A stretch of 64,000 bases of DNA from Sphingobacteriaceae bacterium. GTDB taxonomy: Bacteria > Bacteroidota > Bacteroidia > Sphingobacteriales > Sphingobacteriaceae. This document shows, piece after piece, positions 1-64,000 of this stretch. The stretch covers positions 28,240 to 92,239 of the forward strand of contig JAGIAD010000015.1 in the NCBI GenBank assembly GCA_017745075.1, read 5' to 3'. The first letter of the stretch is position 1; every line of letters starts with the position of its first letter. A program made the translations under genes and the position numbers. The notes beneath the pieces were generated by a model. It had not been told where the DNA came from, searched no databases, and worked only from the letters and a program-made list of their open reading frames with translations.

Positions 1-2
1 CC

Positions 3-110
3 CGTGGTAATACCCAATATTGGGAATACGATGCACTTCAAAGACCAAAGTTTGAATTGGATAGAGATAAAAATATTGTCAAATCATACGATTATCATAT
101 TAAAAATTAA
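3..110 (+). CDS. C-terminal end of an upstream YD-repeat/RHS-family protein (partial, truncated by window edge)
   Basis: Frame 3 reads RGNTQYWEYDALQRPKFELDRDKNIVKSYDYHIKN then TAA at 108-110. The YWEYDALxRxKxxxDRDKNIVKSYDYH pattern is YD-repeat-like and it sits 8 bp before an RHS protein. No start codon in the window, so it is absent from the ORF track. Confidence 0.7.
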   Translation, partial: RGNTQYWEYDALQRPKFELDRDKNIVKSYDYHIKN

Positions 111-118
111 CGCTCAGG

Positions 119-3100
119 ATGAAAAAAATAACCAAATACCTTACTGCATTTTTTTTGCTGTCGGGAGTAATTTCTTATGGTTTAAAGGCACAAGAAGCTA
201 AAATTGTAAATGCGTATAACCCATTGCAACCAAATATTACAGCATCAGGTTCTATCACTTTAGTCCCGGGTTTTTTTGTGCCACAAGGTAATAGTTTCAG
301 AGCCTATATTTCTGGAATTAGCCAAAGCCAGCCTTTTGCGGCACAGCCCAGTGCTAACCGAACTTATGGAAGCATAAAAATATTTAAAATACCTGGAATC
401 AAAACCGCCGGTCAGGCCAATCAACAAAATTTCCTGACCAATCAGGTTTCGCAGGTTATAGAGTACCAGGACGGATTAGGCAGGCCAGTACAACAGGTTG
501 CACTTTATGCATCGCCTACAGGTAAAGATGTGGTACACCCCATTGCTTACGATAATGCAGGACGACAACCCAAACAATACCTTGCTTATACCAAAGCCAA
601 TAATCAGGGACAATACAATGCACAAGCATTGGATGGCGGTAGCGGATATGCATCTGGAGAACAATATAATTTTTACCAAAGTGGCAGTACAGGGAACTTT
701 AAATCTACTACTTTCCCCTATGCTGAAGCACGCCTGGATCCTTTAGGGCTTAACCAGACTGAGCAGGGGAGTGTGGGAGCAATACATCAGCTTGCTGGTG
801 GGCATACTACTAAAACCAATTTAACCCTCAGTACAACAGCTGATGGTGTGTTGAATTGGCAACTTACCAGTAATGGTTTGAGTGCTTCAGGTAACAATGT
901 TTTAGAAGGATTGATTAAAGAAATTGCAAAAGATGCCAATTGGGTAGCGGGGCGGGCAGGTACTAAAGAAAGTTTTACCGATGGTAACGGAAGAAGAATG
1001 GCTGATCGATTTTTCATAACAGAGAACCAGTCTGCCACCACTTACTATGTTTACGACCAGATTAAACCAGATAGATTACTTTATATACTTTCGCCAGGAT
1101 TTAATGCCCAGCAGATTGTATTGGGCGATAGCACTTTTAATCGTTATGTTTATGCTTACCGTTATGATCAGCGTAACCGTACAATTGCTAAAAAAATTCC
1201 AGGGGCAGGTTGGCTGCACATCGTTTATAACCAGCTGGATCAACCGGTAGCCACTCAGGATTCGGTGCAGCGTATTGCTAATGAATGGAGTTACGTAAAG
1301 TACGATGTACAGGGACGGATTATACTTAACGGAAAATATGCAACAACTGCTGATCGAATAAACTTACAAGCTCAGTTAGATGCTGCAGTAAATAATTGGG
1401 AAAAACGCGATGTGAATGGTACTTATGGTTATAGTAATGTTTCCTTCCCAACGGGTAACAGTACAGAAGTATACAAAGTAATTTATTATGATGATTACGA
1501 CTTACCATCATCCTGTCCGTTTGCTACGGCGCCTGCGGGGAGTACGTCCATAGTTACAGGCTTGCCTACTGCAAGTCTGACACGCGTACTGGATACACAG
1601 AAAATGTTATGGACGGTAAATTATTATGATGAGGATGGGCAACCTATAAAAGTATATGCAGAGAATAATATAAATGGTACTGATGAGTTGACTAATACTT
1701 ACGCATTTACAGGGCAGCTGGAAAGTGCTCAACGGATAAGTACTACAGCCAATTCGACTGTTAGTATTGGCGAACGTTATGTGTACGATGACAGTGGCAG
1801 ATTATTGCAAACCTGGGAAAAGATAAACAACCAACCAGAAGTTTTACTTTCAGAAATGGTGTATAACGAACTGGGGCAGGTAGCGCAAAAGAAATTACAC
1901 TCGGTTGATGGTACCAGTTTTTTACAAACGCAATCTTACAGTTATAATGACCAAGGCGCCTTGAAAACCATAAATAGTGCCGATATTACGGGAGGTGGTA
2001 ATGCCAAATTTGGCATGGAACTTAAGTATGAAGATGCTGCCATACCGCAATATAATGGTAACATTGGTGCAAGCCAATGGAAAGTGGCCCGCACCGGCAC
2101 CTCCCCCAAAATGGGGTACGACTACCAGTTTGACGCTGTTGGACGCATTGTTGCTGCCGAATCGTTGACTAACGGCAATAAGGATAAGAATTATAGCGAA
2201 TATATTAAGTACGATCAATTAGGTAATATCCGTGACCTGGGACGCTACGCCAATATCAATGGGGTACGTACTCAAATAGATAGTTTAAATTACCAATACC
2301 AAGGGGGCAGACATACCCGCATAGATGATGCTACCGGAAACCCACTTGGTTTTAGCGAAGAAATACAAACAGACGATGAATATGGTTATGACGGCTTTGG
2401 AAGGGTGATTAGCGATAAGAATAAGAACATTACAATAGCTTACAACGCTGTTTCGTTGCCCAAGCTCATTACCTGGCCCGGAACTGGCCGGACTACCGAA
2501 TATACTTATAGCGCCGATGGTACAAAACTAGGCTGGCAGCATACTGTTAATGGCACCAGTGAGGGGAAATTATATAACAGCGGTTTAGAATATGCTGTGG
2601 TTAACGGTGGTGCACCCGTGTTAAAATTTATACAAACATCCGAAGGGCGGGCACGTTTTAACGGAACCGCTTTTGTATATGAATATTATCTGACCGATAA
2701 CCTCGGTAATGTAAGGGCCACTATTGATGCTGATCCGGCAGATCCAACACAATTAACTGCAAGAGTTCTACAGGAACATAGCTATTACCCTTTTGGTGCT
2801 ACCATGCCCGGTGCTGATATCAATTTTGCAAGTGGAGAGGCAAATAGCTATCTTTATAATGGTAAAGAGTTAGATGCCGAGTTAAATCAGTATGATTCCG
2901 AAGCCCGTTTTTATGATGCAACTATTGGGAGGTGGAGTGCTATAGACCCCATGAGTGAAAAGTATTTTGGTATAAGCGCGTATAGCTATGTATTTAATAA
3001 TCCGTTGATGTTTATTGATCCTAGTGGAATGGACCCCGAAGGGCCGGGAGGTGGCTATGTTTTAGTTGAGCCCGGACTTTGGTTCAACAAGGAAAAAAAT

Positions 3101-3835
3101 GAATATTTTGCTTACACTTATTCAGGCCCCGATGGAAGTGCTGCGGCTGCCTTTGCCGAACATCAAGCATTTTTTGGTGGAACTTTTTTTGGTGCCATGA
3201 ATGAGATGGCTGGGTGGAAAACATATAGTCTTATGGAGACGCCACAACAGCGTAAGGCCAGAGAACAGGCTGCAGAACGAGCCGCTTTAAGAGCCCGGAA
3301 CGAAGCAATATATAATGCCAAGGCCAAGCAGGGAAATTTCGGGACAAATGCTAAACAAGGGAATAAGGAAATCGATTGGTATGGACCTGGAGGAAAGATG
3401 AACTGGATCCTTGGAGTATCAGCTCTTGCTTCGGAAAAATTTTCTGGAATTAGCCGAGTCGGAAATAACCTTATAATATATAACGCTACAAGAACTGGGA
3501 GGGTTTTTTATGCAAATCAATATGTTAATACATTCGGCTTGTCTAAAGTAGGTGGTTTGCTAGGGAAGGTATCATTTGGTATTGGTGTTGTGATAGATGG
3601 CGTAGGTGTTTATAATTATTATAAAAACCCCAAAAGTGTAAATGCAGTATCACCAGGTAAGTTTGGACTAAATACTGGAGTAGGGGCTTTTGGACTTACT
3701 GGGGTAGGAACAATACCTGCAATAACTTACTTTGGAATAGATGCCTTTTATCCAGGTGGCATACAAGGCTATGCAAATGATTATAAAAAAGTGCTAGACA
3801 ATAATCCTGGTTATTATCCCCATTTTAGTTTTTAG
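119..3835 (+). CDS. DUF6443 / RHS repeat-associated core domain protein, candidate polymorphic toxin
   Basis: Signal-peptide-like N-terminus; YVYDDSGRL-type repeats; RHS core YYLTDNLGNVRATID...YYPFGATMPG...YNGKELDAELNQYDSEARFYDATIGRWSAIDPMSEKYFGISAYSYVFNNPLMFIDPSGMD; variable Gly-rich hydrophobic C-terminus after the core. Confidence 0.9.
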   Translation: MKKITKYLTAFFLLSGVISYGLKAQEAKIVNAYNPLQPNITASGSITLVPGFFVPQGNSFRAYISGISQSQPFAAQPSANRTYGSIKIFKIPGIKTAGQANQQNFLTNQVSQVIEYQDGLGRPVQQVALYASPTGKDVVHPIAYDNAGRQPKQYLAYTKANNQGQYNAQALDGGSGYASGEQYNFYQSGSTGNFKSTTFPYAEARLDPLGLNQTEQGSVGAIHQLAGGHTTKTNLTLSTTADGVLNWQLTSNGLSASGNNVLEGLIKEIAKDANWVAGRAGTKESFTDGNGRRMADRFFITENQSATTYYVYDQIKPDRLLYILSPGFNAQQIVLGDSTFNRYVYAYRYDQRNRTIAKKIPGAGWLHIVYNQLDQPVATQDSVQRIANEWSYVKYDVQGRIILNGKYATTADRINLQAQLDAAVNNWEKRDVNGTYGYSNVSFPTGNSTEVYKVIYYDDYDLPSSCPFATAPAGSTSIVTGLPTASLTRVLDTQKMLWTVNYYDEDGQPIKVYAENNINGTDELTNTYAFTGQLESAQRISTTANSTVSIGERYVYDDSGRLLQTWEKINNQPEVLLSEMVYNELGQVAQKKLHSVDGTSFLQTQSYSYNDQGALKTINSADITGGGNAKFGMELKYEDAAIPQYNGNIGASQWKVARTGTSPKMGYDYQFDAVGRIVAAESLTNGNKDKNYSEYIKYDQLGNIRDLGRYANINGVRTQIDSLNYQYQGGRHTRIDDATGNPLGFSEEIQTDDEYGYDGFGRVISDKNKNITIAYNAVSLPKLITWPGTGRTTEYTYSADGTKLGWQHTVNGTSEGKLYNSGLEYAVVNGGAPVLKFIQTSEGRARFNGTAFVYEYYLTDNLGNVRATIDADPADPTQLTARVLQEHSYYPFGATMPGADINFASGEANSYLYNGKELDAELNQYDSEARFYDATIGRWSAIDPMSEKYFGISAYSYVFNNPLMFIDPSGMDPEGPGGGYVLVEPGLWFNKEKNEYFAYTYSGPDGSAAAAFAEHQAFFGGTFFGAMNEMAGWKTYSLMETPQQRKAREQAAERAALRARNEAIYNAKAKQGNFGTNAKQGNKEIDWYGPGGKMNWILGVSALASEKFSGISRVGNNLIIYNATRTGRVFYANQYVNTFGLSKVGGLLGKVSFGIGVVIDGVGVYNYYKNPKSVNAVSPGKFGLNTGVGAFGLTGVGTIPAITYFGIDAFYPGGIQGYANDYKKVLDNNPGYYPHFSF

Positions 3836-3853
3836 CTCTGAAAAAAGTTAATT

Positions 3854-4264
3854 ATGAGAAAAGCATATAATTATTTCTTTTACAAACTTTATAAGTTCTG
3901 GGATTTAGTTTCCACGCCTAAGTTTATCAGTGATTGGAAGGCTGAGTTAACAATTGATATTCTCGAAATATTTTTAGGTCTTTCAATAATTGTATATTAC
4001 ACAGTAATAACTAAAGAATGGATTGATTTTGGCAATGAGAAATACATAATCATAGTCTATTTATTATTTGTAGCAGTGCCTAATTATTTTATTTTTCATC
4101 ACCGGAATCAATGGAAACAGATAGTACACGAATTTGATCAATGGCCAAAGAAAAAAAATAAAATTGGAGGTATGATCGTTTTTATCATAATACTAGCAGT
4201 TGTTGGTAACTTAATATTTGCCTTTTATCAGATGAGTTTGGTCGATTGGAGTCAATATAGATGA
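3854..4264 (+). CDS. small membrane protein, candidate immunity protein for the RHS tip
   Basis: Starts 18 nt after the RHS stop; several hydrophobic segments; clearly paralogous to 5105..5521 (shared FYKLYKFW..VSTPK..SDWKAEL.ID and NLIFAFY.MS.VDWS.YR). Confidence 0.6.
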   Translation: MRKAYNYFFYKLYKFWDLVSTPKFISDWKAELTIDILEIFLGLSIIVYYTVITKEWIDFGNEKYIIIVYLLFVAVPNYFIFHHRNQWKQIVHEFDQWPKKKNKIGGMIVFIIILAVVGNLIFAFYQMSLVDWSQYR

Positions 4265-4321
4265 ACATCCTGGAAACAAAGAATAGATTAGCGTTATAAA
4301 TCAAATGCCGAACCAAAAAAT

Positions 4322-4360
4322 AAAAGCAGTTCCCTTTTGGAGAACTGCTTTTATTTTTTG
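4322..4360 (+). terminator. intrinsic terminator
   Basis: AAAAGCAGTTC ... GAACTGCTTTT stem followed by a T-rich run. Confidence 0.7.
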
Positions 4361-4437
4361 TTTTAAGCTTTCTACAGGAGATGATGCCGGTCAAAGGTAC
4401 CGTAATACAATGACATACCAGGGAGGGTATTAAATAC

Positions 4438-4857
4438 ATGAAATACAAATACAAGATTAAAAGAACACTAAAAATACAAGTTGACCTTTTAGAAAGAAAA
4501 ATTGAGGCTTATTTAGCAAATAACGGCTATCGCATAATTGAAAGAGGACCGGGCTATATAACGTTTACTGAGAATAAGTTTAGTGACCGAAAGAAGTCCA
4601 GGTATGACTTTCATACCAGAATAGGAGAAGGTAAGTTTATATTTAAATCCTCTTCCGAAACTGAAACCTATGCAGAACTAATTTACTTTACTTCAATGGT
4701 CGAATATATGATTATCGTGATGTTGGTTTGTTTATTTGGTATTTACGCAAGGAATATAATTATGCCCATTATTTTTTCTATATTTTTAACATTGCCGCTC
4801 TTATTTAAAATTGTTTATCAAAATGAGCATGTGTTTGAAGAAATTGTAGCATTCTAG
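4438..4857 (+). CDS. hypothetical small membrane protein in the RHS accessory region
   Basis: 139-aa ORF with a charged N-terminal half and two C-terminal hydrophobic segments. Confidence 0.5.
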   Translation: MKYKYKIKRTLKIQVDLLERKIEAYLANNGYRIIERGPGYITFTENKFSDRKKSRYDFHTRIGEGKFIFKSSSETETYAELIYFTSMVEYMIIVMLVCLFGIYARNIIMPIIFSIFLTLPLLFKIVYQNEHVFEEIVAF

Positions 4858-5028
4858 CTAACAACCAATTAAATCAAAAAGATTATACCAATATGGTTGT
4901 GTTGACGTATTCAAAGTTTTAACCTGGTTGGTGAGGGTAATAGCCTTGATTCCAGTTAGTTAAAATTAAGTGCTATTAGAATTGAACCAAATAATTTCTT
5001 GCCTTTTTTCATGCTGGTGTAGATATTC

Positions 5029-5094
5029 ATGGCGTATTTAATTTATGAAAGATTCGGGGAATATAAGGACGCTTATCCACGATTTAGTTTTTAA
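5029..5094 (+). pseudogene. orphan RHS C-terminal tip remnant
   Basis: Short reading frame MAYLIYERFGEYKDAYPRFSF* ends like the intact RHS (DYKKVLDNNPGYYPHFSF*); stop at 5092-5094, 10 nt before the paralogous membrane protein. Confidence 0.5.
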
Positions 5095-5104
5095 TTTAAT
5101 CAAC

Positions 5105-5521
5105 ATGACAATAAAAAAATCATATTATTATTTGTTTTATAAACTGTATAAATTTTGGCAAGTTGTATCAACACCAAAGATTTGGAGTGATTGGAAAGCA
5201 GAACTATGTATTGATGCTTTAATCTTGCTTTTAGGCGCATCTATTTTAGTTTATTACAAGGTTTTTGTTAATAGATATTTTCATTTTGGTGATTCTAATT
5301 TACCTGTAATTATTACCTGTATTTCAATTTCCCTAATTAATTATTTTGTCTTTCATCATAAAAGCCAATGGAAAGAAATTGTTATAAGATTTGATGCTTA
5401 TCCTCCAGAAAGTCATAAGAGGGGATCATTTGTAGTGGGTTTAGTAATATTAGCGGTAATTATAAATCTTATATTTGCTTTTTATTTAATGAGTAGAGTT
5501 GATTGGAGTCATTATCGATAG
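5105..5521 (+). CDS. small membrane protein, paralog of 3854..4264, candidate orphan immunity protein
   Basis: The ORF track starts at 5045, but homology to the paralog begins at the ATG at 5105 (MTIKKSYYYLFYKLYKFW); the extra upstream codons overlap the RHS tip remnant in another frame. Confidence 0.6.
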   Translation: MTIKKSYYYLFYKLYKFWQVVSTPKIWSDWKAELCIDALILLLGASILVYYKVFVNRYFHFGDSNLPVIITCISISLINYFVFHHKSQWKEIVIRFDAYPPESHKRGSFVVGLVILAVIINLIFAFYLMSRVDWSHYR

Positions 5522-5600
5522 CTATTAAGAAAATTAATTAACTAACTTTCTACACATACTCACTAATGAACCAATGGCAAGTGAACTAATAAACCAAACA

Positions 5601-5630
5601 AAAAAGCGATTCCCGTTTCCGAGAATCGCT
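5601..5630 (-). terminator. intrinsic terminator of the M16 peptidase gene
   Basis: On the minus strand AGCGATTCTCGGAAACGGGAATCGCTTTTTTG: stem plus T-run, just downstream of the stop. Confidence 0.65.
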
Positions 5631-5693
5631 AGTATCTGATTTTAAGGCATCAGGCCTTTACCTTAAGCCTTCAACCTTTTAGCTTCCGCCTTA

Positions 5694-8627
5694 TTAATAT
5701 CCGAAAATCTGCTCCAGGCTCAATTTGGTAACCGGACCAAATTTTGCTAAATCGGCCATGTTGATTTTCTTTTCAGAAGCAACAATACAATAATTGTAAG
5801 GTTTGCCTGAAAGATTGTTTTGGTGGAATGATTTTACGTCATTAAAAGTTAAGGGTTTTAAATTGGCATACTCGTCAATCCTCGAATCGTGATCAAAGCC
5901 TAATTTCTTATCAGACAGGTAACTGTAGATAATGCCATCTTTGGTAATACGACTCGTTTCAATACCGTTTAAAGAGTTGGTTTTGGATAAATCGAATGAT
6001 TTGTCTGACTCAGGCAAGGTGGTCAGCAATTCGTTCATACCCGCCACAGCCTCATTCATTTTATCAGCCTGCGTACCTACATAGGCAATAATCGTATTTT
6101 CTTTCTCTTTACTGTTTGGAGAAGAATATACGGCAAAGGTAGAATAAGCCAGGGCTTTAGATTCTCTGATGGTCTGGAATACAACAGAACCCATACCGCC
6201 ACCAAAATAATTGTTGAATAAAGCAATTTTGGCCGAATTGGCAGGATCGTACAAGCCGCTGTTGCGTACCCAACGGATTTCTGCCTGAACCATATCATAA
6301 TCTGCAAAATAAACCTTGTTCGAATCGGTTTTGGTGTATACAAATTTCTTGATCGGTGCAGCATCGGTAAATTCTTTTGCCAATGGATGTGCTTTTACAA
6401 TATCAGCAGAAAATGCTGCCAATGTTTTTGGCCCGTAATAAGTAATGGTGTGTTTGTAATTGGTAAGGTTATGCAAGATGTAGATCAGGTCGGCTGATTT
6501 CATGTTCTTGATCTCATCGTTGCTTAATCCATAATTAAAAGGGTTATCAGAGCCGTATTGTGCATAACTCATTAAACCACTCAATATCGAACTTTTGTTC
6601 AATTTTGCATTTTCCCTCGATTTTAACAAACGTCCTTTTAAATCTTCTAAAGCTTTTTCATTTGGCTTGCAATGTGCTAAAACATCTTCAAGTAAAGCTA
6701 CTGCTTTATCGAAATTTTCTTGTAAACCGGTAATGGAAACGGTAGTTACGTCGGTACCTACATTGATGTTATAGCTACAGGCAATGTTATAAAACGCCTT
6801 ACTGATGTCTTCAGCAGAATATTTGTCGGTGCTTAAGAAAGAAAGGTATTGCGCAGCATACGGTAACAATTTGTAGTTATAAGAGCCCATATCAAAACGG
6901 TAACCCATACGGAAAATTCCATTTTCTGTATTCTGAACAGCAATTACGTCCGCAATGCCTGCTTTGCCAAACTGAAGATCTTTTGTATAATCCAAAAATT
7001 TAGGCGCAATCGGTTTTACCGGTTGTGCGATAATATTTTTAGTAAATGGCGAAACCTCATTGGTATTGGTTTTAACCGCTGTAATAGCTGGTTTTTCTAC
7101 TTTGATAATGCTTTTGTCTTCGCCTTTATGCTTTAATACAGCAACATAATTGTTGATGAAAAATTTATTGGCAAAATCTACAATTTCTTTCTTGGTTATT
7201 TTGCCCATTGCATCAGTTGAGGCCAATGTTTTATCCCATTCGGTGCCACGGTTTTGGATAAAGGCATTCATGGTAGCATCTGCACGCACGTCGTTATTGT
7301 CAAAACCCTGTAATTCGGCCAATTTAATGTTGGCTACAGTTGCTTTGATCAGGCTTTCATCAAATTCGCCTTTTTTAAGCAATTCTACTTGTTCCAATAA
7401 TAATTTCTGAGCTTCTTCCAAACTCTGGCCTGCTTTTGGCGAACCCGATAAAATGAAGATGCCATAATCTTTCATTGAATTGTAACCAGCACCTGCACGC
7501 AACATTTTTTGTTGCTTGTTAATGTTGATATCCATTAAACCCGCTTTACCATTAGATAAAATGCTGCCGATTAAATCCAGTAATAAACTTTCGTGGGTAT
7601 TTTGTGCGAAACCCCTGTAGGCAACGTATAAATTCTCAGCACTAGGGCCATAAATATCAACTTTCTGAACCTGTGTTAACGGTTTCTCAGGGGCAGGGTT
7701 GTATAACGATAAGGGTTTTGGCTTCATATAAGCAAAATCCTTATCAATTTTTTTAATCAGGTCATCATAATTAATGTCACCGCTCATAATTAAGGCCATA
7801 TTGTTAGGCACATAATATTTATCGTAATATTTTCTGATTTCGACCAAAGAAGGATTTTTTAAATGCTCAATGGTACCAATGGTAGTTTGTTGTCCGTAAT
7901 TGTGCGTAGGAAACAACGAATACAGCATTTTCTCGTACATTTTACGTCCGTCGTTATCCATGCCGATGTTTTTTTCTTCATAAACTGCTTCCAGCTCGGT
8001 ATGGAAAATACGGAAAACCGGTGCACGGAAACGCTCCGCCTGTACCGCTAAAAATTTATCAATGGCATTTGATGGAAGATCTTCTTCATATACGGTTTCC
8101 TCTACCGAAGTATGGGCATTGGTGCTGTTGCTTCCGATCGATTTCATCATTTTATCGTATTCGTTAGCGATCGAATAATTCGAAGCTTCACCAGAAGTTT
8201 TATCGATTTCCTTATAAATCTCTTTACGCTTAACCGGATCGGTGGTTTTGTTATAGGTTTCGTAAAGTGCCTCGATCTTATCCAGGTATGGTTTTTCCTT
8301 GGCGTAATTTAAAGTTCCGAATTTATCAGTTCCTTTAAATAAAAGATGTTCTAAATAGTGTGCCAAACCCGTATTGGTGCGTGGATCGGTATTACTACCA
8401 GCCCTAACCGCCATCTTATAGGTAATATTTGGCTCTTTATTGTTTTGCGATAGGATTACCGTTAATCCATTTTTTAAAGTATAAAAGCGGCTTTTGGTTG
8501 GGTCGTTGGTTACATACTTATACGTATAACCGCCTGATGTTCCTGTTTTCCACTGATAGGTTGTTTGCGCGCTGGCTATAGAACCTGTAATCAGAAAACA
8601 AGCTAAAGTAAATAGTTTGAATTTCAT
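5694..8627 (-). CDS. M16 family metallopeptidase (insulinase/pitrilysin-like), two-repeat secreted protein
   Basis: HYLEH (HxxEH) inverted zinc motif with GLAHYLEHLLFKGTDKFG; signal peptide MKFKLFTLACFLITGSIASAQ favours the start at 8627 over 8735. Confidence 0.92.
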   Translation of the reverse strand: MKFKLFTLACFLITGSIASAQTTYQWKTGTSGGYTYKYVTNDPTKSRFYTLKNGLTVILSQNNKEPNITYKMAVRAGSNTDPRTNTGLAHYLEHLLFKGTDKFGTLNYAKEKPYLDKIEALYETYNKTTDPVKRKEIYKEIDKTSGEASNYSIANEYDKMMKSIGSNSTNAHTSVEETVYEEDLPSNAIDKFLAVQAERFRAPVFRIFHTELEAVYEEKNIGMDNDGRKMYEKMLYSLFPTHNYGQQTTIGTIEHLKNPSLVEIRKYYDKYYVPNNMALIMSGDINYDDLIKKIDKDFAYMKPKPLSLYNPAPEKPLTQVQKVDIYGPSAENLYVAYRGFAQNTHESLLLDLIGSILSNGKAGLMDININKQQKMLRAGAGYNSMKDYGIFILSGSPKAGQSLEEAQKLLLEQVELLKKGEFDESLIKATVANIKLAELQGFDNNDVRADATMNAFIQNRGTEWDKTLASTDAMGKITKKEIVDFANKFFINNYVAVLKHKGEDKSIIKVEKPAITAVKTNTNEVSPFTKNIIAQPVKPIAPKFLDYTKDLQFGKAGIADVIAVQNTENGIFRMGYRFDMGSYNYKLLPYAAQYLSFLSTDKYSAEDISKAFYNIACSYNINVGTDVTTVSITGLQENFDKAVALLEDVLAHCKPNEKALEDLKGRLLKSRENAKLNKSSILSGLMSYAQYGSDNPFNYGLSNDEIKNMKSADLIYILHNLTNYKHTITYYGPKTLAAFSADIVKAHPLAKEFTDAAPIKKFVYTKTDSNKVYFADYDMVQAEIRWVRNSGLYDPANSAKIALFNNYFGGGMGSVVFQTIRESKALAYSTFAVYSSPNSKEKENTIIAYVGTQADKMNEAVAGMNELLTTLPESDKSFDLSKTNSLNGIETSRITKDGIIYSYLSDKKLGFDHDSRIDEYANLKPLTFNDVKSFHQNNLSGKPYNYCIVASEKKINMADLAKFGPVTKLSLEQIFGY

Positions 8628-8845
8628 TGTTTGGTTTGGTTTTATGATCATGATGGTACCGGCTGTTGAGATGCATCCGAATACAGCATTCATTTTTAAT
8701 AAGTTATTTATCCAAATATAAAGGCTTTCCCTCACCGAATGAAAATATTTTTTATTTAATAACTAAAAGAATAGGAATAAATGATTATGGCATATAAATC
8801 ATGGTTTGTTACGCCCTCAAATAATAATTCTGTATTTTTACCGGC

Positions 8846-9691
8846 ATGACGAAACAAGGCATAAAACCAAATATTTTAGTTGTAAATGACGATGGTATTA
8901 CAGCTACGGGAATCAGGAATTTAATGGAGGTAATGCAGGAGCTGGGCAATGTAGTAGTGGTGGCGCCCGATAGTCCGCAGAGTGGAATGGGACATGCCAT
9001 AACCATTGGTAAACCGATCCGATTTGATAAAGTAGAGCTTTACGAAGGGGTAGAAATGTACAAATGCAGCGGTACCCCGGTTGATTGTGTTAAACTTGCC
9101 GTAAACAAGATTTTTAAGGGAAAAAAACCTGATTTATGTGTTTCTGGAATTAACCATGGCTTGAATAACTCCATTAATGTATTGTATTCAGGAACCATGT
9201 CGGCTGCGGTAGAAGGTGCCATTGAAAAAATTCCGTCTATAGGTTTCTCTTTAGACGATTTTGCCGCCGATGCCGATTTTAGTCATACCAAAAAGTACAT
9301 TAAAAATATTTGTGAGCAGGTCTTGGCAAACGGCTTGCCCGAAGGAACTTTATTAAATGTCAATTTCCCGAAAGGAAGTAATTTAAAAGGCATTAAAGTC
9401 TGCCGTCAGGCCAATGCAAAATGGATGGAAGAGTTTGATGAAAGGACCGATCCTTACAAACGACCATATTATTGGTTAACAGGTGTTTTCGAAAATTTTG
9501 ATAAAGGAGAAGACACCGATGTTTGGGCATTGGAACACAATTATGTTTCTATTGTTCCTGTTCAGTTCGATTTAACGGCGCATCATGCTATCCAAACGTT
9601 GAACAGCTGGGATTTTATCGGCAAGAATAATTCAGGATCTGGTAATACGGGTACGAAAGTTTCGGCACCTGATGGTATTAATTTAGGTTAA
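8846..9691 (+). CDS. surE: 5'/3'-nucleotidase SurE
   Basis: ILVVNDDGITATGI, VVAPDSPQSGMGHAIT, CSGTPVDCVKLA, VSGINHGLNNSINVLYSGTMSAAVEG. Confidence 0.96.
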   Translation: MTKQGIKPNILVVNDDGITATGIRNLMEVMQELGNVVVVAPDSPQSGMGHAITIGKPIRFDKVELYEGVEMYKCSGTPVDCVKLAVNKIFKGKKPDLCVSGINHGLNNSINVLYSGTMSAAVEGAIEKIPSIGFSLDDFAADADFSHTKKYIKNICEQVLANGLPEGTLLNVNFPKGSNLKGIKVCRQANAKWMEEFDERTDPYKRPYYWLTGVFENFDKGEDTDVWALEHNYVSIVPVQFDLTAHHAIQTLNSWDFIGKNNSGSGNTGTKVSAPDGINLG

Positions 9692-9694
9692 GCC

Positions 9695-9967
9695 ATGATG
9701 GATCGCTTAAAAAGCCTGAATAATTCCGTGTGGGTTGGTTTAGGGATAGGCTTGCTTGTCCCCGCAGTTTTTTGTTCCATTGCCTGGTACCTGATCCATC
9801 ATGTGGCCTATCTGTCAAAAGCAGATCTCCTTTACATTGGTGGGATTGCCGTAAATGCTTATACCATGCAAACATTTTTTAAATACAATAAAGAGAATAT
9901 TGGCAGAGGCATTTTAGCTGCAACGTTTTTGTGCGCTTTTATATTCTTTGCATATAAAGTTTTTTAG
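9695..9967 (+). CDS. small membrane protein of unknown function
   Basis: 90-aa ORF with three hydrophobic segments, tightly spaced between surE and lpxB. Confidence 0.65.
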   Translation: MMDRLKSLNNSVWVGLGIGLLVPAVFCSIAWYLIHHVAYLSKADLLYIGGIAVNAYTMQTFFKYNKENIGRGILAATFLCAFIFFAYKVF

Positions 9968-10046
9968 CAATGGAAAATGTAAGATGGAAAAGGGATTAAG
10001 GTGATTATACCTTCCACCAGCCATCTTACATCATACCTGACAAATT

Positions 10047-11150
10047 ATGAAATATTACCTCGTAGCCGGAGAAGCCTCAGGCGATTTACATGGCGCCAAT
10101 TTAATGAAAGCCTTAAAAACGGAGGATAGTGAAGCCGTGTTCAGGTATTCCGGCGGAGATAAAATGCAGGCCGAAGGCGGTGAGTTGGTTAAACACTATG
10201 CCGACATGGCTTTTATGGGCTTTACAGAGGTGCTTTTGAATTTAAGAACCATTTTTAAAAATCTTAAAGCTTGTAAGGAAGACATTATAAAATGGAAACC
10301 TGATGTGTTGATTTTGATCGATTTTCCTGGTTTTAACCTAAAAATAGCCGAGTTTGCAAAAGCCAGGAGCATAAAGGTATGTTACTATATTTCGCCCAAA
10401 GTTTGGGCCTGGAATCAGAAACGGGTACTCAAAATAAAAAGAATCGTCGATCATATGTTCTGTATTCTGCCTTTCGAAGTCGATTTTTACAAAGAGTGGG
10501 GCATGAAGGTAGATTATGTGGGCAATCCCCTTTTGGATGAAATTGCACAGTTTACGCCTGACATAAATTTTCGTGAAGCCAACCAATTTGGAGACAACAA
10601 AATTATTGCCCTCCTGCCCGGTAGCCGCAAACAGGAAATAGAGCGTTTATTGCCGGTAATGTTAAGCATAACAGAAAATTATCCTGATTATATTTTTGCT
10701 ATTGCAGCTGCTCCAACCTTTACCCAATCTTATTACCACCAGTTTACCGGGGATAAAAAAATTAAACTTCTTTTTAACAATACTTATAATTTATTGCACT
10801 ATGCCCATGCAGCCATCGTAGCTTCCGGCACCGCTACGCTCGAAACCGCCCTTTTTAAAGTTCCACAGGTGGTGGTATATAAAGGAGGTGCCATTTCGAT
10901 AGCTATTGCAAGGATGCTGGTTAAAATAAAGTTCATCTCTTTGGTTAACCTGATCGTGAACAGAAAAATCGTCACAGAACTGATCCAGGAAGATTGTAAC
11001 CCGCAAAAGTTAAGCGGGGAACTTAAAATTATTTTAAGTGGTGAGGGTAGGGATGAGATGTTGAAACATTATGGCGAGTTGCTTTTACTTATGGGGAAAC
11101 CTGGTGCTTCTGCAAAAACAGCCAAGTTAATTATGGCCTACCTGAACTAA
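10047..11150 (+). CDS. lpxB: lipid-A-disaccharide synthase LpxB
   Basis: YYLVAGEASGDLHGANLMKAL, FMGFTEVL, YYISPKVWAWNQKRV, LLPGSRKQEIERLLPVM. Confidence 0.96.
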   Translation: MKYYLVAGEASGDLHGANLMKALKTEDSEAVFRYSGGDKMQAEGGELVKHYADMAFMGFTEVLLNLRTIFKNLKACKEDIIKWKPDVLILIDFPGFNLKIAEFAKARSIKVCYYISPKVWAWNQKRVLKIKRIVDHMFCILPFEVDFYKEWGMKVDYVGNPLLDEIAQFTPDINFREANQFGDNKIIALLPGSRKQEIERLLPVMLSITENYPDYIFAIAAAPTFTQSYYHQFTGDKKIKLLFNNTYNLLHYAHAAIVASGTATLETALFKVPQVVVYKGGAISIAIARMLVKIKFISLVNLIVNRKIVTELIQEDCNPQKLSGELKIILSGEGRDEMLKHYGELLLLMGKPGASAKTAKLIMAYLN

Positions 11151-11295
11151 ATCTTTAGATTGTATTATTCTTTAATAAACGTTTCTAAGACGATTAATAT
11201 AAAAAATGTTAAATTGCGCTTTTATAGTGGTAAAAATTTAAAGCAGTAATTTTTATTTAACTTTAAATCGATTAAATCAAAAGAAATTCAAGCAA

Positions 11296-12300
11296 ATGAA
11301 ATCGCTTTCTATCAAAGATATAGCTGTAAAAGCAAATGTATCAATTACTACAGTATCATTCATTATCAACGGTAAGGCAAAAGATAAATCGATAAGCGAT
11401 GCAGTAATCGAGAAAGTTGAAAAAATTATCGAAGAAAGCGGTTATAAACCTAACCAGATTGCAAGAAGTTTAAGAACCGGTAACTCCAACATTATTGGTT
11501 TAATTATCGAAGATATCTCCAACTCATTCTTCTCCAGGATTGCAAGGTTAATAGAAGATAAAGCCTATAAAAGAGGTTATAAAATTATTTATTCCAGTAC
11601 AGAAAATAGTGTCGACAAAGCGAAAGAACTAATCAACATGTTTAAATCGCGAAAGGTCGATGCCTATATCATTTCTCCGATAAAAGGCATAGAAGAAGAT
11701 ATACAAATGCTCCTGGATGATGGAAATCCCGTAATCCTGTTCGATAGAAACCTTTCGGCAGTTAATGCCAGTTACGTCGGGGCCGATCATTTTAATGCTT
11801 CGTACCAATCCATACAGAATTTCATCGATCAGGGTAAAAAGAATATAGCCCTGGTTACCACTGATATTAATGTTGAACAGATTGTTGAACGTTATGATGG
11901 TTATAAAAAGGCCCTTGAGGATAATGGAATCAAGTATGATGAAAGCCTTGTGCTTAAAATACATTTTAACCAGGAAGAAAGTGAAACCATTGCCCAGATT
12001 AAAGAATTGCTTCAAAATAAACAGATAGATGCCGTACTTTTTGCAACCAATTACCTGGCAATCAGTGGACTAAAAGTATTAAAACAGATCAATAAAACAG
12101 TAGGAGCTGATTTTGGCGTGATTGCGTATGATGATCATGAAGCATTCGAACTGCATACCCCCCGTATTTCTGCTATTCAACAACCCTTAGAAGAAATAGC
12201 CGAAACCATTATTAAACTTATTTTAAGCCAGCTTTCTACAAAAAGTAAATTACCTGCTGAAGAAGTAATTATCCCTTCCCGGTTAGTGCTTAGAGACTAA
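11296..12300 (+). CDS. LacI-family transcriptional regulator
   Basis: N-terminal HTH SIKDIAVKANVSITTVSFIINGK...SGYKPNQIARSLRTGNSNIIGLI and periplasmic-binding-like effector domain. Confidence 0.95.
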   Translation: MKSLSIKDIAVKANVSITTVSFIINGKAKDKSISDAVIEKVEKIIEESGYKPNQIARSLRTGNSNIIGLIIEDISNSFFSRIARLIEDKAYKRGYKIIYSSTENSVDKAKELINMFKSRKVDAYIISPIKGIEEDIQMLLDDGNPVILFDRNLSAVNASYVGADHFNASYQSIQNFIDQGKKNIALVTTDINVEQIVERYDGYKKALEDNGIKYDESLVLKIHFNQEESETIAQIKELLQNKQIDAVLFATNYLAISGLKVLKQINKTVGADFGVIAYDDHEAFELHTPRISAIQQPLEEIAETIIKLILSQLSTKSKLPAEEVIIPSRLVLRD

Positions 12301-12341
12301 AAAAAGTCCACCCTTACTCATTGTCATAAATTTTTTACTTA

Positions 12342-12355
12342 CTAAAACGTTTTAT
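12342..12355. promoter_or_regulatory. candidate LacI-family operator
   Basis: CTAAAACGTTTTAT; near-palindrome upstream of the SusC gene, 43 bp centre-to-centre from the next site. Confidence 0.65.
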
Positions 12356-12383
12356 TATAATTTATAATTTTTATTATTGATAT

Positions 12384-12399
12384 GCTAAAACGTTTTAGC
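12384..12399. promoter_or_regulatory. candidate LacI-family operator (perfect palindrome)
   Basis: GCTAAAACGTTTTAGC, perfect 16-bp palindrome with central CG. Confidence 0.75.
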
Positions 12400-12631
12400 C
12401 TTACCGGATTAAATTTTTATGAGCATTACACCAATTCCCACTGATTATTAAGGGATTGTATCAAGCACAGGTATGAGTCTTGTCGTCGGGATTTTCTGTG
12501 GTTATCCAATCAAACCTTAATTATAACAATAACATACATATCGGGCACTAGCCCTGTCTGGTTATCGCTCTCGCAGATAAACAACACCAGAAAACAATAA
12601 CTAATCATTTATAATTAAAACAAAACCGTTA

Positions 12632-15600
12632 ATGAAAATTAATTTACTCAAAATTACAGGGCTGTCTGCTGCCATTGTGTTGCTGAATGGTCCTGCGTTT
12701 TCAATGAATCCGGAGTGGGAAAGTACACGGAGGTTCTTGAATGGAAACGTGCTCGGGGGGTACGTTCAGGCGCAAAAAAATGTAACCGGAACGGTGGTCG
12801 ACGAAAATGGGCATCCAGTACCAGGTGCCGGAATTAAAAATCAGAGTACCGGCAAAACAACTGTAACCGATGTTGCCGGAAAATTTATGATTGAAGCCAG
12901 TGCCGGACAGGTACTTCGTTTTACCTATATCGGCTACGAAACACAGAATATCACTGTAGGCGAGTCGTCGGTCATTAATGTAAAACTTGCTGTCTCTAAA
13001 AATACCGATTTACAGGAAGTAACTGTTGTAGCTGTTGGTTACGGCACACAATTGCAAAAGGAAGTAACTTCGGCAGTTGCTCACGTTGGATCTGAGGATT
13101 TCAGACAAAGTGGTTCGAGAAATGCATTGGACCTGGTGCAGGGTAAAGTAGCGGGCTTAAACATTACCCGTAGTGGTTCTAACCCTAACTCTGGTGTTAG
13201 TGTGCAGCTTCGTGGGGTGGTTACCGTAACCGGAAGCTCTAGTCCTTTATTTGTAATCGACGGAATTCCCGGTGGTAACCCTGATTTATTGCAACAAGAC
13301 GATATCGAATCAATCGACGTATTAAAAGATGGTTCTGCTGCGGCAATTTACGGTTCCAGTGCCAATGCGGGTGTAATTTTGATTACTACTAAAAAAGGTA
13401 AAGCCGGACCTCCGCAATTTAACTATTCCGGTTATGCGCGAAAAGAATATTACAACCAATGGTTAGATTTCTTAACTCCATCAGAGTTTAAAGCAAAAAT
13501 TGCTTCAGGTGAAATTAAGCAACAAAACTTCGGAAGTGAAACCGATTTTGTTGATCAGTTAATTAATCATGACAATCTGACCCAAAACCATAACTTAAGT
13601 TTTAGCGGAGGTACTGATAAAACCAGTTACAGGGCCAGTATCAACTACCGCGATTTGCAAGGTATTGCTAAGGAAAACAGTCGCGAAGAATATACGCTAA
13701 GGTTTAACATTAACCAGACTGGTTTAGATAACAGGTTAAAAATTCAGGCCAATTTAGTAACCAACTTCAATAAGGCCAATTTACTTGGTGGCGGAGGTTG
13801 GGAAAGTGAGCAAACCAAAAACCCTACTTTATCTAACTACAATCCAGACGGGTCTTATCGTTTCGATCTGACCAGTACCAACGAGTTCGCGCGTTTGTTT
13901 CAGGAAACATCTTATCGTAAACAACAAACCAGCTCGGCAGATGTTAAAGCCGACTTAGACATTATAGATGGTTTAAAAGCTTCGGTTTTTGGTTCGGTGA
14001 CCCGCGATAACCGTTATGATGGACAATACCGCCTGAAAGCCAGTGAAAACTCTGTAGAAAACACAGATTTTCCGGGTGGTGGTTATGCTTACAAAGGCGA
14101 TTACCTATCGCAGGCATGGGCTTTAGAGCCAACTTTGCAGTATAGCAAAACCATTGCATCAAAACACAATTTAACCGCTTTAGTGGGGTACAGCTACCGT
14201 TATTTCATGGAGGAAAGCTCGAGTGCATCTAACCGCGGATTCATTAACGACTTATTCCACGAAGATAACTTAGGCCAGGGTGCTGCTTTGGGCGTAGGTA
14301 AAGCTTCGATGAGCAGTGGTAAAAACGATAATACATTAATCGCTTTCTTTGGCAGGCTTAACTATAACTACGATGGTAAATATTTGTTAACCGCTATTTT
14401 AAGAAGAGAAGGTTCATCACGCTTCGGTGCTAACAACAAGTGGGGTAATTTCCCGGCAGTTTCAGCAGCATGGAACGTTACTCAGGAAGATTTCATGAAG
14501 AACATTAACTGGGTAAATAACTTAAAGTTAAGAGTGGGTTATGGTGAAACAGGTAACAGTGGTTTCTCAAACAACGCATCGAGGGTAACTCTTGGCGGCG
14601 GCGGTAGATATCTATACCCGGATGGCCAATATCTTGAAACTTACGGTCCAAACCGAAACCCTAATCCAAACCTGAAATGGGAAACCAAAAGAGAAACCAA
14701 CATTGGTCTTGAATTTAGCGTGTTGAAGAGTAAACTATCAGGATCAATAGACTTATTTAAACGCACTACCAAGGATTTATTAGATACTTATACTTCTCCT
14801 CAGCCTCCGTTTGTTCAAAGTTCTATTTACACCAATGTAGGTACAATTTCTTCAAAAGGTATTGAGTTGGCATTAAGTTATGCTGCGTTTAAAACAAGAG
14901 ATTTCAGCTGGGATATTGATGCAACAGCAAGTACATTAAGAAATACTTTGGATTCTTATTCAAACGATGAATATAAAATTTTATACAAAACCTTTGGTGG
15001 GATTGGTGGTGCCGGTGCATTAGGTGATGCAATTGTAACTTACGAAGGCGGCGCTTTAGGTGAATTCTGGGGTAAAAAATTCGCAGGTTTTACTTCCGAT
15101 GGTAAATGGTTATTCTACAACAGAAATGGCCAGGCTGTACCAAATGCACAGATCAATAACTCAAGAGATAAAAACGTAACAGATTTACAAATGATTGGTA
15201 ATGCAATTCCTAAGTATTACGCATCAATGGCACATAATTTCAGGTATAAACAATTTGATTTACGTGTTTTCTTAAGGGGTAAATTCGATTATGATATCTT
15301 AAACAGAAATGCACTTTCTTATGCAAACAAAACATGGTCTGGTAACCTGTTAACCAGTACTTTCGATAAATACAGCCAGATCAATGATACTTATATGTAC
15401 TCTGATTACTATCTGGAAAAAGGGAGCTATGTTAAGCTGGACGAGGTAACTATTGGCTACAACTTTAAATTAAAAACCAAATTAATTAGAAACATGCGCA
15501 TTTATGCAAGCGGACAAAACTTAGCAACCATTACCGGTTACACCGGCAGCGATCCTGATTTTATTGCCGATAACGGTACCGGACCAGGTGTAGATAACAG

Positions 15601-15655
15601 TGGTGCATATCCAAGTACCCGTTCTTTCTTGTTTGGATTAAATGTTGGATTTTAA
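12632..15655 (+). CDS. SusC/RagA-family TonB-linked outer membrane protein
   Basis: CarboxypepD_reg-like domain (GTVVDENGHPVPGAGIKN), plug (LFVIDGIPGG...IESIDVLKDGSAAAIYGSSANAGVILITTKKGK), C-terminal FLFGLNVGF. Confidence 0.96.
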   Translation: MKINLLKITGLSAAIVLLNGPAFSMNPEWESTRRFLNGNVLGGYVQAQKNVTGTVVDENGHPVPGAGIKNQSTGKTTVTDVAGKFMIEASAGQVLRFTYIGYETQNITVGESSVINVKLAVSKNTDLQEVTVVAVGYGTQLQKEVTSAVAHVGSEDFRQSGSRNALDLVQGKVAGLNITRSGSNPNSGVSVQLRGVVTVTGSSSPLFVIDGIPGGNPDLLQQDDIESIDVLKDGSAAAIYGSSANAGVILITTKKGKAGPPQFNYSGYARKEYYNQWLDFLTPSEFKAKIASGEIKQQNFGSETDFVDQLINHDNLTQNHNLSFSGGTDKTSYRASINYRDLQGIAKENSREEYTLRFNINQTGLDNRLKIQANLVTNFNKANLLGGGGWESEQTKNPTLSNYNPDGSYRFDLTSTNEFARLFQETSYRKQQTSSADVKADLDIIDGLKASVFGSVTRDNRYDGQYRLKASENSVENTDFPGGGYAYKGDYLSQAWALEPTLQYSKTIASKHNLTALVGYSYRYFMEESSSASNRGFINDLFHEDNLGQGAALGVGKASMSSGKNDNTLIAFFGRLNYNYDGKYLLTAILRREGSSRFGANNKWGNFPAVSAAWNVTQEDFMKNINWVNNLKLRVGYGETGNSGFSNNASRVTLGGGGRYLYPDGQYLETYGPNRNPNPNLKWETKRETNIGLEFSVLKSKLSGSIDLFKRTTKDLLDTYTSPQPPFVQSSIYTNVGTISSKGIELALSYAAFKTRDFSWDIDATASTLRNTLDSYSNDEYKILYKTFGGIGGAGALGDAIVTYEGGALGEFWGKKFAGFTSDGKWLFYNRNGQAVPNAQINNSRDKNVTDLQMIGNAIPKYYASMAHNFRYKQFDLRVFLRGKFDYDILNRNALSYANKTWSGNLLTSTFDKYSQINDTYMYSDYYLEKGSYVKLDEVTIGYNFKLKTKLIRNMRIYASGQNLATITGYTGSDPDFIADNGTGPGVDNSGAYPSTRSFLFGLNVGF

Positions 15656-15666
15656 AGAATAATAAA

Positions 15667-17310
15667 ATGAAAAATAAATCAATTATATATGGTGCGCTTG
15701 CATTTGTACTAAGCATTACAAGTGCTTGTACCAAACTGGATGAAAACGCATACGATCAGTTACTGACAGATAATTTTTATAATAACAAAACAGAAGTTTT
15801 ATCGGCCGTTTTAAGACCTTACACACACGCTAATGCATGGGTTACTCCTTCAGGTCAGGATGGCTGGTGGCGTTTAGCCGAGCTTTCGGGCGATCAGCTG
15901 GCATGGCCAACAAAAGGCCGCCATGGCGAAGATGGTGGTAAATGGAAAAGATTGCACTACCATACCTGGACTACTGACGAAGGCGGGATTAACAATGCCT
16001 GGTCTTTAATGTTCTGGGGCATGGGCTTGTGTAACGACCCGATTGAAAATATCGAAAAACGCGATATCGGCCAGATGGGACTTACACAGGTTGAAAAAGA
16101 TGCCTTTATTGCCGAATTAAAATTATTAAGGGCATTCCACTATATAAAATTGATGGATTTGTTCGGAAATATCCCGGTAGTTACACAAGTAGGTATTCCT
16201 GCTAAACCGGCAACAAAATCACGTAAAGAAGTATTTGATTTTATCGAATCGGAGATTAAATCCAATATAGATAAAGCACCTAAACTTTCGCGGGGTATGC
16301 TTGGCCGTATGAGCCAGGCTGGTGGTTATGCGATGCTGGTAGAACTTTACTTAAATGCAGAGGTTTGGACCGGAACACCACGCTGGGATGATTGTATAGC
16401 TGCTGCTAATAAATTAATTTCAGGCGAAGCTGGTGCACAGAACGGTGTAATGGCACTTGACCCGAACATCACCGATCAGTTTAAAACCACTAACGACTTA
16501 TCTAAAGAAGTTATTTTCTCTATTGCTTATAACTATAGTATAGCTAACTTTCAGCCATCATGGCCAGGCGAATTCTACCACTTTAAGCAACAGCAGATTT
16601 ATGGCGGCGGTAGAAATGGTAACGATGGTATTGTGTTAATACCTGGTGTTTTTACCACTTACGAAGATGCCGATTTAAGAAAAAGAACCTGGCTTTTAGA
16701 AGGCCCGATGTTTCAGTTCGTGGCTCCAACCCAGCCGGTTTTGGCATCTGAAGAATACAACGGATCTCAATTGGTATTTGTCGATAATATCCGTAAAAAC
16801 AAAACAGGTTCTACTTTGAGTAACATGAGCGAAGGTGAAGAAAATTCGGGCGTTCGTTTTAATAAATATAAATTGGGTAACCAGTTTGCTGGTCCGGGTG
16901 GTGTGCCAGCCATCGATCCGAATTATAACAATGGCGATTGGAATATCTACCGCTTAACAATGATTTATTTTGCCAAGGCAGAAGCTATTATGCGCAAGAA
17001 TGGGGGAGTAGCCACAGCAGAAGCTGTACAGTTAATTAACGATTGTAAAAAACGTGCATTTAGCGAAGCTGATTTTGCTACACGTGCTTATACGACCGCA
17101 TCTTTAACACTTGATGAGTTGTTAGCTGAAAGAGGAAGAGAATTTATCTTTGAAGGAATGAGGAGAGACGACCTCATCCGTTTTGGAAAATTTACTACCG
17201 GTACCTGGTGGGATCACACACCAACAACTGCTACGAAAGCGCTTTATCCAATTCCTCAGGTTCAACGTAGTTTGAACGGGAATTTAACTCAAAACCCTGG
17301 TTATAATTAA
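15667..17310 (+). CDS. SusD/RagB-family nutrient-binding lipoprotein
   Basis: Lipoprotein signal (ITSACTKLDENAYD), LLRAFHYIKLMDLFGNIPVV, LLAERGREFIFEGMRRDDLIRFGKF; follows SusC. Confidence 0.95.
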   Translation: MKNKSIIYGALAFVLSITSACTKLDENAYDQLLTDNFYNNKTEVLSAVLRPYTHANAWVTPSGQDGWWRLAELSGDQLAWPTKGRHGEDGGKWKRLHYHTWTTDEGGINNAWSLMFWGMGLCNDPIENIEKRDIGQMGLTQVEKDAFIAELKLLRAFHYIKLMDLFGNIPVVTQVGIPAKPATKSRKEVFDFIESEIKSNIDKAPKLSRGMLGRMSQAGGYAMLVELYLNAEVWTGTPRWDDCIAAANKLISGEAGAQNGVMALDPNITDQFKTTNDLSKEVIFSIAYNYSIANFQPSWPGEFYHFKQQQIYGGGRNGNDGIVLIPGVFTTYEDADLRKRTWLLEGPMFQFVAPTQPVLASEEYNGSQLVFVDNIRKNKTGSTLSNMSEGEENSGVRFNKYKLGNQFAGPGGVPAIDPNYNNGDWNIYRLTMIYFAKAEAIMRKNGGVATAEAVQLINDCKKRAFSEADFATRAYTTASLTLDELLAERGREFIFEGMRRDDLIRFGKFTTGTWWDHTPTTATKALYPIPQVQRSLNGNLTQNPGYN

Positions 17311-17316
17311 AATCGG

Positions 17317-17346
17317 AAAAGGTGCTCAATTTGAGCACCTTTTTTT
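17317..17346 (+). terminator. intrinsic terminator after the first SusC/SusD pair
   Basis: AAGGTGCTCAATTTGAGCACCTTTTTTT. Confidence 0.85.
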
Positions 17347-17427
17347 GCTTTCCAAATCAAATTTTGTAACCTATAAGTTACTAATCGAAGGGGTTAAATT
17401 CTCCTTTTTTTATTTAGTATTGATTTA

Positions 17428-17441
17428 GTAAAACGTTTTAC
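17428..17441. promoter_or_regulatory. candidate LacI-family operator (perfect palindrome)
   Basis: GTAAAACGTTTTAC, followed by CTTATTTTG, a possible Bacteroidota -7-like element. Confidence 0.75.
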
Positions 17442-17576
17442 CTTATTTTGAGCTTTTATAACCTAAATTCATTTTAACCATTAACCTCATCCGCCACTTA
17501 TTCAGGTCCGGAATAAGATTTTCGGTTGATAAATTGGTAAAATGTTATCAATCACCATTAAACCAAATATTAATTT

Positions 17577-17875
17577 ATGAGAAAACTCTTCTTATTAACA
17601 CTTTGCCTTTTGCTTCATATAATTGTTAAAGCACAAGATAAAGCCCCGGCGTATCCCTTAATCACTCACGATGCTTATTTCAGTATCTGGTCCTTTGGCG
17701 ATGACGAACGGGCAAAGACAAAATGGACTACCAACGATCTTTACTTCCGTCGCATTTTCGATCTGAACAATATTGGCACGAAACCACTAATGGCAAAATG
17801 ACCGGCTTTCAGGCTAGAAGTGTAGTTGGCGGTTATTTTATTAAAATGTTAGCAGATAAATGGGAGATTAAATAA
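17577..17875 (+). pseudogene. internally deleted DUF4964/DUF1793 (glutaminase A-like) gene remnant
   Basis: Signal peptide plus [18 protein letters not shown] (N-terminus of the DUF4964/glutaminase A-like family); frame then shifts to [34 protein letters not shown], which resembles the family C-terminus. The central catalytic region is missing. Confidence 0.7.
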
Positions 17876-17973
17876 AACTTTTTAAGCCAGATAGTCTGCA
17901 GTGTGAACTGTAAGTAATACTGGTTTTTAGTATGCAGCTTAAAAAGCGCAAAAAATAAACACACAAACAAACA

Positions 17974-20241
17974 ATGAAAATTAAATTAATTGCATCAGTT
18001 CTGTTTTGCCTTTCTGCCAAGGGGTTACTGGCACAGCAAAAAGATTGGGTACAGTATGTAAACACTTTGCAGGGAACCAACTCCAAACATGAGCTGACCC
18101 GCGGCAACACCTACCCCACAACAGCATTGCCTTTCGGCATGCATACCTGGACACCCCAAACCGGCAGAAATGGCGACGGTTGGAAATACCAGTATTTTAA
18201 AGATAAAATAAGAGGTTTTCAGCAGGCACACCAATGTAGCTCATGGACCAGAGATTATGCTGTATTTTCATTAATGCCCATGATTGACGAGCTGGTAGTT
18301 GATGAAAACAAACGTGAAGCGAAATTCAGTCATAACAATGAAATAGCCAAACCAAACTATTATAAAGTAAAGTTCGAAAACAACATTACCACCGAAATTT
18401 CACCTTCAGAGCGCGGAGCACATCTGCGTTTCAGCTACCCAAAAAGTAAAAGAAGTTTCCTGGTTTTGGATGGTTACAACCGGTTAAGCGGAATACAGAT
18501 TTTTCCTAAAGAAAATAAAATTACCGGTTGGGTAAATAATGGCGAAGGATTTAAAAGAGGTTGGAAAAGCTATTTTGTAATTCAGTTCGATCAGCCCATT
18601 AAATCGTACGGAACCTGGGAAAATAAAAACAATACTGTTTCGGCCGATTCAACCATGGCCGAAGGTTTAGGTAAAGGTGCCTTTGTTCAGTTCGAAGCCG
18701 GAGCAAGGGTACAGGTTAAAACCGCTTCATCGTATATCAGTTTAAAACAGGCCGAACTCAATTTAAAAAGAGAACTGGGTAACGATAAAACGCTGGAAGA
18801 TACCAAAGCAAATGCTGCTTCAGTTTGGAATAAGTCGTTAGGTAAAATTGAAGTTGAAGGCGGTTCTAAAGCTGATATGGAGACGTTTTATTCTTGCTTT
18901 TTCAGGGCAAGCTTGTTTTCGAGAAAGTTTTACGAACTGAATGAAGCTGGTAAACCTTATTATTTCAGCCCTTACGATGGCAAAGTACATGATGGGTATA
19001 TGTTTACCGACACTGGTTTTTGGGATACTTTTCGTGCACAATTCCCACTAAATACATTGGTACAACCTGAAATGCATGGTCGCTATATGCAGGCTTTACT
19101 AGATGCTTATCAGCAGTGTGGCTGGTTACCTTCATGGTCTTTCCCTAGCGAAGCCGGAAGTATGATCGGAAATCATGCCATTTCGTTATTAACCGATGCC
19201 TGGGCAAAAGGAATCAGAACATTCGATCCTAAAAAAGCTTTGGATGCTTATTACCACGAAGCCATGAATAAAGGCCCCTGGGGACCGGCAAACGGGAGGG
19301 ACGGCGTTAAAGAATATAACGAGCTGGGGTACGTGCCTTATCCGAGATACAGAGAAGCAACAGCTAAAACCTTAGAGTATGCCTACGATGATTATTGTGC
19401 TTACCACCTGGCCAAAATGATTGGTGATAAGCATTACATGGATGTGTTTGAGAAACCCATGTACAATTACAAAAATGTTTACGATGCTTCTACCCGTTTT
19501 ATGCGTGGTAAAGATGCGAGCGGAAAATGGTTACCTAATTTCGACCCGATAGAGTGGGGTGGGCCTTTTACCGAAGGCAATGCCTGGCACTATCACTGGT
19601 CGGTTTTTCAGGATACCAAAGGCTTGATTGACCTCATGGGCGGATACCAGAATTTTACCTCTAAACTCGATTCTGTTTTTAGCGAGCCTAACAAAGTAAA
19701 AGTAGGTACATACGGTGGTATGATACACGAAATGACCGAAATGGTGATGGCCAACATGGGGCAGTACGCCCACGGCAACCAACCGATACAGCACATGGTG
19801 TATCTGTACAATTATGCCAACCAACCCTGGAAATCACAATTTTATGCCCGCGAGGTGATGCGTAAACTTTACGATGCTACCGAAAATGGTTATCCTGGAG
19901 ATGAAGACCAGGGGCAAACCTCATCATGGTACGTGCTAAGTGCACTGGGTTTTTACAGTGTAACCCCGGGTACTGCTGAATATGTTTTAGGAAGCCCGGT
20001 ATTTAAAAAAACGACTATTAATTTAGAAAATGGTAAAAAATTTGTGATCGATGCACCAGCCAATGATGCTGATCATATTTACATTAAATCGGCAACCCTT
20101 AACGGTAAAAACTTTACTAAAAACTTCATCAACCACAGCGATTTGTTAAAAGGTGGGGTATTAAAATTAGAAATGAATGTTAAACCTTCGTTAAATAGAG
20201 GGTTATCGGCTGAAGATAAGCCATTTTCGCTTAGCAAATAG
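17974..20241 (+). CDS. GH92-family glycosyl hydrolase (alpha-mannosidase-like), copy 1
   Basis: GNTYPTTALPFGMHTWTPQTG, YMFTDTGFWDTFRAQFPL, GNQPIQHMVYLYNYANQPWKSQ, GYPGDEDQGQTSSWYVLSALGFYSVTPGTAEYVLGSPVF. Confidence 0.95.
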   Translation: MKIKLIASVLFCLSAKGLLAQQKDWVQYVNTLQGTNSKHELTRGNTYPTTALPFGMHTWTPQTGRNGDGWKYQYFKDKIRGFQQAHQCSSWTRDYAVFSLMPMIDELVVDENKREAKFSHNNEIAKPNYYKVKFENNITTEISPSERGAHLRFSYPKSKRSFLVLDGYNRLSGIQIFPKENKITGWVNNGEGFKRGWKSYFVIQFDQPIKSYGTWENKNNTVSADSTMAEGLGKGAFVQFEAGARVQVKTASSYISLKQAELNLKRELGNDKTLEDTKANAASVWNKSLGKIEVEGGSKADMETFYSCFFRASLFSRKFYELNEAGKPYYFSPYDGKVHDGYMFTDTGFWDTFRAQFPLNTLVQPEMHGRYMQALLDAYQQCGWLPSWSFPSEAGSMIGNHAISLLTDAWAKGIRTFDPKKALDAYYHEAMNKGPWGPANGRDGVKEYNELGYVPYPRYREATAKTLEYAYDDYCAYHLAKMIGDKHYMDVFEKPMYNYKNVYDASTRFMRGKDASGKWLPNFDPIEWGGPFTEGNAWHYHWSVFQDTKGLIDLMGGYQNFTSKLDSVFSEPNKVKVGTYGGMIHEMTEMVMANMGQYAHGNQPIQHMVYLYNYANQPWKSQFYAREVMRKLYDATENGYPGDEDQGQTSSWYVLSALGFYSVTPGTAEYVLGSPVFKKTTINLENGKKFVIDAPANDADHIYIKSATLNGKNFTKNFINHSDLLKGGVLKLEMNVKPSLNRGLSAEDKPFSLSK

Positions 20242-20252
20242 AAATGAAATGC

Positions 20253-20260
20253 TACTTTTG
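20253..20260 (+). promoter_or_regulatory. candidate Bacteroidota -7 promoter element (TAnnTTTG) for the ROK gene
   Basis: TACTTTTG, 45 bp upstream of the ATG at 20305. Confidence 0.4.
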
Positions 20261-20304
20261 CAAAATTATTAGAAGTAGAAAGAACAAATAACTGAAAATA
20301 TAGA

Positions 20305-21180
20305 ATGGAAAAGCCTGTTGCATTAGGTGTAGATATTGGCGGCTCGCATATAACGGCCGCATTGGTAGATTTGGAGACAAGAACTTTGATGAAAGATTCT
20401 ATCAAGCGTAGCCCTGTGGATTCACAGGAGAGTAAAGAAGTGATTTTATCGGCATGGTGCGATATTATCGATAAGGCTTTTAAAAATATGGGAAACGGTG
20501 CCCGGAATGTTGGGATTGCCATGCCCGGTCCTTTTGATTATAGTGAGGGTATTTCGTTAATTAAAGATCAGGATAAATTTAAGGCACTCTACCAGATCAA
20601 TGTTAAAGAAGAGTTATCTAAAAGACTGGATATCCCTACGGCGCATATTCACTTTATAAATGATGCAGCAGGTTTTTTACAAGGGGAAGTTTTTGCCGGT
20701 GCTGCCAAAGGAAATGCCAATGTATTGGGCCTTACATTGGGTACAGGACTTGGTTCTTCGCTTTGCCTCAACCATAAAACTTTTGATGCTGCTCTTTGGA
20801 ATTCGGAATTTTTAGACGGAATAGCTGAAGATTATTTATCTACGCGCTGGTTCGTAAAACGTTTTAACCAGCTTAGCGGTAAGGTAGTGGCAGGGGTTAA
20901 AGAACTGGTCGAAATGGTGGAAACCGACCATCATGCAACCATGGTTTTTATGGAGTTTGGTAACAACCTGGCAAAGTTTTTAATCCCGATTATCAGGCAG
21001 CATAAAATTGACTCCGTAATTATTGGCGGTAACATTGCACAATCATTTAATGCCTTTGCACCCGAACTCATTGCTACACTTAAAGGAAATGGAATAGAAA
21101 CGGAAATAAAAATATCCGAACTGAAAGAACATGCTGCGCTTATTGGTGCTGCAAGTTGCTGCGATTTAAGCCTAATTTAG
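20305..21180 (+). CDS. ROK-family sugar kinase / regulator
   Basis: GVDIGGSHITAALVD, GIAMPGPFDY, INDAAGFLQGEVFAGAAKG, LGLTLGTGLGSSL, IIGGNIA. Confidence 0.92.
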   Translation: MEKPVALGVDIGGSHITAALVDLETRTLMKDSIKRSPVDSQESKEVILSAWCDIIDKAFKNMGNGARNVGIAMPGPFDYSEGISLIKDQDKFKALYQINVKEELSKRLDIPTAHIHFINDAAGFLQGEVFAGAAKGNANVLGLTLGTGLGSSLCLNHKTFDAALWNSEFLDGIAEDYLSTRWFVKRFNQLSGKVVAGVKELVEMVETDHHATMVFMEFGNNLAKFLIPIIRQHKIDSVIIGGNIAQSFNAFAPELIATLKGNGIETEIKISELKEHAALIGAASCCDLSLI

Positions 21181-21411
21181 CTTCTGGTGTAAAAAAAACT
21201 TGATTTTAACTACAGAATTAATGATCTTTTTATCAATTCTGTAGTTGATTTTTCTCTTTTTCTCTCTGATTTCAGGGAAGTTATATAATATCGGTGTTTC
21301 AAGTTATCTATTTTATTACCAGGTAATTTATGAAGCACATTTTTTAACGCTTTTTGTTCAAAAAATGCAAAAATAATTTTGGAATTGTAATAATATGCTT
21401 ATAATTGTTTA

Positions 21412-21425
21412 GTTAAACGTTTTAG
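21412..21425. promoter_or_regulatory. candidate LacI-family operator (imperfect)
   Basis: GTTAAACGTTTTAG in the long leader region of the second PUL segment. Confidence 0.55.
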
Positions 21426-21531
21426 TATTGTTTAGAGGTTGTTTTCTTACTGGGATTCAATCTTTTACCGGCCCTGGGGAAGAAGTTTTAATAGCATTGA
21501 AGCTTTTTTTTAGGTGAAATTACTAAAACGT

Positions 21532-21547
21532 TTTAGTTTACTGTAAA
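21532..21547. promoter_or_regulatory. candidate LacI-family operator (perfect palindrome)
   Basis: ACTAAAACGTTTTAGT, perfect 16-bp palindrome. Confidence 0.75.
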
Positions 21548-21971
21548 TCATTGATTATTCATTAAAAAGCAAAGGAGTTCCTATACGAAGAAAATTTACA
21601 CCACTAATTCAATAGTTATCGTTCTCAAGATAACAAACAACCAAACTAAACAACCAATAATACCAAACAAAAAACCGACTAAACCAACTTTAACCATGAA
21701 TTGGCAGGCAATGTATTTCAGATACCTGAAAAAGAAGGCCAAATTTTAACTGCAGTAAATGCCGGGCATTTCATATACAACACGAATCTGAATAATAGAC
21801 ATTACAGAAAAAAATAAGCAGATCATAAAAATGAGTTCTTGCCAGGACTATTGGGATTGGAATGCAGTTAAACCATTACAATTTACCTTCCCTTTAATCA
21901 ATGCGCTACACTGTTTATTAAGCTGCCGCAAACTGTAACACTTTTACTAACTAATAAACCTTAAATTAATT

Positions 21972-22532
21972 ATGAATGTTTTAAAAATGACAAGGAGCGC
22001 TATCGGGCTATGCTTAGCTGCGGTTTTACTTCTTGGATGTGGTAAAGAAGAATACCCTGCTGTGGATCTTTTTACCTGGAAAGCCAAAGTTGATGTGACG
22101 GCAAAAGCTGCGCTCACCGTTAACATCGAAAACCCGGGCGGCGCATCAGCTGGCGAAGGATCATTAAAGGTGGTTGATAACGACATCAACTCAAAATTCC
22201 TGATCAACCCTTATCAGGCAAGTCTTTACATGCAATTAACGTTTCCTTCAGCTCAACAAGTGGCATCTTATACGCTAACATCAGGGGGGGATGCTCCTGA
22301 CCGGGATCCTAAAAACTGGAAACTAAGTGGTTCTACAGATGGTAGTAATTGGGTAGACCTGGATACCAGAACAGGCGAAACATTTTCGGGCCGTAACTTA
22401 ACCAAAACATACAACTTTAAAAATAAGGTATTGTACAAGTATTACAGGCTTAGTATTACTTTGAACAATGGTGGTTCTCTATTCCAGTTATCAGAGTGGA
22501 GAGTAATTGAGGTACCCGAGGAGCAACAATAA
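21972..22532 (+). CDS. discoidin (F5/8 type C)-like lipoprotein, possible surface glycan-binding protein
   Basis: Lipobox LLLGCGKEE; YTLTSGGDAPDRDPKNWKLSGSTDGSNWVDLDTRTGETFSGR...YKYYRLSITLNNGG...LSEWRV is F5/8C-like. Confidence 0.8.
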   Translation: MNVLKMTRSAIGLCLAAVLLLGCGKEEYPAVDLFTWKAKVDVTAKAALTVNIENPGGASAGEGSLKVVDNDINSKFLINPYQASLYMQLTFPSAQQVASYTLTSGGDAPDRDPKNWKLSGSTDGSNWVDLDTRTGETFSGRNLTKTYNFKNKVLYKYYRLSITLNNGGSLFQLSEWRVIEVPEEQQ

Positions 22533-22649
22533 TCTATTTCTGTAAATCAGACAGATCAAATTTATTCGTCCAGGCTAAAAGGATGGACTATAAGATTTTC
22601 AACCAAACAAACAGACCAACAACAGTATACTGTTGATAATAACAAATTT

Positions 22650-25600
22650 ATGATGAAAAAAAATACAAATTTAACCGGAGGCAGGCTCAGGTTTAAAGAT
22701 TGTGCTTTTAAAGCTATAGCTTTCACTTTAGCTTTAAGCAGTGGTTTTTATACTACAGCCCGTGCTGCTGCTGTTAATATAAACCCTACAGTCTCAATCA
22801 ATCAATCGAAGGCCGATATTGTGATTCGTGGTATTATTAAAGACGAGGCAGGTTTGGCACTGCCTGGAGCTGGCGTAAAAGTTAAGGGCAGTTCTATAAG
22901 TGCTGCTGCCGATGTTAATGGTGCCTTCACCATTACTGTTCCAAATCAAGATGCTATTTTAATTGTAACATACGTAGGTTACGATACAAAGGAAATTCCT
23001 GTTGGCACGCAAACCATGTTGGATATCCGGTTAAAAGAAACAACCGGTGCTAACCTGCAAGAAGTGGCAATTGTAGGATTTGGAACACAGAAAAAAGAAA
23101 GTCTTGTTGGTGCGCAATCATCAGTTAAGGCCGACGAATTAAAACAACCGGTTTCGAGTATGAGCCAGTTATTGGCTGGTCGTATTCCGGGCGTGGTAAA
23201 CGTATCCAGAAATGGCGAGCCAGGTGCAACCGGATCGGATATCTTCATTCGCGGTATATCTTCGCTAACATCAGGTGACAGAGGTCCGCTTATTATTATT
23301 GATGGGGTACCTAACCGTAATTTAAATGATATCAGCGTATACGATGTTGAAAACTTTACCGTATTAAAAGATGCTGCTGCAACAGCAGTATATGGTATTC
23401 GTGGTGCCAACGGTGTAATCTTAATTAACACTAAACAGGGAAAAACAGGGTCGCCAAGAATCAATGTGGAGTATTACGAAGGGGTAAGTCGTTTTACTAA
23501 AAAACCACAATTGATTGATGGAGTAGATTACATGAACTTAGCTAATGAGGCCAAGTATTCTGATTATTTAAGGGGAGGTGCAGCAGGCGCTTTTACACCG
23601 GCGTATTCAATAGATGCCATTCAAAAAACAGCAGCAGGTACCGATCCGGTTCTTTATCCAAATGTGAATTGGTTTGATGCCATCTACAACGATTTTGGTC
23701 GGAACAGGTCGGCAACTGCTAACCTTTCAGGCGGCGTTAGCAATGCCAAATATTATGTTTCATTAGGATATTATGGTGAAGACGGATTGTTTAAAACAGA
23801 TGAAGCTGTAAATTCAGCCGTTAAACAAAATTTTAGCCGTTACAACGTAAGCACCAATTTAAACTGGGATATTACCGGAACCACTAAAATGGATTTGGGA
23901 ATCAAAGGTATTTTGGCACAAAGTAATTATCCAAGTAACTTAGGGGCACAGGATATTTTTAATCAGGCTTTCCTGATCAACCCAACTTCTTTTCCGGTTC
24001 TTTATCCAAATGGTAGTTTACCAGGTATAAGTCCACAGGCTGATCAGCGTAACCCTTATGGAGACATTACCAGAAACGGTTATAGAGTTGGCTATAACAA
24101 TCAGTTGTATTCTAATCTTCGTTTAACTCAGGATTTAAAAGAGCTAACCCCTGGTTTGTCGGTTACTACAATGTTCTCTTTTGACGTAAACAATAACAAT
24201 TCTATAGCCAGAACAAAGCGTGAAACTATATACAGAATAAACCCCAACGATCCTTACCTTGTTGCAGGAAACCCTGCTTCAGGTTATAAATACGGTTTGG
24301 TATTGCAAGGACAAGATTTCCTGAACTACAGTATCGGAAATGGTGGTGATAAAAAAATGTATTTTGAGGCCGCTATTAACTATAACCGTACATTTGGCAA
24401 ACATGCAGTAACCGGTTTGTTATTATATAACCAAAACGATAATACAACACCTTTTGCAGGTAATTTGACCCTCTCTCTTCCATACCGCCTGCAAGGTATC
24501 GCCAGTCGTGCTACTTATGCTTACGACAATAAGTATTTCTTCGAGTTTAATGTTGGTTACAATGGTTCAGAAAACTTTGCACCAGATAAACGTTATGGAT
24601 TCTTCCCGGCACTGGGTATTGGGTGGTTATTGTCAAGCGAGAAGTTTTTTGAGCCACTTAAAAATGCTTTTCAGATGGTTAAATTCCGTTATTCAGATGG
24701 TATAGTAGGTAGTGGTGGCAGTGGTTCTGGTTATGCAGGTAGCGAAGGCGACCGTTTCTATTATTTAACAAAAGTAGGTAGTGCAAGCGGTTATACATTC
24801 GGGCAAAACGGAAACATTTCGCCTGGTGGTTTGGGCGTAACCGCTTACGGAGTAGATGTAACCTGGGCCGAAACCCGCAAGCAGGATTTAGGATTTGAAT
24901 TAAAAACATTAAATAACAACTTATCATTAATTGTCGATTTCTTTAAAGAAAGAAGAAAAGATCAGTTTATACAAAGAGGTACTGTTCCAAATTATATTGG
25001 TTTAGCGAACACACCAATTGGTAACCTGGGTATTGTAGAAAATAAAGGTATTGACGGCACTTTACAATACGATGCACAGTTTGGTAAAGACTGGTCGCTT
25101 AATTTAAGGGCTAACTTTACTTTCAATAAAGATAAGGTGATTGAAAATGATCAGGCACCAAAACCTTATCCTTGGATGGAACAACGTGGGCTAAATGTGT
25201 TAGCCTCTACACGGGTGGGTTACATTGCTGAGAAATTATTTGATAGCCAGGCAGAAATTAATGCAAGTCCGACACAATTTGGAACGCTCATGCCAGGCGA
25301 TATTAAGTATAAAGATTTAAATGGCGATGGTAAGATCGATTCATTCGATCAAACTGTAATTGGAAGAGGCGATCTGCCAAGTACTACTTATGGTTTTGGT
25401 TTTTCTTTAACCTATAAAAACTTCGATTTTGGTCTGTTCTTTCAGGGGCAGGACAATGCAGATATTTTGTTAAACATTCCTTCATTTGCCAATTCAGGTG
25501 GTTTGGGTAATATGCTAGCCGTTGCTGCCGATCGCTGGACTACAACTAATCCTCGTCAGGATGCAGTTTACCCACGTTTATCTTATGGAGGTACCAACAA

Positions 25601-25853
25601 CAATAACTATCAGCCAAGTACCTGGTGGAAACGGGATATCAGTTTCCTGAGATTAAAAAATGCGGATTTAGGTTATACCCTGAAAAATGGCATTAAATCT
25701 TTAGGTGTTAAGCGCTTAAGGATATATGCAACGGGCTATAACGTATTTACCATAAGCAAATTTAAGCTTTGGGATCCTGAGCTGTTAACCAACAACGGTA
25801 CCAGATATCCGCTAACATCTAATTATTCTTTAGGTCTTACCGCTAATTTTTAA
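22650..25853 (+). CDS. SusC/RagA-family TonB-linked outer membrane protein
   Basis: GIIKDEAGLALPGAGVKVKG, TonB plug LIIIDGVPNRNLNDISVYDVENFTVLKDAAATAVYGIRGANGVILINTKQGK, terminal SLGLTANF. Confidence 0.95.
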   Translation: MMKKNTNLTGGRLRFKDCAFKAIAFTLALSSGFYTTARAAAVNINPTVSINQSKADIVIRGIIKDEAGLALPGAGVKVKGSSISAAADVNGAFTITVPNQDAILIVTYVGYDTKEIPVGTQTMLDIRLKETTGANLQEVAIVGFGTQKKESLVGAQSSVKADELKQPVSSMSQLLAGRIPGVVNVSRNGEPGATGSDIFIRGISSLTSGDRGPLIIIDGVPNRNLNDISVYDVENFTVLKDAAATAVYGIRGANGVILINTKQGKTGSPRINVEYYEGVSRFTKKPQLIDGVDYMNLANEAKYSDYLRGGAAGAFTPAYSIDAIQKTAAGTDPVLYPNVNWFDAIYNDFGRNRSATANLSGGVSNAKYYVSLGYYGEDGLFKTDEAVNSAVKQNFSRYNVSTNLNWDITGTTKMDLGIKGILAQSNYPSNLGAQDIFNQAFLINPTSFPVLYPNGSLPGISPQADQRNPYGDITRNGYRVGYNNQLYSNLRLTQDLKELTPGLSVTTMFSFDVNNNNSIARTKRETIYRINPNDPYLVAGNPASGYKYGLVLQGQDFLNYSIGNGGDKKMYFEAAINYNRTFGKHAVTGLLLYNQNDNTTPFAGNLTLSLPYRLQGIASRATYAYDNKYFFEFNVGYNGSENFAPDKRYGFFPALGIGWLLSSEKFFEPLKNAFQMVKFRYSDGIVGSGGSGSGYAGSEGDRFYYLTKVGSASGYTFGQNGNISPGGLGVTAYGVDVTWAETRKQDLGFELKTLNNNLSLIVDFFKERRKDQFIQRGTVPNYIGLANTPIGNLGIVENKGIDGTLQYDAQFGKDWSLNLRANFTFNKDKVIENDQAPKPYPWMEQRGLNVLASTRVGYIAEKLFDSQAEINASPTQFGTLMPGDIKYKDLNGDGKIDSFDQTVIGRGDLPSTTYGFGFSLTYKNFDFGLFFQGQDNADILLNIPSFANSGGLGNMLAVAADRWTTTNPRQDAVYPRLSYGGTNNNNYQPSTWWKRDISFLRLKNADLGYTLKNGIKSLGVKRLRIYATGYNVFTISKFKLWDPELLTNNGTRYPLTSNYSLGLTANF

Positions 25854-25863
25854 AATAAAAGGA

Positions 25864-27690
25864 ATGAAAAAAATATTAATATATACAGCCGGAGCATTAC
25901 TTATTGCAGGTAGTTATGGTTGTAAGAAATTTTTAAATCAGGTACCTGACGACCGGTTAACTTTCGATCAGATGTATCAGAAAAAAGCAACTGTTGACCA
26001 GGCTTTGGCCAATGTTTATTCGACGTTACCTGATCAGAATCAGGATCGTTCTGCCTCAGCAAGTGGGAACATAGGCCCGTGGACAGCAGCTTCTGATGAA
26101 GCAGACTACACGTTACCTAATTTTACAGAAAATGTGAATTCTGGTGCCTGGGATGCAACCAGCGGGCAAGTAAATTACCACTGGCAAAATTATTACCGTG
26201 GCATACAGGCAGCCAGTTCATTTATGGCCAATGTAACGAAATGTACCGATTGTAATATTGGAGGTATTGACATTGTAAATCGTTATTATAATGAGGCAAG
26301 AGCACTTAGGGCCATTTATTATTACTATTTAGTAAGGCAATACGGCCCTGTTGTTTTATTAGGGAATGATCCAATTGCTTCAGATGCGCCTTTAGCCGAA
26401 ATCAGTAAGCCACGTAATTCGATGGATGAGTGTATTGACTATATTGTGAGCGAATTGGAAGCCGTTAGCCAAAAGCTACCTGCTACGCCACAGGCTAATG
26501 AAGATTATGGTCATATCACAGCCTCTGTAGCCGATGCCTATAAAATCAAAGCATTATTAACTGCTGCCCGTCCGTTATTTAATGGAAATACCGATTATGC
26601 TAATCTTAAAAATCAGGATGGTAAGCAACTGATTAACCAGACCTATAGCGTGGCAAAGTGGACAAGACTGGCCACAGCAGCAAAAGCATTTTTAAACAAT
26701 CCTAATTATTCTGGTTATGCATTGTATACTGTTGCGGCAACACCATCAGGCTTACCAAATACGGCATTTAACAGGGCGTTTATAGCTACGAGAGATGTGT
26801 TTTTGAATGGCTGGAATTCGGAGGTTATTTTTGGCAGAGGTGGCGATGTAACGTTCTATCAGTATTCATTAGCCCCTAACCACAGTGGTGCTTCCGGAGG
26901 AGATAAAGGTGGCTCTTTCTTGTCTCCATCTCAGCAGTTAGTCGACGCGTTCTTTACTGCAAATGGTTTACCAATAGAAAGCGACCCTACTTATTCGGCA
27001 AATGGAACATCAAGTTATCAGGCACCAGATCCGAATGATCAGGGCGTTAGCAGAAACATTAGTAATATGTATGTTAACCGCGAACCGCGCTTTTATGCTG
27101 ATATTACCTACAGTGGCCGTAAATGGATAAACCCATCATCAAATATTGTTACCAGTTTTGAGTTTAACGGTAATGCAGGTAAAAGTGCTATTGCTAATAA
27201 TGATTATACCAAAACAGGTTATACATCCAGAAAACATTTAACTGTTGCCGGCTGGACAAGTGGCAGAACAATTTTTACCGTAATCAGGCTTGCCGAAATT
27301 TATCTGGATTATATCGAGGCTTTGCAGGAATCAAATCCTTCTGATCCTGATATTTTAATCTACCTAAACAGGATCCGTACAAGAGCTGGTATCCCGGTTT
27401 ATGGAAACGGTGGTTTGCCTGTACCAACAGATATGAAAGATGCCATCCGTAGAGAAAGAAGAGTAGAACTGGCTTTCGAGTTAGATCGTTATTTCTATAC
27501 CAGGGAATGGAAAATTGCAGAAACTACTGATACCCAGATCAGGGGATTAAATATTACGCAAAACGCACCAGGATTTTTTACTCCGGTTGTAACTGAAAAC
27601 AGGGTTTTTCAAAAGAAACACTATTTATGGCCAATACCAAGTGGCGAAATCCAAAAAGTACCTGTAATTGTACAAAATACAGGTTGGTAG
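25864..27690 (+). CDS. SusD/RagB-family nutrient-binding lipoprotein
   Basis: Lipobox SYGCKKFL, EARALRAIYYYYLVRQYGPVVLL, IRRERRVELAFELDRYFYTREW, LWPIPSGEIQK. Confidence 0.94.
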   Translation: MKKILIYTAGALLIAGSYGCKKFLNQVPDDRLTFDQMYQKKATVDQALANVYSTLPDQNQDRSASASGNIGPWTAASDEADYTLPNFTENVNSGAWDATSGQVNYHWQNYYRGIQAASSFMANVTKCTDCNIGGIDIVNRYYNEARALRAIYYYYLVRQYGPVVLLGNDPIASDAPLAEISKPRNSMDECIDYIVSELEAVSQKLPATPQANEDYGHITASVADAYKIKALLTAARPLFNGNTDYANLKNQDGKQLINQTYSVAKWTRLATAAKAFLNNPNYSGYALYTVAATPSGLPNTAFNRAFIATRDVFLNGWNSEVIFGRGGDVTFYQYSLAPNHSGASGGDKGGSFLSPSQQLVDAFFTANGLPIESDPTYSANGTSSYQAPDPNDQGVSRNISNMYVNREPRFYADITYSGRKWINPSSNIVTSFEFNGNAGKSAIANNDYTKTGYTSRKHLTVAGWTSGRTIFTVIRLAEIYLDYIEALQESNPSDPDILIYLNRIRTRAGIPVYGNGGLPVPTDMKDAIRRERRVELAFELDRYFYTREWKIAETTDTQIRGLNITQNAPGFFTPVVTENRVFQKKHYLWPIPSGEIQKVPVIVQNTGW

Positions 27691-27698
27691 CACCATCA

Positions 27699-27729
27699 GG
27701 CACCGGGTATTACACCTGGTGCTTTTTTT
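27699..27729 (+). terminator. intrinsic terminator after the SusC/SusD pair
   Basis: GGCACCGGGTATTACACCTGGTGCTTTTTTT. Confidence 0.75.
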
Positions 27730-27748
27730 AACCTCCTAAATTTAGGCT

Positions 27749-28720
27749 ATGAAAAACTTTTCTTTACTATTTGCCATCATTGTTTTTGTTGTTTTGGCAT
27801 GCAATACTAAAAAGGCACCCGTTGAAACGGTAAGCCCGGCTCCTCCGCTTATAGAAACGGTAGATCCTGCAGATGCACCACCTAAAACCTGGAAAGAACA
27901 TTGGTTTGAACATGTTCAGTTGCTAAACAGGATATATTACGATACCAGCGTAGTGGTTTACTATGATGGAGATGTTAAATCTACCGTTATATGGCCTAAA
28001 ACCTACATGGCCGAAGCCTGGAACTATACTAAAAAGGTTTACGGAAAGTTTGGTGATGACAGCCGTTTGTTTGTAATTTATCATGCCGGTAAATATGGTG
28101 GTGGCCATCCAGGTACTTACCTCGATGCCGGTCATGATTACCGGAACGTAACCGATTGTGGTTCTAACGATTTAAACGCGTGGACTGCCGGAGCAGATAA
28201 CGATATCGATTTATCGACCCACGAGATTGGTCACATTGTAGAGGGCGCATCAAAGGGAGTAAAAGAATCTCCTGCTTTTGATATCTGGCACGATAGTAAA
28301 TGGATGGAAATTTATCAATATGACGTGTATCTCGGCTTAAACAGGCCTGCCGATGCACAACGTTGGTTGAACAAAATGATGACAACCACCGATAATTACC
28401 CACGGGCGGGTACGCAATGGTTTAAAAATTGGTTTTTACCCATTTATGAAAACTATGGAAAAACCAAAGTGTTAAACGGGTTTTTTACTTTATTGTCGCT
28501 ACATTTTCCTAAACAGGCCATTACAGTGCAAGGAAAGAGTTATCAGCAATATACAAGGAAAATGAACTTTGGTGAGTTCGTCCACTTTTGGAGCGGCGCA
28601 GCTAAAGCTGATCTGGCACCTCTGGCATTAACCGCCTTCGGGTCTAAAGATGAAAAAGGAGCTGATTGGGCGCCAATGCTTGCAAAAGCAAAAACTGATT
28701 TTACCAACCTTAACTACTAA
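27749..28720 (+). CDS. putative zincin metallopeptidase lipoprotein
   Basis: Lipobox VVLACNTKK; DLSTHEIGHIVEGASKG matches HExxH; secreted context. Confidence 0.65.
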   Translation: MKNFSLLFAIIVFVVLACNTKKAPVETVSPAPPLIETVDPADAPPKTWKEHWFEHVQLLNRIYYDTSVVVYYDGDVKSTVIWPKTYMAEAWNYTKKVYGKFGDDSRLFVIYHAGKYGGGHPGTYLDAGHDYRNVTDCGSNDLNAWTAGADNDIDLSTHEIGHIVEGASKGVKESPAFDIWHDSKWMEIYQYDVYLGLNRPADAQRWLNKMMTTTDNYPRAGTQWFKNWFLPIYENYGKTKVLNGFFTLLSLHFPKQAITVQGKSYQQYTRKMNFGEFVHFWSGAAKADLAPLALTAFGSKDEKGADWAPMLAKAKTDFTNLNY

Positions 28721-28732
28721 ATTTTAATTATC

Positions 28733-28772
28733 AGGAAAGATTCAGGCTTATTATGCCGAATCTTTCCTTTTT
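28733..28772 (+). terminator. hairpin/terminator
   Basis: AGGAAAGATTCaggcttattatgccGAATCTTTCCTTTTT; overlaps the ORF-track start at 28753, supporting the later start at 28798. Confidence 0.65.
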
Positions 28773-28797
28773 AATCATCAACACACAAATAAAACAA

Positions 28798-29775
28798 ATG
28801 ATCAAGAAATTTTTAATCTTCGCATTGGTATCCTGCTTGGTATTTTCTGCTTCTGCACAAAATAGGGAAAGAGGGTATAAGTTAACCATTAATGATCCAG
28901 ATAGTGCTGCAAATGCCATTATGGATGCCAAATTGAACGTCGCTTTTTTTAGCGTTTATCCAGGTTTTGCACAGGCAGATGGTTACCGTACGAAAAGAAA
29001 TGTGGTGCTCGATTTTGTAACCAACGAAACGCCAACCATTAAGGCTAAAGCCGGAGAAATCAAAGTAAATAGCGAATGGGTAAAAAATAAATCGCAAAAG
29101 AAAATAGAAAAAGAATTGTTTACCGCATTGGCTAAAAACTGGGTTTCTTACAGCAAAGAAAAACACAAAGGCTATACTTTAACCTTCATTAGTAAAGATC
29201 CGGACTTAGACCCTGTGGTTAGAAAGAACCTGATTAAAGCCTATTTTGAAATTTATCCTACTTTGGTTAAAACCTTTAACGAAAAATCTACCCATGATGT
29301 ACTTTTTGTGGTCGACACGGCATATAAGGCGGTTGCCGAAGCCAGTGGAAACCGGATTCTTTTCAGCGCGGGCTATATGAAAGCACATCCAACTGATATT
29401 GATGTGGTAACGCACGAAACCATGCACATTGTACAGGGTTATGGCTACAGCGCTGGCCCGGTTTGGTTAACTGAGGGCATTGCCGATTATGTGCGCTATA
29501 AATTCGGGGTAGATAATGTGGGTTCTAAATGGAGTTTGCCGGCTTATAATGAAAAGCAGAGCTATAAGAACAGCTACCGCATTACTGCACGTTTTTTCGC
29601 CTGGTTAGAGCAAAATGTTAAACCAGGTTTAATTGCTGCATTAGATCAGCAGTTAAGGGCGCATCAATATACCGAGCAATCGTGGACAGTTTTAACCGGT
29701 AAAACGGTCGATCAACTTTGGGAAGATTATGGTAAAGCCGCAGACAAAATAACGCTTACCTATAGCAGTAAATAA
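28798..29775 (+). CDS. basic secretory protein (BSP)-family putative metallopeptidase with extra N-terminal domain
   Basis: VVTHETMHIVQGYGYSAGPVWLTEGIADYVRYKFGVDN; signal peptide MIKKFLIFALVSCLVFSASAQ. The ORF-track start at 28753 is judged too early. Confidence 0.85.
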   Translation: MIKKFLIFALVSCLVFSASAQNRERGYKLTINDPDSAANAIMDAKLNVAFFSVYPGFAQADGYRTKRNVVLDFVTNETPTIKAKAGEIKVNSEWVKNKSQKKIEKELFTALAKNWVSYSKEKHKGYTLTFISKDPDLDPVVRKNLIKAYFEIYPTLVKTFNEKSTHDVLFVVDTAYKAVAEASGNRILFSAGYMKAHPTDIDVVTHETMHIVQGYGYSAGPVWLTEGIADYVRYKFGVDNVGSKWSLPAYNEKQSYKNSYRITARFFAWLEQNVKPGLIAALDQQLRAHQYTEQSWTVLTGKTVDQLWEDYGKAADKITLTYSSK

Positions 29776-29847
29776 AATTTAATAACAGATAAAAGTAGAG
29801 GAATTTGTAAAAAATATAGTCACATAAGTAAAATTTTTGATCGTTTA

Positions 29848-29861
29848 GTAAAACGTTTTAC
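29848..29861. promoter_or_regulatory. candidate LacI-family operator (perfect palindrome)
   Basis: GTAAAACGTTTTAC, followed by TTATTTTGCA; between the two BSP-family genes. Confidence 0.75.
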
Positions 29862-29919
29862 ATATTATATTTATTTTGCAGAACCAAAGGGACTAACCAA
29901 AGCCATAACTCTCAGATAA

Positions 29920-30591
29920 ATGAAAAAAATATTCAACATTTCGATTTGTGCAATGCTGATTTCGGCTTTTTCCGCACAGTTAAAAGCACAGGAAATTACC
30001 AAAAAAGGTGGCTACACCTTATCGTTCGAAAGCAATTTCGCAGCACTGGATCCACAGCTGAAAAAGCGTTTAATCAAAACCTTTTTTGAAGTTTATCCAA
30101 AACTGGCTAAAGAATATAATCCATCAACCATAAAAGAGGTGAAATTTTTTGTCGATACGGCGTACAAAGGCGTTGCAGCAACTGCCGATGGCAAAGTAAC
30201 TTTCAGCTCGCTGTGGATGGTTAAACACCCTGAAGATATTGACGTGGTAACCCACGAGGTAATGCACATTGTACAGGATTATGGTCGTAGCGTTGGGCCG
30301 GGTTGGTTAACCGAAGGCATCGCCGATTATGCCCGCTATAAATTTGGTGTCGATAATGCCGGTGCCAAATGGTCGCTGCCAGCTTTAAAGCCTGAGCATA
30401 GCTACAAAAACAGCTACCGCATTACAGCTGCTTTTTTTGCTTGGATAGAGAAAAGTGTAAAACCTGGTACCATTAAAACCGTTGATGCTTCATTAAGAGA
30501 TCATACCTATACCAAAGAAATCTGGGCTAAGTTAACCGGTAAAGATTTAGATGCACTTTGGGCAGATTATGTTAAAAATTCGCAAGTTTAA
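29920..30591 (+). CDS. basic secretory protein (BSP)-family putative metallopeptidase, short paralog
   Basis: VVTHEVMHIVQDYGRSVGPGWLTEGIADYARYKFGVDN; paralogous to 28798..29775 but lacking its N-terminal domain. Confidence 0.87.
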   Translation: MKKIFNISICAMLISAFSAQLKAQEITKKGGYTLSFESNFAALDPQLKKRLIKTFFEVYPKLAKEYNPSTIKEVKFFVDTAYKGVAATADGKVTFSSLWMVKHPEDIDVVTHEVMHIVQDYGRSVGPGWLTEGIADYARYKFGVDNAGAKWSLPALKPEHSYKNSYRITAAFFAWIEKSVKPGTIKTVDASLRDHTYTKEIWAKLTGKDLDALWADYVKNSQV

Positions 30592-30632
30592 CTAATAATT
30601 ACACACGCATATAAAAAACACAGATAAAACAA

Positions 30633-32921
30633 ATGAAACGACTATTTATCGCCTTATTGGGGCTTGCGGCAACAACCAGCTTCGCTCAAACCATTGGTAA
30701 GGTTACTGATCCGGTTGATTGGATAAATCCCCTGATGGGAACCGCATCCAAACCGGCATTATCAAACGGAAATACCTATCCGGCAATTGGTTTGCCTTGG
30801 GGAATGAACATGTGGACCCCACAAACCGGTAAAAGCGGTGATGGATGGGCTTATACATACGATGCTGATAAAATTCGCGGTTTTAAACAGACCCACCAGC
30901 CATCGCCATGGATGAACGATTATGGCGCTTTTTCCTTAATGCCCGGCACTGGTAAATTAAAATTTACCGATGACGAACGTGCAAGCTGGTTCAGCCATAA
31001 AGCAGAGGTTTCTAAACCTTACTATTACAGTGTTTATTTGGCCGACGCCGATGTAACAACCGAAATTACGCCAACTGAAAGAGCTGCACAGTTCAGGTTT
31101 ACTTTTCCTAAAACCGATAGCTCTTTTGTGGTAATTGATGCACAAAATCGTGGTTCTTACATTAAAATTATTCCTGCCGAAAGAAAGATTATCGGTTATA
31201 CTTCTAAGTACGCCCGTGGGCCACTACCTAAAAATTTCAAAAACTACTTTGTAATTTATTTTAACAAAGATTTCAAACTGACTAAAACCTGGGATGATAA
31301 AAAACTAAACGATAAGGATTTAGAGCTTACTGTTGACCACGCCGGTGCTGTTATTGGTTTCGCTACACAAAAAGGCGAGCAGGTAATTGCTAAAGTAGCT
31401 TCTTCGTTCATCAGTTTCGAACAAGCAGATTTAAACCTGAAAAGAGAACTGGCCAACGATGCATTCGAAGCTACAAAAGCAAAAGGCCGGGCTATCTGGA
31501 ACAAAACCTTAAGTAAAATCACCGTTGAGGGCGGTACCATCGATCAAACCCGTACATTCTACTCGGCTATGTACCGTACCCTGTTCTTCCCGAACAAGTT
31601 ATATGAAATCGATGCACAGAATAAGATTGTACACTGGAGCCCATACAATGGACTGGTGTTACCGGGTTATATGTTTGCCGGAACAGGTTTCTGGGATACC
31701 TTCAGGGCATTATACCCTTTCTTAAACCTGGTTTATCCTTCAATCAATAAAGAAATGCAGCAGGGCTTAATTAACGACTACAAAGAAGGTGGCTGGTTGC
31801 CTGAGTGGAGCAGTCCGGGTTATGCCAATATCATGGTGGGTAATAACTCTGCTTCAGTAGTTTCTGATGCATATATTAAAGGCATGCGCGGTTATGATAT
31901 CGAAACGTTATGGGAGGCGGTAAAACATGGCGCCAACAACGAAGGCCCTATGGAAGCCGTTGGCCGCGATGGTGTTAAATATTACAACGAATTAGGCTAT
32001 GTACCTTTCGATGTTAAAAAGAACGAAAATGCCGCTAAAACCCTTGAATATGCTTATGATGATTTTACCATTTATCAATTGGGAAGAGCATTAGGGAAAC
32101 CAGCATCTGAAATTGATATTTACAAGAAAAGGGCGATGAACTATAAAAACCTTTTCGATCCGGCTTCGGGCTTAATGCGTGGTAAAAACCAGGATGGAAC
32201 TTTCCAGAGCCCATTCAGTCCGTTTAAATGGGGTGGCGCATTTACCGAAGGTAACAGCTGGCACTATACCTGGTCGGTTTTCCAGGATATTGATGGTTTA
32301 GCAAAATTAATGGGCGGGCACCAGAAATTTGTAACCAAACTGGATTCCGTTTTCTCTATGCCTCCGGTGTTTGATGAAAGTGCTTATGGCGGTGTAATAC
32401 ACGAAATACGTGAAATGCAGATTGCGAACATGGGCCAGTATGCGCACGGAAATCAACCGATCCAGCACATGATTTACCTGTACAACTACGGTGGTGCGCC
32501 TTATAAAACACAATATTGGGTGCGCGAAACCATGAACAGGATGTATAAAGCAACACCAGACGGTTATTGTGGTGATGAGGATAACGGACAAACTTCTGCC
32601 TGGTATGTATTTTCGGCAATGGGTTTTTATCCGGTAACGCCGGCTACAGATCAGTATGTTTTAGGTGCTCCTTTGTTTAAAAAAGTAACCGTTACTTTAG
32701 AAAATGGCAAGCAGTTGGTTATCAATGCACCCGCAAACAGCGATAATAACCGTTACGTACAATCGTTGCAGATTAACGGTAAGCCGTATTCCAAAAACTG
32801 GATCAGCCATAGCGGTATTCAAAAAGGTGCGGTGTTAAACTTTAACATGACTGCTACACCAAATAAAACCCGTGGATCAAATCCTGCAGATTTCCCATAT
32901 TCATTATCAACAGAAAAGTAA
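30633..32921 (+). CDS. GH92-family glycosyl hydrolase (alpha-mannosidase-like), copy 2
   Basis: GNTYPAIGLPWGMNMWTPQTG, YMFAGTGFWDTFRALYPFL, GNQPIQHMIYLYNYGGAPYKTQ, GYCGDEDNGQTSAWYVFSAMGFYPVTPATDQYVLGAPLF. Confidence 0.95.
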   Translation: MKRLFIALLGLAATTSFAQTIGKVTDPVDWINPLMGTASKPALSNGNTYPAIGLPWGMNMWTPQTGKSGDGWAYTYDADKIRGFKQTHQPSPWMNDYGAFSLMPGTGKLKFTDDERASWFSHKAEVSKPYYYSVYLADADVTTEITPTERAAQFRFTFPKTDSSFVVIDAQNRGSYIKIIPAERKIIGYTSKYARGPLPKNFKNYFVIYFNKDFKLTKTWDDKKLNDKDLELTVDHAGAVIGFATQKGEQVIAKVASSFISFEQADLNLKRELANDAFEATKAKGRAIWNKTLSKITVEGGTIDQTRTFYSAMYRTLFFPNKLYEIDAQNKIVHWSPYNGLVLPGYMFAGTGFWDTFRALYPFLNLVYPSINKEMQQGLINDYKEGGWLPEWSSPGYANIMVGNNSASVVSDAYIKGMRGYDIETLWEAVKHGANNEGPMEAVGRDGVKYYNELGYVPFDVKKNENAAKTLEYAYDDFTIYQLGRALGKPASEIDIYKKRAMNYKNLFDPASGLMRGKNQDGTFQSPFSPFKWGGAFTEGNSWHYTWSVFQDIDGLAKLMGGHQKFVTKLDSVFSMPPVFDESAYGGVIHEIREMQIANMGQYAHGNQPIQHMIYLYNYGGAPYKTQYWVRETMNRMYKATPDGYCGDEDNGQTSAWYVFSAMGFYPVTPATDQYVLGAPLFKKVTVTLENGKQLVINAPANSDNNRYVQSLQINGKPYSKNWISHSGIQKGAVLNFNMTATPNKTRGSNPADFPYSLSTEK

Positions 32922-32932
32922 TTAATTTCACC

Positions 32933-32967
32933 TTTCCATTGGGTAGTAAACGCTGCTCAATGGAAAT
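32933..32967 (+). terminator. hairpin after GH92 copy 2 (weak T-run)
   Basis: TTTCCATTGggtagtaaacgctgctCAATGGAAA inverted repeat. Confidence 0.4.
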
Positions 32968-32996
32968 AAAATACAGCCAGCCTTAATCAGGCACAA

Positions 32997-34421
32997 ATGA
33001 AACCAAATATTATGATACGAAACGTCTCAAAGACGGGTTTTACAGCCATGCTCTGGCTTTGTGGAACCATGCTGGCCTACAGTCAGCGCATTGAATTAAA
33101 AGATCTCTCTGCTTTCCGTAACCCTGGAAATTCCTGGTCGCTTGCCGGAAATGTTGTCGCCGATTTAAACAGTGAAAATGTTTTAAAAGTAACTAAAGGC
33201 GAAGGAATTCTGGTTAACCAGTCTTCTGCAAAAAAAGCCGGATCTGATTTACTTACCGTAAACGAATATGGTAACGTAGCAGTAGAACTTGATTATTTAA
33301 CTTCTAAAGGTGCAAATTCTGGCATTTATTTGCAAGGTAATTACGAAATCCAGATTGATGATGCCTGGGGATTGAGAAATGCATCCTCATCTAACAACGG
33401 TGGTATTTACCAACGCTGGGATGACAGCAAACCCGAAGCCGAAAAAGGTTTTGGTGGTGTAGCCCCGCGCCAGAATGTAAGTAAAGCACCTGGTTTATGG
33501 CAGCACATTAAAATTGTTTTCCAGGCCCCTAAATTTGATGTATCCGGAAAGAAAACCCAAAACGCTAAAGTAATCAGTATAGTGCTTAACGGTGTAACCA
33601 TTCACGAAAATGTAGAATTGTTTGGTGCAACCCGTGGTGCTGCAGGCGCCGAAAAAGCTACCGGACCATTGCGTTTACAAGGCGATCATGGTAGTGTTGC
33701 TTTTAGAAATATCGTAATTACGGCATTATCAGATATTCCTAAGTCAGACCAAAGAGGAGGCGCAGATCCGATCTATATCGAAGCGGCAAGCAATAACATG
33801 ATCAGAAGTTTTGTAGATGTACAGCCAGGCGTACGTTCGGTACATGCCATTTCGGTAGGCGGACCTGAAAAAACAGCTTATAGCTATGATTTGGATAACG
33901 GAACCTTATTGCAGGGCTGGCATGGCGATTTCATTGATGCAACCCCCATGTGGGATGGCCGTGGTAATGGTACCTCGCGTGCCTTGGGCAGCGTAACCCG
34001 TTTTACCCAAAAACCTGTTTTAGCCATTTCTAAACTGGCCAATGCACAAGATAAATGGGTAGCCGATACCGCTGGTACAGGTTTCCGTACAAAAGGATAT
34101 GTACTCGATAAACAGGAAAGGCCAACATTTAAATACAATATTTATGGTACCACGGTTACCGATGCAGTAAAAGTGATGGAAAACGGACAAGGTTTAACCA
34201 GAGAAATTACTATCGGCAATGCTTCAAAAGATTTGTATTTCCTTTTAGCTACTGCTTCAAATATCGAAGAAGTATCGAAAGGATTATACCTGGTTAATGA
34301 TAAATCTTATTACATCCAGCTGGCTGATGGCACTGCCAAACCGGTAATCAGGGATGTAGATGGCAAGAAAGAAATGGTTGTAGCCATTGGAAGTAAGTTA
34401 GATTATACCATTTTGTTTTAA
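32997..34421 (+). CDS. DUF1080 (3-keto-disaccharide hydrolase / LamG-like) domain protein
   Basis: NVAVELDYLTSKGANSGIYLQGNYEIQIDDAWG; GLWQHIKIVFQAPKFD; GPLRLQGDHGSVAFRNIVI. Confidence 0.88.
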   Translation: MKPNIMIRNVSKTGFTAMLWLCGTMLAYSQRIELKDLSAFRNPGNSWSLAGNVVADLNSENVLKVTKGEGILVNQSSAKKAGSDLLTVNEYGNVAVELDYLTSKGANSGIYLQGNYEIQIDDAWGLRNASSSNNGGIYQRWDDSKPEAEKGFGGVAPRQNVSKAPGLWQHIKIVFQAPKFDVSGKKTQNAKVISIVLNGVTIHENVELFGATRGAAGAEKATGPLRLQGDHGSVAFRNIVITALSDIPKSDQRGGADPIYIEAASNNMIRSFVDVQPGVRSVHAISVGGPEKTAYSYDLDNGTLLQGWHGDFIDATPMWDGRGNGTSRALGSVTRFTQKPVLAISKLANAQDKWVADTAGTGFRTKGYVLDKQERPTFKYNIYGTTVTDAVKVMENGQGLTREITIGNASKDLYFLLATASNIEEVSKGLYLVNDKSYYIQLADGTAKPVIRDVDGKKEMVVAIGSKLDYTILF

Positions 34422-34432
34422 TTGTGATAGTA

Positions 34433-36394
34433 ATGAGAAATACATTTAAGAAATTAGCAATACTGGCATTAAGTTTTAGCTTTACTACAGTTTTTGCACA
34501 GGAAACACCGAAAGAAGAAGATTTTTTCAAAATAAATAAAGTACGGGTACCCGAAGGACCTATTTTAGAGGTTGGCGGATTAATTACCTTACCTAATGGC
34601 GATTTAGCCCTCTCTACACGTAGGGGAGAAGTATTTATAGTAGAAAACCCAACCACAACCAAACCTTACTGGCGCAGATTTGCCTATGGCTTGCACGAAA
34701 TTTTGGGTATTGCCTATAAAAATGGTGCTATTTATGTAGCACAGCGTGGCGAGTTAACTAAACTGGTTGATAAAGACCAGGATGGCAAGGCCGATGTGTA
34801 CGAAACCGTATATGCATGGCCTTTAAGTGGTCACTACCATGAATACAGCTTCGGACCTAAATTAATGCCTGATGGCACTTTTATGGTTACTGCAAACGTT
34901 GCCTTCGGCGATGAAGAATGGTGGCGTGCAGAAAGCCGCGTACCCATGCGCGGTTGGGCCATGAACATTACCGAAGATGGTAAAATGAGCCCTTATGCTG
35001 CTGGTTTCCGTTCGCCTGCAGGTATTGGAGAAATAGACGGTAAGTTTTATTACACCGAAAACCAGGGCGACTGGGTAGGATCTGGTGGTTTATGGAAAGT
35101 AAACAAAGGCGATTTTATGGGACACCCTGCAAGTTTAAGGTGGACCAACCTGCCAAACTCTCCGGTTAAATTACAGTCTGATTTCTTTTATTCGCAAATA
35201 GACGAACGCAGAATTAAAAACGAGCAGGGAAGATACATTAAGCCTGAAAACAGGGTTAATGAAACCTTCAAAACCTTGTTCGATATGAAGAAGGTATTCC
35301 CTGAGTTACGTTTACCATCCGTTTGGTTACCTTATGGTATTTTAGGAATTTCTTCTGCTGAGCCTGTTAAAATTCCTGAAAATACGTTCGGGCCATTCGC
35401 TGGTCAGATTTTAGTTGGCGACCAGGGTATGAGTATCATCTCGAGGATCTTTATGGAAACCGTAAAAGGCGAAGAGCAAGGCGCTGCCTTCTTGTTCCGT
35501 AAAGGTTTCCGCTCAGGCGTGCTAAGGTTAGAGTGGGGTACCGATGGTTCTTTATTTGTTGGAGAAACCAACCGCGGTTGGGGATCAGCAGGTGATGCCA
35601 ACGAAGGTTTAGAAAGATTGGTTTACAACAATAAAACCCCTTTCGAAATGAAAGCAGTAAGGGCAATGCCTGATGGTTTCGAAATCGAATTCACCATGCC
35701 GGTAGATCGTAAATCGGCCGAAGATTTAGCTTCTTACAACGCAGAGAGTTTTATTTACAAATACCACCCGGTTTATGGCTCGCCACCGGTAAATACCGAG
35801 AAATTAAAAATTTTAGGTGTTAAAGTTTCTGCTGATGGATTGAAAGCAAGAATTATTGTGCAGAACCTGCGTCAATATTATATCCATACTTTAACTTTAG
35901 ATGGTATCCGTTCGCAGGATGATTTCTATTCGCTGATTCACCCGGTAGCTTATTATACCTTAAATCAGATTCCCGATGGAACCAAGCTTAGCATGAGCGA
36001 AGTGAGTACCAAAAACTCCGAAGCTACTCCGGCTAAACCTGCGCCAGCAAAAAAAACAACAGCGCCTAAAACAGCTGCTGTAAAAACAGGCGAAACCAAA
36101 GCACCTGCAACTGCTGCTGCTACTGCGACAACAAAAGCACCAACATTTAAGGAAGTTGAGGGTTTGTTAACTAAAAATACTTGTCTGGCTTGCCACAATC
36201 CAACTAAAAGGCAAATTGGTCCGCCGTTTGCAGAAATTGCGAAACGTAAATATTCGCCTGAGAAGATATTTCAGCTGATCCATAACCCTCAACCACAAAA
36301 CTGGCCGGGTTACTCCACTGAGATGCCTCCAATGCCTCAGGTAACCAAGGTAGAAGCATATAAAATTGCCAGCTGGATTAATTCTTTAAAATAA
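34433..36394 (+). CDS. secreted sorbosone/glucose dehydrogenase-like beta-propeller with C-terminal cytochrome c domain
   Basis: Signal peptide; propeller-like GLITLPNGDLALSTRRGEVFIVE...; Ala/Lys/Thr/Pro-rich linker; heme motif NTCLACHNPTKRQIGPPF. ATG at 34433 preferred over GTG at 34424. Confidence 0.82.
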   Translation: MRNTFKKLAILALSFSFTTVFAQETPKEEDFFKINKVRVPEGPILEVGGLITLPNGDLALSTRRGEVFIVENPTTTKPYWRRFAYGLHEILGIAYKNGAIYVAQRGELTKLVDKDQDGKADVYETVYAWPLSGHYHEYSFGPKLMPDGTFMVTANVAFGDEEWWRAESRVPMRGWAMNITEDGKMSPYAAGFRSPAGIGEIDGKFYYTENQGDWVGSGGLWKVNKGDFMGHPASLRWTNLPNSPVKLQSDFFYSQIDERRIKNEQGRYIKPENRVNETFKTLFDMKKVFPELRLPSVWLPYGILGISSAEPVKIPENTFGPFAGQILVGDQGMSIISRIFMETVKGEEQGAAFLFRKGFRSGVLRLEWGTDGSLFVGETNRGWGSAGDANEGLERLVYNNKTPFEMKAVRAMPDGFEIEFTMPVDRKSAEDLASYNAESFIYKYHPVYGSPPVNTEKLKILGVKVSADGLKARIIVQNLRQYYIHTLTLDGIRSQDDFYSLIHPVAYYTLNQIPDGTKLSMSEVSTKNSEATPAKPAPAKKTTAPKTAAVKTGETKAPATAAATATTKAPTFKEVEGLLTKNTCLACHNPTKRQIGPPFAEIAKRKYSPEKIFQLIHNPQPQNWPGYSTEMPPMPQVTKVEAYKIASWINSLK

Positions 36395-36412
36395 ATAAGT
36401 TGATTGTTAGTG

Positions 36413-36444
36413 AACGGTTGGTAGAAATGCCAGCCGTTTTTTTA
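36413..36444 (+). terminator. intrinsic terminator
   Basis: ACGGTTGGtagaaatgCCAGCCGTTTTTTT. Confidence 0.65.
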
Positions 36445-36469
36445 TGGCAGAAATTTTAATGGAACTGAT

Positions 36470-36723
36470 CGTCCTTTCGACCGAAGCGCAGCGAAATGGA
36501 GAAATCTATAATAGAGTTCGTCATTCTGATCCGTACCTATCGGATTTATTTCAGAATCTATGAAATGGAAAGATCCTTCGACTCCGCTCAGGATAACAGA
36601 GCGCATCAGGTGCGTAAAAAAGAAATGAGGATTCCACAATAGCAGAATCCCCATCATCTAAATTAACGCTCTCATATACATAAACGCTGTAAAAACGATT
36701 TATTATATTAGCTATGAAATTTT
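36470..36723. repeat. about 250-bp direct repeat, copy 1
   Basis: Near-identical to 36770..37028 at about 300-bp spacing (TTTCGACCGAAGCGCAGCGAAATGGAGAAATCTATAATAGAGTTCGTCATTCTGATCCGTA...). Confidence 0.9.
36615..36720 (-). ncRNA. candidate small RNA/structured element, copy A
   Basis: Minus strand CGTTTATGTATATGAGAGCGTTAATTTAGATGA followed by ATGGGGATTC/GGAATCCTCAT hairpin and TTTCTTTTTT. Confidence 0.5.
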
Positions 36724-36769
36724 TTTTCGTCTTGATTTGTGAATGCCCCTGTGGTCATTGCCCCCCTGG

Positions 36770-37028
36770 TCGTCATTTCGACCGAAGCGCAGCGAAATGG
36801 AGAAATCTATAATAGAGTTCGTCATTCTGATCCGTATCTATCGGATTTATTTCAGAATCTATGAAATGAAAAGATCCTTCGACTCCGCTCAGGATGACAG
36901 AGTGCTAGGATGCCTAAAAAAGAAATGAGGATTCCACAATAGCAGAATCCCCATCATCTAAATTAACGCTCTCACATACATAAACGCTATAAAAACGATT
37001 TATTGCGTCAGCTTTAAATTTTTTTTCA
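36770..37028. repeat. about 250-bp direct repeat, copy 2
   Basis: Second copy of 36470..36723 with a few substitutions. Confidence 0.9.
36915..37020 (-). ncRNA. candidate small RNA/structured element, copy B
   Basis: Same 33-nt block (one substitution), hairpin and T-run as copy A, offset 300 bp. Confidence 0.5.
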
Positions 37029-37107
37029 TTTTTCGCATTGGTGTGTATCGAACGAAACAAAATAAATGTTTTCATAATGTGTAACATTTAACTCTTATTT
37101 TTACTTT

Positions 37108-37797
37108 ATGGAAAAGACCAATCAAAACCAGCAGGATGCCGAAAAACAGTCTGCCGCCCTGGCAGCTGTAAAATATATTAAAGATGGCGATGTTGTGGGC
37201 TTAGGTACAGGTTCTACCACCACTTTTGCCATTAAAGCATTGGGAAAACTGGTAAAGGAAGGTTTGAATATTACCGCTGCAGCCAGTTCTGTTGCGACAG
37301 AAAAACTGGCCAAATCTTTGGGCATCGAAATTCTCGATCTGGGCAGTTTAAGCACAATCGACATCAGTATTGACGGTGCCGACGAATTTACCGAATCGCT
37401 CGATTTGATTAAAGGTGGAGGTGGTGCACTTTTCAGAGAGAAAATTATTGCTTCTCTAAGTAAAAATGCCATCGTAATTACTGATGCTTCGAAAAAGGTA
37501 AAAAAACTGGGTGCCTTTACCGTACCTGTTGAAGTTATTTCATTGGCATACCAGTATGTTTTTGATCAGATCGCCCTATTGGGTGGGCAAGGCAAACTCA
37601 GGGTAAAAGAAAATGAAACCTTTATTACCGATAACGGAAATGTGATTATTGATGTTGATTTTGGCCTGATTGATGATCCTGCTAAGCTGGCTTCCAATCT
37701 CAACCAGATTAATGGTGTGCTCGCCCATGGTTTGTTTATCAACATCACCTCGAAAGTAATTATGAGCGAAGGGATGGAAATCATCATCTTTGAATAA
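37108..37797 (+). CDS. rpiA: ribose-5-phosphate isomerase A
   Basis: VGLGTGSTTTFAIKALG, DISIDGADEFTESLDLIKGGGGALFREKIIA. Confidence 0.96.
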   Translation: MEKTNQNQQDAEKQSAALAAVKYIKDGDVVGLGTGSTTTFAIKALGKLVKEGLNITAAASSVATEKLAKSLGIEILDLGSLSTIDISIDGADEFTESLDLIKGGGGALFREKIIASLSKNAIVITDASKKVKKLGAFTVPVEVISLAYQYVFDQIALLGGQGKLRVKENETFITDNGNVIIDVDFGLIDDPAKLASNLNQINGVLAHGLFINITSKVIMSEGMEIIIFE

Positions 37798-37990
37798 GGT
37801 TGGTTATTGGTTCAGTAGTCATTGGTTTATTGGTTAATGGTTCATAGTCTAATCTAAAATAGTTCAATCGCCATTGGTCAATAGTTTATAGTCAATAGCC
37901 TGGTGCGTTATTACTTCATAGCCATTAGTTCTCAATTGATTATTGATTTTTGATTTTTGATCATTGATTATTGGTCTTGATTATTATCCT
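37798..37990. repeat. low-complexity intergenic tract
   Basis: Iterated TTGGTT/CATAGTC/TTGATTATTGATTTTTGA-like words with no credible ORF. Confidence 0.6.
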
Positions 37991-37994
37991 TCAT

Positions 37995-38052
37995 CGTCAT
38001 TGCGAACCGAAGGGCAGGGAGGGGTGTGAGCGTGAAGCAATCTTATCCGAAG
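37995..38052. repeat. dispersed REP-like repeat, family 2 (half element)
   Basis: CGTCATTGCGAACCGAAGG...GTGAAGCAATCTTATCCGAAG, shared with 63872..63977. Confidence 0.6.
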
Positions 38053-38270
38053 TTCATTCGTTATTGATGTATTGAAAATTGAATATTTGTGCTTGATCAT
38101 CTGCCAACTGGTCAATGAAAATTGTTTATTGGATATTGATCATCCTGCATTCACCGGTAAAATCACATCTTCTTAAATTTTCTAAAAATTTTTACCGACG
38201 GTTTTATTTCACTCACCGATAAAACATCGTAACTGGAGGAAAAACCATTCCCTGGCCTGCATTTCTGTGC

Positions 38271-38278
38271 TACATTTG
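38271..38278 (+). promoter_or_regulatory. candidate Bacteroidota -7 promoter element
   Basis: TACATTTG matches TAnnTTTG, 20 bp upstream of the ATG at 38299. Confidence 0.45.
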
Positions 38279-38298
38279 AATCATAAAAACAAACAGTA

Positions 38299-38688
38299 AT
38301 GGAAACTTTCATCAAAAAAAATCACGCTGATAAACAATTAGGTTTAGGCATTTTAATCTTAGTAATCGGTTCTGTATACTTACTTAGAAATACAGGCGTC
38401 GACGTTCCTCATTGGATATTGAGATGGCATACCATTATGTTTGCTGCAGGCTTGTGGATAGGTTACCGCAAAAATTTTGAAGGAAACGGCTGGCTGGCAT
38501 TAACCATCATAGGTGGCCTATTTACCTTTAGATCAATCAGCATTTTTGATTTCAGTCTATCGGGGATCAGTGTTCCTTTGGTATTAATCGGATTGGGTAT
38601 ATACATGGTCATGAAACCTAAAAAAGTTCAAAACTTCGATCAATATTTCGAAAAGAAACCAGTTGACTTTGACAATAAAGCAGAATAA
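38299..38688 (+). CDS. DUF5668/LiaF-like small membrane protein
   Basis: LGLGILILVIGSVYLLRNTGVDVPHWILRWHTIMFAAGLWIGYR, four hydrophobic segments. Confidence 0.75.
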   Translation: METFIKKNHADKQLGLGILILVIGSVYLLRNTGVDVPHWILRWHTIMFAAGLWIGYRKNFEGNGWLALTIIGGLFTFRSISIFDFSLSGISVPLVLIGLGIYMVMKPKKVQNFDQYFEKKPVDFDNKAE

Positions 38689-38714
38689 AAATTATAACTC
38701 TATCATATATTTTG

Positions 38715-38749
38715 GAAAGGGACATTTTTGAACAGGTGTCCCTTTTTTT
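38715..38749 (+). terminator. intrinsic terminator
   Basis: AAAGGGACATTTTTGAACAGGTGTCCCTTTTTTT. Confidence 0.8.
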
Positions 38750-38870
38750 ATTGGTAAACTGCGCAGAGCATGGAGCTGGGAGTATAGGATGCTTTGCAAT
38801 ATGCAAAACCACAATTGGAAAAGCGTATAGAGCTTGAAGCACTATGCCCTCTGCTGTCCACTCCATGCTG

Positions 38871-38985
38871 AAAAAAGAAACGGGGATTCCACCCTTAGGC
38901 AGTATCCCCGTCATCTAAATTAACGCTCTCATATACATAAACGTTGTAATTGGAATATATTGTGTTGAGTTTAATTTTTTTTTAT
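38871..38985 (-). ncRNA. candidate small RNA/structured element, copy C (could be the glxA-like gene 3'UTR)
   Basis: Minus strand CGTTTATGTATATGAGAGCGTTAATTTAGATGA, then CGGGGAT...ATCCCCG hairpin and TTTCTTTTTT; stem changed compensatorily relative to A and B. Confidence 0.5.
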
Positions 38986-38993
38986 TTTTTTTG

Positions 38994-39980
38994 CTAAACC
39001 TGTAAAACAGGAGCTGCTTTATGGTATTTGTTACGGTATTCAATTGGGGTTAAGCCGGTAATTTTTTTAAAAACATCCCTGAACGATTTGGTGTCTGTAT
39101 AACCCACATCGAACATCACTTCAGTAATATTTTTTCTGCTCGATTCGAAACTCCGTTTAGCTGCTTCAATTTTAACCCTTTGGATGTATTCGATTACTGT
39201 ATTTTTGGTTGCACTTTTAAATCTCCGCTCAAAACTCCTCCGGCCCAGGGCAAGCATATCTGCCAGTTGATCTACCGTAATCCGTTCCTGGTAGTTTCCG
39301 TCGATAAATTCCTGGGCTTTTTTAATTTTTGCATCCTCATGGCCTTTTTGCCCCTGAAACATCATGAAAGCCAGCTGACTTTCGCGATCGATATCAATAG
39401 CGAAGTATTTTGCTGCTAAAATTGCAGTATCGCGATCGGTATATTTTTCTACAAGATATAAAAGCAGGTTCCAGTACGAATTTGCGCCACCACTCGAATA
39501 TAATCCCTGTGCATCGGTAATAATGCTGCCATCAACCAATTCTACGTCAGGAAACATTTCCCTGAACTGATTGGCAAACAACCAGTGTGTAGAACATTTC
39601 CGGCCGTTTAATAAACCTGTAGAGGCCAATAAAAATGCACCTAAACAAAGTGAGGCCACTTCGGCACCTTTTGCATGCTGTTTTACCATCCACGGTATCA
39701 GATCCTGGTTTGCCTCCATGGCATAACCTACATTACCACTTATTGCCGGAACAAAAATGAGATCGGTGTGTTCCACTTCATGCAATAATTTATCGGCATG
39801 TACCGAGAAAAGATTGTTGTTAAGCTTTACCTCTTTGGTCATGGCCACAAGCTCCACTTTAAAAAGCGGCAATTTGCCCGATGCCTGCAAAAATTCGTTA
39901 ACAGCGGTAAATAAGTAACGTGGATCTGCAATGGCCTCGATCACGGCAGTCTCTGGAATTAAGATAGATACGTGTTTCAT
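38994..39980 (-). CDS. GlxA-family transcriptional regulator (DJ-1/PfpI-like plus AraC HTH)
   Basis: GAEVASLCLGAFLLASTGLLNGRKCSTHW and C-terminal AraC HTH ALGRRSFERRFKSATKNTVIEYIQRVKIEAAKRSFESS...VGYTDTKSFRDVFKKITGLTPIEYRNKY. Confidence 0.93.
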   Translation of the reverse strand: MKHVSILIPETAVIEAIADPRYLFTAVNEFLQASGKLPLFKVELVAMTKEVKLNNNLFSVHADKLLHEVEHTDLIFVPAISGNVGYAMEANQDLIPWMVKQHAKGAEVASLCLGAFLLASTGLLNGRKCSTHWLFANQFREMFPDVELVDGSIITDAQGLYSSGGANSYWNLLLYLVEKYTDRDTAILAAKYFAIDIDRESQLAFMMFQGQKGHEDAKIKKAQEFIDGNYQERITVDQLADMLALGRRSFERRFKSATKNTVIEYIQRVKIEAAKRSFESSRKNITEVMFDVGYTDTKSFRDVFKKITGLTPIEYRNKYHKAAPVLQV

Positions 39981-40145
39981 ATCTCAAATATAGCAAGGCT
40001 ATTTGTCGTAAACAACCCCCGCAATTGTCGTTTCTGCGTGTTCCACTTGCTGTAATCTCCCTGTATGTTTGTAGTGTTAAGGGCTGGTGCCAAAATGTAT
40101 AGTGTAGGAACCGATTGCTGTATGGCATCAAAAAAATAGTAACAA

Positions 40146-40559
40146 ATGGCTAGCATAAATTCATATCTCACTTTTAATGGGAATTGCAGGGAAGCAATGA
40201 CTTTTTACCAGGAATGCCTCGGTGGAGAACTAACGCTCGAAACCATTGGGGAATCAGCTCGTGCCGAAAAAATACCAAATATCATACGTAGGAGCATTGT
40301 GCATGCCGTTTTAGCTAAAGATGAAATGGTAATTATGGGCACTGATATGGTTGAAGAAAGAGGGCTTGTAAAAGGAAACGCTGTTTCTATGATGCTCAAT
40401 TGCAATTCTGAAGAGGAGGCAAAGATTTTTTACCATAAACTTTCAGAGGGAGGCAGAGCCTCGCATCCTTTACAGGAAAATTTTGGTGGGGTACTTTTTG
40501 GCGATCTAACAGATCGTTTTGGGAATAATTGGCTAATTAATTACGACAAAAACAGATAA
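40146..40559 (+). CDS. VOC family protein (PhnB/3-demethylubiquinone methyltransferase-like)
   Basis: YLTFNGNCREAMTFYQECLGGEL...GDLTDRFGNNWLINY. Confidence 0.92.
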   Translation: MASINSYLTFNGNCREAMTFYQECLGGELTLETIGESARAEKIPNIIRRSIVHAVLAKDEMVIMGTDMVEERGLVKGNAVSMMLNCNSEEEAKIFYHKLSEGGRASHPLQENFGGVLFGDLTDRFGNNWLINYDKNR

Positions 40560-40561
40560 AC

Positions 40562-40939
40562 ATGAAAAAATTAACAACCTGGTATTGGATTATAACGATT
40601 ATTTTCGCCCTAATGATGATTATGGATGGTTTTGGTGGGATAACACAACAGGAGGCTGGTAAAGAAGTGTTTAAACACCTTGGTTATCCCATGTACATGC
40701 TCATCATTGTAGGCGTTGCAAAATTGCTTGGGGCAGTATCCATTTTACAGAATAAATATACAGTGATAAAAGAGTGGGCATACGCAGGTTTTGCCATCAA
40801 TTTTATTGGCGCCTTTGTTTCAAGGGCATTTGTTGGCGATGGTGTATCACTTCTGATTCCGCCACTTGTTGCCTTGGTTATTATGTTTATTCCATACATT
40901 TTATGGAAAAAGCTTCAGGCAAATGTTAAAAATAGTTAA
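40562..40939 (+). CDS. DoxX-like family membrane protein
   Basis: YWIITIIFALMMIMDGFGGI...YPMYMLIIVGVAKLLGAVSIL; tightly downstream of the VOC gene. Confidence 0.85.
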   Translation: MKKLTTWYWIITIIFALMMIMDGFGGITQQEAGKEVFKHLGYPMYMLIIVGVAKLLGAVSILQNKYTVIKEWAYAGFAINFIGAFVSRAFVGDGVSLLIPPLVALVIMFIPYILWKKLQANVKNS

Positions 40940-41094
40940 AACTAAATAATTAGTTTTATTATAGGCTTTTGAGAATCAAATATTGTTAACTTTGGGTATT
41001 GTAAAACAACCAAACACAGTGCATAAACCGGTTCATGATTTCAGGCTAATGTGGAATCATAATGGTTTAATCACCCTAAAACAATATTATACGA

Positions 41095-42414
41095 ATGAAA
41101 AAGAGCCTTTTATTCATAATCGCTTTATTATTTACAACATCAGCATTCTCTCAAAATGTTATCCAACTGTTTAATAGTGCAAACGATTTTTTTAAGCTAT
41201 TACAGGAAGAGAAATTTACAAATGCACATGCCTTTTTTGACGATACGCTAAAAACCAAATTAACAGAAGAAAATTTAAAGAAACTTTGGGTCGATATAGG
41301 TTCCAAATATGGCAAGGCCGAATCTTTTGATGCCATTCAGAGTAAGGCGCAGGGCGAATTTTTTGCTGTAACTGTTGAGGGTAAATTTGCCAACGGAGAT
41401 CAGAATTTTATAGTAGGCTTTAATAAAATGCAAAAAATTGTAGGGATTTTCCTTGCACCCTCCAAAAAAGTAACCACCTATTTAAAACCGGCTTATGTTG
41501 ATACGGCACTGTACGTAGAAAAATCAGTCTATATCGGTCCTGCAGGTAAACAGGTAGCAGCCATTATTACCACACCAAAAAATGTCAAAAATTTTCCGGT
41601 GGTAGTTTTTGTGCATGGTTCAGGTCCGGCAGATATGGATGAAACAGTAGGGGCCAATAAGCCGTTTAAAGATCTGGCCGGCGGACTTGCTTCTAAAGGG
41701 ATTGGTTCAGTTCGCTACGTTAAAAGAACGCTCATTTATCCGAATGAATTTGTGAGCCCTTATACGGTAAAAGAAGAAGTTTTGGATGATGCCAGTGCCG
41801 CTATTGCTGTTGCCAAAACAGCGGTAGGCGCCGACCCGAAAAATGTTTTTGTATTTGGGCATAGCCTTGGTGGGATGTTAGCCCCTAAAATTGCAACACT
41901 TTCGCCTGATTTAGCTGGAATTATTTTAGCCGCTGCGCCCGCCAGAAAGCTGACCGATGTAATTGTTGATCAGAATCAATACATGTTCGATCAGGCCAAT
42001 GATACCACTGCTGCCTTTAAAAAACAACTGGCTGACGCCATGATTGAAATTGATAAAAGCAGAATCTCTCAATTGGGAACCACGATAAAACCCGATTCTA
42101 TTATTTTAGGCCTGCCGGCAAAATACTGGGCAGATTTAAACAGTTATAACCAGGTTGCAACAGCAAAAAGCCTGTCGAAACCACGCATATATGTTTTACA
42201 GGGGGGGAATGATTTTCAGGTAAGCAAAACAGATTTCGATTTATGGAATGAAGCCTTAGGAAAGAAGAAAAATGTAACCCTTAAATTTTACCCGGATTTA
42301 AATCATCTGTTAAGTCCGCAAAGCGGAAAAGGAACCATGGCCCAATATCAGGCGGCGGCAAGCGTATCAGATGTTTTGGTAAACGATCTTGTACTTTGGA
42401 TTAAAGCAAAATAA
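41095..42414 (+). CDS. alpha/beta hydrolase with N-terminal DUF3887-like domain
   Basis: Signal peptide; VVVFVHGSGPADMDET; VFVFGHSLGGMLAPKIA; C-terminal DLNHLLSP. Confidence 0.88.
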   Translation: MKKSLLFIIALLFTTSAFSQNVIQLFNSANDFFKLLQEEKFTNAHAFFDDTLKTKLTEENLKKLWVDIGSKYGKAESFDAIQSKAQGEFFAVTVEGKFANGDQNFIVGFNKMQKIVGIFLAPSKKVTTYLKPAYVDTALYVEKSVYIGPAGKQVAAIITTPKNVKNFPVVVFVHGSGPADMDETVGANKPFKDLAGGLASKGIGSVRYVKRTLIYPNEFVSPYTVKEEVLDDASAAIAVAKTAVGADPKNVFVFGHSLGGMLAPKIATLSPDLAGIILAAAPARKLTDVIVDQNQYMFDQANDTTAAFKKQLADAMIEIDKSRISQLGTTIKPDSIILGLPAKYWADLNSYNQVATAKSLSKPRIYVLQGGNDFQVSKTDFDLWNEALGKKKNVTLKFYPDLNHLLSPQSGKGTMAQYQAAASVSDVLVNDLVLWIKAK

Positions 42415-42441
42415 CAACCTTACAGATACGATCTGAAAGAT

Positions 42442-42470
42442 AAAAGCTCCGAAATTTCGGGGCTTTTTTT
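42442..42470 (+). terminator. intrinsic terminator
   Basis: AAAAGCTCCGAAATTTCGGGGCTTTTTTT. Confidence 0.75.
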
Positions 42471-42547
42471 ATGACTGTGGCAGGATGATCAAAAACTATT
42501 CATAAAAATAGCGGTTTAATTTAGAGAGTCTCATCATCGCCGTTATT

Positions 42548-43519
42548 ATGTCAACAAAGAAAAAAATTACCTTAAAAGCAATCTGGGCTATTTTAAAAGC
42601 ATCGTTCACAGGGTTTACAGATCACAAAGTAACAAAGTTAAGTGGTTCGTTAGCTTATTATACGGTTTTTTCTATGGCTCCTTTATTGGTGGTGATTATT
42701 TCTTTATGTGGCATATTTTTAGGCCGCGAAATTGCTGAAGGCCAGGTTTACGCACAGTTGGAAGGCTTCTTAGGAAGGGAATCGGCATCTTCGTTGCAAC
42801 AGCTGATTAAAAATGCCTATTTAGATGGGAAAAGCACTATTGCCTTGATTATCGGCATTTTTACACTATTGCTTGGGGCGACCACTGTTTTCGGAGATAT
42901 CCAGGATTCTATCAATACAATCTGGGGATTAAAACCAAAACCTAAAAGGGGCTGGGTAAAGATGTTACAGAACAGGTTCTTGTCTTTTTCTGTGATCATC
43001 AGTTTGGGTTTTGTATTATTGGTTTCGCTTGCGATAACATCAGTGCTGGATGCTTTTAGCAGCCGCTTACAGGCCAGGTTTGCAGAGGTATCGGTAATTG
43101 TATTTTACATTATTAACCAAGTGGTAACCCTTGCGGTTATCTCATTAATATTTGGAGTAATATTTAAGGTTTTACCCGATGCCATTATAAAATGGCGCGA
43201 TATTATTGCCGGTGCAATGGTAACGGCACTGCTGTTTATGATCGGTAAATTTGCCATTTCAATTTATATCGGACAAAGTAATGTTGGTGGTACTTACGGT
43301 GCAGCAGGATCACTTGTTGTGGTTCTGCTCTGGACCTATTATTCATCAATCATCTTATATTTTGGTGCCGAATTTACCAAAGCCTATGCGGTTGCCTTTG
43401 GATCGGAGATTTACCCTTCTCATTATGCGGTTACCACGAAAGAGATTGAAGTAGAAACGGAAGGTAAGTCAATTCAGGATAACCACGCTGAAATTAAAGA
43501 AGAAGTGAAAAAATCATAA
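42548..43519 (+). CDS. YihY/BrkB family membrane protein
   Basis: KLSGSLAYYTVFSMAPLLVVIISL...GATTVFGDIQDSINTIWG...GTYGAAGSLVVVLLWTYYSSIILYFGAEFTKAYA. Confidence 0.93.
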   Translation: MSTKKKITLKAIWAILKASFTGFTDHKVTKLSGSLAYYTVFSMAPLLVVIISLCGIFLGREIAEGQVYAQLEGFLGRESASSLQQLIKNAYLDGKSTIALIIGIFTLLLGATTVFGDIQDSINTIWGLKPKPKRGWVKMLQNRFLSFSVIISLGFVLLVSLAITSVLDAFSSRLQARFAEVSVIVFYIINQVVTLAVISLIFGVIFKVLPDAIIKWRDIIAGAMVTALLFMIGKFAISIYIGQSNVGGTYGAAGSLVVVLLWTYYSSIILYFGAEFTKAYAVAFGSEIYPSHYAVTTKEIEVETEGKSIQDNHAEIKEEVKKS

Positions 43520-43520
43520 A

Positions 43521-43943
43521 TCACTCGCCCCATGCAGTAATGATCAATCTTCTTTGTCCGCCCCGGTTGCGGTGCTCGCAAAGGTAAACTCCTTGCCAGG
43601 TGCCAAGAGCCAAGCGGCCATTCCTGATTGGAACAGTAACCGAACTCCCCAGGATTGCCGATTTTAGATGGGCAGGCATATCGTCTGATCCTTCATAATC
43701 ATGTTCATAATCAGGATCGTTTTCTTTAACCGTTTTATTGAAGAACATTTCGAAATCCATTCGAACTGTGGGATCAGCATTTTCGTTAATGGTAAGCGAG
43801 GCAGAAGTGTGCTGAATAAAAATCTGGCAGATGCCGATGTTAATCTCATCAAGGTGGGGTAGGGCATCCTCAATCTCATTGGTAATGATATGGAAACCTC
43901 TTCTTCTTTCTCTAAGGGTTAATACTTGCTGGTAAATTTTCAT
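43521..43943 (-). CDS. YjbQ/UPF0047-family (secondary thiamine-phosphate synthase-like)
   Basis: IFIQHTSASLTINENADPTVRMDFE...MPAHLKSAILGSSVTVPIRNGRLALGTWQGVYLCEHRNRGGQRRLIIT. Confidence 0.94.
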   Translation of the reverse strand: MKIYQQVLTLRERRRGFHIITNEIEDALPHLDEINIGICQIFIQHTSASLTINENADPTVRMDFEMFFNKTVKENDPDYEHDYEGSDDMPAHLKSAILGSSVTVPIRNGRLALGTWQGVYLCEHRNRGGQRRLIITAWGE

Positions 43944-44117
43944 AGATTTTAACTCGTTTAAATTTCCAAGACACCGTATCGGAAATTAATATGCTTTCAG
44001 ATTCATGAAATAAGGCTAAATTTTTTAAAAACAAGATCTATCCTGAACTGAATTAATTGTCATCCTGAGGGATAATTAATGTATAAAAATCAATATGGTC
44101 GACAGCCCGCTCAGGAT

Positions 44118-44239
44118 CGTCATTTCGAGTGGAGTGCAAAGCAGTCGAGAACCACGGTTGCTCAGCGAAGCTAAATCTGTTACTATAGATTTCTCCATTT
44201 CGCTGCCGGCAAAACCGGCTGGCTCCAGTCGAAATGACG
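44118..44239. repeat. dispersed REP-like repeat, family 1, complete inverted element
   Basis: Ends CGTCATTTCGA and TCGAAATGACG; internal GATTTCTCCATTTCGCTGCCGGCAAAACCGGC. Confidence 0.8.
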
Positions 44240-44315
44240 ATTTTTTTATAAGATTTGTCAATTGTAGCCGATCTAAAGACCTGTCATACGTATTATTCAA
44301 ATCAACCTTAATGTT

Positions 44316-45350
44316 TTACTTCAAAAACTCCACGTTCCATATCTTTTCTGCCTTTCGTCCGATAAGCCAAAAGGAAGCGGCCAGAACGGAAAAAAATAAG
44401 GCTTTATGCCAACTGTCCCAAAAATACTCAAAGTAGCGGGTATAGAGGTTGATAAACAAAAATGTGATGCCAAATTCGCGGGCAATATCATCGCGGTATT
44501 TTAAACCGAACAGCGTACTGGCTACGCAAATGGCTGCAGAAATTAATGCCCAATAAAATAAACTCAATTGCCTCACTTTGTACCATTCATCAAGGCTGGC
44601 AAAATTTCCAAATACAGATAGTGCCCATAACGATACAAATAGATACACCATCCCCGCGATATAAGTTACCTGGAAAAAATATTGGGTCTTTGGAAAGGTT
44701 TTCATAACGAAAGATGCAGCAGTTAAAACAGCCCCAAAAACCACAAAACGCAGAGGGTAATTCATTCCGAGGAAATAGTAATTCCAACGGCTAAGGTAGC
44801 CGGTTTCGGTTCCAAACCAGGCACCCAGCGAAATTAAGGCAAAAATCCAGATCAGTCTGGAGTTGAACAGGTAACCAAGCGCGCCATAAATAAAAACCGA
44901 AATCAGGATAAGAATAGAAAAATTGCCTGAGCCGTTATCCAGTGCCTTACCAAAATAAGCAATGGCATTTGCCGTAAGTAAAATGGCCGAAAAAACAATG
45001 GCTTCGTTGCTGAATTTGAGATGTGGCAGTTTTTTTTTACGCCTGAAACCAAGAATATAAAGCCATGCCGCCAGGCCTCCGGAAACAATGGCAATTACAA
45101 TATTTGGCGTATTATAAATCCTTTTAAGGTAGTTTAATATCGAATTATCGATCAATAATGAGCCAAGTGCAATAAAACCACAGGCCAAAGCCACCCAAAA
45201 GGCATATTGCGCCAAACGCAACCAATCGAAATTTTTAGCCTCGTAACTTTTACGGAGTTTATTTCCTGTTTCTTCGTTAATTAAGCCATCACTTTGCCAT
45301 TGCTCAATCATATCATCAAGAAACTCGCTCTTTTCTCTATCAACTTTCAT
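44316..45350 (-). CDS. DUF2157-like multi-pass membrane protein
   Basis: N-terminal FLDDMIEQWQSDGLINEETGNKLRKSYE then about ten hydrophobic segments. Confidence 0.75.
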   Translation of the reverse strand: MKVDREKSEFLDDMIEQWQSDGLINEETGNKLRKSYEAKNFDWLRLAQYAFWVALACGFIALGSLLIDNSILNYLKRIYNTPNIVIAIVSGGLAAWLYILGFRRKKKLPHLKFSNEAIVFSAILLTANAIAYFGKALDNGSGNFSILILISVFIYGALGYLFNSRLIWIFALISLGAWFGTETGYLSRWNYYFLGMNYPLRFVVFGAVLTAASFVMKTFPKTQYFFQVTYIAGMVYLFVSLWALSVFGNFASLDEWYKVRQLSLFYWALISAAICVASTLFGLKYRDDIAREFGITFLFINLYTRYFEYFWDSWHKALFFSVLAASFWLIGRKAEKIWNVEFLK

Positions 45351-45445
45351 AGGTTGGGTTCTGTACGAAGATATGCTTTTTAGTTCTTAGTCAAAAGGCT
45401 TTAGTCAATAGGTTCCCGACTTCGGACTAATGGCTCTGGACTGAT

Positions 45446-47659
45446 CTATATAACCTCCTTAATCTTCTTATTGTTTCCTACAATCCAAACTACATCGCCG
45501 TTGTCGAATACAAAGTCTGATGAAGGATTCAATATCCGGTCGGCACCACGCTCTATACCTACAATCAAAGCCTGTGCTTTCTCCCTGATACCCGCATTTC
45601 TAATGCTTAATCCATATACAGGTGATTCGGTATGAACAACTACTTTTTGCAAGGTCATTTCTTTATTCGGGAAATTGCTTTCTTCGGCTATCTCCGGAGC
45701 ATCCACTTCTAAAAGGGTTTTAACCGCTGCCAATTGATCATCGGCTCCAATCAATAATAATTTATCGTTTGGATACAGCCGCTCATCTCTTCCTGGCGTT
45801 GGAATATTGTTTCTCCCCCGTTCAATTAGCGCAATGTTTACGCCATATTTTTCCCTGATCATTAATTCGGTAAGTGTTTTTCCAACGACTTCCGACTCTG
45901 GTGAAACAGTAAGTTCTGTTAAGTGAGTGTCCCAGGGTAAGATATGAGGTTTTTGATTCTCCCTGGCATTTAAATTCAGCATAAAACGCCTTTCGAGCTT
46001 ATCGTAAAACGATTGAAGCTTTCTCGAAAAGATAACCATTCCGAGAATAATCAATACAAGGGCAATTACGGCTGCCACCCAGGTATCGAAAAACTCGTAC
46101 ATCAAAAAACCAACGAAGAAAATCCCCAGCGCAATCCTGAAAAATTCGATCGCTATCAGCGGACCGCGGGTATACTTTTTATTCAGCCACAGGTGTGAAT
46201 AGGCGGTGCGTTGGATTCTCCGGATAGATAATGCCCATAAAAATGGCGACATTAATATAAACGACACCACCACACTGATGATAATGGAAGTTAAACCATT
46301 GGTAATATTGCTTACAATAAACGGTTGGATGTACCGGTAAGCTAAAAAGATAATGGCAATGATAATTACCGAATGGATAATGGTATTAAAAATGTACGAA
46401 CGCAGTAAAATTTTCCAGTCGCTTAAAGTAGTAATACCTTCGGTGCTCGAACTATACCTTTCAATTCCATCAAGCCATTTTTTTGGTAAAACACGTTTTA
46501 AAAACCCATAAAAAGGTTCGGAAAGTTTGATCAGATAGGGAGTGGTAAAGGTAGTAACGGCTGCGGCAGCTACAGCGATGGGATATAGAAAATCGCTGGT
46601 AACTTTTAGGGTTAAACCCAATGACGCAATGATAAATGAAAACTCACCGATCTGTGCCAAACTCATACCCGATTGTACCGAAGTTTTTAAAGGCTGACCA
46701 GACAATAAAGCACCTAAAATGGTAAAGATGATTTTTCCGAAGATAATAACCACAGTAGCCACTAAAATGGGAACAGCGTATTTAACCAGCATGGAAGGAT
46801 CAATGAGCATACCCACAGAAACAAAGAACACCGCGGCAAATAAGTCTTTTACCGATTTGGTTAAGTGCTCTATTCTTTCTGCCTGCGTAGTTTCTGCTAA
46901 AATTGAACCCATAATAAATGCGCCCAGAGCCGGAGAGAAACCAACCTTATCGGCCAATAATACCATGACCAAACATAGTGCTAAAGATACCACCAGCATG
47001 GTTTCATCGTTCATTAATTTCTTGGTTGCTTTAAGAAACGAAGGCACCAGGAATATTCCGCCTAAAAACCAAAGCACCAGGAAGAAGGCCAGTTTTAATA
47101 TAGAATACAGCATTTCTGTCCCTGCAGATTGCTGACTTACTGCCAACGTAGAGAATAACACCAGTAATAAAATGGCAACCAGATCTTCTACGATTAAGAC
47201 ACCGAAAACCAGCCCCGCAAATTTTTTATGTTTTAATCCTAATTCTTCAAAAGCTTTAATGGTGATCATGGTTGAAGAAATAGAAAGGATTCCACCTAAA
47301 AACAGGCTGTCCATATCTTTCCAACCCATGCCTTTACCAACAAGGTAACCGGCTAAAATGATAAATAAGACTTTTACAATTGCAGTGATAGAAGCCGAGC
47401 CCCCAACTTTAACCAGTTTTTTGAAACTGAATTCCAAACCAAGACTGAATAAAAGGAAAATTACGCCAATTTCGCCCCAGATGTTTATACTCTTGGTATC
47501 GGTAACAGACGGAAAAAAATCTAAATGAGAACCAACCAACAGGCCAGCCAATATGTAGCCCAAAACCAAAGGCTGCTTAATTTTCTTAAATATGAGTGTG
47601 GTTATTCCTGCAGCAGCAAGAATTAATCCTAAATCGGCTATTAAATCAGGTAAATGCAT
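45446..47659 (-). CDS. CPA2/KefB-type cation:proton antiporter with TrkA_C domain
   Basis: PLVLGYILAGLLVGSHLDF, IGVIFLLFSLGLEFSFKKL, GALLSGQPLKTSVQSGMSLAQIGEFSFIIASLG; C-terminal TrkA-C-like repeats. Confidence 0.93.
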   Translation of the reverse strand: MHLPDLIADLGLILAAAGITTLIFKKIKQPLVLGYILAGLLVGSHLDFFPSVTDTKSINIWGEIGVIFLLFSLGLEFSFKKLVKVGGSASITAIVKVLFIILAGYLVGKGMGWKDMDSLFLGGILSISSTMITIKAFEELGLKHKKFAGLVFGVLIVEDLVAILLLVLFSTLAVSQQSAGTEMLYSILKLAFFLVLWFLGGIFLVPSFLKATKKLMNDETMLVVSLALCLVMVLLADKVGFSPALGAFIMGSILAETTQAERIEHLTKSVKDLFAAVFFVSVGMLIDPSMLVKYAVPILVATVVIIFGKIIFTILGALLSGQPLKTSVQSGMSLAQIGEFSFIIASLGLTLKVTSDFLYPIAVAAAAVTTFTTPYLIKLSEPFYGFLKRVLPKKWLDGIERYSSSTEGITTLSDWKILLRSYIFNTIIHSVIIIAIIFLAYRYIQPFIVSNITNGLTSIIISVVVSFILMSPFLWALSIRRIQRTAYSHLWLNKKYTRGPLIAIEFFRIALGIFFVGFLMYEFFDTWVAAVIALVLIILGMVIFSRKLQSFYDKLERRFMLNLNARENQKPHILPWDTHLTELTVSPESEVVGKTLTELMIREKYGVNIALIERGRNNIPTPGRDERLYPNDKLLLIGADDQLAAVKTLLEVDAPEIAEESNFPNKEMTLQKVVVHTESPVYGLSIRNAGIREKAQALIVGIERGADRILNPSSDFVFDNGDVVWIVGNNKKIKEVI

Positions 47660-47763
47660 GTATCTATAAGGGTAATAATTTTTAAATAATTTATGCCCAG
47701 GTAAAATTTAATACCTGGTATTTTATCGGAAACCCCACATTGAAGTGGTTAAAATGAAATTAT

Positions 47764-48114
47764 TTACCAAAAAAAATGTTTCGGATACAGCATCTTAAAC
47801 AAACACCAATAATGATACTCTAATCTTTTGATTATAACTTTTGCATTGATGGTTTTGTTCTTGAAAAAAAGAAACAGCAAAAAAGTAATGAGTACAAAAG
47901 CACTCGAAGATATTTTTACAATAGAACCGTTAATAAAGTCTTTTTGAAGGCTTTCGTTATCCTGATTGAAGGAATTGTGCCTGATGATTTTTTTGCCCGT
48001 AATGAAACTTATTTTAGCGTTTTTTGATTGGACATCGTTTCTTTTTTCTTGCGCTGCGGTGCCCGCAAAATTTATAGTGATGGATAAAAAGAAAATGATG
48101 TAAAAAAGCCTCAT
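47764..48114 (-). CDS. hypothetical protein (weak)
   Basis: 116-aa ORF with a signal-like N-terminus; no recognised family. Confidence 0.35.
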   Translation of the reverse strand: MRLFYIIFFLSITINFAGTAAQEKRNDVQSKNAKISFITGKKIIRHNSFNQDNESLQKDFINGSIVKISSSAFVLITFLLFLFFKNKTINAKVIIKRLEYHYWCLFKMLYPKHFFW

Positions 48115-48231
48115 TGCCGCTAATATAACGAAAATAAGGCTTTTTTGAAAGAGAAATCTGTAAAAATGGAGCTAAATCCGTTTCTAAGCTAGATTCGTAA
48201 AACTGAATTTTGTAAAATAAAATCCTCTCAT

Positions 48232-48270
48232 GTAGATCTCCATTCCACTGCGTTACAGTCGGGATGACGA
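48232..48270. repeat. dispersed REP-like repeat, family 1 (partial)
   Basis: GTAGATCTCCATTCCACTGCGTTACAGTCGGGATGACG. Confidence 0.55.
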
Positions 48271-48298
48271 TCATCGTGGAGAGTTCATTAAAAATAAT

Positions 48299-49285
48299 TT
48301 ACCCATTAAAAAAAGCTAAGGTAGCTTCTTTATCTTTTTGCAATTGAACAGTAAGCGCTTCTAAGCCGGTAAATTTTACATCGTGACGCAAGAATTTTAA
48401 GAAATTCATTTTAATATCCTGGCCATAGATTTCCTGGTTAAAATCGAAAATATTAACTTCAATATTCCTGGTCATTCCGTTAATGGTTGGTCGCTGCCCG
48501 ATATAGGCCATACCTTTGTAAGGTTTAGGGGTTAGGGTTGAGGGTTGAGGGTTGAAAACTTCCGACTCCGGACCGCCGACTTCGGACTCCATTTCTACAG
48601 TTACCGCATAAATGCCATCACCAGGAATCAATTTATAAGTTTCTTCTACAAAGATATTGGCAGTCGGGAAGCCGATTGTTCTGCCGATTTTGTCGCCTTT
48701 AATTACCCTGCCCGAAATAGAAAAAGGGTAGCCGAGATAGTCGTTAGCCAAACTTACATCGCCAGCCAAAAGTGCATGGCGGATCTTGGTAGAACTCACG
48801 GCTACATCATGGATATCCTGCTCCATAATTTCTTCTACTGTAAAGCCGAAATGTTGGCCGGCAGCTTTTAAAATACCTAAATTACCAGAACGGTCTTTAC
48901 CAAAACGGTGATCGTATCCAATAATAATATGTTTAGTGCCAATATTGTCGACCAAGGTATTTTTGATATAATCTTCCGGCAATTGATTAGAGAAATCGCG
49001 GGTAAAAGGGGTAATAATCAGGTGATCTACACCCAAACTTTTTAGGATCTCAGCTTTTTCATTAATGGTATTAATCATTTTTAGATCCTGGTTTTCGGGA
49101 TCAATAATCATTCTCGGGTGTGGGAAAAAGGTTAAGATTACACTTTCCCCATTATCGGCTTTTGCCTTCTCTACCAGTTGTTTAATGATTTTTTGATGTC
49201 CGAAATGCACACCATCAAAAGTGCCAATGGTAACAATGGCATTATCTAATTTTTTAAATTCGGAAAGGTTATTATATATCTTCAA
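48299..49285 (-). CDS. ribF: bifunctional riboflavin kinase/FAD synthetase RibF
   Basis: VTIGTFDGVHFGHQKII, IIGYDHRFGKDRSGN, FSISGRVIKGDKIGRTIGFPTANI, KGMAYIGQRPTING. Confidence 0.95.
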   Translation of the reverse strand: MKIYNNLSEFKKLDNAIVTIGTFDGVHFGHQKIIKQLVEKAKADNGESVILTFFPHPRMIIDPENQDLKMINTINEKAEILKSLGVDHLIITPFTRDFSNQLPEDYIKNTLVDNIGTKHIIIGYDHRFGKDRSGNLGILKAAGQHFGFTVEEIMEQDIHDVAVSSTKIRHALLAGDVSLANDYLGYPFSISGRVIKGDKIGRTIGFPTANIFVEETYKLIPGDGIYAVTVEMESEVGGPESEVFNPQPSTLTPKPYKGMAYIGQRPTINGMTRNIEVNIFDFNQEIYGQDIKMNFLKFLRHDVKFTGLEALTVQLQKDKEATLAFFNG

Positions 49286-49297
49286 TGGGATAATAAA

Positions 49298-50158
49298 TTA
49301 GTGTAAAGCGTGGCGTTTTACCACCCCGCCTTTTAAATCGGCAATTTGTTGCTGTATTACAAAAGCATCCGGATCGATCTGCCGGATAGCGGTTTGCAAT
49401 TTGCTCATTTCCAGTTTGGTAACCACGGTGAAAATAATGTCGATATCTTTCTTTTCACCGTAACCACCTTCGCCTTTGTAGATGGTCACTCCGCGTTTCA
49501 TTTCGTTAATGATGAACCCTTTAATGGCTTCCTGGTGTTCTGAAATGATGGTTACACCTGTATACTGTTCAATACCGTTTACTATAAAATCGATGGTACT
49601 TGATGCTGACAGATAGGTTAAGATGGCATAAAGTGCGGTTTCGATGTTCAGGAAATAAGCTGCAAATGCAAAAATAATGATGTTTAAAATCAGGATAATG
49701 TTTCCGACGGTTAATATGCTGTTTTTGCTGATGTAAAGGGCTAAAACCTCTGTGCCGTCAATTACGCAGCCACCGCGCATGGCCAATCCAATTCCACCAC
49801 CTAAAAACAAACCTCCAAAAAATGCAATAAGCAATTTATCGTGCGTAATAGGCTGAAAGGGCAGGATAATTAAAGCCAATGAGAGCGTGGCAATGGCGAT
49901 AGCTGTTTTAAGGGCAAAGCCTTTACCGATCTGTCTGTAACCTAAAATAACGAATGGGATGTTGATTATGGCAATCAGGTACGATAAATTCCAGCCAGTT
50001 AAGGTGCTTACCAGAAGAGAAATACCGGTAACCCCGCCATCTATAAAATGGCTTGGCATTAAAAAGCTTTTTAGGCCGAAACAGGCTGAAGTTACACCTG
50101 CAATAATCATGAAAATTTCTTTTGTAAACCTTGTGCCCCTGTTTTTAATGTGGTTCAT
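49298..50158 (-). CDS. YitT family protein (DUF2179)
   Basis: FLMPSHFIDGGVTGISLL, GGLFLGGGIGLAMRGGCVIDGTEVLALY, IIFTVVTKLEMSKLQTAIRQIDPDAFV. Confidence 0.93.
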   Translation of the reverse strand: MNHIKNRGTRFTKEIFMIIAGVTSACFGLKSFLMPSHFIDGGVTGISLLVSTLTGWNLSYLIAIINIPFVILGYRQIGKGFALKTAIAIATLSLALIILPFQPITHDKLLIAFFGGLFLGGGIGLAMRGGCVIDGTEVLALYISKNSILTVGNIILILNIIIFAFAAYFLNIETALYAILTYLSASSTIDFIVNGIEQYTGVTIISEHQEAIKGFIINEMKRGVTIYKGEGGYGEKKDIDIIFTVVTKLEMSKLQTAIRQIDPDAFVIQQQIADLKGGVVKRHALH

Positions 50159-50886
50159 ACTTCTGTTTCAGTTTTAGCTTCTTCTTTCTTTTTACGAATA
50201 TAACTAACAAGTTCTAGTACCTCAAACGCATCTTTTAGCAAAAAGTTTCCGCTGCGGGTACGGGTAAGTTTAGAAAGATAGGCACCGTTGTTAAGCTGTT
50301 TGCCAAAATCGGATATTAATGAACGGATATAGGTACCTTTACTGCATACCACCCTAAAATCAATTTCGGGGAGTGCTATACGGGTGATTTCAAATTCTGA
50401 AATACTTACAGCGCGTTTGCGTAGTTCTACTTCTTCACCTAAGCGTGCCTTTACATATAAACGTTCGCCATTTACCTTTACAGCGGAGTGTGCAGGCGGA
50501 TATTGTTCAATATCGCCAATAAACGGTTTACAAGCGGCGTAAATTTCTTCTTCGGTAATGTTGCTGATATCGAATGTTTCATCAACCTCCGTTTCCATAT
50601 CGAATGATGGGGTAGTAGCCCCCAAAATCATGGTGCCGGTATATTCTTTTTCTTCAGCCTGAAAAGTGTCTATTTGTTTGGTCAGCTTACCGGTACAAAT
50701 AATCAATAAGCCGGTAGCCAGGGGATCTAAAGTGCCGGCATGGCCAACCTTTAGTTTTAGTGGTTTTAAAGAATTACGGATTTTGCCCACCACATCAAAT
50801 GAAGTCCATTTGTATGGTTTATTAATCAACAGCAGCTCGCCCTCGGCAAAATTAAAATCTTTGAATTTAGAATTTTCGGTACTCAC
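50155..50886 (-). CDS. truB: tRNA pseudouridine(55) synthase TruB
   Basis: LLINKPYKWTSFDVVGKIR, KVGHAGTLDPLATGLLIICTGKLTK, PPAHSAVKVNGERLY, SKGTYIRSLISDFG. Confidence 0.96.
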   Translation of the reverse strand: MSTENSKFKDFNFAEGELLLINKPYKWTSFDVVGKIRNSLKPLKLKVGHAGTLDPLATGLLIICTGKLTKQIDTFQAEEKEYTGTMILGATTPSFDMETEVDETFDISNITEEEIYAACKPFIGDIEQYPPAHSAVKVNGERLYVKARLGEEVELRKRAVSISEFEITRIALPEIDFRVVCSKGTYIRSLISDFGKQLNNGAYLSKLTRTRSGNFLLKDAFEVLELVSYIRKKKEEAKTETEV

Positions 50887-51020
50887 AAATCTTTTTTGCG
50901 CAAAGATACGGATTCAATGTCGTTTGCCTAAGTTTTTTTAACCACAGATGTATATTGATAAATACGGATGATCGTATCTATGTGCATCCTTTCTAGCCGT
51001 GATTAAAATATTTACATGAA

Positions 51021-51815
51021 TTATATAATCTGCAGGTTGTGTCCGCTTAGCAACAGGATGATAATGATTAAACCTGCAGCAATCCTGTACCATCCAAAAA
51101 CTTTAAAACCATGTTTGTTTAAGTAGCCAATAAAGCTTTTGATCGCCAAAAGTGCCACCACAAATGCTACTACATTTCCAATAATCAGCAGGTTGGTTTG
51201 GTCGTGGGTAATGGTGTGTCCTTCTTTGTAAAAATCGTACAGTTTTTTGGCGGTTGCAGCAAACATGGTAGGTACAGCCAGGAAAAATGAAAACTCGGCG
51301 GCTACTTTTCTGCTTAATTTTTGGCTCATACCTCCAACAATAGTTGCTCCTGAGCGCGAAACGCCGGGGATCATAGCAATACACTGGAAGAAACCAATTT
51401 TAAGTGCTGTTAAATAAGTCACATTTTCTTCCGTGTCAACCGTAGGTTTATTGAACCATTTATCAACAAATAACAAAATTATGCCACCTGCTAAAAGAGA
51501 AATCCCAACTGCCATCGGACTTTCTAAAAGTTCATCGATCTTTTTGCTTAATAATAATCCAAAAATTGCTGCGGGGATAAAAGCAACCAAGAGTTTGATA
51601 TAAAAGTGGATTGATTTAAAGAACCTTTTAAAGTACAATACCAAAACCGAAAGAATAGCCCCCAGTTGTATGGCGATGGTAAATAACTTTACAAATGGTT
51701 CTGATGCGATGCCCATAAACGATGATGCAATGATCATGTGGCCAGTACTCGATACAGGTAAAAATTCAGTTAATCCTTCAACTATGGCAAGGACAATGGC
51801 TTCAAAAGCGTTCAT
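51021..51815 (-). CDS. uppP: undecaprenyl-diphosphate phosphatase UppP (BacA)
   Basis: [35 protein letters not shown]; start at 51815 ([10 protein letters not shown]) preferred. Confidence 0.95.
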
Positions 51816-51894
51816 ATTTTGTAAGAAGAAAGCAACTAAAGAAAACACTTAATCTAATTATTAAACGTTTAAATATAAATGCTTTATAATAAAA

Positions 51895-52122
51895 TTATTT
51901 TTTTAAGATGGCGTAGATCCCAAAAGCAAAACCTGCCAATACCACCATCGGAGCCAGTAAAGTTCTTCTGAAGTCGTAAATATTACCAGTAGTGCCCATC
52001 ATGAGTATAAAGCCAAGTGCAACAATTGCTATGCTGATTAACAATAACTGATAGTTTTTTTTGGTAAAAACCAATTCGTTTTTAACGTCCTTAACAACCG
52101 GACCTGTTTTTTTTTCTGCCAT
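51895..52122 (-). CDS. DUF3098 domain small membrane protein
   Basis: Short two-TM protein FTKKNYQLLLISIAIVALGFILMMG directly after the FtsX gene. Confidence 0.85.
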   Translation of the reverse strand: MAEKKTGPVVKDVKNELVFTKKNYQLLLISIAIVALGFILMMGTTGNIYDFRRTLLAPMVVLAGFAFGIYAILKK

Positions 52123-53009
52123 TATCTATAAAGATGATAAGATTTTAAACGTAAATACCTGCTTACCGCAAACCATGTACTAATGCCCGTTATAAAAATA
52201 CCCACAATTAAAAGGCCTATAAATACAAAGCCAAATTCCTGGTAGTTATTTAAAATAATAATTTCAGGTACTTCTTTGCGGGCATAAATCAATGTTGCCA
52301 ATAAAATAATAATGGCGATAAATGCAGCAATTAAGCCGTGCAAAGCAGCATACAGTAAGAAAGGACGTCGGATAAAATTTTTCGTTGCACCAACCAGCTG
52401 CATACTTTTGATTAAAAAACGCTGCGAATAAATAGCTAATCGTATGGTGTTGTTAATCAATGCGATAGATATGATTAAAAGCAACACAGCAAAGGCAAAA
52501 ATAATTAAACCAATGGTGTTGATGTTCTTGTTTACCATATCGATTAAAGAACTTTGGTAAACTACTTCTTTTACTACAGGGTTTTTAGAAATACTGGCTT
52601 TTAATGCATCAATGCTTTTATTATTGGCATATTCTGCTTTTAAGTAAACATCAAAGGTTGAAGTTAACGGGTTGTAACCTAAAAAGTTAACAAAATCTTC
52701 GCCTAAATCCTGTGTTAGGTTTCTTGCAGCAAGCTCTTTGTTTACATATTGGGTCTGCTTTACAGCAGGGTTTGTATTTAATTCTTTCTGGAAAGCCAGT
52801 ACATCTGCTTCTTTTGCACCTTCATCAACAATAATATTTAAAACGATGTTCTCTTTAACGTAGTTAGACAGATTTTTGGCATGTACAAGTACCAACCCAA
52901 GTAATCCGAGCATTAATAAAACCAATGCAATACTGATTATGGTAGAGATATAAACTGTTTTGGTTTTTTTAGATGCATCACTTACCTCGAATTCTTCCAT
53001 GTATTTCAT
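52122..53009 (-). CDS. ftsX: FtsX-like cell-division ABC transporter permease
   Basis: Four-TM FtsX architecture, periplasmic loop VNIIVDEGAKEADVLAFQKELNTNPAVKQTQYVNKELA; start at 53009 preferred. Confidence 0.9.
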   Translation of the reverse strand: MKYMEEFEVSDASKKTKTVYISTIISIALVLLMLGLLGLVLVHAKNLSNYVKENIVLNIIVDEGAKEADVLAFQKELNTNPAVKQTQYVNKELAARNLTQDLGEDFVNFLGYNPLTSTFDVYLKAEYANNKSIDALKASISKNPVVKEVVYQSSLIDMVNKNINTIGLIIFAFAVLLLIISIALINNTIRLAIYSQRFLIKSMQLVGATKNFIRRPFLLYAALHGLIAAFIAIIILLATLIYARKEVPEIIILNNYQEFGFVFIGLLIVGIFITGISTWFAVSRYLRLKSYHLYR

Positions 53010-53203
53010 TTTTGTTTCTGCGAAAATATAAATTATACCTGACAAACACCAATTTAAAAAAGCCTTAAATGAACATTAACGGATAGGTTTAAGTTTTAGT
53101 TTAGAGATTAAATTCTTTTAATTAATTCATCATTTTGTAAAAATACGGTACGAAATTTGTTAAAATGCCGTTAAATCATAAAACTTAAGACTAAAATTAA
53201 ACT

Positions 53204-53629
53204 ATGAAAAAACAAATTACATTAATAGCTATACTATTAATCGTCGCAAGTACGGTTATTTCCTGTAAAAAGGACACTACTTCTTTGAAAGCCCAAATGA
53301 TGGGACGTTGGACTTTAAACAGGATTGTGACATCAGGTTATACAGCCGATGAGACCTTAAAAGATCCAACCAAAATTAATGGGGATGTAACTTATGGTAA
53401 AACCAGCGATTATGTTGATTACAAATCAAATAACGACGATCAGGTAGAAATAAGCCTTTCAGGAAACAAGACTATCGGCACTTACCAGATTATTTATTCC
53501 AATCAGTTTACCATGGAATTGAATGATGGCAACAATTTTTGTGAGGTTAACAGTATGAACGGAAATCAATTTCAGTTTACAGCTACCATTAACAACAGGA
53601 TAAAAAAGGTTTATTACCTGTCGAGATAA
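53204..53629 (+). CDS. lipocalin-like lipoprotein
   Basis: Lipobox VISCKKDTT; LKAQMMGRWTLNRIV...YQIIYSNQFTMELNDG. Confidence 0.7.
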   Translation: MKKQITLIAILLIVASTVISCKKDTTSLKAQMMGRWTLNRIVTSGYTADETLKDPTKINGDVTYGKTSDYVDYKSNNDDQVEISLSGNKTIGTYQIIYSNQFTMELNDGNNFCEVNSMNGNQFQFTATINNRIKKVYYLSR

Positions 53630-53656
53630 TATTCCGATCACTTATTTATTTGAACG

Positions 53657-53687
53657 CGCCATTGATTTCTAATCAATGGCGTTTTTT
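53657..53687 (+). terminator. intrinsic terminator
   Basis: CGCCATTGATTTCTAATCAATGGCGTTTTTT. Confidence 0.85.
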
Positions 53688-53782
53688 GTTTGGTAAATAA
53701 TTGATCACGGTAAAACTTAGGTTAATGCAGTTATGCCCCCGTCTGCCGGTTGAAAAAAACATCCGTTTCCAGAAAAAATATT

Positions 53783-53820
53783 GACCACTTAAACCTCACA
53801 GGTTTTAAAAACCAGTGGTC
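53783..53820. other. nested inverted repeat upstream of leuS
   Basis: GACCACTTAAACCTCACAGGTTTTAAAAACCAGTGGTC: outer GACCACT/AGTGGTC, inner AAACCT/AGGTTT. Confidence 0.6.
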
Positions 53821-53916
53821 TTTTGCCGAAAATTAATGCTTTTAGTCCGAAAATTTATGTTTTACTAAACCCCTTAATTTCCGTATTTTCGCACCTTTAA
53901 AAATTTAAAACTTGCA

Positions 53917-56703
53917 ATGGATTACCAATTCAAAGAAATAGAGCAAAAGTGGCAGAAATTTTGGGCAGATCATCAAACGTTTAAAGCCGAAAGCAATTCT
54001 GAAAAACCCAAATACTACGTGTTAGATATGTTCCCTTATCCATCAGGAGCAGGCCTGCACGTTGGTCACCCGCTGGGTTACATTGCATCAGATATTTTTT
54101 CAAGATACAAACGCCTTAAAGGCTTTAACATATTGCATCCTATGGGATACGATTCTTTCGGATTACCAGCAGAGCAGTATGCGATACAGACCGGTCAGCA
54201 TCCGGCCATTACCACCGAAGCCAATATTGCAACCTACCGCAGGCAGTTGGATCAGATTGGTTTTTCTTTCGATTGGAGTAGGGAAGTACGTACCAGTGAG
54301 CCATCTTATTACAAATGGACACAATGGATTTTTATGCAATTGTTCAACTCCTGGTATAACATCGAAAACGACAGGGCTGAAGATATTACCACTTTGATCG
54401 AAAAGTTCAATGCATCTGGCACGGCTGATGTAAAGGCTGTTTGTGATGAAGATGTCAGATCTTTTATGCCAAGCGATTGGGCAACCTTTACCGATGAGGA
54501 AAAACAGGTCGAATTATTAAAATACCGCTTAACTTATCTCCGCGAGAGTACTGTAAACTGGTGCCCGGCACTAGGAACGGTTTTAGCGAATGATGAAGTT
54601 AAGGACGGTTTTTCTGAGCGTGGCGGTTTCCCGGTTGAGCAAAAGAAAATGATGCAGTGGAGTATGCGTATTACAGCCTATTCTGATCGCCTTTTGCAGG
54701 GTTTGGATACCATCGATTGGCCCGAACCGATTAAGGAAATGCAACGCAACTGGATTGGGAAGAGTGTAGGTGCATCGGTTAAATTCCAGGTTGAAGGCAG
54801 TGATAAACAGATAGAAGTTTTTACCACCCGCGTAGATACCATTTTTGGCGTTTCTTACCTGGTTTTGGCTCCGGAGCACGAGTGGGTTGCCGAATTAACT
54901 ACCCCGGAGCAAAAACAGGCCGTTGAAGATTACATTGCTTTAACTAAAAAGAAATCGGAATTAGACCGCATGGCCGATACCAAAACCGTATCGGGTGCTT
55001 TTACCGGTACTTATGTGATTAACCCGGTAAGTGGCGAACGTGTACAGTTGTGGATTGCTGATTACGTATTGGCTGGATATGGAACAGGCGCGGTAATGGG
55101 TGTACCAAGCGGCGATCAGCGCGACTGGTTATTTGCCACGCATTTTAATTTGCCTATTGTACAGATTTTAGATGCACAAAAAGATATTGATGTACAGGCA
55201 GATGCAACAAAAGAAGGAAAATATATCAACTCGGGTTTCATTAATGGAATGGAATATAAAGAGGCTGTTGCCTTTTTAAATAATTGGCTGGAAGAAAGAG
55301 GTGTTGGTAAGGCAAAAGTGAACTTTCGTCAGCGCGATGCGATTTTTGGCCGCCAGCGCTATTGGGGCGAGCCTATTCCGGTGTACTTTAAAGATGGTTT
55401 GCCTTACCTGGTACAGGAAGAAGAACTGCCGTTATTGCTTCCTGAAATTGATAAATATTTGCCAACTGAAACCGGTGAGCCGCCATTGGCCAGGGCCGAA
55501 AACTGGTTGCCAAAAGACGGTGGACATTATGAATTAAGCACCATGCCGGGTTGGGCAGGAAGCAGCTGGTACTGGTACCGCTATATGGATGCCAATAATA
55601 ACAACGAATTTGCATCAAAAGAGGCTATTGATTACTGGCAGGCGGTTGATTTGTATATAGGCGGTTCTGAGCATGCAACAGGACACCTGTTGTACAGTCG
55701 TTTCTGGAATAAATTTTTGAAGGATCTGGGTTATACCAAAGAAGAAGAGCCTTTTAAAAAACTGATTAACCAGGGAATGATCCAGGGTAGAAGTAATTTT
55801 GTTTATCGCGTTAACGACGAGAACGGCAAACCTACCAATACCTATGTTTCTGCAGGTTTAAGAAAAGAATATAAAACATCGGCATTGCATGTTGATGTGA
55901 ACATAGTTGAAAATGATATCTTAGACATTAATAAATTCAAAGCCTGGAGGGAAGAGTATGCCAATGCAGAATTTATCCTGGAGGGTGGAAAATATATCTG
56001 TGGTGTTGAGGTAGAAAAAATGTCGAAATCGAAATTCAACGTGGTTAATCCCGATGACTTGATTGAACGTTACGGAGCTGATACGCTACGGATGTACGAA
56101 ATGTTCCTGGGGCCTTTAGAGCAAAGCAAACCCTGGAATACCAACGGTATTGAAGGCGTATTTAAGTTCTTACGTAAATTCTGGCGTTTGTTCCACAATG
56201 AAGAGTGGGTATTCCACGTAAATGATGCCATGCCAACTAAAGCCGAGCACAAGGCATTGCATAAAATCATTAAAAAAGTGCAGGATGATATCGAGCGTTT
56301 CTCGTTTAATACTTCTGTATCGAGTTTTATGATTGCGGTAAATGAATTAACCGATCTGAAATGTAAAAACCGTCAGATCCTGGAAGATATGGTGATTATT
56401 CTTTCGCCTTATGCACCACACATTTGCGAGGAATTGTGGCAGTTGCTGGGCAACGAGGCCGGAACACTTTCTTATGCAGCGTACCCAACATTTAAAGCCG
56501 AATACCTGGTAGAAGATGAGTTTGCTTACCCTGTTTCCATCAATGGTAAAATGAAAATGAACCTGAATTTGAGCTTAACATTAGCACAACCAGAGGTAGA
56601 AAGCATTTTATTGGCAGATGAACACTTCCAGAAGTTCTTAGATGGAAAAGCACCTAAGAAAATCATTTTTGTAAAAGGAAAGATTATTAATGTAGTTGTT
56701 TAA
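53917..56703 (+). CDS. leuS: leucine--tRNA ligase
   Basis: MFPYPSGAGLHVGHPLGY (HIGH), WAGSSWYWYRYMD, VEKMSKSKFNVVNPDD (KMSKS). Confidence 0.97.
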   Translation: MDYQFKEIEQKWQKFWADHQTFKAESNSEKPKYYVLDMFPYPSGAGLHVGHPLGYIASDIFSRYKRLKGFNILHPMGYDSFGLPAEQYAIQTGQHPAITTEANIATYRRQLDQIGFSFDWSREVRTSEPSYYKWTQWIFMQLFNSWYNIENDRAEDITTLIEKFNASGTADVKAVCDEDVRSFMPSDWATFTDEEKQVELLKYRLTYLRESTVNWCPALGTVLANDEVKDGFSERGGFPVEQKKMMQWSMRITAYSDRLLQGLDTIDWPEPIKEMQRNWIGKSVGASVKFQVEGSDKQIEVFTTRVDTIFGVSYLVLAPEHEWVAELTTPEQKQAVEDYIALTKKKSELDRMADTKTVSGAFTGTYVINPVSGERVQLWIADYVLAGYGTGAVMGVPSGDQRDWLFATHFNLPIVQILDAQKDIDVQADATKEGKYINSGFINGMEYKEAVAFLNNWLEERGVGKAKVNFRQRDAIFGRQRYWGEPIPVYFKDGLPYLVQEEELPLLLPEIDKYLPTETGEPPLARAENWLPKDGGHYELSTMPGWAGSSWYWYRYMDANNNNEFASKEAIDYWQAVDLYIGGSEHATGHLLYSRFWNKFLKDLGYTKEEEPFKKLINQGMIQGRSNFVYRVNDENGKPTNTYVSAGLRKEYKTSALHVDVNIVENDILDINKFKAWREEYANAEFILEGGKYICGVEVEKMSKSKFNVVNPDDLIERYGADTLRMYEMFLGPLEQSKPWNTNGIEGVFKFLRKFWRLFHNEEWVFHVNDAMPTKAEHKALHKIIKKVQDDIERFSFNTSVSSFMIAVNELTDLKCKNRQILEDMVIILSPYAPHICEELWQLLGNEAGTLSYAAYPTFKAEYLVEDEFAYPVSINGKMKMNLNLSLTLAQPEVESILLADEHFQKFLDGKAPKKIIFVKGKIINVVV

Positions 56704-56767
56704 GGAGCCTAAAGCTAAAAGACTAAAGCGGAAAGGTTTCACAGCGCTTGCCTAAGCTAGAAATATA

Positions 56768-56803
56768 AAAACCCGATTTGCGTTTACAAATCGGGTTTTT
56801 TGT
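56768..56803 (+). terminator. intrinsic terminator after leuS
   Basis: AAACCCGATTTGCGTTTACAAATCGGGTTTTTTG. Confidence 0.85.
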
Positions 56804-56831
56804 TTTTTGTAACAGATTCCAGTAAGAGGGG

Positions 56832-56926
56832 CGTCATCTCGACTGAAGTGCAGCGAAATGGAGAGATCTACTTTCCAGATTTAGCTTCACTGAACCTTCG
56901 GGTTCCCGGTCGCGCTCAAAATGACG
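56832..56926. repeat. dispersed REP-like repeat, family 1
   Basis: CGTCATCTCGACTGAAGTGCAGCGAAATGGAGAGATCT ... CGCTCAAAATGACG, abutting the stop codon of the DEAD-box gene. Confidence 0.7.
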
Positions 56927-56927
56927 A

Positions 56928-58226
56928 TTATCTGTCTCCTCTTCTCCTGTTTCCTCCAAATCTCCTGTTGTTGCTGGCATTACGTGGTTTGCCGCTCATA
57001 TTGCCATCGCCGCCTTTTTTACCACCTCCGCCTTTAGATTGTGCCTGAGGCTTGCGTTTTACCTGGTTTTTGGCCAGCATTTTTTCCCAGGTTAGGGGAT
57101 AAGGATGATCATCAACAATAGGTAAGGTAATTTTAATCAGCTTCTGGATATCCAGTAAATATTCATTTTCTTCAGCATCGCAGAATGAAATGGCAAAGCC
57201 GTTTGCACCTGCACGACCTGTACGGCCGATCCGGTGTACATAAGATTCAGGGATGTTGGGCAATTCATAATTGAAAACGTGCGACAACTGATCGATGTCA
57301 ATGCCACGTGCAGCAATATCAGTAGCTACCAGTACCCTGATATTTTTGTCTTTAAAATCATTTAATGCACGTTGTCTGGCATTTTGCGATTTGTTGCCGT
57401 GAATGGCAGCGGCCTTAATACCAGCATGCCCCAAATCTTTGGCAATGCGGTCGGCCCCGTGTTTGGTACGGGTAAAAACCAGTGCTGTTTCGATGGTTTT
57501 ATCCTGCAACAGGTGTATTAATAATTTCTTTTTATCAGGTTTATCTACAAAGTAGATAGATTGGTTAATGGTTTCGGCAGTTGATGAAACCGGTGTAACC
57601 TCTACCTTGGTTGGATTTGATAAAATGGTATTGGCTAGTTTCTGGATTTCATCGGGCATGGTTGCTGAGAAAAATAAAGTCTGGCGTTTTGTCGGTAGTT
57701 TGGCAACCACTTTTTTCACATCGTGAATAAAGCCCATATCCAGCATACGGTCGGCCTCGTCTAAAACGAACAGCTCGATTGTATTCAGGCTGATAAACCC
57801 CTGGTTCATTAAATCCAATAAACGGCCGGGGGTAGCGACCAGAATATCAACGCCCTTTTTCAATGCCTCTACCTGCGAAAACTGGTTTACGCCACCAAAA
57901 ATTACCAGGTGGCGAAGGTTTAAATTTCTGCCATAAGCTTTAAAACTTTCCTCAATCTGGATGGCCAGTTCGCGGGTTGGCGTCAAAACCAAAGCTTTAA
58001 TGTTTTTGGTTGTTTTAGTGTTAATGTGTTTTTCGTGCAGTAACTGGAGCATCGGAATGGCAAAAGCTGCAGTTTTTCCGGTACCGGTTTGTGCACAGCC
58101 TAATAAATCCCTGCCTTTTAATATTGTTGGGATAGATTGCTCCTGTATAGGTGTGGGTTGTGTATAACCTTCGGTCTCAAGGGCCTTTAAAATTGGCTCA
58201 ATGAGGTTTAATTCTTTGAATAACAT
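56928..58226 (-). CDS. rhlE: DEAD/DEAH-box RNA helicase (RhlE-like)
   Basis: [66 protein letters not shown]; basic Gly-rich tail. Confidence 0.93.
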
Positions 58227-58340
58227 GTATATTTCTGTGTAATATTTATCGAAGAAGCTAGAACAATCATTTGTTGAAGGACTAACTTGCGGAGAGAATA
58301 TGCCATTTAGAATGGCAAGCCCTTATTCCTGCTTCGGCGG

Positions 58341-58348
58341 CAAAGATA
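58341..58348 (-). promoter_or_regulatory. candidate -7 promoter element for the DEAD-box helicase gene
   Basis: Minus strand TATCTTTG matches TAnnTTTG; implies a leader of about 105 nt. Confidence 0.5.
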
Positions 58349-58806
58349 CAAAAAATGTATCAGTCATGCGTTTTTTTGCCAAATGTAGATTCCTGTCGTT
58401 GTTATATACCCATGTATTTCTATAGTATTACATGATAATGCTTTTGGTTAGTATTTATATAAAGGTATTATTTGTAGTATAGTTATTAATTATATGTATA
58501 TTTATTTTTATTCAATTTGTGTTTTTAATAATTGTTTATTGTATTTAAAAAGTATCGCTATGTAGAATTATCAATAAAATAACTAACCGATCTAACCTAC
58601 CTGCTTATGAGAAAAAATCCACCTTCCAACAGAAGAAATCCATTCTTCAGCCCCTGCGTTTTTTTAACATTGGTACTATCCAGTAAAACCATTTACTTAA
58701 ATTTTTCGCCTTAACAGATGGCAATGAACTGATGTTGTGTATTTATTATACATGAAAAAGATCAGAAGTATAAGTAATCATTATTTAACCTAACCAATAT
58801 CAACCT

Positions 58807-61800
58807 ATGAAACAAAATCTATTTTGTATCAGGAGGAGTTTTCTTCTCTTGTGTTTGGCAATGCTGTTTGCCCTTGGTGCAATGGCCCAATCAAAAATTA
58901 CCGGTAAAGTTATTGCCAGCGACGATAAATTGCCTGTTATTGGCGCCACAATTAAAATCAAAGATGCCGTTGGAGGCACTACTACCGATGCCAACGGAAC
59001 ATTCTCTTTAAACGTAAAACCTACTGATGTATTGATTATTTCTTTTGTTGGTTATGCCACCAAAGAAGTGCCCGTTGGTAAACAAACAAATATTGCAGTG
59101 GTATTACAAGCTAATAATAACAACTTAACAGATGTTGTGGTAACCGGTTATTCATCCCAACGAAAAAAGGATTTAACCGGTGCCGTTGCTGTGGTGAATA
59201 TGGAACTGTTAAAAGCGCAGCCCGCCGCAAGTGCCGTAGAAGCTTTACAGGGTAAAGCTACCGGTGTGCAGATTATAAACGATGGTGCGCCGGGCTCGAC
59301 ACCGCAGATCAGGATCAGGGGAATTAGTACCATTAATAATAATGAACCGCTTTATGTTATTGATGGAGTCCCGTTTGAGGGTAAATTATCCTGGTTAAAT
59401 CAAAATGATATCGAAAGCCTGCAGGTGTTGAAGGATGCTTCTTCGGCTTCTATTTATGGCTCAAGGGCAAATAATGGGGTAGTGATTATTACCACTAAAA
59501 AAGGGATCACAGGTGCACCAAAAATTACAGTCGATTCTTATTATGGTACTCAGGTGCCCCGGAAAAGTAGTTTTCCTGAAATGATGAATCCACAGCAATA
59601 TGCGCAGTACGTATTTGATGGCTATACCAATGCAGGGAAACCCATTGAGGCAGGGAAAAATTATGGCTCGGGTCCGGTACCAGTATTACCTGAATATTTA
59701 GTGGCAGGTTTAAAACTTGGGCAGGATGTTACTGCAGCTGATGCAGATCCATCCAGGTATAACTATAGCCGTGATCCTGATCTTTTTTATCAGATTACAA
59801 AAGCAAATAAAGCAGGTACGAACTGGTTTGATGAAATTACTGAAACTGCACCGGTTCAAAATTACCAGTTAAGTGCTACCGGAGGCGGAGAGAACGCAAC
59901 ATACACTTTCTCTGGTGGTTACCTTGATCAGAAGGGGACTATTAAATATACTGGTTTTAAACGGTTTAACTTCAGGTCGAACACCAATATTTCGGCATTT
60001 AACAAAAGGGTTCGCTTTGGCGAGAATGCACAATACAGTTATTCTGAAGGTTTTGGCCTGGGCGTAAACCCAAATGTTTCTGGCGATTATCAGGATCAGG
60101 GAAGTGCATTGGGCTGGGCATACCGGATCCCTACCATTATTCCGGTTTACGACATTGCCGGCAATTTTGCGGGCAGCCGCGGCAGCCAGTTGGGAAATGC
60201 CGAAAACCCTGTTGCCTTTCTGTACCGTGCTAAAGACAATAAAAATAAGAGCAATTTTTTCTTTGGAAATGTTTATGCAGAGGGCGATATTATCCCGGGC
60301 CTGGTACTGAAAACCAATTTTGGAATACGTTATGAAAACTTTAACGGTTTATCCATGCGTTATCCAAACCTTGAATTTTCTGAAGGTAACAATTCGAATA
60401 GCCTGAATGAATACCAGGGATATACTACCGAATGGACCTGGACAAACACTTTAAATTACAGTAAGGTATTTAATGAAAAGCACAGGATAAATGTGTTGCT
60501 GGGTACCGAAGCCATTAGATCGAGGTCAAGGCAGTTGAATGCCGGAAGAAATGGCTACTTTATTTTAGGCAGTCAGGATTATTATTACCTTAATACAGGT
60601 TCATCCAACATCAGTAATTCAAGTTATGGATCAATAGGCTCACTTTTCTCTTTGTTTGCCAAAGCAGATTATTCCTATCATGACCGTTATCTGGCCAGTG
60701 TTACCATTCGCCGCGACGGTTCTTCCAACTTCGGTCCTTCAAACAAATACGGCTACTATCCGGCAGCAAGTGTGGCATGGAGGCTATCAGAAGAAGAATT
60801 TATGAAAAGTATTAAATGGATCAGTGATTTAAAACTGCGGGTTGGATATGGCCAAACCGGGAACCAGCGGATACCTCCATATCAATACATCAACAGGTAC
60901 CAAAGTTCAATTGTTCACTCGGCTTATGCTGTTGGTGGTGGTAATGGCCTTACTACCGGTGTGTGGCAAAATGCTTATCAAAATCCGGATGTAAAATGGG
61001 AATCGTTAAAGGCCTTAAACATTGGTCTTGATTTTACGCTGCTTGGCGGTGCCCTTGATGGATCATTGGACTGGTATAACAAAAAAACGTCTGATATGCT
61101 TTATAACCAGCCATTGCCTTCGAGTATAGTTGGTTTAGGTAGCTCGCCATATGTAAATATTGGCGATATGAGTAATAAAGGGGTCGAATTTAATGTGGCC
61201 TATCACTACGGAAGGAATGTAAATAGCCCTTTTAAATTTGACATCGGCTTAAACTTCTCCAAAAATGAGAATAAGATTGTGAGGTTGGCACCTGGTATCT
61301 TTAATCAGATTTACGGCAATTACAGAAGTTTGCAAACCAGTGTATTACAGGAAGGTGAAGCTTTTGGTTCTTTCTTTGGGTATAAAACTGCCGGAATCTA
61401 TCAAAGCCTTGCCGATATTCAAAACAATCCATCGTATGCAGGTGCTAGGGTTGGCGGTTTGCGTTACCAGGATATCAATGGCGATGGCATCATCGATCCG
61501 AAAGACCGCACCGTTATTGGTAACCCCAATCCGGATTTTACTTATGGTATCAACTTAAACGCATCTTATCAAAATTTTGATATTTCGGCATTTTTATACG
61601 GCGTTCAAGGCAATGATTTATTTGAGGCTACCCGCTATTTTACCGATTTTCCATCATTTGCAGGTGCTAAAAGTACAAGATTGTTAAACGCCTGGAGTCC
61701 GGCTAATCCTTCAAGTCTCATCCCATCGGCTTATGTCGGTGCCTCTGATGTTGAACTGGCTTCATCAAGCTATTATGTTCAGGATGGTAGCTTTTTAAGG

Positions 61801-62076
61801 TTGAAAAATATACAGTTAGGCTATTCAATCCCTACAGCGAAAGCATTTGGGCCAAAATCGGGCATTACCAGGTTAAGGGTTTATATCAGTGCTACCAACC
61901 TTTTCACCATTACCAATTATACGGGGCTCGATCCGGAGGTAAGCCAAACGAGGGATGCTTCTTCTGCTGTAGGAAACGCAAGTCCGCCTGCTGATACTTT
62001 TTCTGCACTTGGGGTAGATAAAGGTGTTTACCCTTCACCACGTCAATTTTTAATCGGTATTAATGTTGGATTTTAA
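58807..62076 (+). CDS. SusC/RagA-family TonB-linked outer membrane protein
   Basis: ITGKVIASDDKLPVIGATIKIKD, LYVIDGVPFEGKLSWLNQNDIESLQVLKDASSASIYGSRANNGVVIITTKKG, FLIGINVGF. Confidence 0.96.
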   Translation: MKQNLFCIRRSFLLLCLAMLFALGAMAQSKITGKVIASDDKLPVIGATIKIKDAVGGTTTDANGTFSLNVKPTDVLIISFVGYATKEVPVGKQTNIAVVLQANNNNLTDVVVTGYSSQRKKDLTGAVAVVNMELLKAQPAASAVEALQGKATGVQIINDGAPGSTPQIRIRGISTINNNEPLYVIDGVPFEGKLSWLNQNDIESLQVLKDASSASIYGSRANNGVVIITTKKGITGAPKITVDSYYGTQVPRKSSFPEMMNPQQYAQYVFDGYTNAGKPIEAGKNYGSGPVPVLPEYLVAGLKLGQDVTAADADPSRYNYSRDPDLFYQITKANKAGTNWFDEITETAPVQNYQLSATGGGENATYTFSGGYLDQKGTIKYTGFKRFNFRSNTNISAFNKRVRFGENAQYSYSEGFGLGVNPNVSGDYQDQGSALGWAYRIPTIIPVYDIAGNFAGSRGSQLGNAENPVAFLYRAKDNKNKSNFFFGNVYAEGDIIPGLVLKTNFGIRYENFNGLSMRYPNLEFSEGNNSNSLNEYQGYTTEWTWTNTLNYSKVFNEKHRINVLLGTEAIRSRSRQLNAGRNGYFILGSQDYYYLNTGSSNISNSSYGSIGSLFSLFAKADYSYHDRYLASVTIRRDGSSNFGPSNKYGYYPAASVAWRLSEEEFMKSIKWISDLKLRVGYGQTGNQRIPPYQYINRYQSSIVHSAYAVGGGNGLTTGVWQNAYQNPDVKWESLKALNIGLDFTLLGGALDGSLDWYNKKTSDMLYNQPLPSSIVGLGSSPYVNIGDMSNKGVEFNVAYHYGRNVNSPFKFDIGLNFSKNENKIVRLAPGIFNQIYGNYRSLQTSVLQEGEAFGSFFGYKTAGIYQSLADIQNNPSYAGARVGGLRYQDINGDGIIDPKDRTVIGNPNPDFTYGINLNASYQNFDISAFLYGVQGNDLFEATRYFTDFPSFAGAKSTRLLNAWSPANPSSLIPSAYVGASDVELASSSYYVQDGSFLRLKNIQLGYSIPTAKAFGPKSGITRLRVYISATNLFTITNYTGLDPEVSQTRDASSAVGNASPPADTFSALGVDKGVYPSPRQFLIGINVGF

Positions 62077-62091
62077 TTAAAAGATATCAAA

Positions 62092-63804
62092 ATGAAACAC
62101 ATCAAATATATTCTTCTTTCCTTACTGATTTGCAGTACGTTTTCCTGCAAAAAGGAATTTTTAACACTTCAGCCACAAGGCGAATTAACAGAAGAACAGC
62201 TTACCACACAAGATGGTGTAGAAGGTTTGCTGGTAGGGGCTTATGGCTTACTGAATGGAAATGTAAACGGAACTTATGGTAATTATGGTGCAGCACCGAG
62301 TCAATGGTTATTTGGCGAGGTTGCTTCTGATAATGCCCACAAGGGTAGCGAAATTGGCGATCAGCCACCAATGAATGCCATTGAGCAACATGCGCCAACC
62401 AGTACGAACGATAATTTGTCGAATATCTGGGACAGGTGTTTTGAGGGCATTCAGCGTTGCAACAATACGCTTAAAATTTTGGCCAACCTGCAGGCCGGAA
62501 AGGGAACCGCAAAATTTAGCGATGCACGTGCAAAGGAAATTCAGGGCGAAACCAGGTTACTCCGGGCGCATTATTATTTCTTTTTAGTGCGGATATTTAA
62601 AGTTGTGCCCTATATTACAGAGGCTACTAGCGGCACTTTTGTTGCGAATGATAAGGATATTTATCCGAATATTGTTGATGACCTGCAGTTTGCCGTTGCC
62701 AACTTAAGCACAACCAAACCAAAAAATCAAAAAGGCAGGGTAGATAAATACGCTGCTCAGGCTTACCTCGGAAAGGTGTTATTATATCAAAAGAAATATC
62801 CTGAAGCTTACGATTTGTTGAACGCTGTAATTTTGGCAAAACCTTCCCTGATTGATATGCCGTATTCGGATAACTTTGATATTACCAAAGAAGACGGGCC
62901 AGAAACCATTATGTCTGTGCAACATTCTGTAGGTACAGATGGCACTGGTGGTGATAATGGCAATGTAGGCGATATGCTTAACTTTCCGTATGGTAATGCG
63001 CCGATTAACTGCTGCGGTTTCTTCCAGCCGACTATAGATTTGGCCAATTCATTTAAGGTGAATGCCGCAGGTTTGCCGCTATTGGATGGCAGTTACCGAA
63101 ATAATCCATACAAATCTGATTTTGGATTAGCCGGGGCTGATAAAGCGAACTATGTAGTGGATAAGACTTTGCCTTTAGACCCAAGAATAGAATCGACATT
63201 AGGAAGACGTGGTGTTCCATACCGCGATTGGGGTTTAATGCCTGGCGATACATGGATTCGCGATGCGAGTAACGGAGGTCCTTTCCTGGCCGTTAAAAAT
63301 ACCATTGATGCCGCTCAGATTTCGAGCGGCACAGCACCCGGCAATACCAATGTAACCGGACTAAATGTAAACCTGATACGCTTGGGTGATGTTTACCTGA
63401 TGGCGGCAGAATGTGCGGTAGAAAAAGGCGATTTAAACAGGGCCTTAACGTTGGTGAATGCCGTGAGGGCGAGGGCGGCTAAAATAACACCACAATCTAT
63501 AAACGGGACGCCTGCCGCCGCTTATAAGGTTAGTCAGTATGTATCATTTCCGGATGATACCTATGCCAGAAATGCGGTACGTTTTGAACGCAGGCTGGAA
63601 TTAGCCATGGAAGGCCACCGGTTTTTTGACCTTGTACGTTGGGGTATAGCTAAACAAACTCTCGAAAGTTATTTTGCCTTTGAAGGGAATTATTTCGGCT
63701 ATTTAAAAGGCATTACCATTGAAGCCAGAGATGATTATTTCCCTTTACCCCAGGATCAGATCGATAGAAGTAAGGGTGTGCTGAAACAAAGTCCGGGATA
63801 TTAA
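62092..63804 (+). CDS. SusD/RagB-family nutrient-binding lipoprotein
   Basis: Lipobox CSTFSCKKEFL; LLRAHYYFFLVRIFKVVPYI; VRFERRLELAMEGHRFFDLVRWG; YFPLPQDQIDRSKG. Confidence 0.95.
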   Translation: MKHIKYILLSLLICSTFSCKKEFLTLQPQGELTEEQLTTQDGVEGLLVGAYGLLNGNVNGTYGNYGAAPSQWLFGEVASDNAHKGSEIGDQPPMNAIEQHAPTSTNDNLSNIWDRCFEGIQRCNNTLKILANLQAGKGTAKFSDARAKEIQGETRLLRAHYYFFLVRIFKVVPYITEATSGTFVANDKDIYPNIVDDLQFAVANLSTTKPKNQKGRVDKYAAQAYLGKVLLYQKKYPEAYDLLNAVILAKPSLIDMPYSDNFDITKEDGPETIMSVQHSVGTDGTGGDNGNVGDMLNFPYGNAPINCCGFFQPTIDLANSFKVNAAGLPLLDGSYRNNPYKSDFGLAGADKANYVVDKTLPLDPRIESTLGRRGVPYRDWGLMPGDTWIRDASNGGPFLAVKNTIDAAQISSGTAPGNTNVTGLNVNLIRLGDVYLMAAECAVEKGDLNRALTLVNAVRARAAKITPQSINGTPAAAYKVSQYVSFPDDTYARNAVRFERRLELAMEGHRFFDLVRWGIAKQTLESYFAFEGNYFGYLKGITIEARDDYFPLPQDQIDRSKGVLKQSPGY

Positions 63805-63871
63805 ACGAAGTTTATAAATAAGATACATGAGCGGGATGGTGTTAGTTAACGTGAGTTTTGGGTCTTAATTT

Positions 63872-63977
63872 CGTCATTGCGAACTGAAGAAGGGGTTTTG
63901 CACAGGAGTGAAGCAATCTTTTTGATGATAAATTACAAGATAGATTGCTTCGGCTCGCTCATATCCCGCCTCGCAAT
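63872..63977. repeat. dispersed REP-like repeat, family 2, near-complete inverted element
   Basis: CGTCATTGCGAACTGAAG...GAAGCAATCT...AGATTGCTTCGGC...CTCGCAATTG. Confidence 0.7.
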
Positions 63978-64000
63978 TGTAAAGGTTTAGTAATTCGGTA

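Follow-up and report, generated by a model that had tools for sequence, protein, structure and literature searches.

A candidate family of trans-acting small RNAs with a shared 18-nt 5' block in Pedobacter

An 18-nt sequence block, GAGAGCGTTAATTTAGAT, has been found at the predicted 5' end of a family of candidate small RNAs in Pedobacter, where it would serve as a shared antisense seed acting in trans, a reading to which we give a probability of about 70%. In this family, the 18 nt probably block the translation start of certain membrane-protein mRNAs, judging from complementarity to the regions in front of two start codons. The first-pass annotation had proposed a small RNA not described before, made up of an unpaired seed and a terminator, and this is supported by the occurrence of the block in 61 of 61 sampled Pedobacter genomes, by terminators at 177 of 184 testable copies, by promoters at a fixed distance, by the mostly unpaired state of the block and by the complementarity kept at the two start-codon regions.

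Copies in the window

The window, a stretch of 64,000 nt analysed here from a draft source genome of 5.83 Mb in 31 contigs, carries a 33-mer on its minus strand at 36654-36686 (copy A), 36954-36986 (copy B) and 38911-38943 (copy C), with 0, 1 and 0 mismatches, respectively, where the number of chance matches expected from 100 dinucleotide shuffles is 0. In all three copies a stem-loop and TTTCTTTTTT lie directly 3' of the 33-mer, and the T-A to C-G and G-T to G-C exchanges between the A/B stems and that of C are real and preserve the pairing. The 33-nt block does recur as had been claimed, but it is composed of two parts: its first 13 nt, CGTTTATGTATAT, are the -10 region of a promoter (CGTYTATATA, ECF-sigma-like), and its last 18 nt, together with GA, are the predicted start of the RNA. 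Only these 18 nt (hereafter the block), and not the whole 33 nt, are invariant genome-wide, and the substitution in copy B falls in the promoter part.

Copies A and B are not independent, as they share a tandem duplication of about 300 bp (a 116-nt family at 91% and a 140-nt family at 96% identity, with a spacing of 300/301), and the window therefore holds two independent places. Copy C, suggested earlier to be a 3'UTR form, probably does not arise as one, since a strong promoter of its own precedes it, with the highest score in the 2.46 Mb scanned. The coordinates of these features are given in Table 1.

Table 1. Features of the window, with positions counted from its first nucleotide
Feature	Position	Strand	Description
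Copy A small RNA	36616..36673	-	Block 36673-36656; hairpin terminator and T-run 36655-36616; 5' end inferred from promoter spacing
Copy A promoter	36674..36706	-	-35-like ATAATAAAT from 36706; -10 CGTTTATGTATAT 36686-36674; class I, PWM 28.1
Copy B small RNA	36916..36973	-	Block 36973-36956; terminator 36955-36916
Copy B promoter	36974..37006	-	GCAATAAAT ... CGTTTATGTATGT; holds the single substitution of the 33-mer; PWM 23.8
Copy C small RNA	38871..38930	-	Block 38930-38913; terminator 38912-38871
Copy C promoter	38931..38963	-	ACAATATAT ... CGTTTATGTATAT; PWM 30.0, highest in 2.46 Mb
Tandem duplication, unit of ~300 bp	36465..37026	.	Carries A, B and the flanking TCATCCTGAGCGGAGTCGAAGGATC repeat (36465-36604, 36766-36905)
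AAATTAACGCTC	104..115	+	Perfect complementarity to the block over 12 nt; lies 3 nt 5' of the start codon (ATG at 119) for a DUF6443 protein of 1238 aa, a candidate target

Family size and distribution

What had been described as a three-copy family has 12 exact copies of the block in the source genome and, in a prophage-like region, one variant ending in GAA. A hairpin follows directly in 12 of the 12, the hairpins being mostly unrelated in sequence, and a reversed-pattern control with a 20-nt version gave 0 matches in this genome. The sampled Pedobacter genomes hold 1-15 copies each, where the control gave three matches in total over all 61. Phylum-wide, 4 of 297 sampled genomes are positive, three of them within Pedobacter and one within the same taxonomic family; in other genera of that family 1-3 copies are usual where an exact match exists, and many genomes have none. 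Named records with the block are almost all from Pedobacter, the rest being Arcticibacter, Desertivirga and a few more.

The block also occurs on 31 contigs in IMG/VR, and the viral contigs that were checked bear phage genes (terminase, portal and protease on L202; replication helicase on L215). At the viral loci L211, L212 and L213 the block copies directly adjoin tRNA genes. Single GAA variants are present in several Pedobacter genomes, and at a prophage-like locus of source contig C30 (L341:8270-8396) two blocks, GAGAGCGTTAATTTAGAA and the degenerate GAGAGGTTAATTTAGAT, are followed by a hairpin, similar to a pair of GAA and GAT blocks on viral contig L215. A group II intron was considered for the C30 variant and dropped, given the prophage-like flanks and the second, degenerate block.

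Anatomy of the predicted RNA

For the anatomy of the RNA, 220 distinct copies were aligned. The hairpin and T-run that directly follow the block in 177 of the 184 testable distinct chromosomal copies are found in about 17 of 184 once the sequences are shuffled (range 11-21), and the hairpins vary in sequence by locus, with 103 distinct terminator starts among the 184. The predicted RNA has a median length of 56 nt, in which block positions 1-13 are at least 0.9 unpaired and AGA (positions 15-17) tends to pair with a TCT of the tail, the latter partly by inspection. The nucleotide just 5' of the block (-1) is a C or T in 181 of the 189 chromosomal copies, which together with the promoter spacing places the 5' end of class I and class II RNAs (promoter classes, below) on the first G of the block or beside it. 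A peptide encoded by the block (MYMRALI*) was rejected by eye, as it is not kept across copies and the sequence before the block varies. Of 236 copies, just 2 overlap an ORF of 80 aa or longer.

A long form, class III, has a TAnnTTTG-like box, a hairpin with the loop GGUGAGAG, a second small hairpin, the block and the terminator, with the block internal, 35-45 nt into the RNA. Compensatory (double) changes have been found at 6 of 11 predicted pairs among 11 sequences of this form.

Promoters and a putative sigma factor

The region upstream of the block falls into three classes, of which class I includes the window copies. In class I, A[CT]AATAWW is followed by CGTYTATATA, mostly 20-21 nt on (start to start), and the CGT element begins at -13/-12 from the block in 90 copies chosen for having both boxes, while class II has the Bacteroidota housekeeping -7 box TAnnTTTG just 5' of the block. 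Most family copies have an ECF-like promoter: a -10 box with CGT marks ECF-type promoters in Flavobacterium, a related member of the phylum (PMC9723704), and the predicted promoters have this element at a constant spacing from the inferred RNA start, as would be expected of an ECF-sigma-dependent sRNA. A different promoter, GTAACCTT...GTATAAGTAT, precedes the block in L062, L101, L128, L140, L147 and L154 (other genera and some Pedobacter), and may reflect a further sigma specificity acting on this RNA.

When a class I matrix was run over 2.46 Mb of the source genome, the best four matches were the four family copies present there. The fifth match (C11:529292, plus strand, in L296; score 23.5) lies before an intergenic sequence that lacks the block and combines a hairpin at its 5' side with an intrinsic terminator; this may be a further small RNA controlled by that sigma factor, and class I matches at ordinary genes have lower scores. 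This promoter specificity suggests that the sigma factor concerned may act mainly on small RNAs. A broader proposal, which we put forward only as a speculative one, is that Pedobacter has an alternative sigma factor with a regulon made up mainly of small RNAs, whose top sites (in the 2.46 Mb, 42% of the genome) would drive copies of a single 18-nt seed and another RNA that ends in a terminator, and that phages encode the same seed, some in a two-block version, and so plug into the host network.

Candidate targets

To rank candidate targets by pairing with the block, 1872 start regions in the 2.46 Mb (42% of the source genome) were used. Compared with shuffled blocks, the start regions of these 1872 genes are not enriched in complementarity, which leaves either a small number of targets or a different partner for the seed; for 23 susC-like genes, complementarity is weaker than for other genes, not stronger. 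No 16S match was found in the draft assembly when rRNA was sought as a pairing partner.

The three best sites belong, in order of rank, to a 171-aa membrane protein (C25:22131-22647), a DUF6443 protein with many paralogues (window 119-3835) and a DUF805 protein (C25:456333-456780). From other Pedobacter genomes, five orthologues of the 171-aa protein (41-49% identity) and twelve of DUF805 (38-82%) were collected, and the complementary site directly 5' of the ATG is kept in most of them, less clearly in DUF805 L448 and L449. Without the source gene, the mean pairing energy is -13.3 kcal/mol for the 171-aa protein and -12.0 kcal/mol for DUF805, both of them picked as top matches and each with orthologues that share ancestry and are not independent. 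Equally low energies were reached by 1 and 2 of 1500 shuffled blocks and by 2 and 0 of 800 dinucleotide shuffles for the 171-aa protein and DUF805, respectively. The pairing signal of both families peaks only at -30..0 from the ATG, and they rank first and second of 27 orthologue families with the source gene included. The check for complementarity to mRNA 5' regions, proposed at the outset, has given conserved pairing at two start-codon regions and no enrichment over the 1872 start regions. At least one other high-ranking site, C25:5371, is not conserved in L121.

By inspection, the site in the 171-aa protein gene fills the short stretch from a TTAATTTG box to the ATG. A class III copy lies about 1.5 kb from this gene on the same strand, both in the source genome (C25:22131-24249) and in L184. 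The pattern TTAACGCTC-N(0-10)-ATG exceeds its reversed control in the 61 genomes, but it was set aside because its matches are mixed with antisense matches on the sRNA copies and with many ATGs without a long ORF.

Other readings of the block

Two imperfect target sites would not call for perfect conservation of all 18 nt, and this speaks against an antisense seed. The block could be a putative protein-binding site, with many small RNAs titrating an RNA-binding protein, as CsrB does, and the start-region complementarity secondary. All 18 of its positions are essentially invariant, GAGAG recurs in the long-form loop GGUGAGAG, two blocks stand in one stretch at the source prophage-like locus and on viral L215, the source genome encodes one RRM_1 protein, and target enrichment is absent across the 2.46 Mb; however, in most copies the RNA holds just one block, and two gene families have kept position-specific complementarity. 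We consider titration unlikely.

The fixed distance between block and promoter in the short forms would also suit a DNA element downstream of the promoter, such as a regulator site at the transcription start, with the terminator merely insulating neighbouring genes. This is very improbable, given that the block is non-palindromic and, in the long form, internal, after a hairpin with compensatory changes. The copies also lie between genes in varied orientations, with no common downstream gene to be driven.

An origin of the copies in the decay of a mobile or dispersed repeat, as the A/B tandem duplication with its neighbouring repeat and the copies on viral contigs might suggest, is already disfavoured and scarcely credible, since only the 18 nt and the promoter elements are common to copies with unrelated terminators, and since the copies are found not within a mobile repeat alone but at different places kept in synteny across species, among others beside rpiA (25 copies), a LiaF-TM gene (17), a glyA-like gene (16) and an idi-like gene (13).

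Proposed mechanism and significance

With the block read as an antisense seed, each gene would consist of a promoter, GAGAGCGUUAAUUUAGAU beginning no more than one nucleotide from the transcription start and an intrinsic terminator, giving an RNA of about 56 nt, whose seed would pair with target mRNAs over the ~20 nt that precede or reach the start codon and thereby block ribosome loading. Several signals probably feed this one seed, as the copies differ in promoter (ECF-like, TAnnTTTG, and TAnnTTTG with a structured 5' extension), and the phage copies would use it as well.

To our knowledge, little is known of trans-acting sRNAs in Bacteroidota. In the literature searched, none was found described for Pedobacter, and a text search for the block sequence found no paper. 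The family appears, on sequence grounds, to be new, and its proposed antisense-seed type is already known. It is genus-wide and conserved in sequence and place, and lends itself to experiments, since the seed is identical throughout, the RNA ends are predicted and two putative target genes with conserved sites have been named; the viral copies suggest that the host seed is also borne by phages of related hosts.

Comparison with known systems

Neither the window nor 11 loci of the family gave a match to any Rfam 15 family at or above the gathering score, and copy C had no Rfam hit at E<=10. An RNA motif is already known from Pedobacter, the Pedo-repair motif (RF01715; PMC2864571), and no Rfam match to it was obtained at any family copy searched. 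In Bacteroides, the sRNA GibS (RF04182) has an unstructured 5' seed, a terminator and the non-canonical promoter PM2 (PMC7366714), and the Pedobacter family likewise combines an unstructured seed, a terminator and a non-canonical promoter. The GibS consensus, GUGUUUUUCAUAGUAUUAGAU..., is without the block, and its covariance model matches 0 of 118 genomes, the source genome included. The sole GibS match in the window (38663-38751, on the opposite strand; 25.4 bits, where the cut-off is 115) is a weak chance match to GibS/Ref55, explained by a strong terminator-like hairpin at 38704-38748, between the LiaF-TM gene (plus) and copy C (minus).

Enterobacterial MicA and RybB are short, sigma-E-dependent sRNAs with a conserved seed at the 5' end and an ECF sigma promoter, which require Hfq and target porins. 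They represent two or three unrelated seeds, whereas the Pedobacter family has one seed in a dozen copies.

The closest likeness is to FopS of Bacteroides thetaiotaomicron, a family of paralogous sRNAs with 14 members (PMC11697453). Like FopS, the Pedobacter family is multicopy (12 copies), with a shared single-stranded 5' seed followed by an intrinsic terminator (177 of 184), and the two also have in common housekeeping promoters, 12-15 copies per genome, phage occurrence and start-codon targets, which for Pedobacter are predicted ones. The predicted Pedobacter RNA is about 56 nt long as against ~65-70 nt for FopS, and FopS binds the RRM protein RbpB, where the Pedobacter source genome encodes its one RRM_1 protein. 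Unlike FopS, which targets susC-like starts, the Pedobacter block does not favour the start regions of susC-like mRNAs, and its family has mostly ECF-like promoters, a structured long form and a distribution limited to Pedobacter and the genera close to it. The FopS seed R1' is related to R1 of GibS, and the Pedobacter family is set apart from FopS by description, not by sequence. Regulation of the FopS type, with many copies, one seed and start-codon pairing without a Shine-Dalgarno sequence, is thus suggested to have arisen more than once in the phylum or to be general there, and by analogy the Pedobacter family would work like FopS, although it is not filed as FopS.
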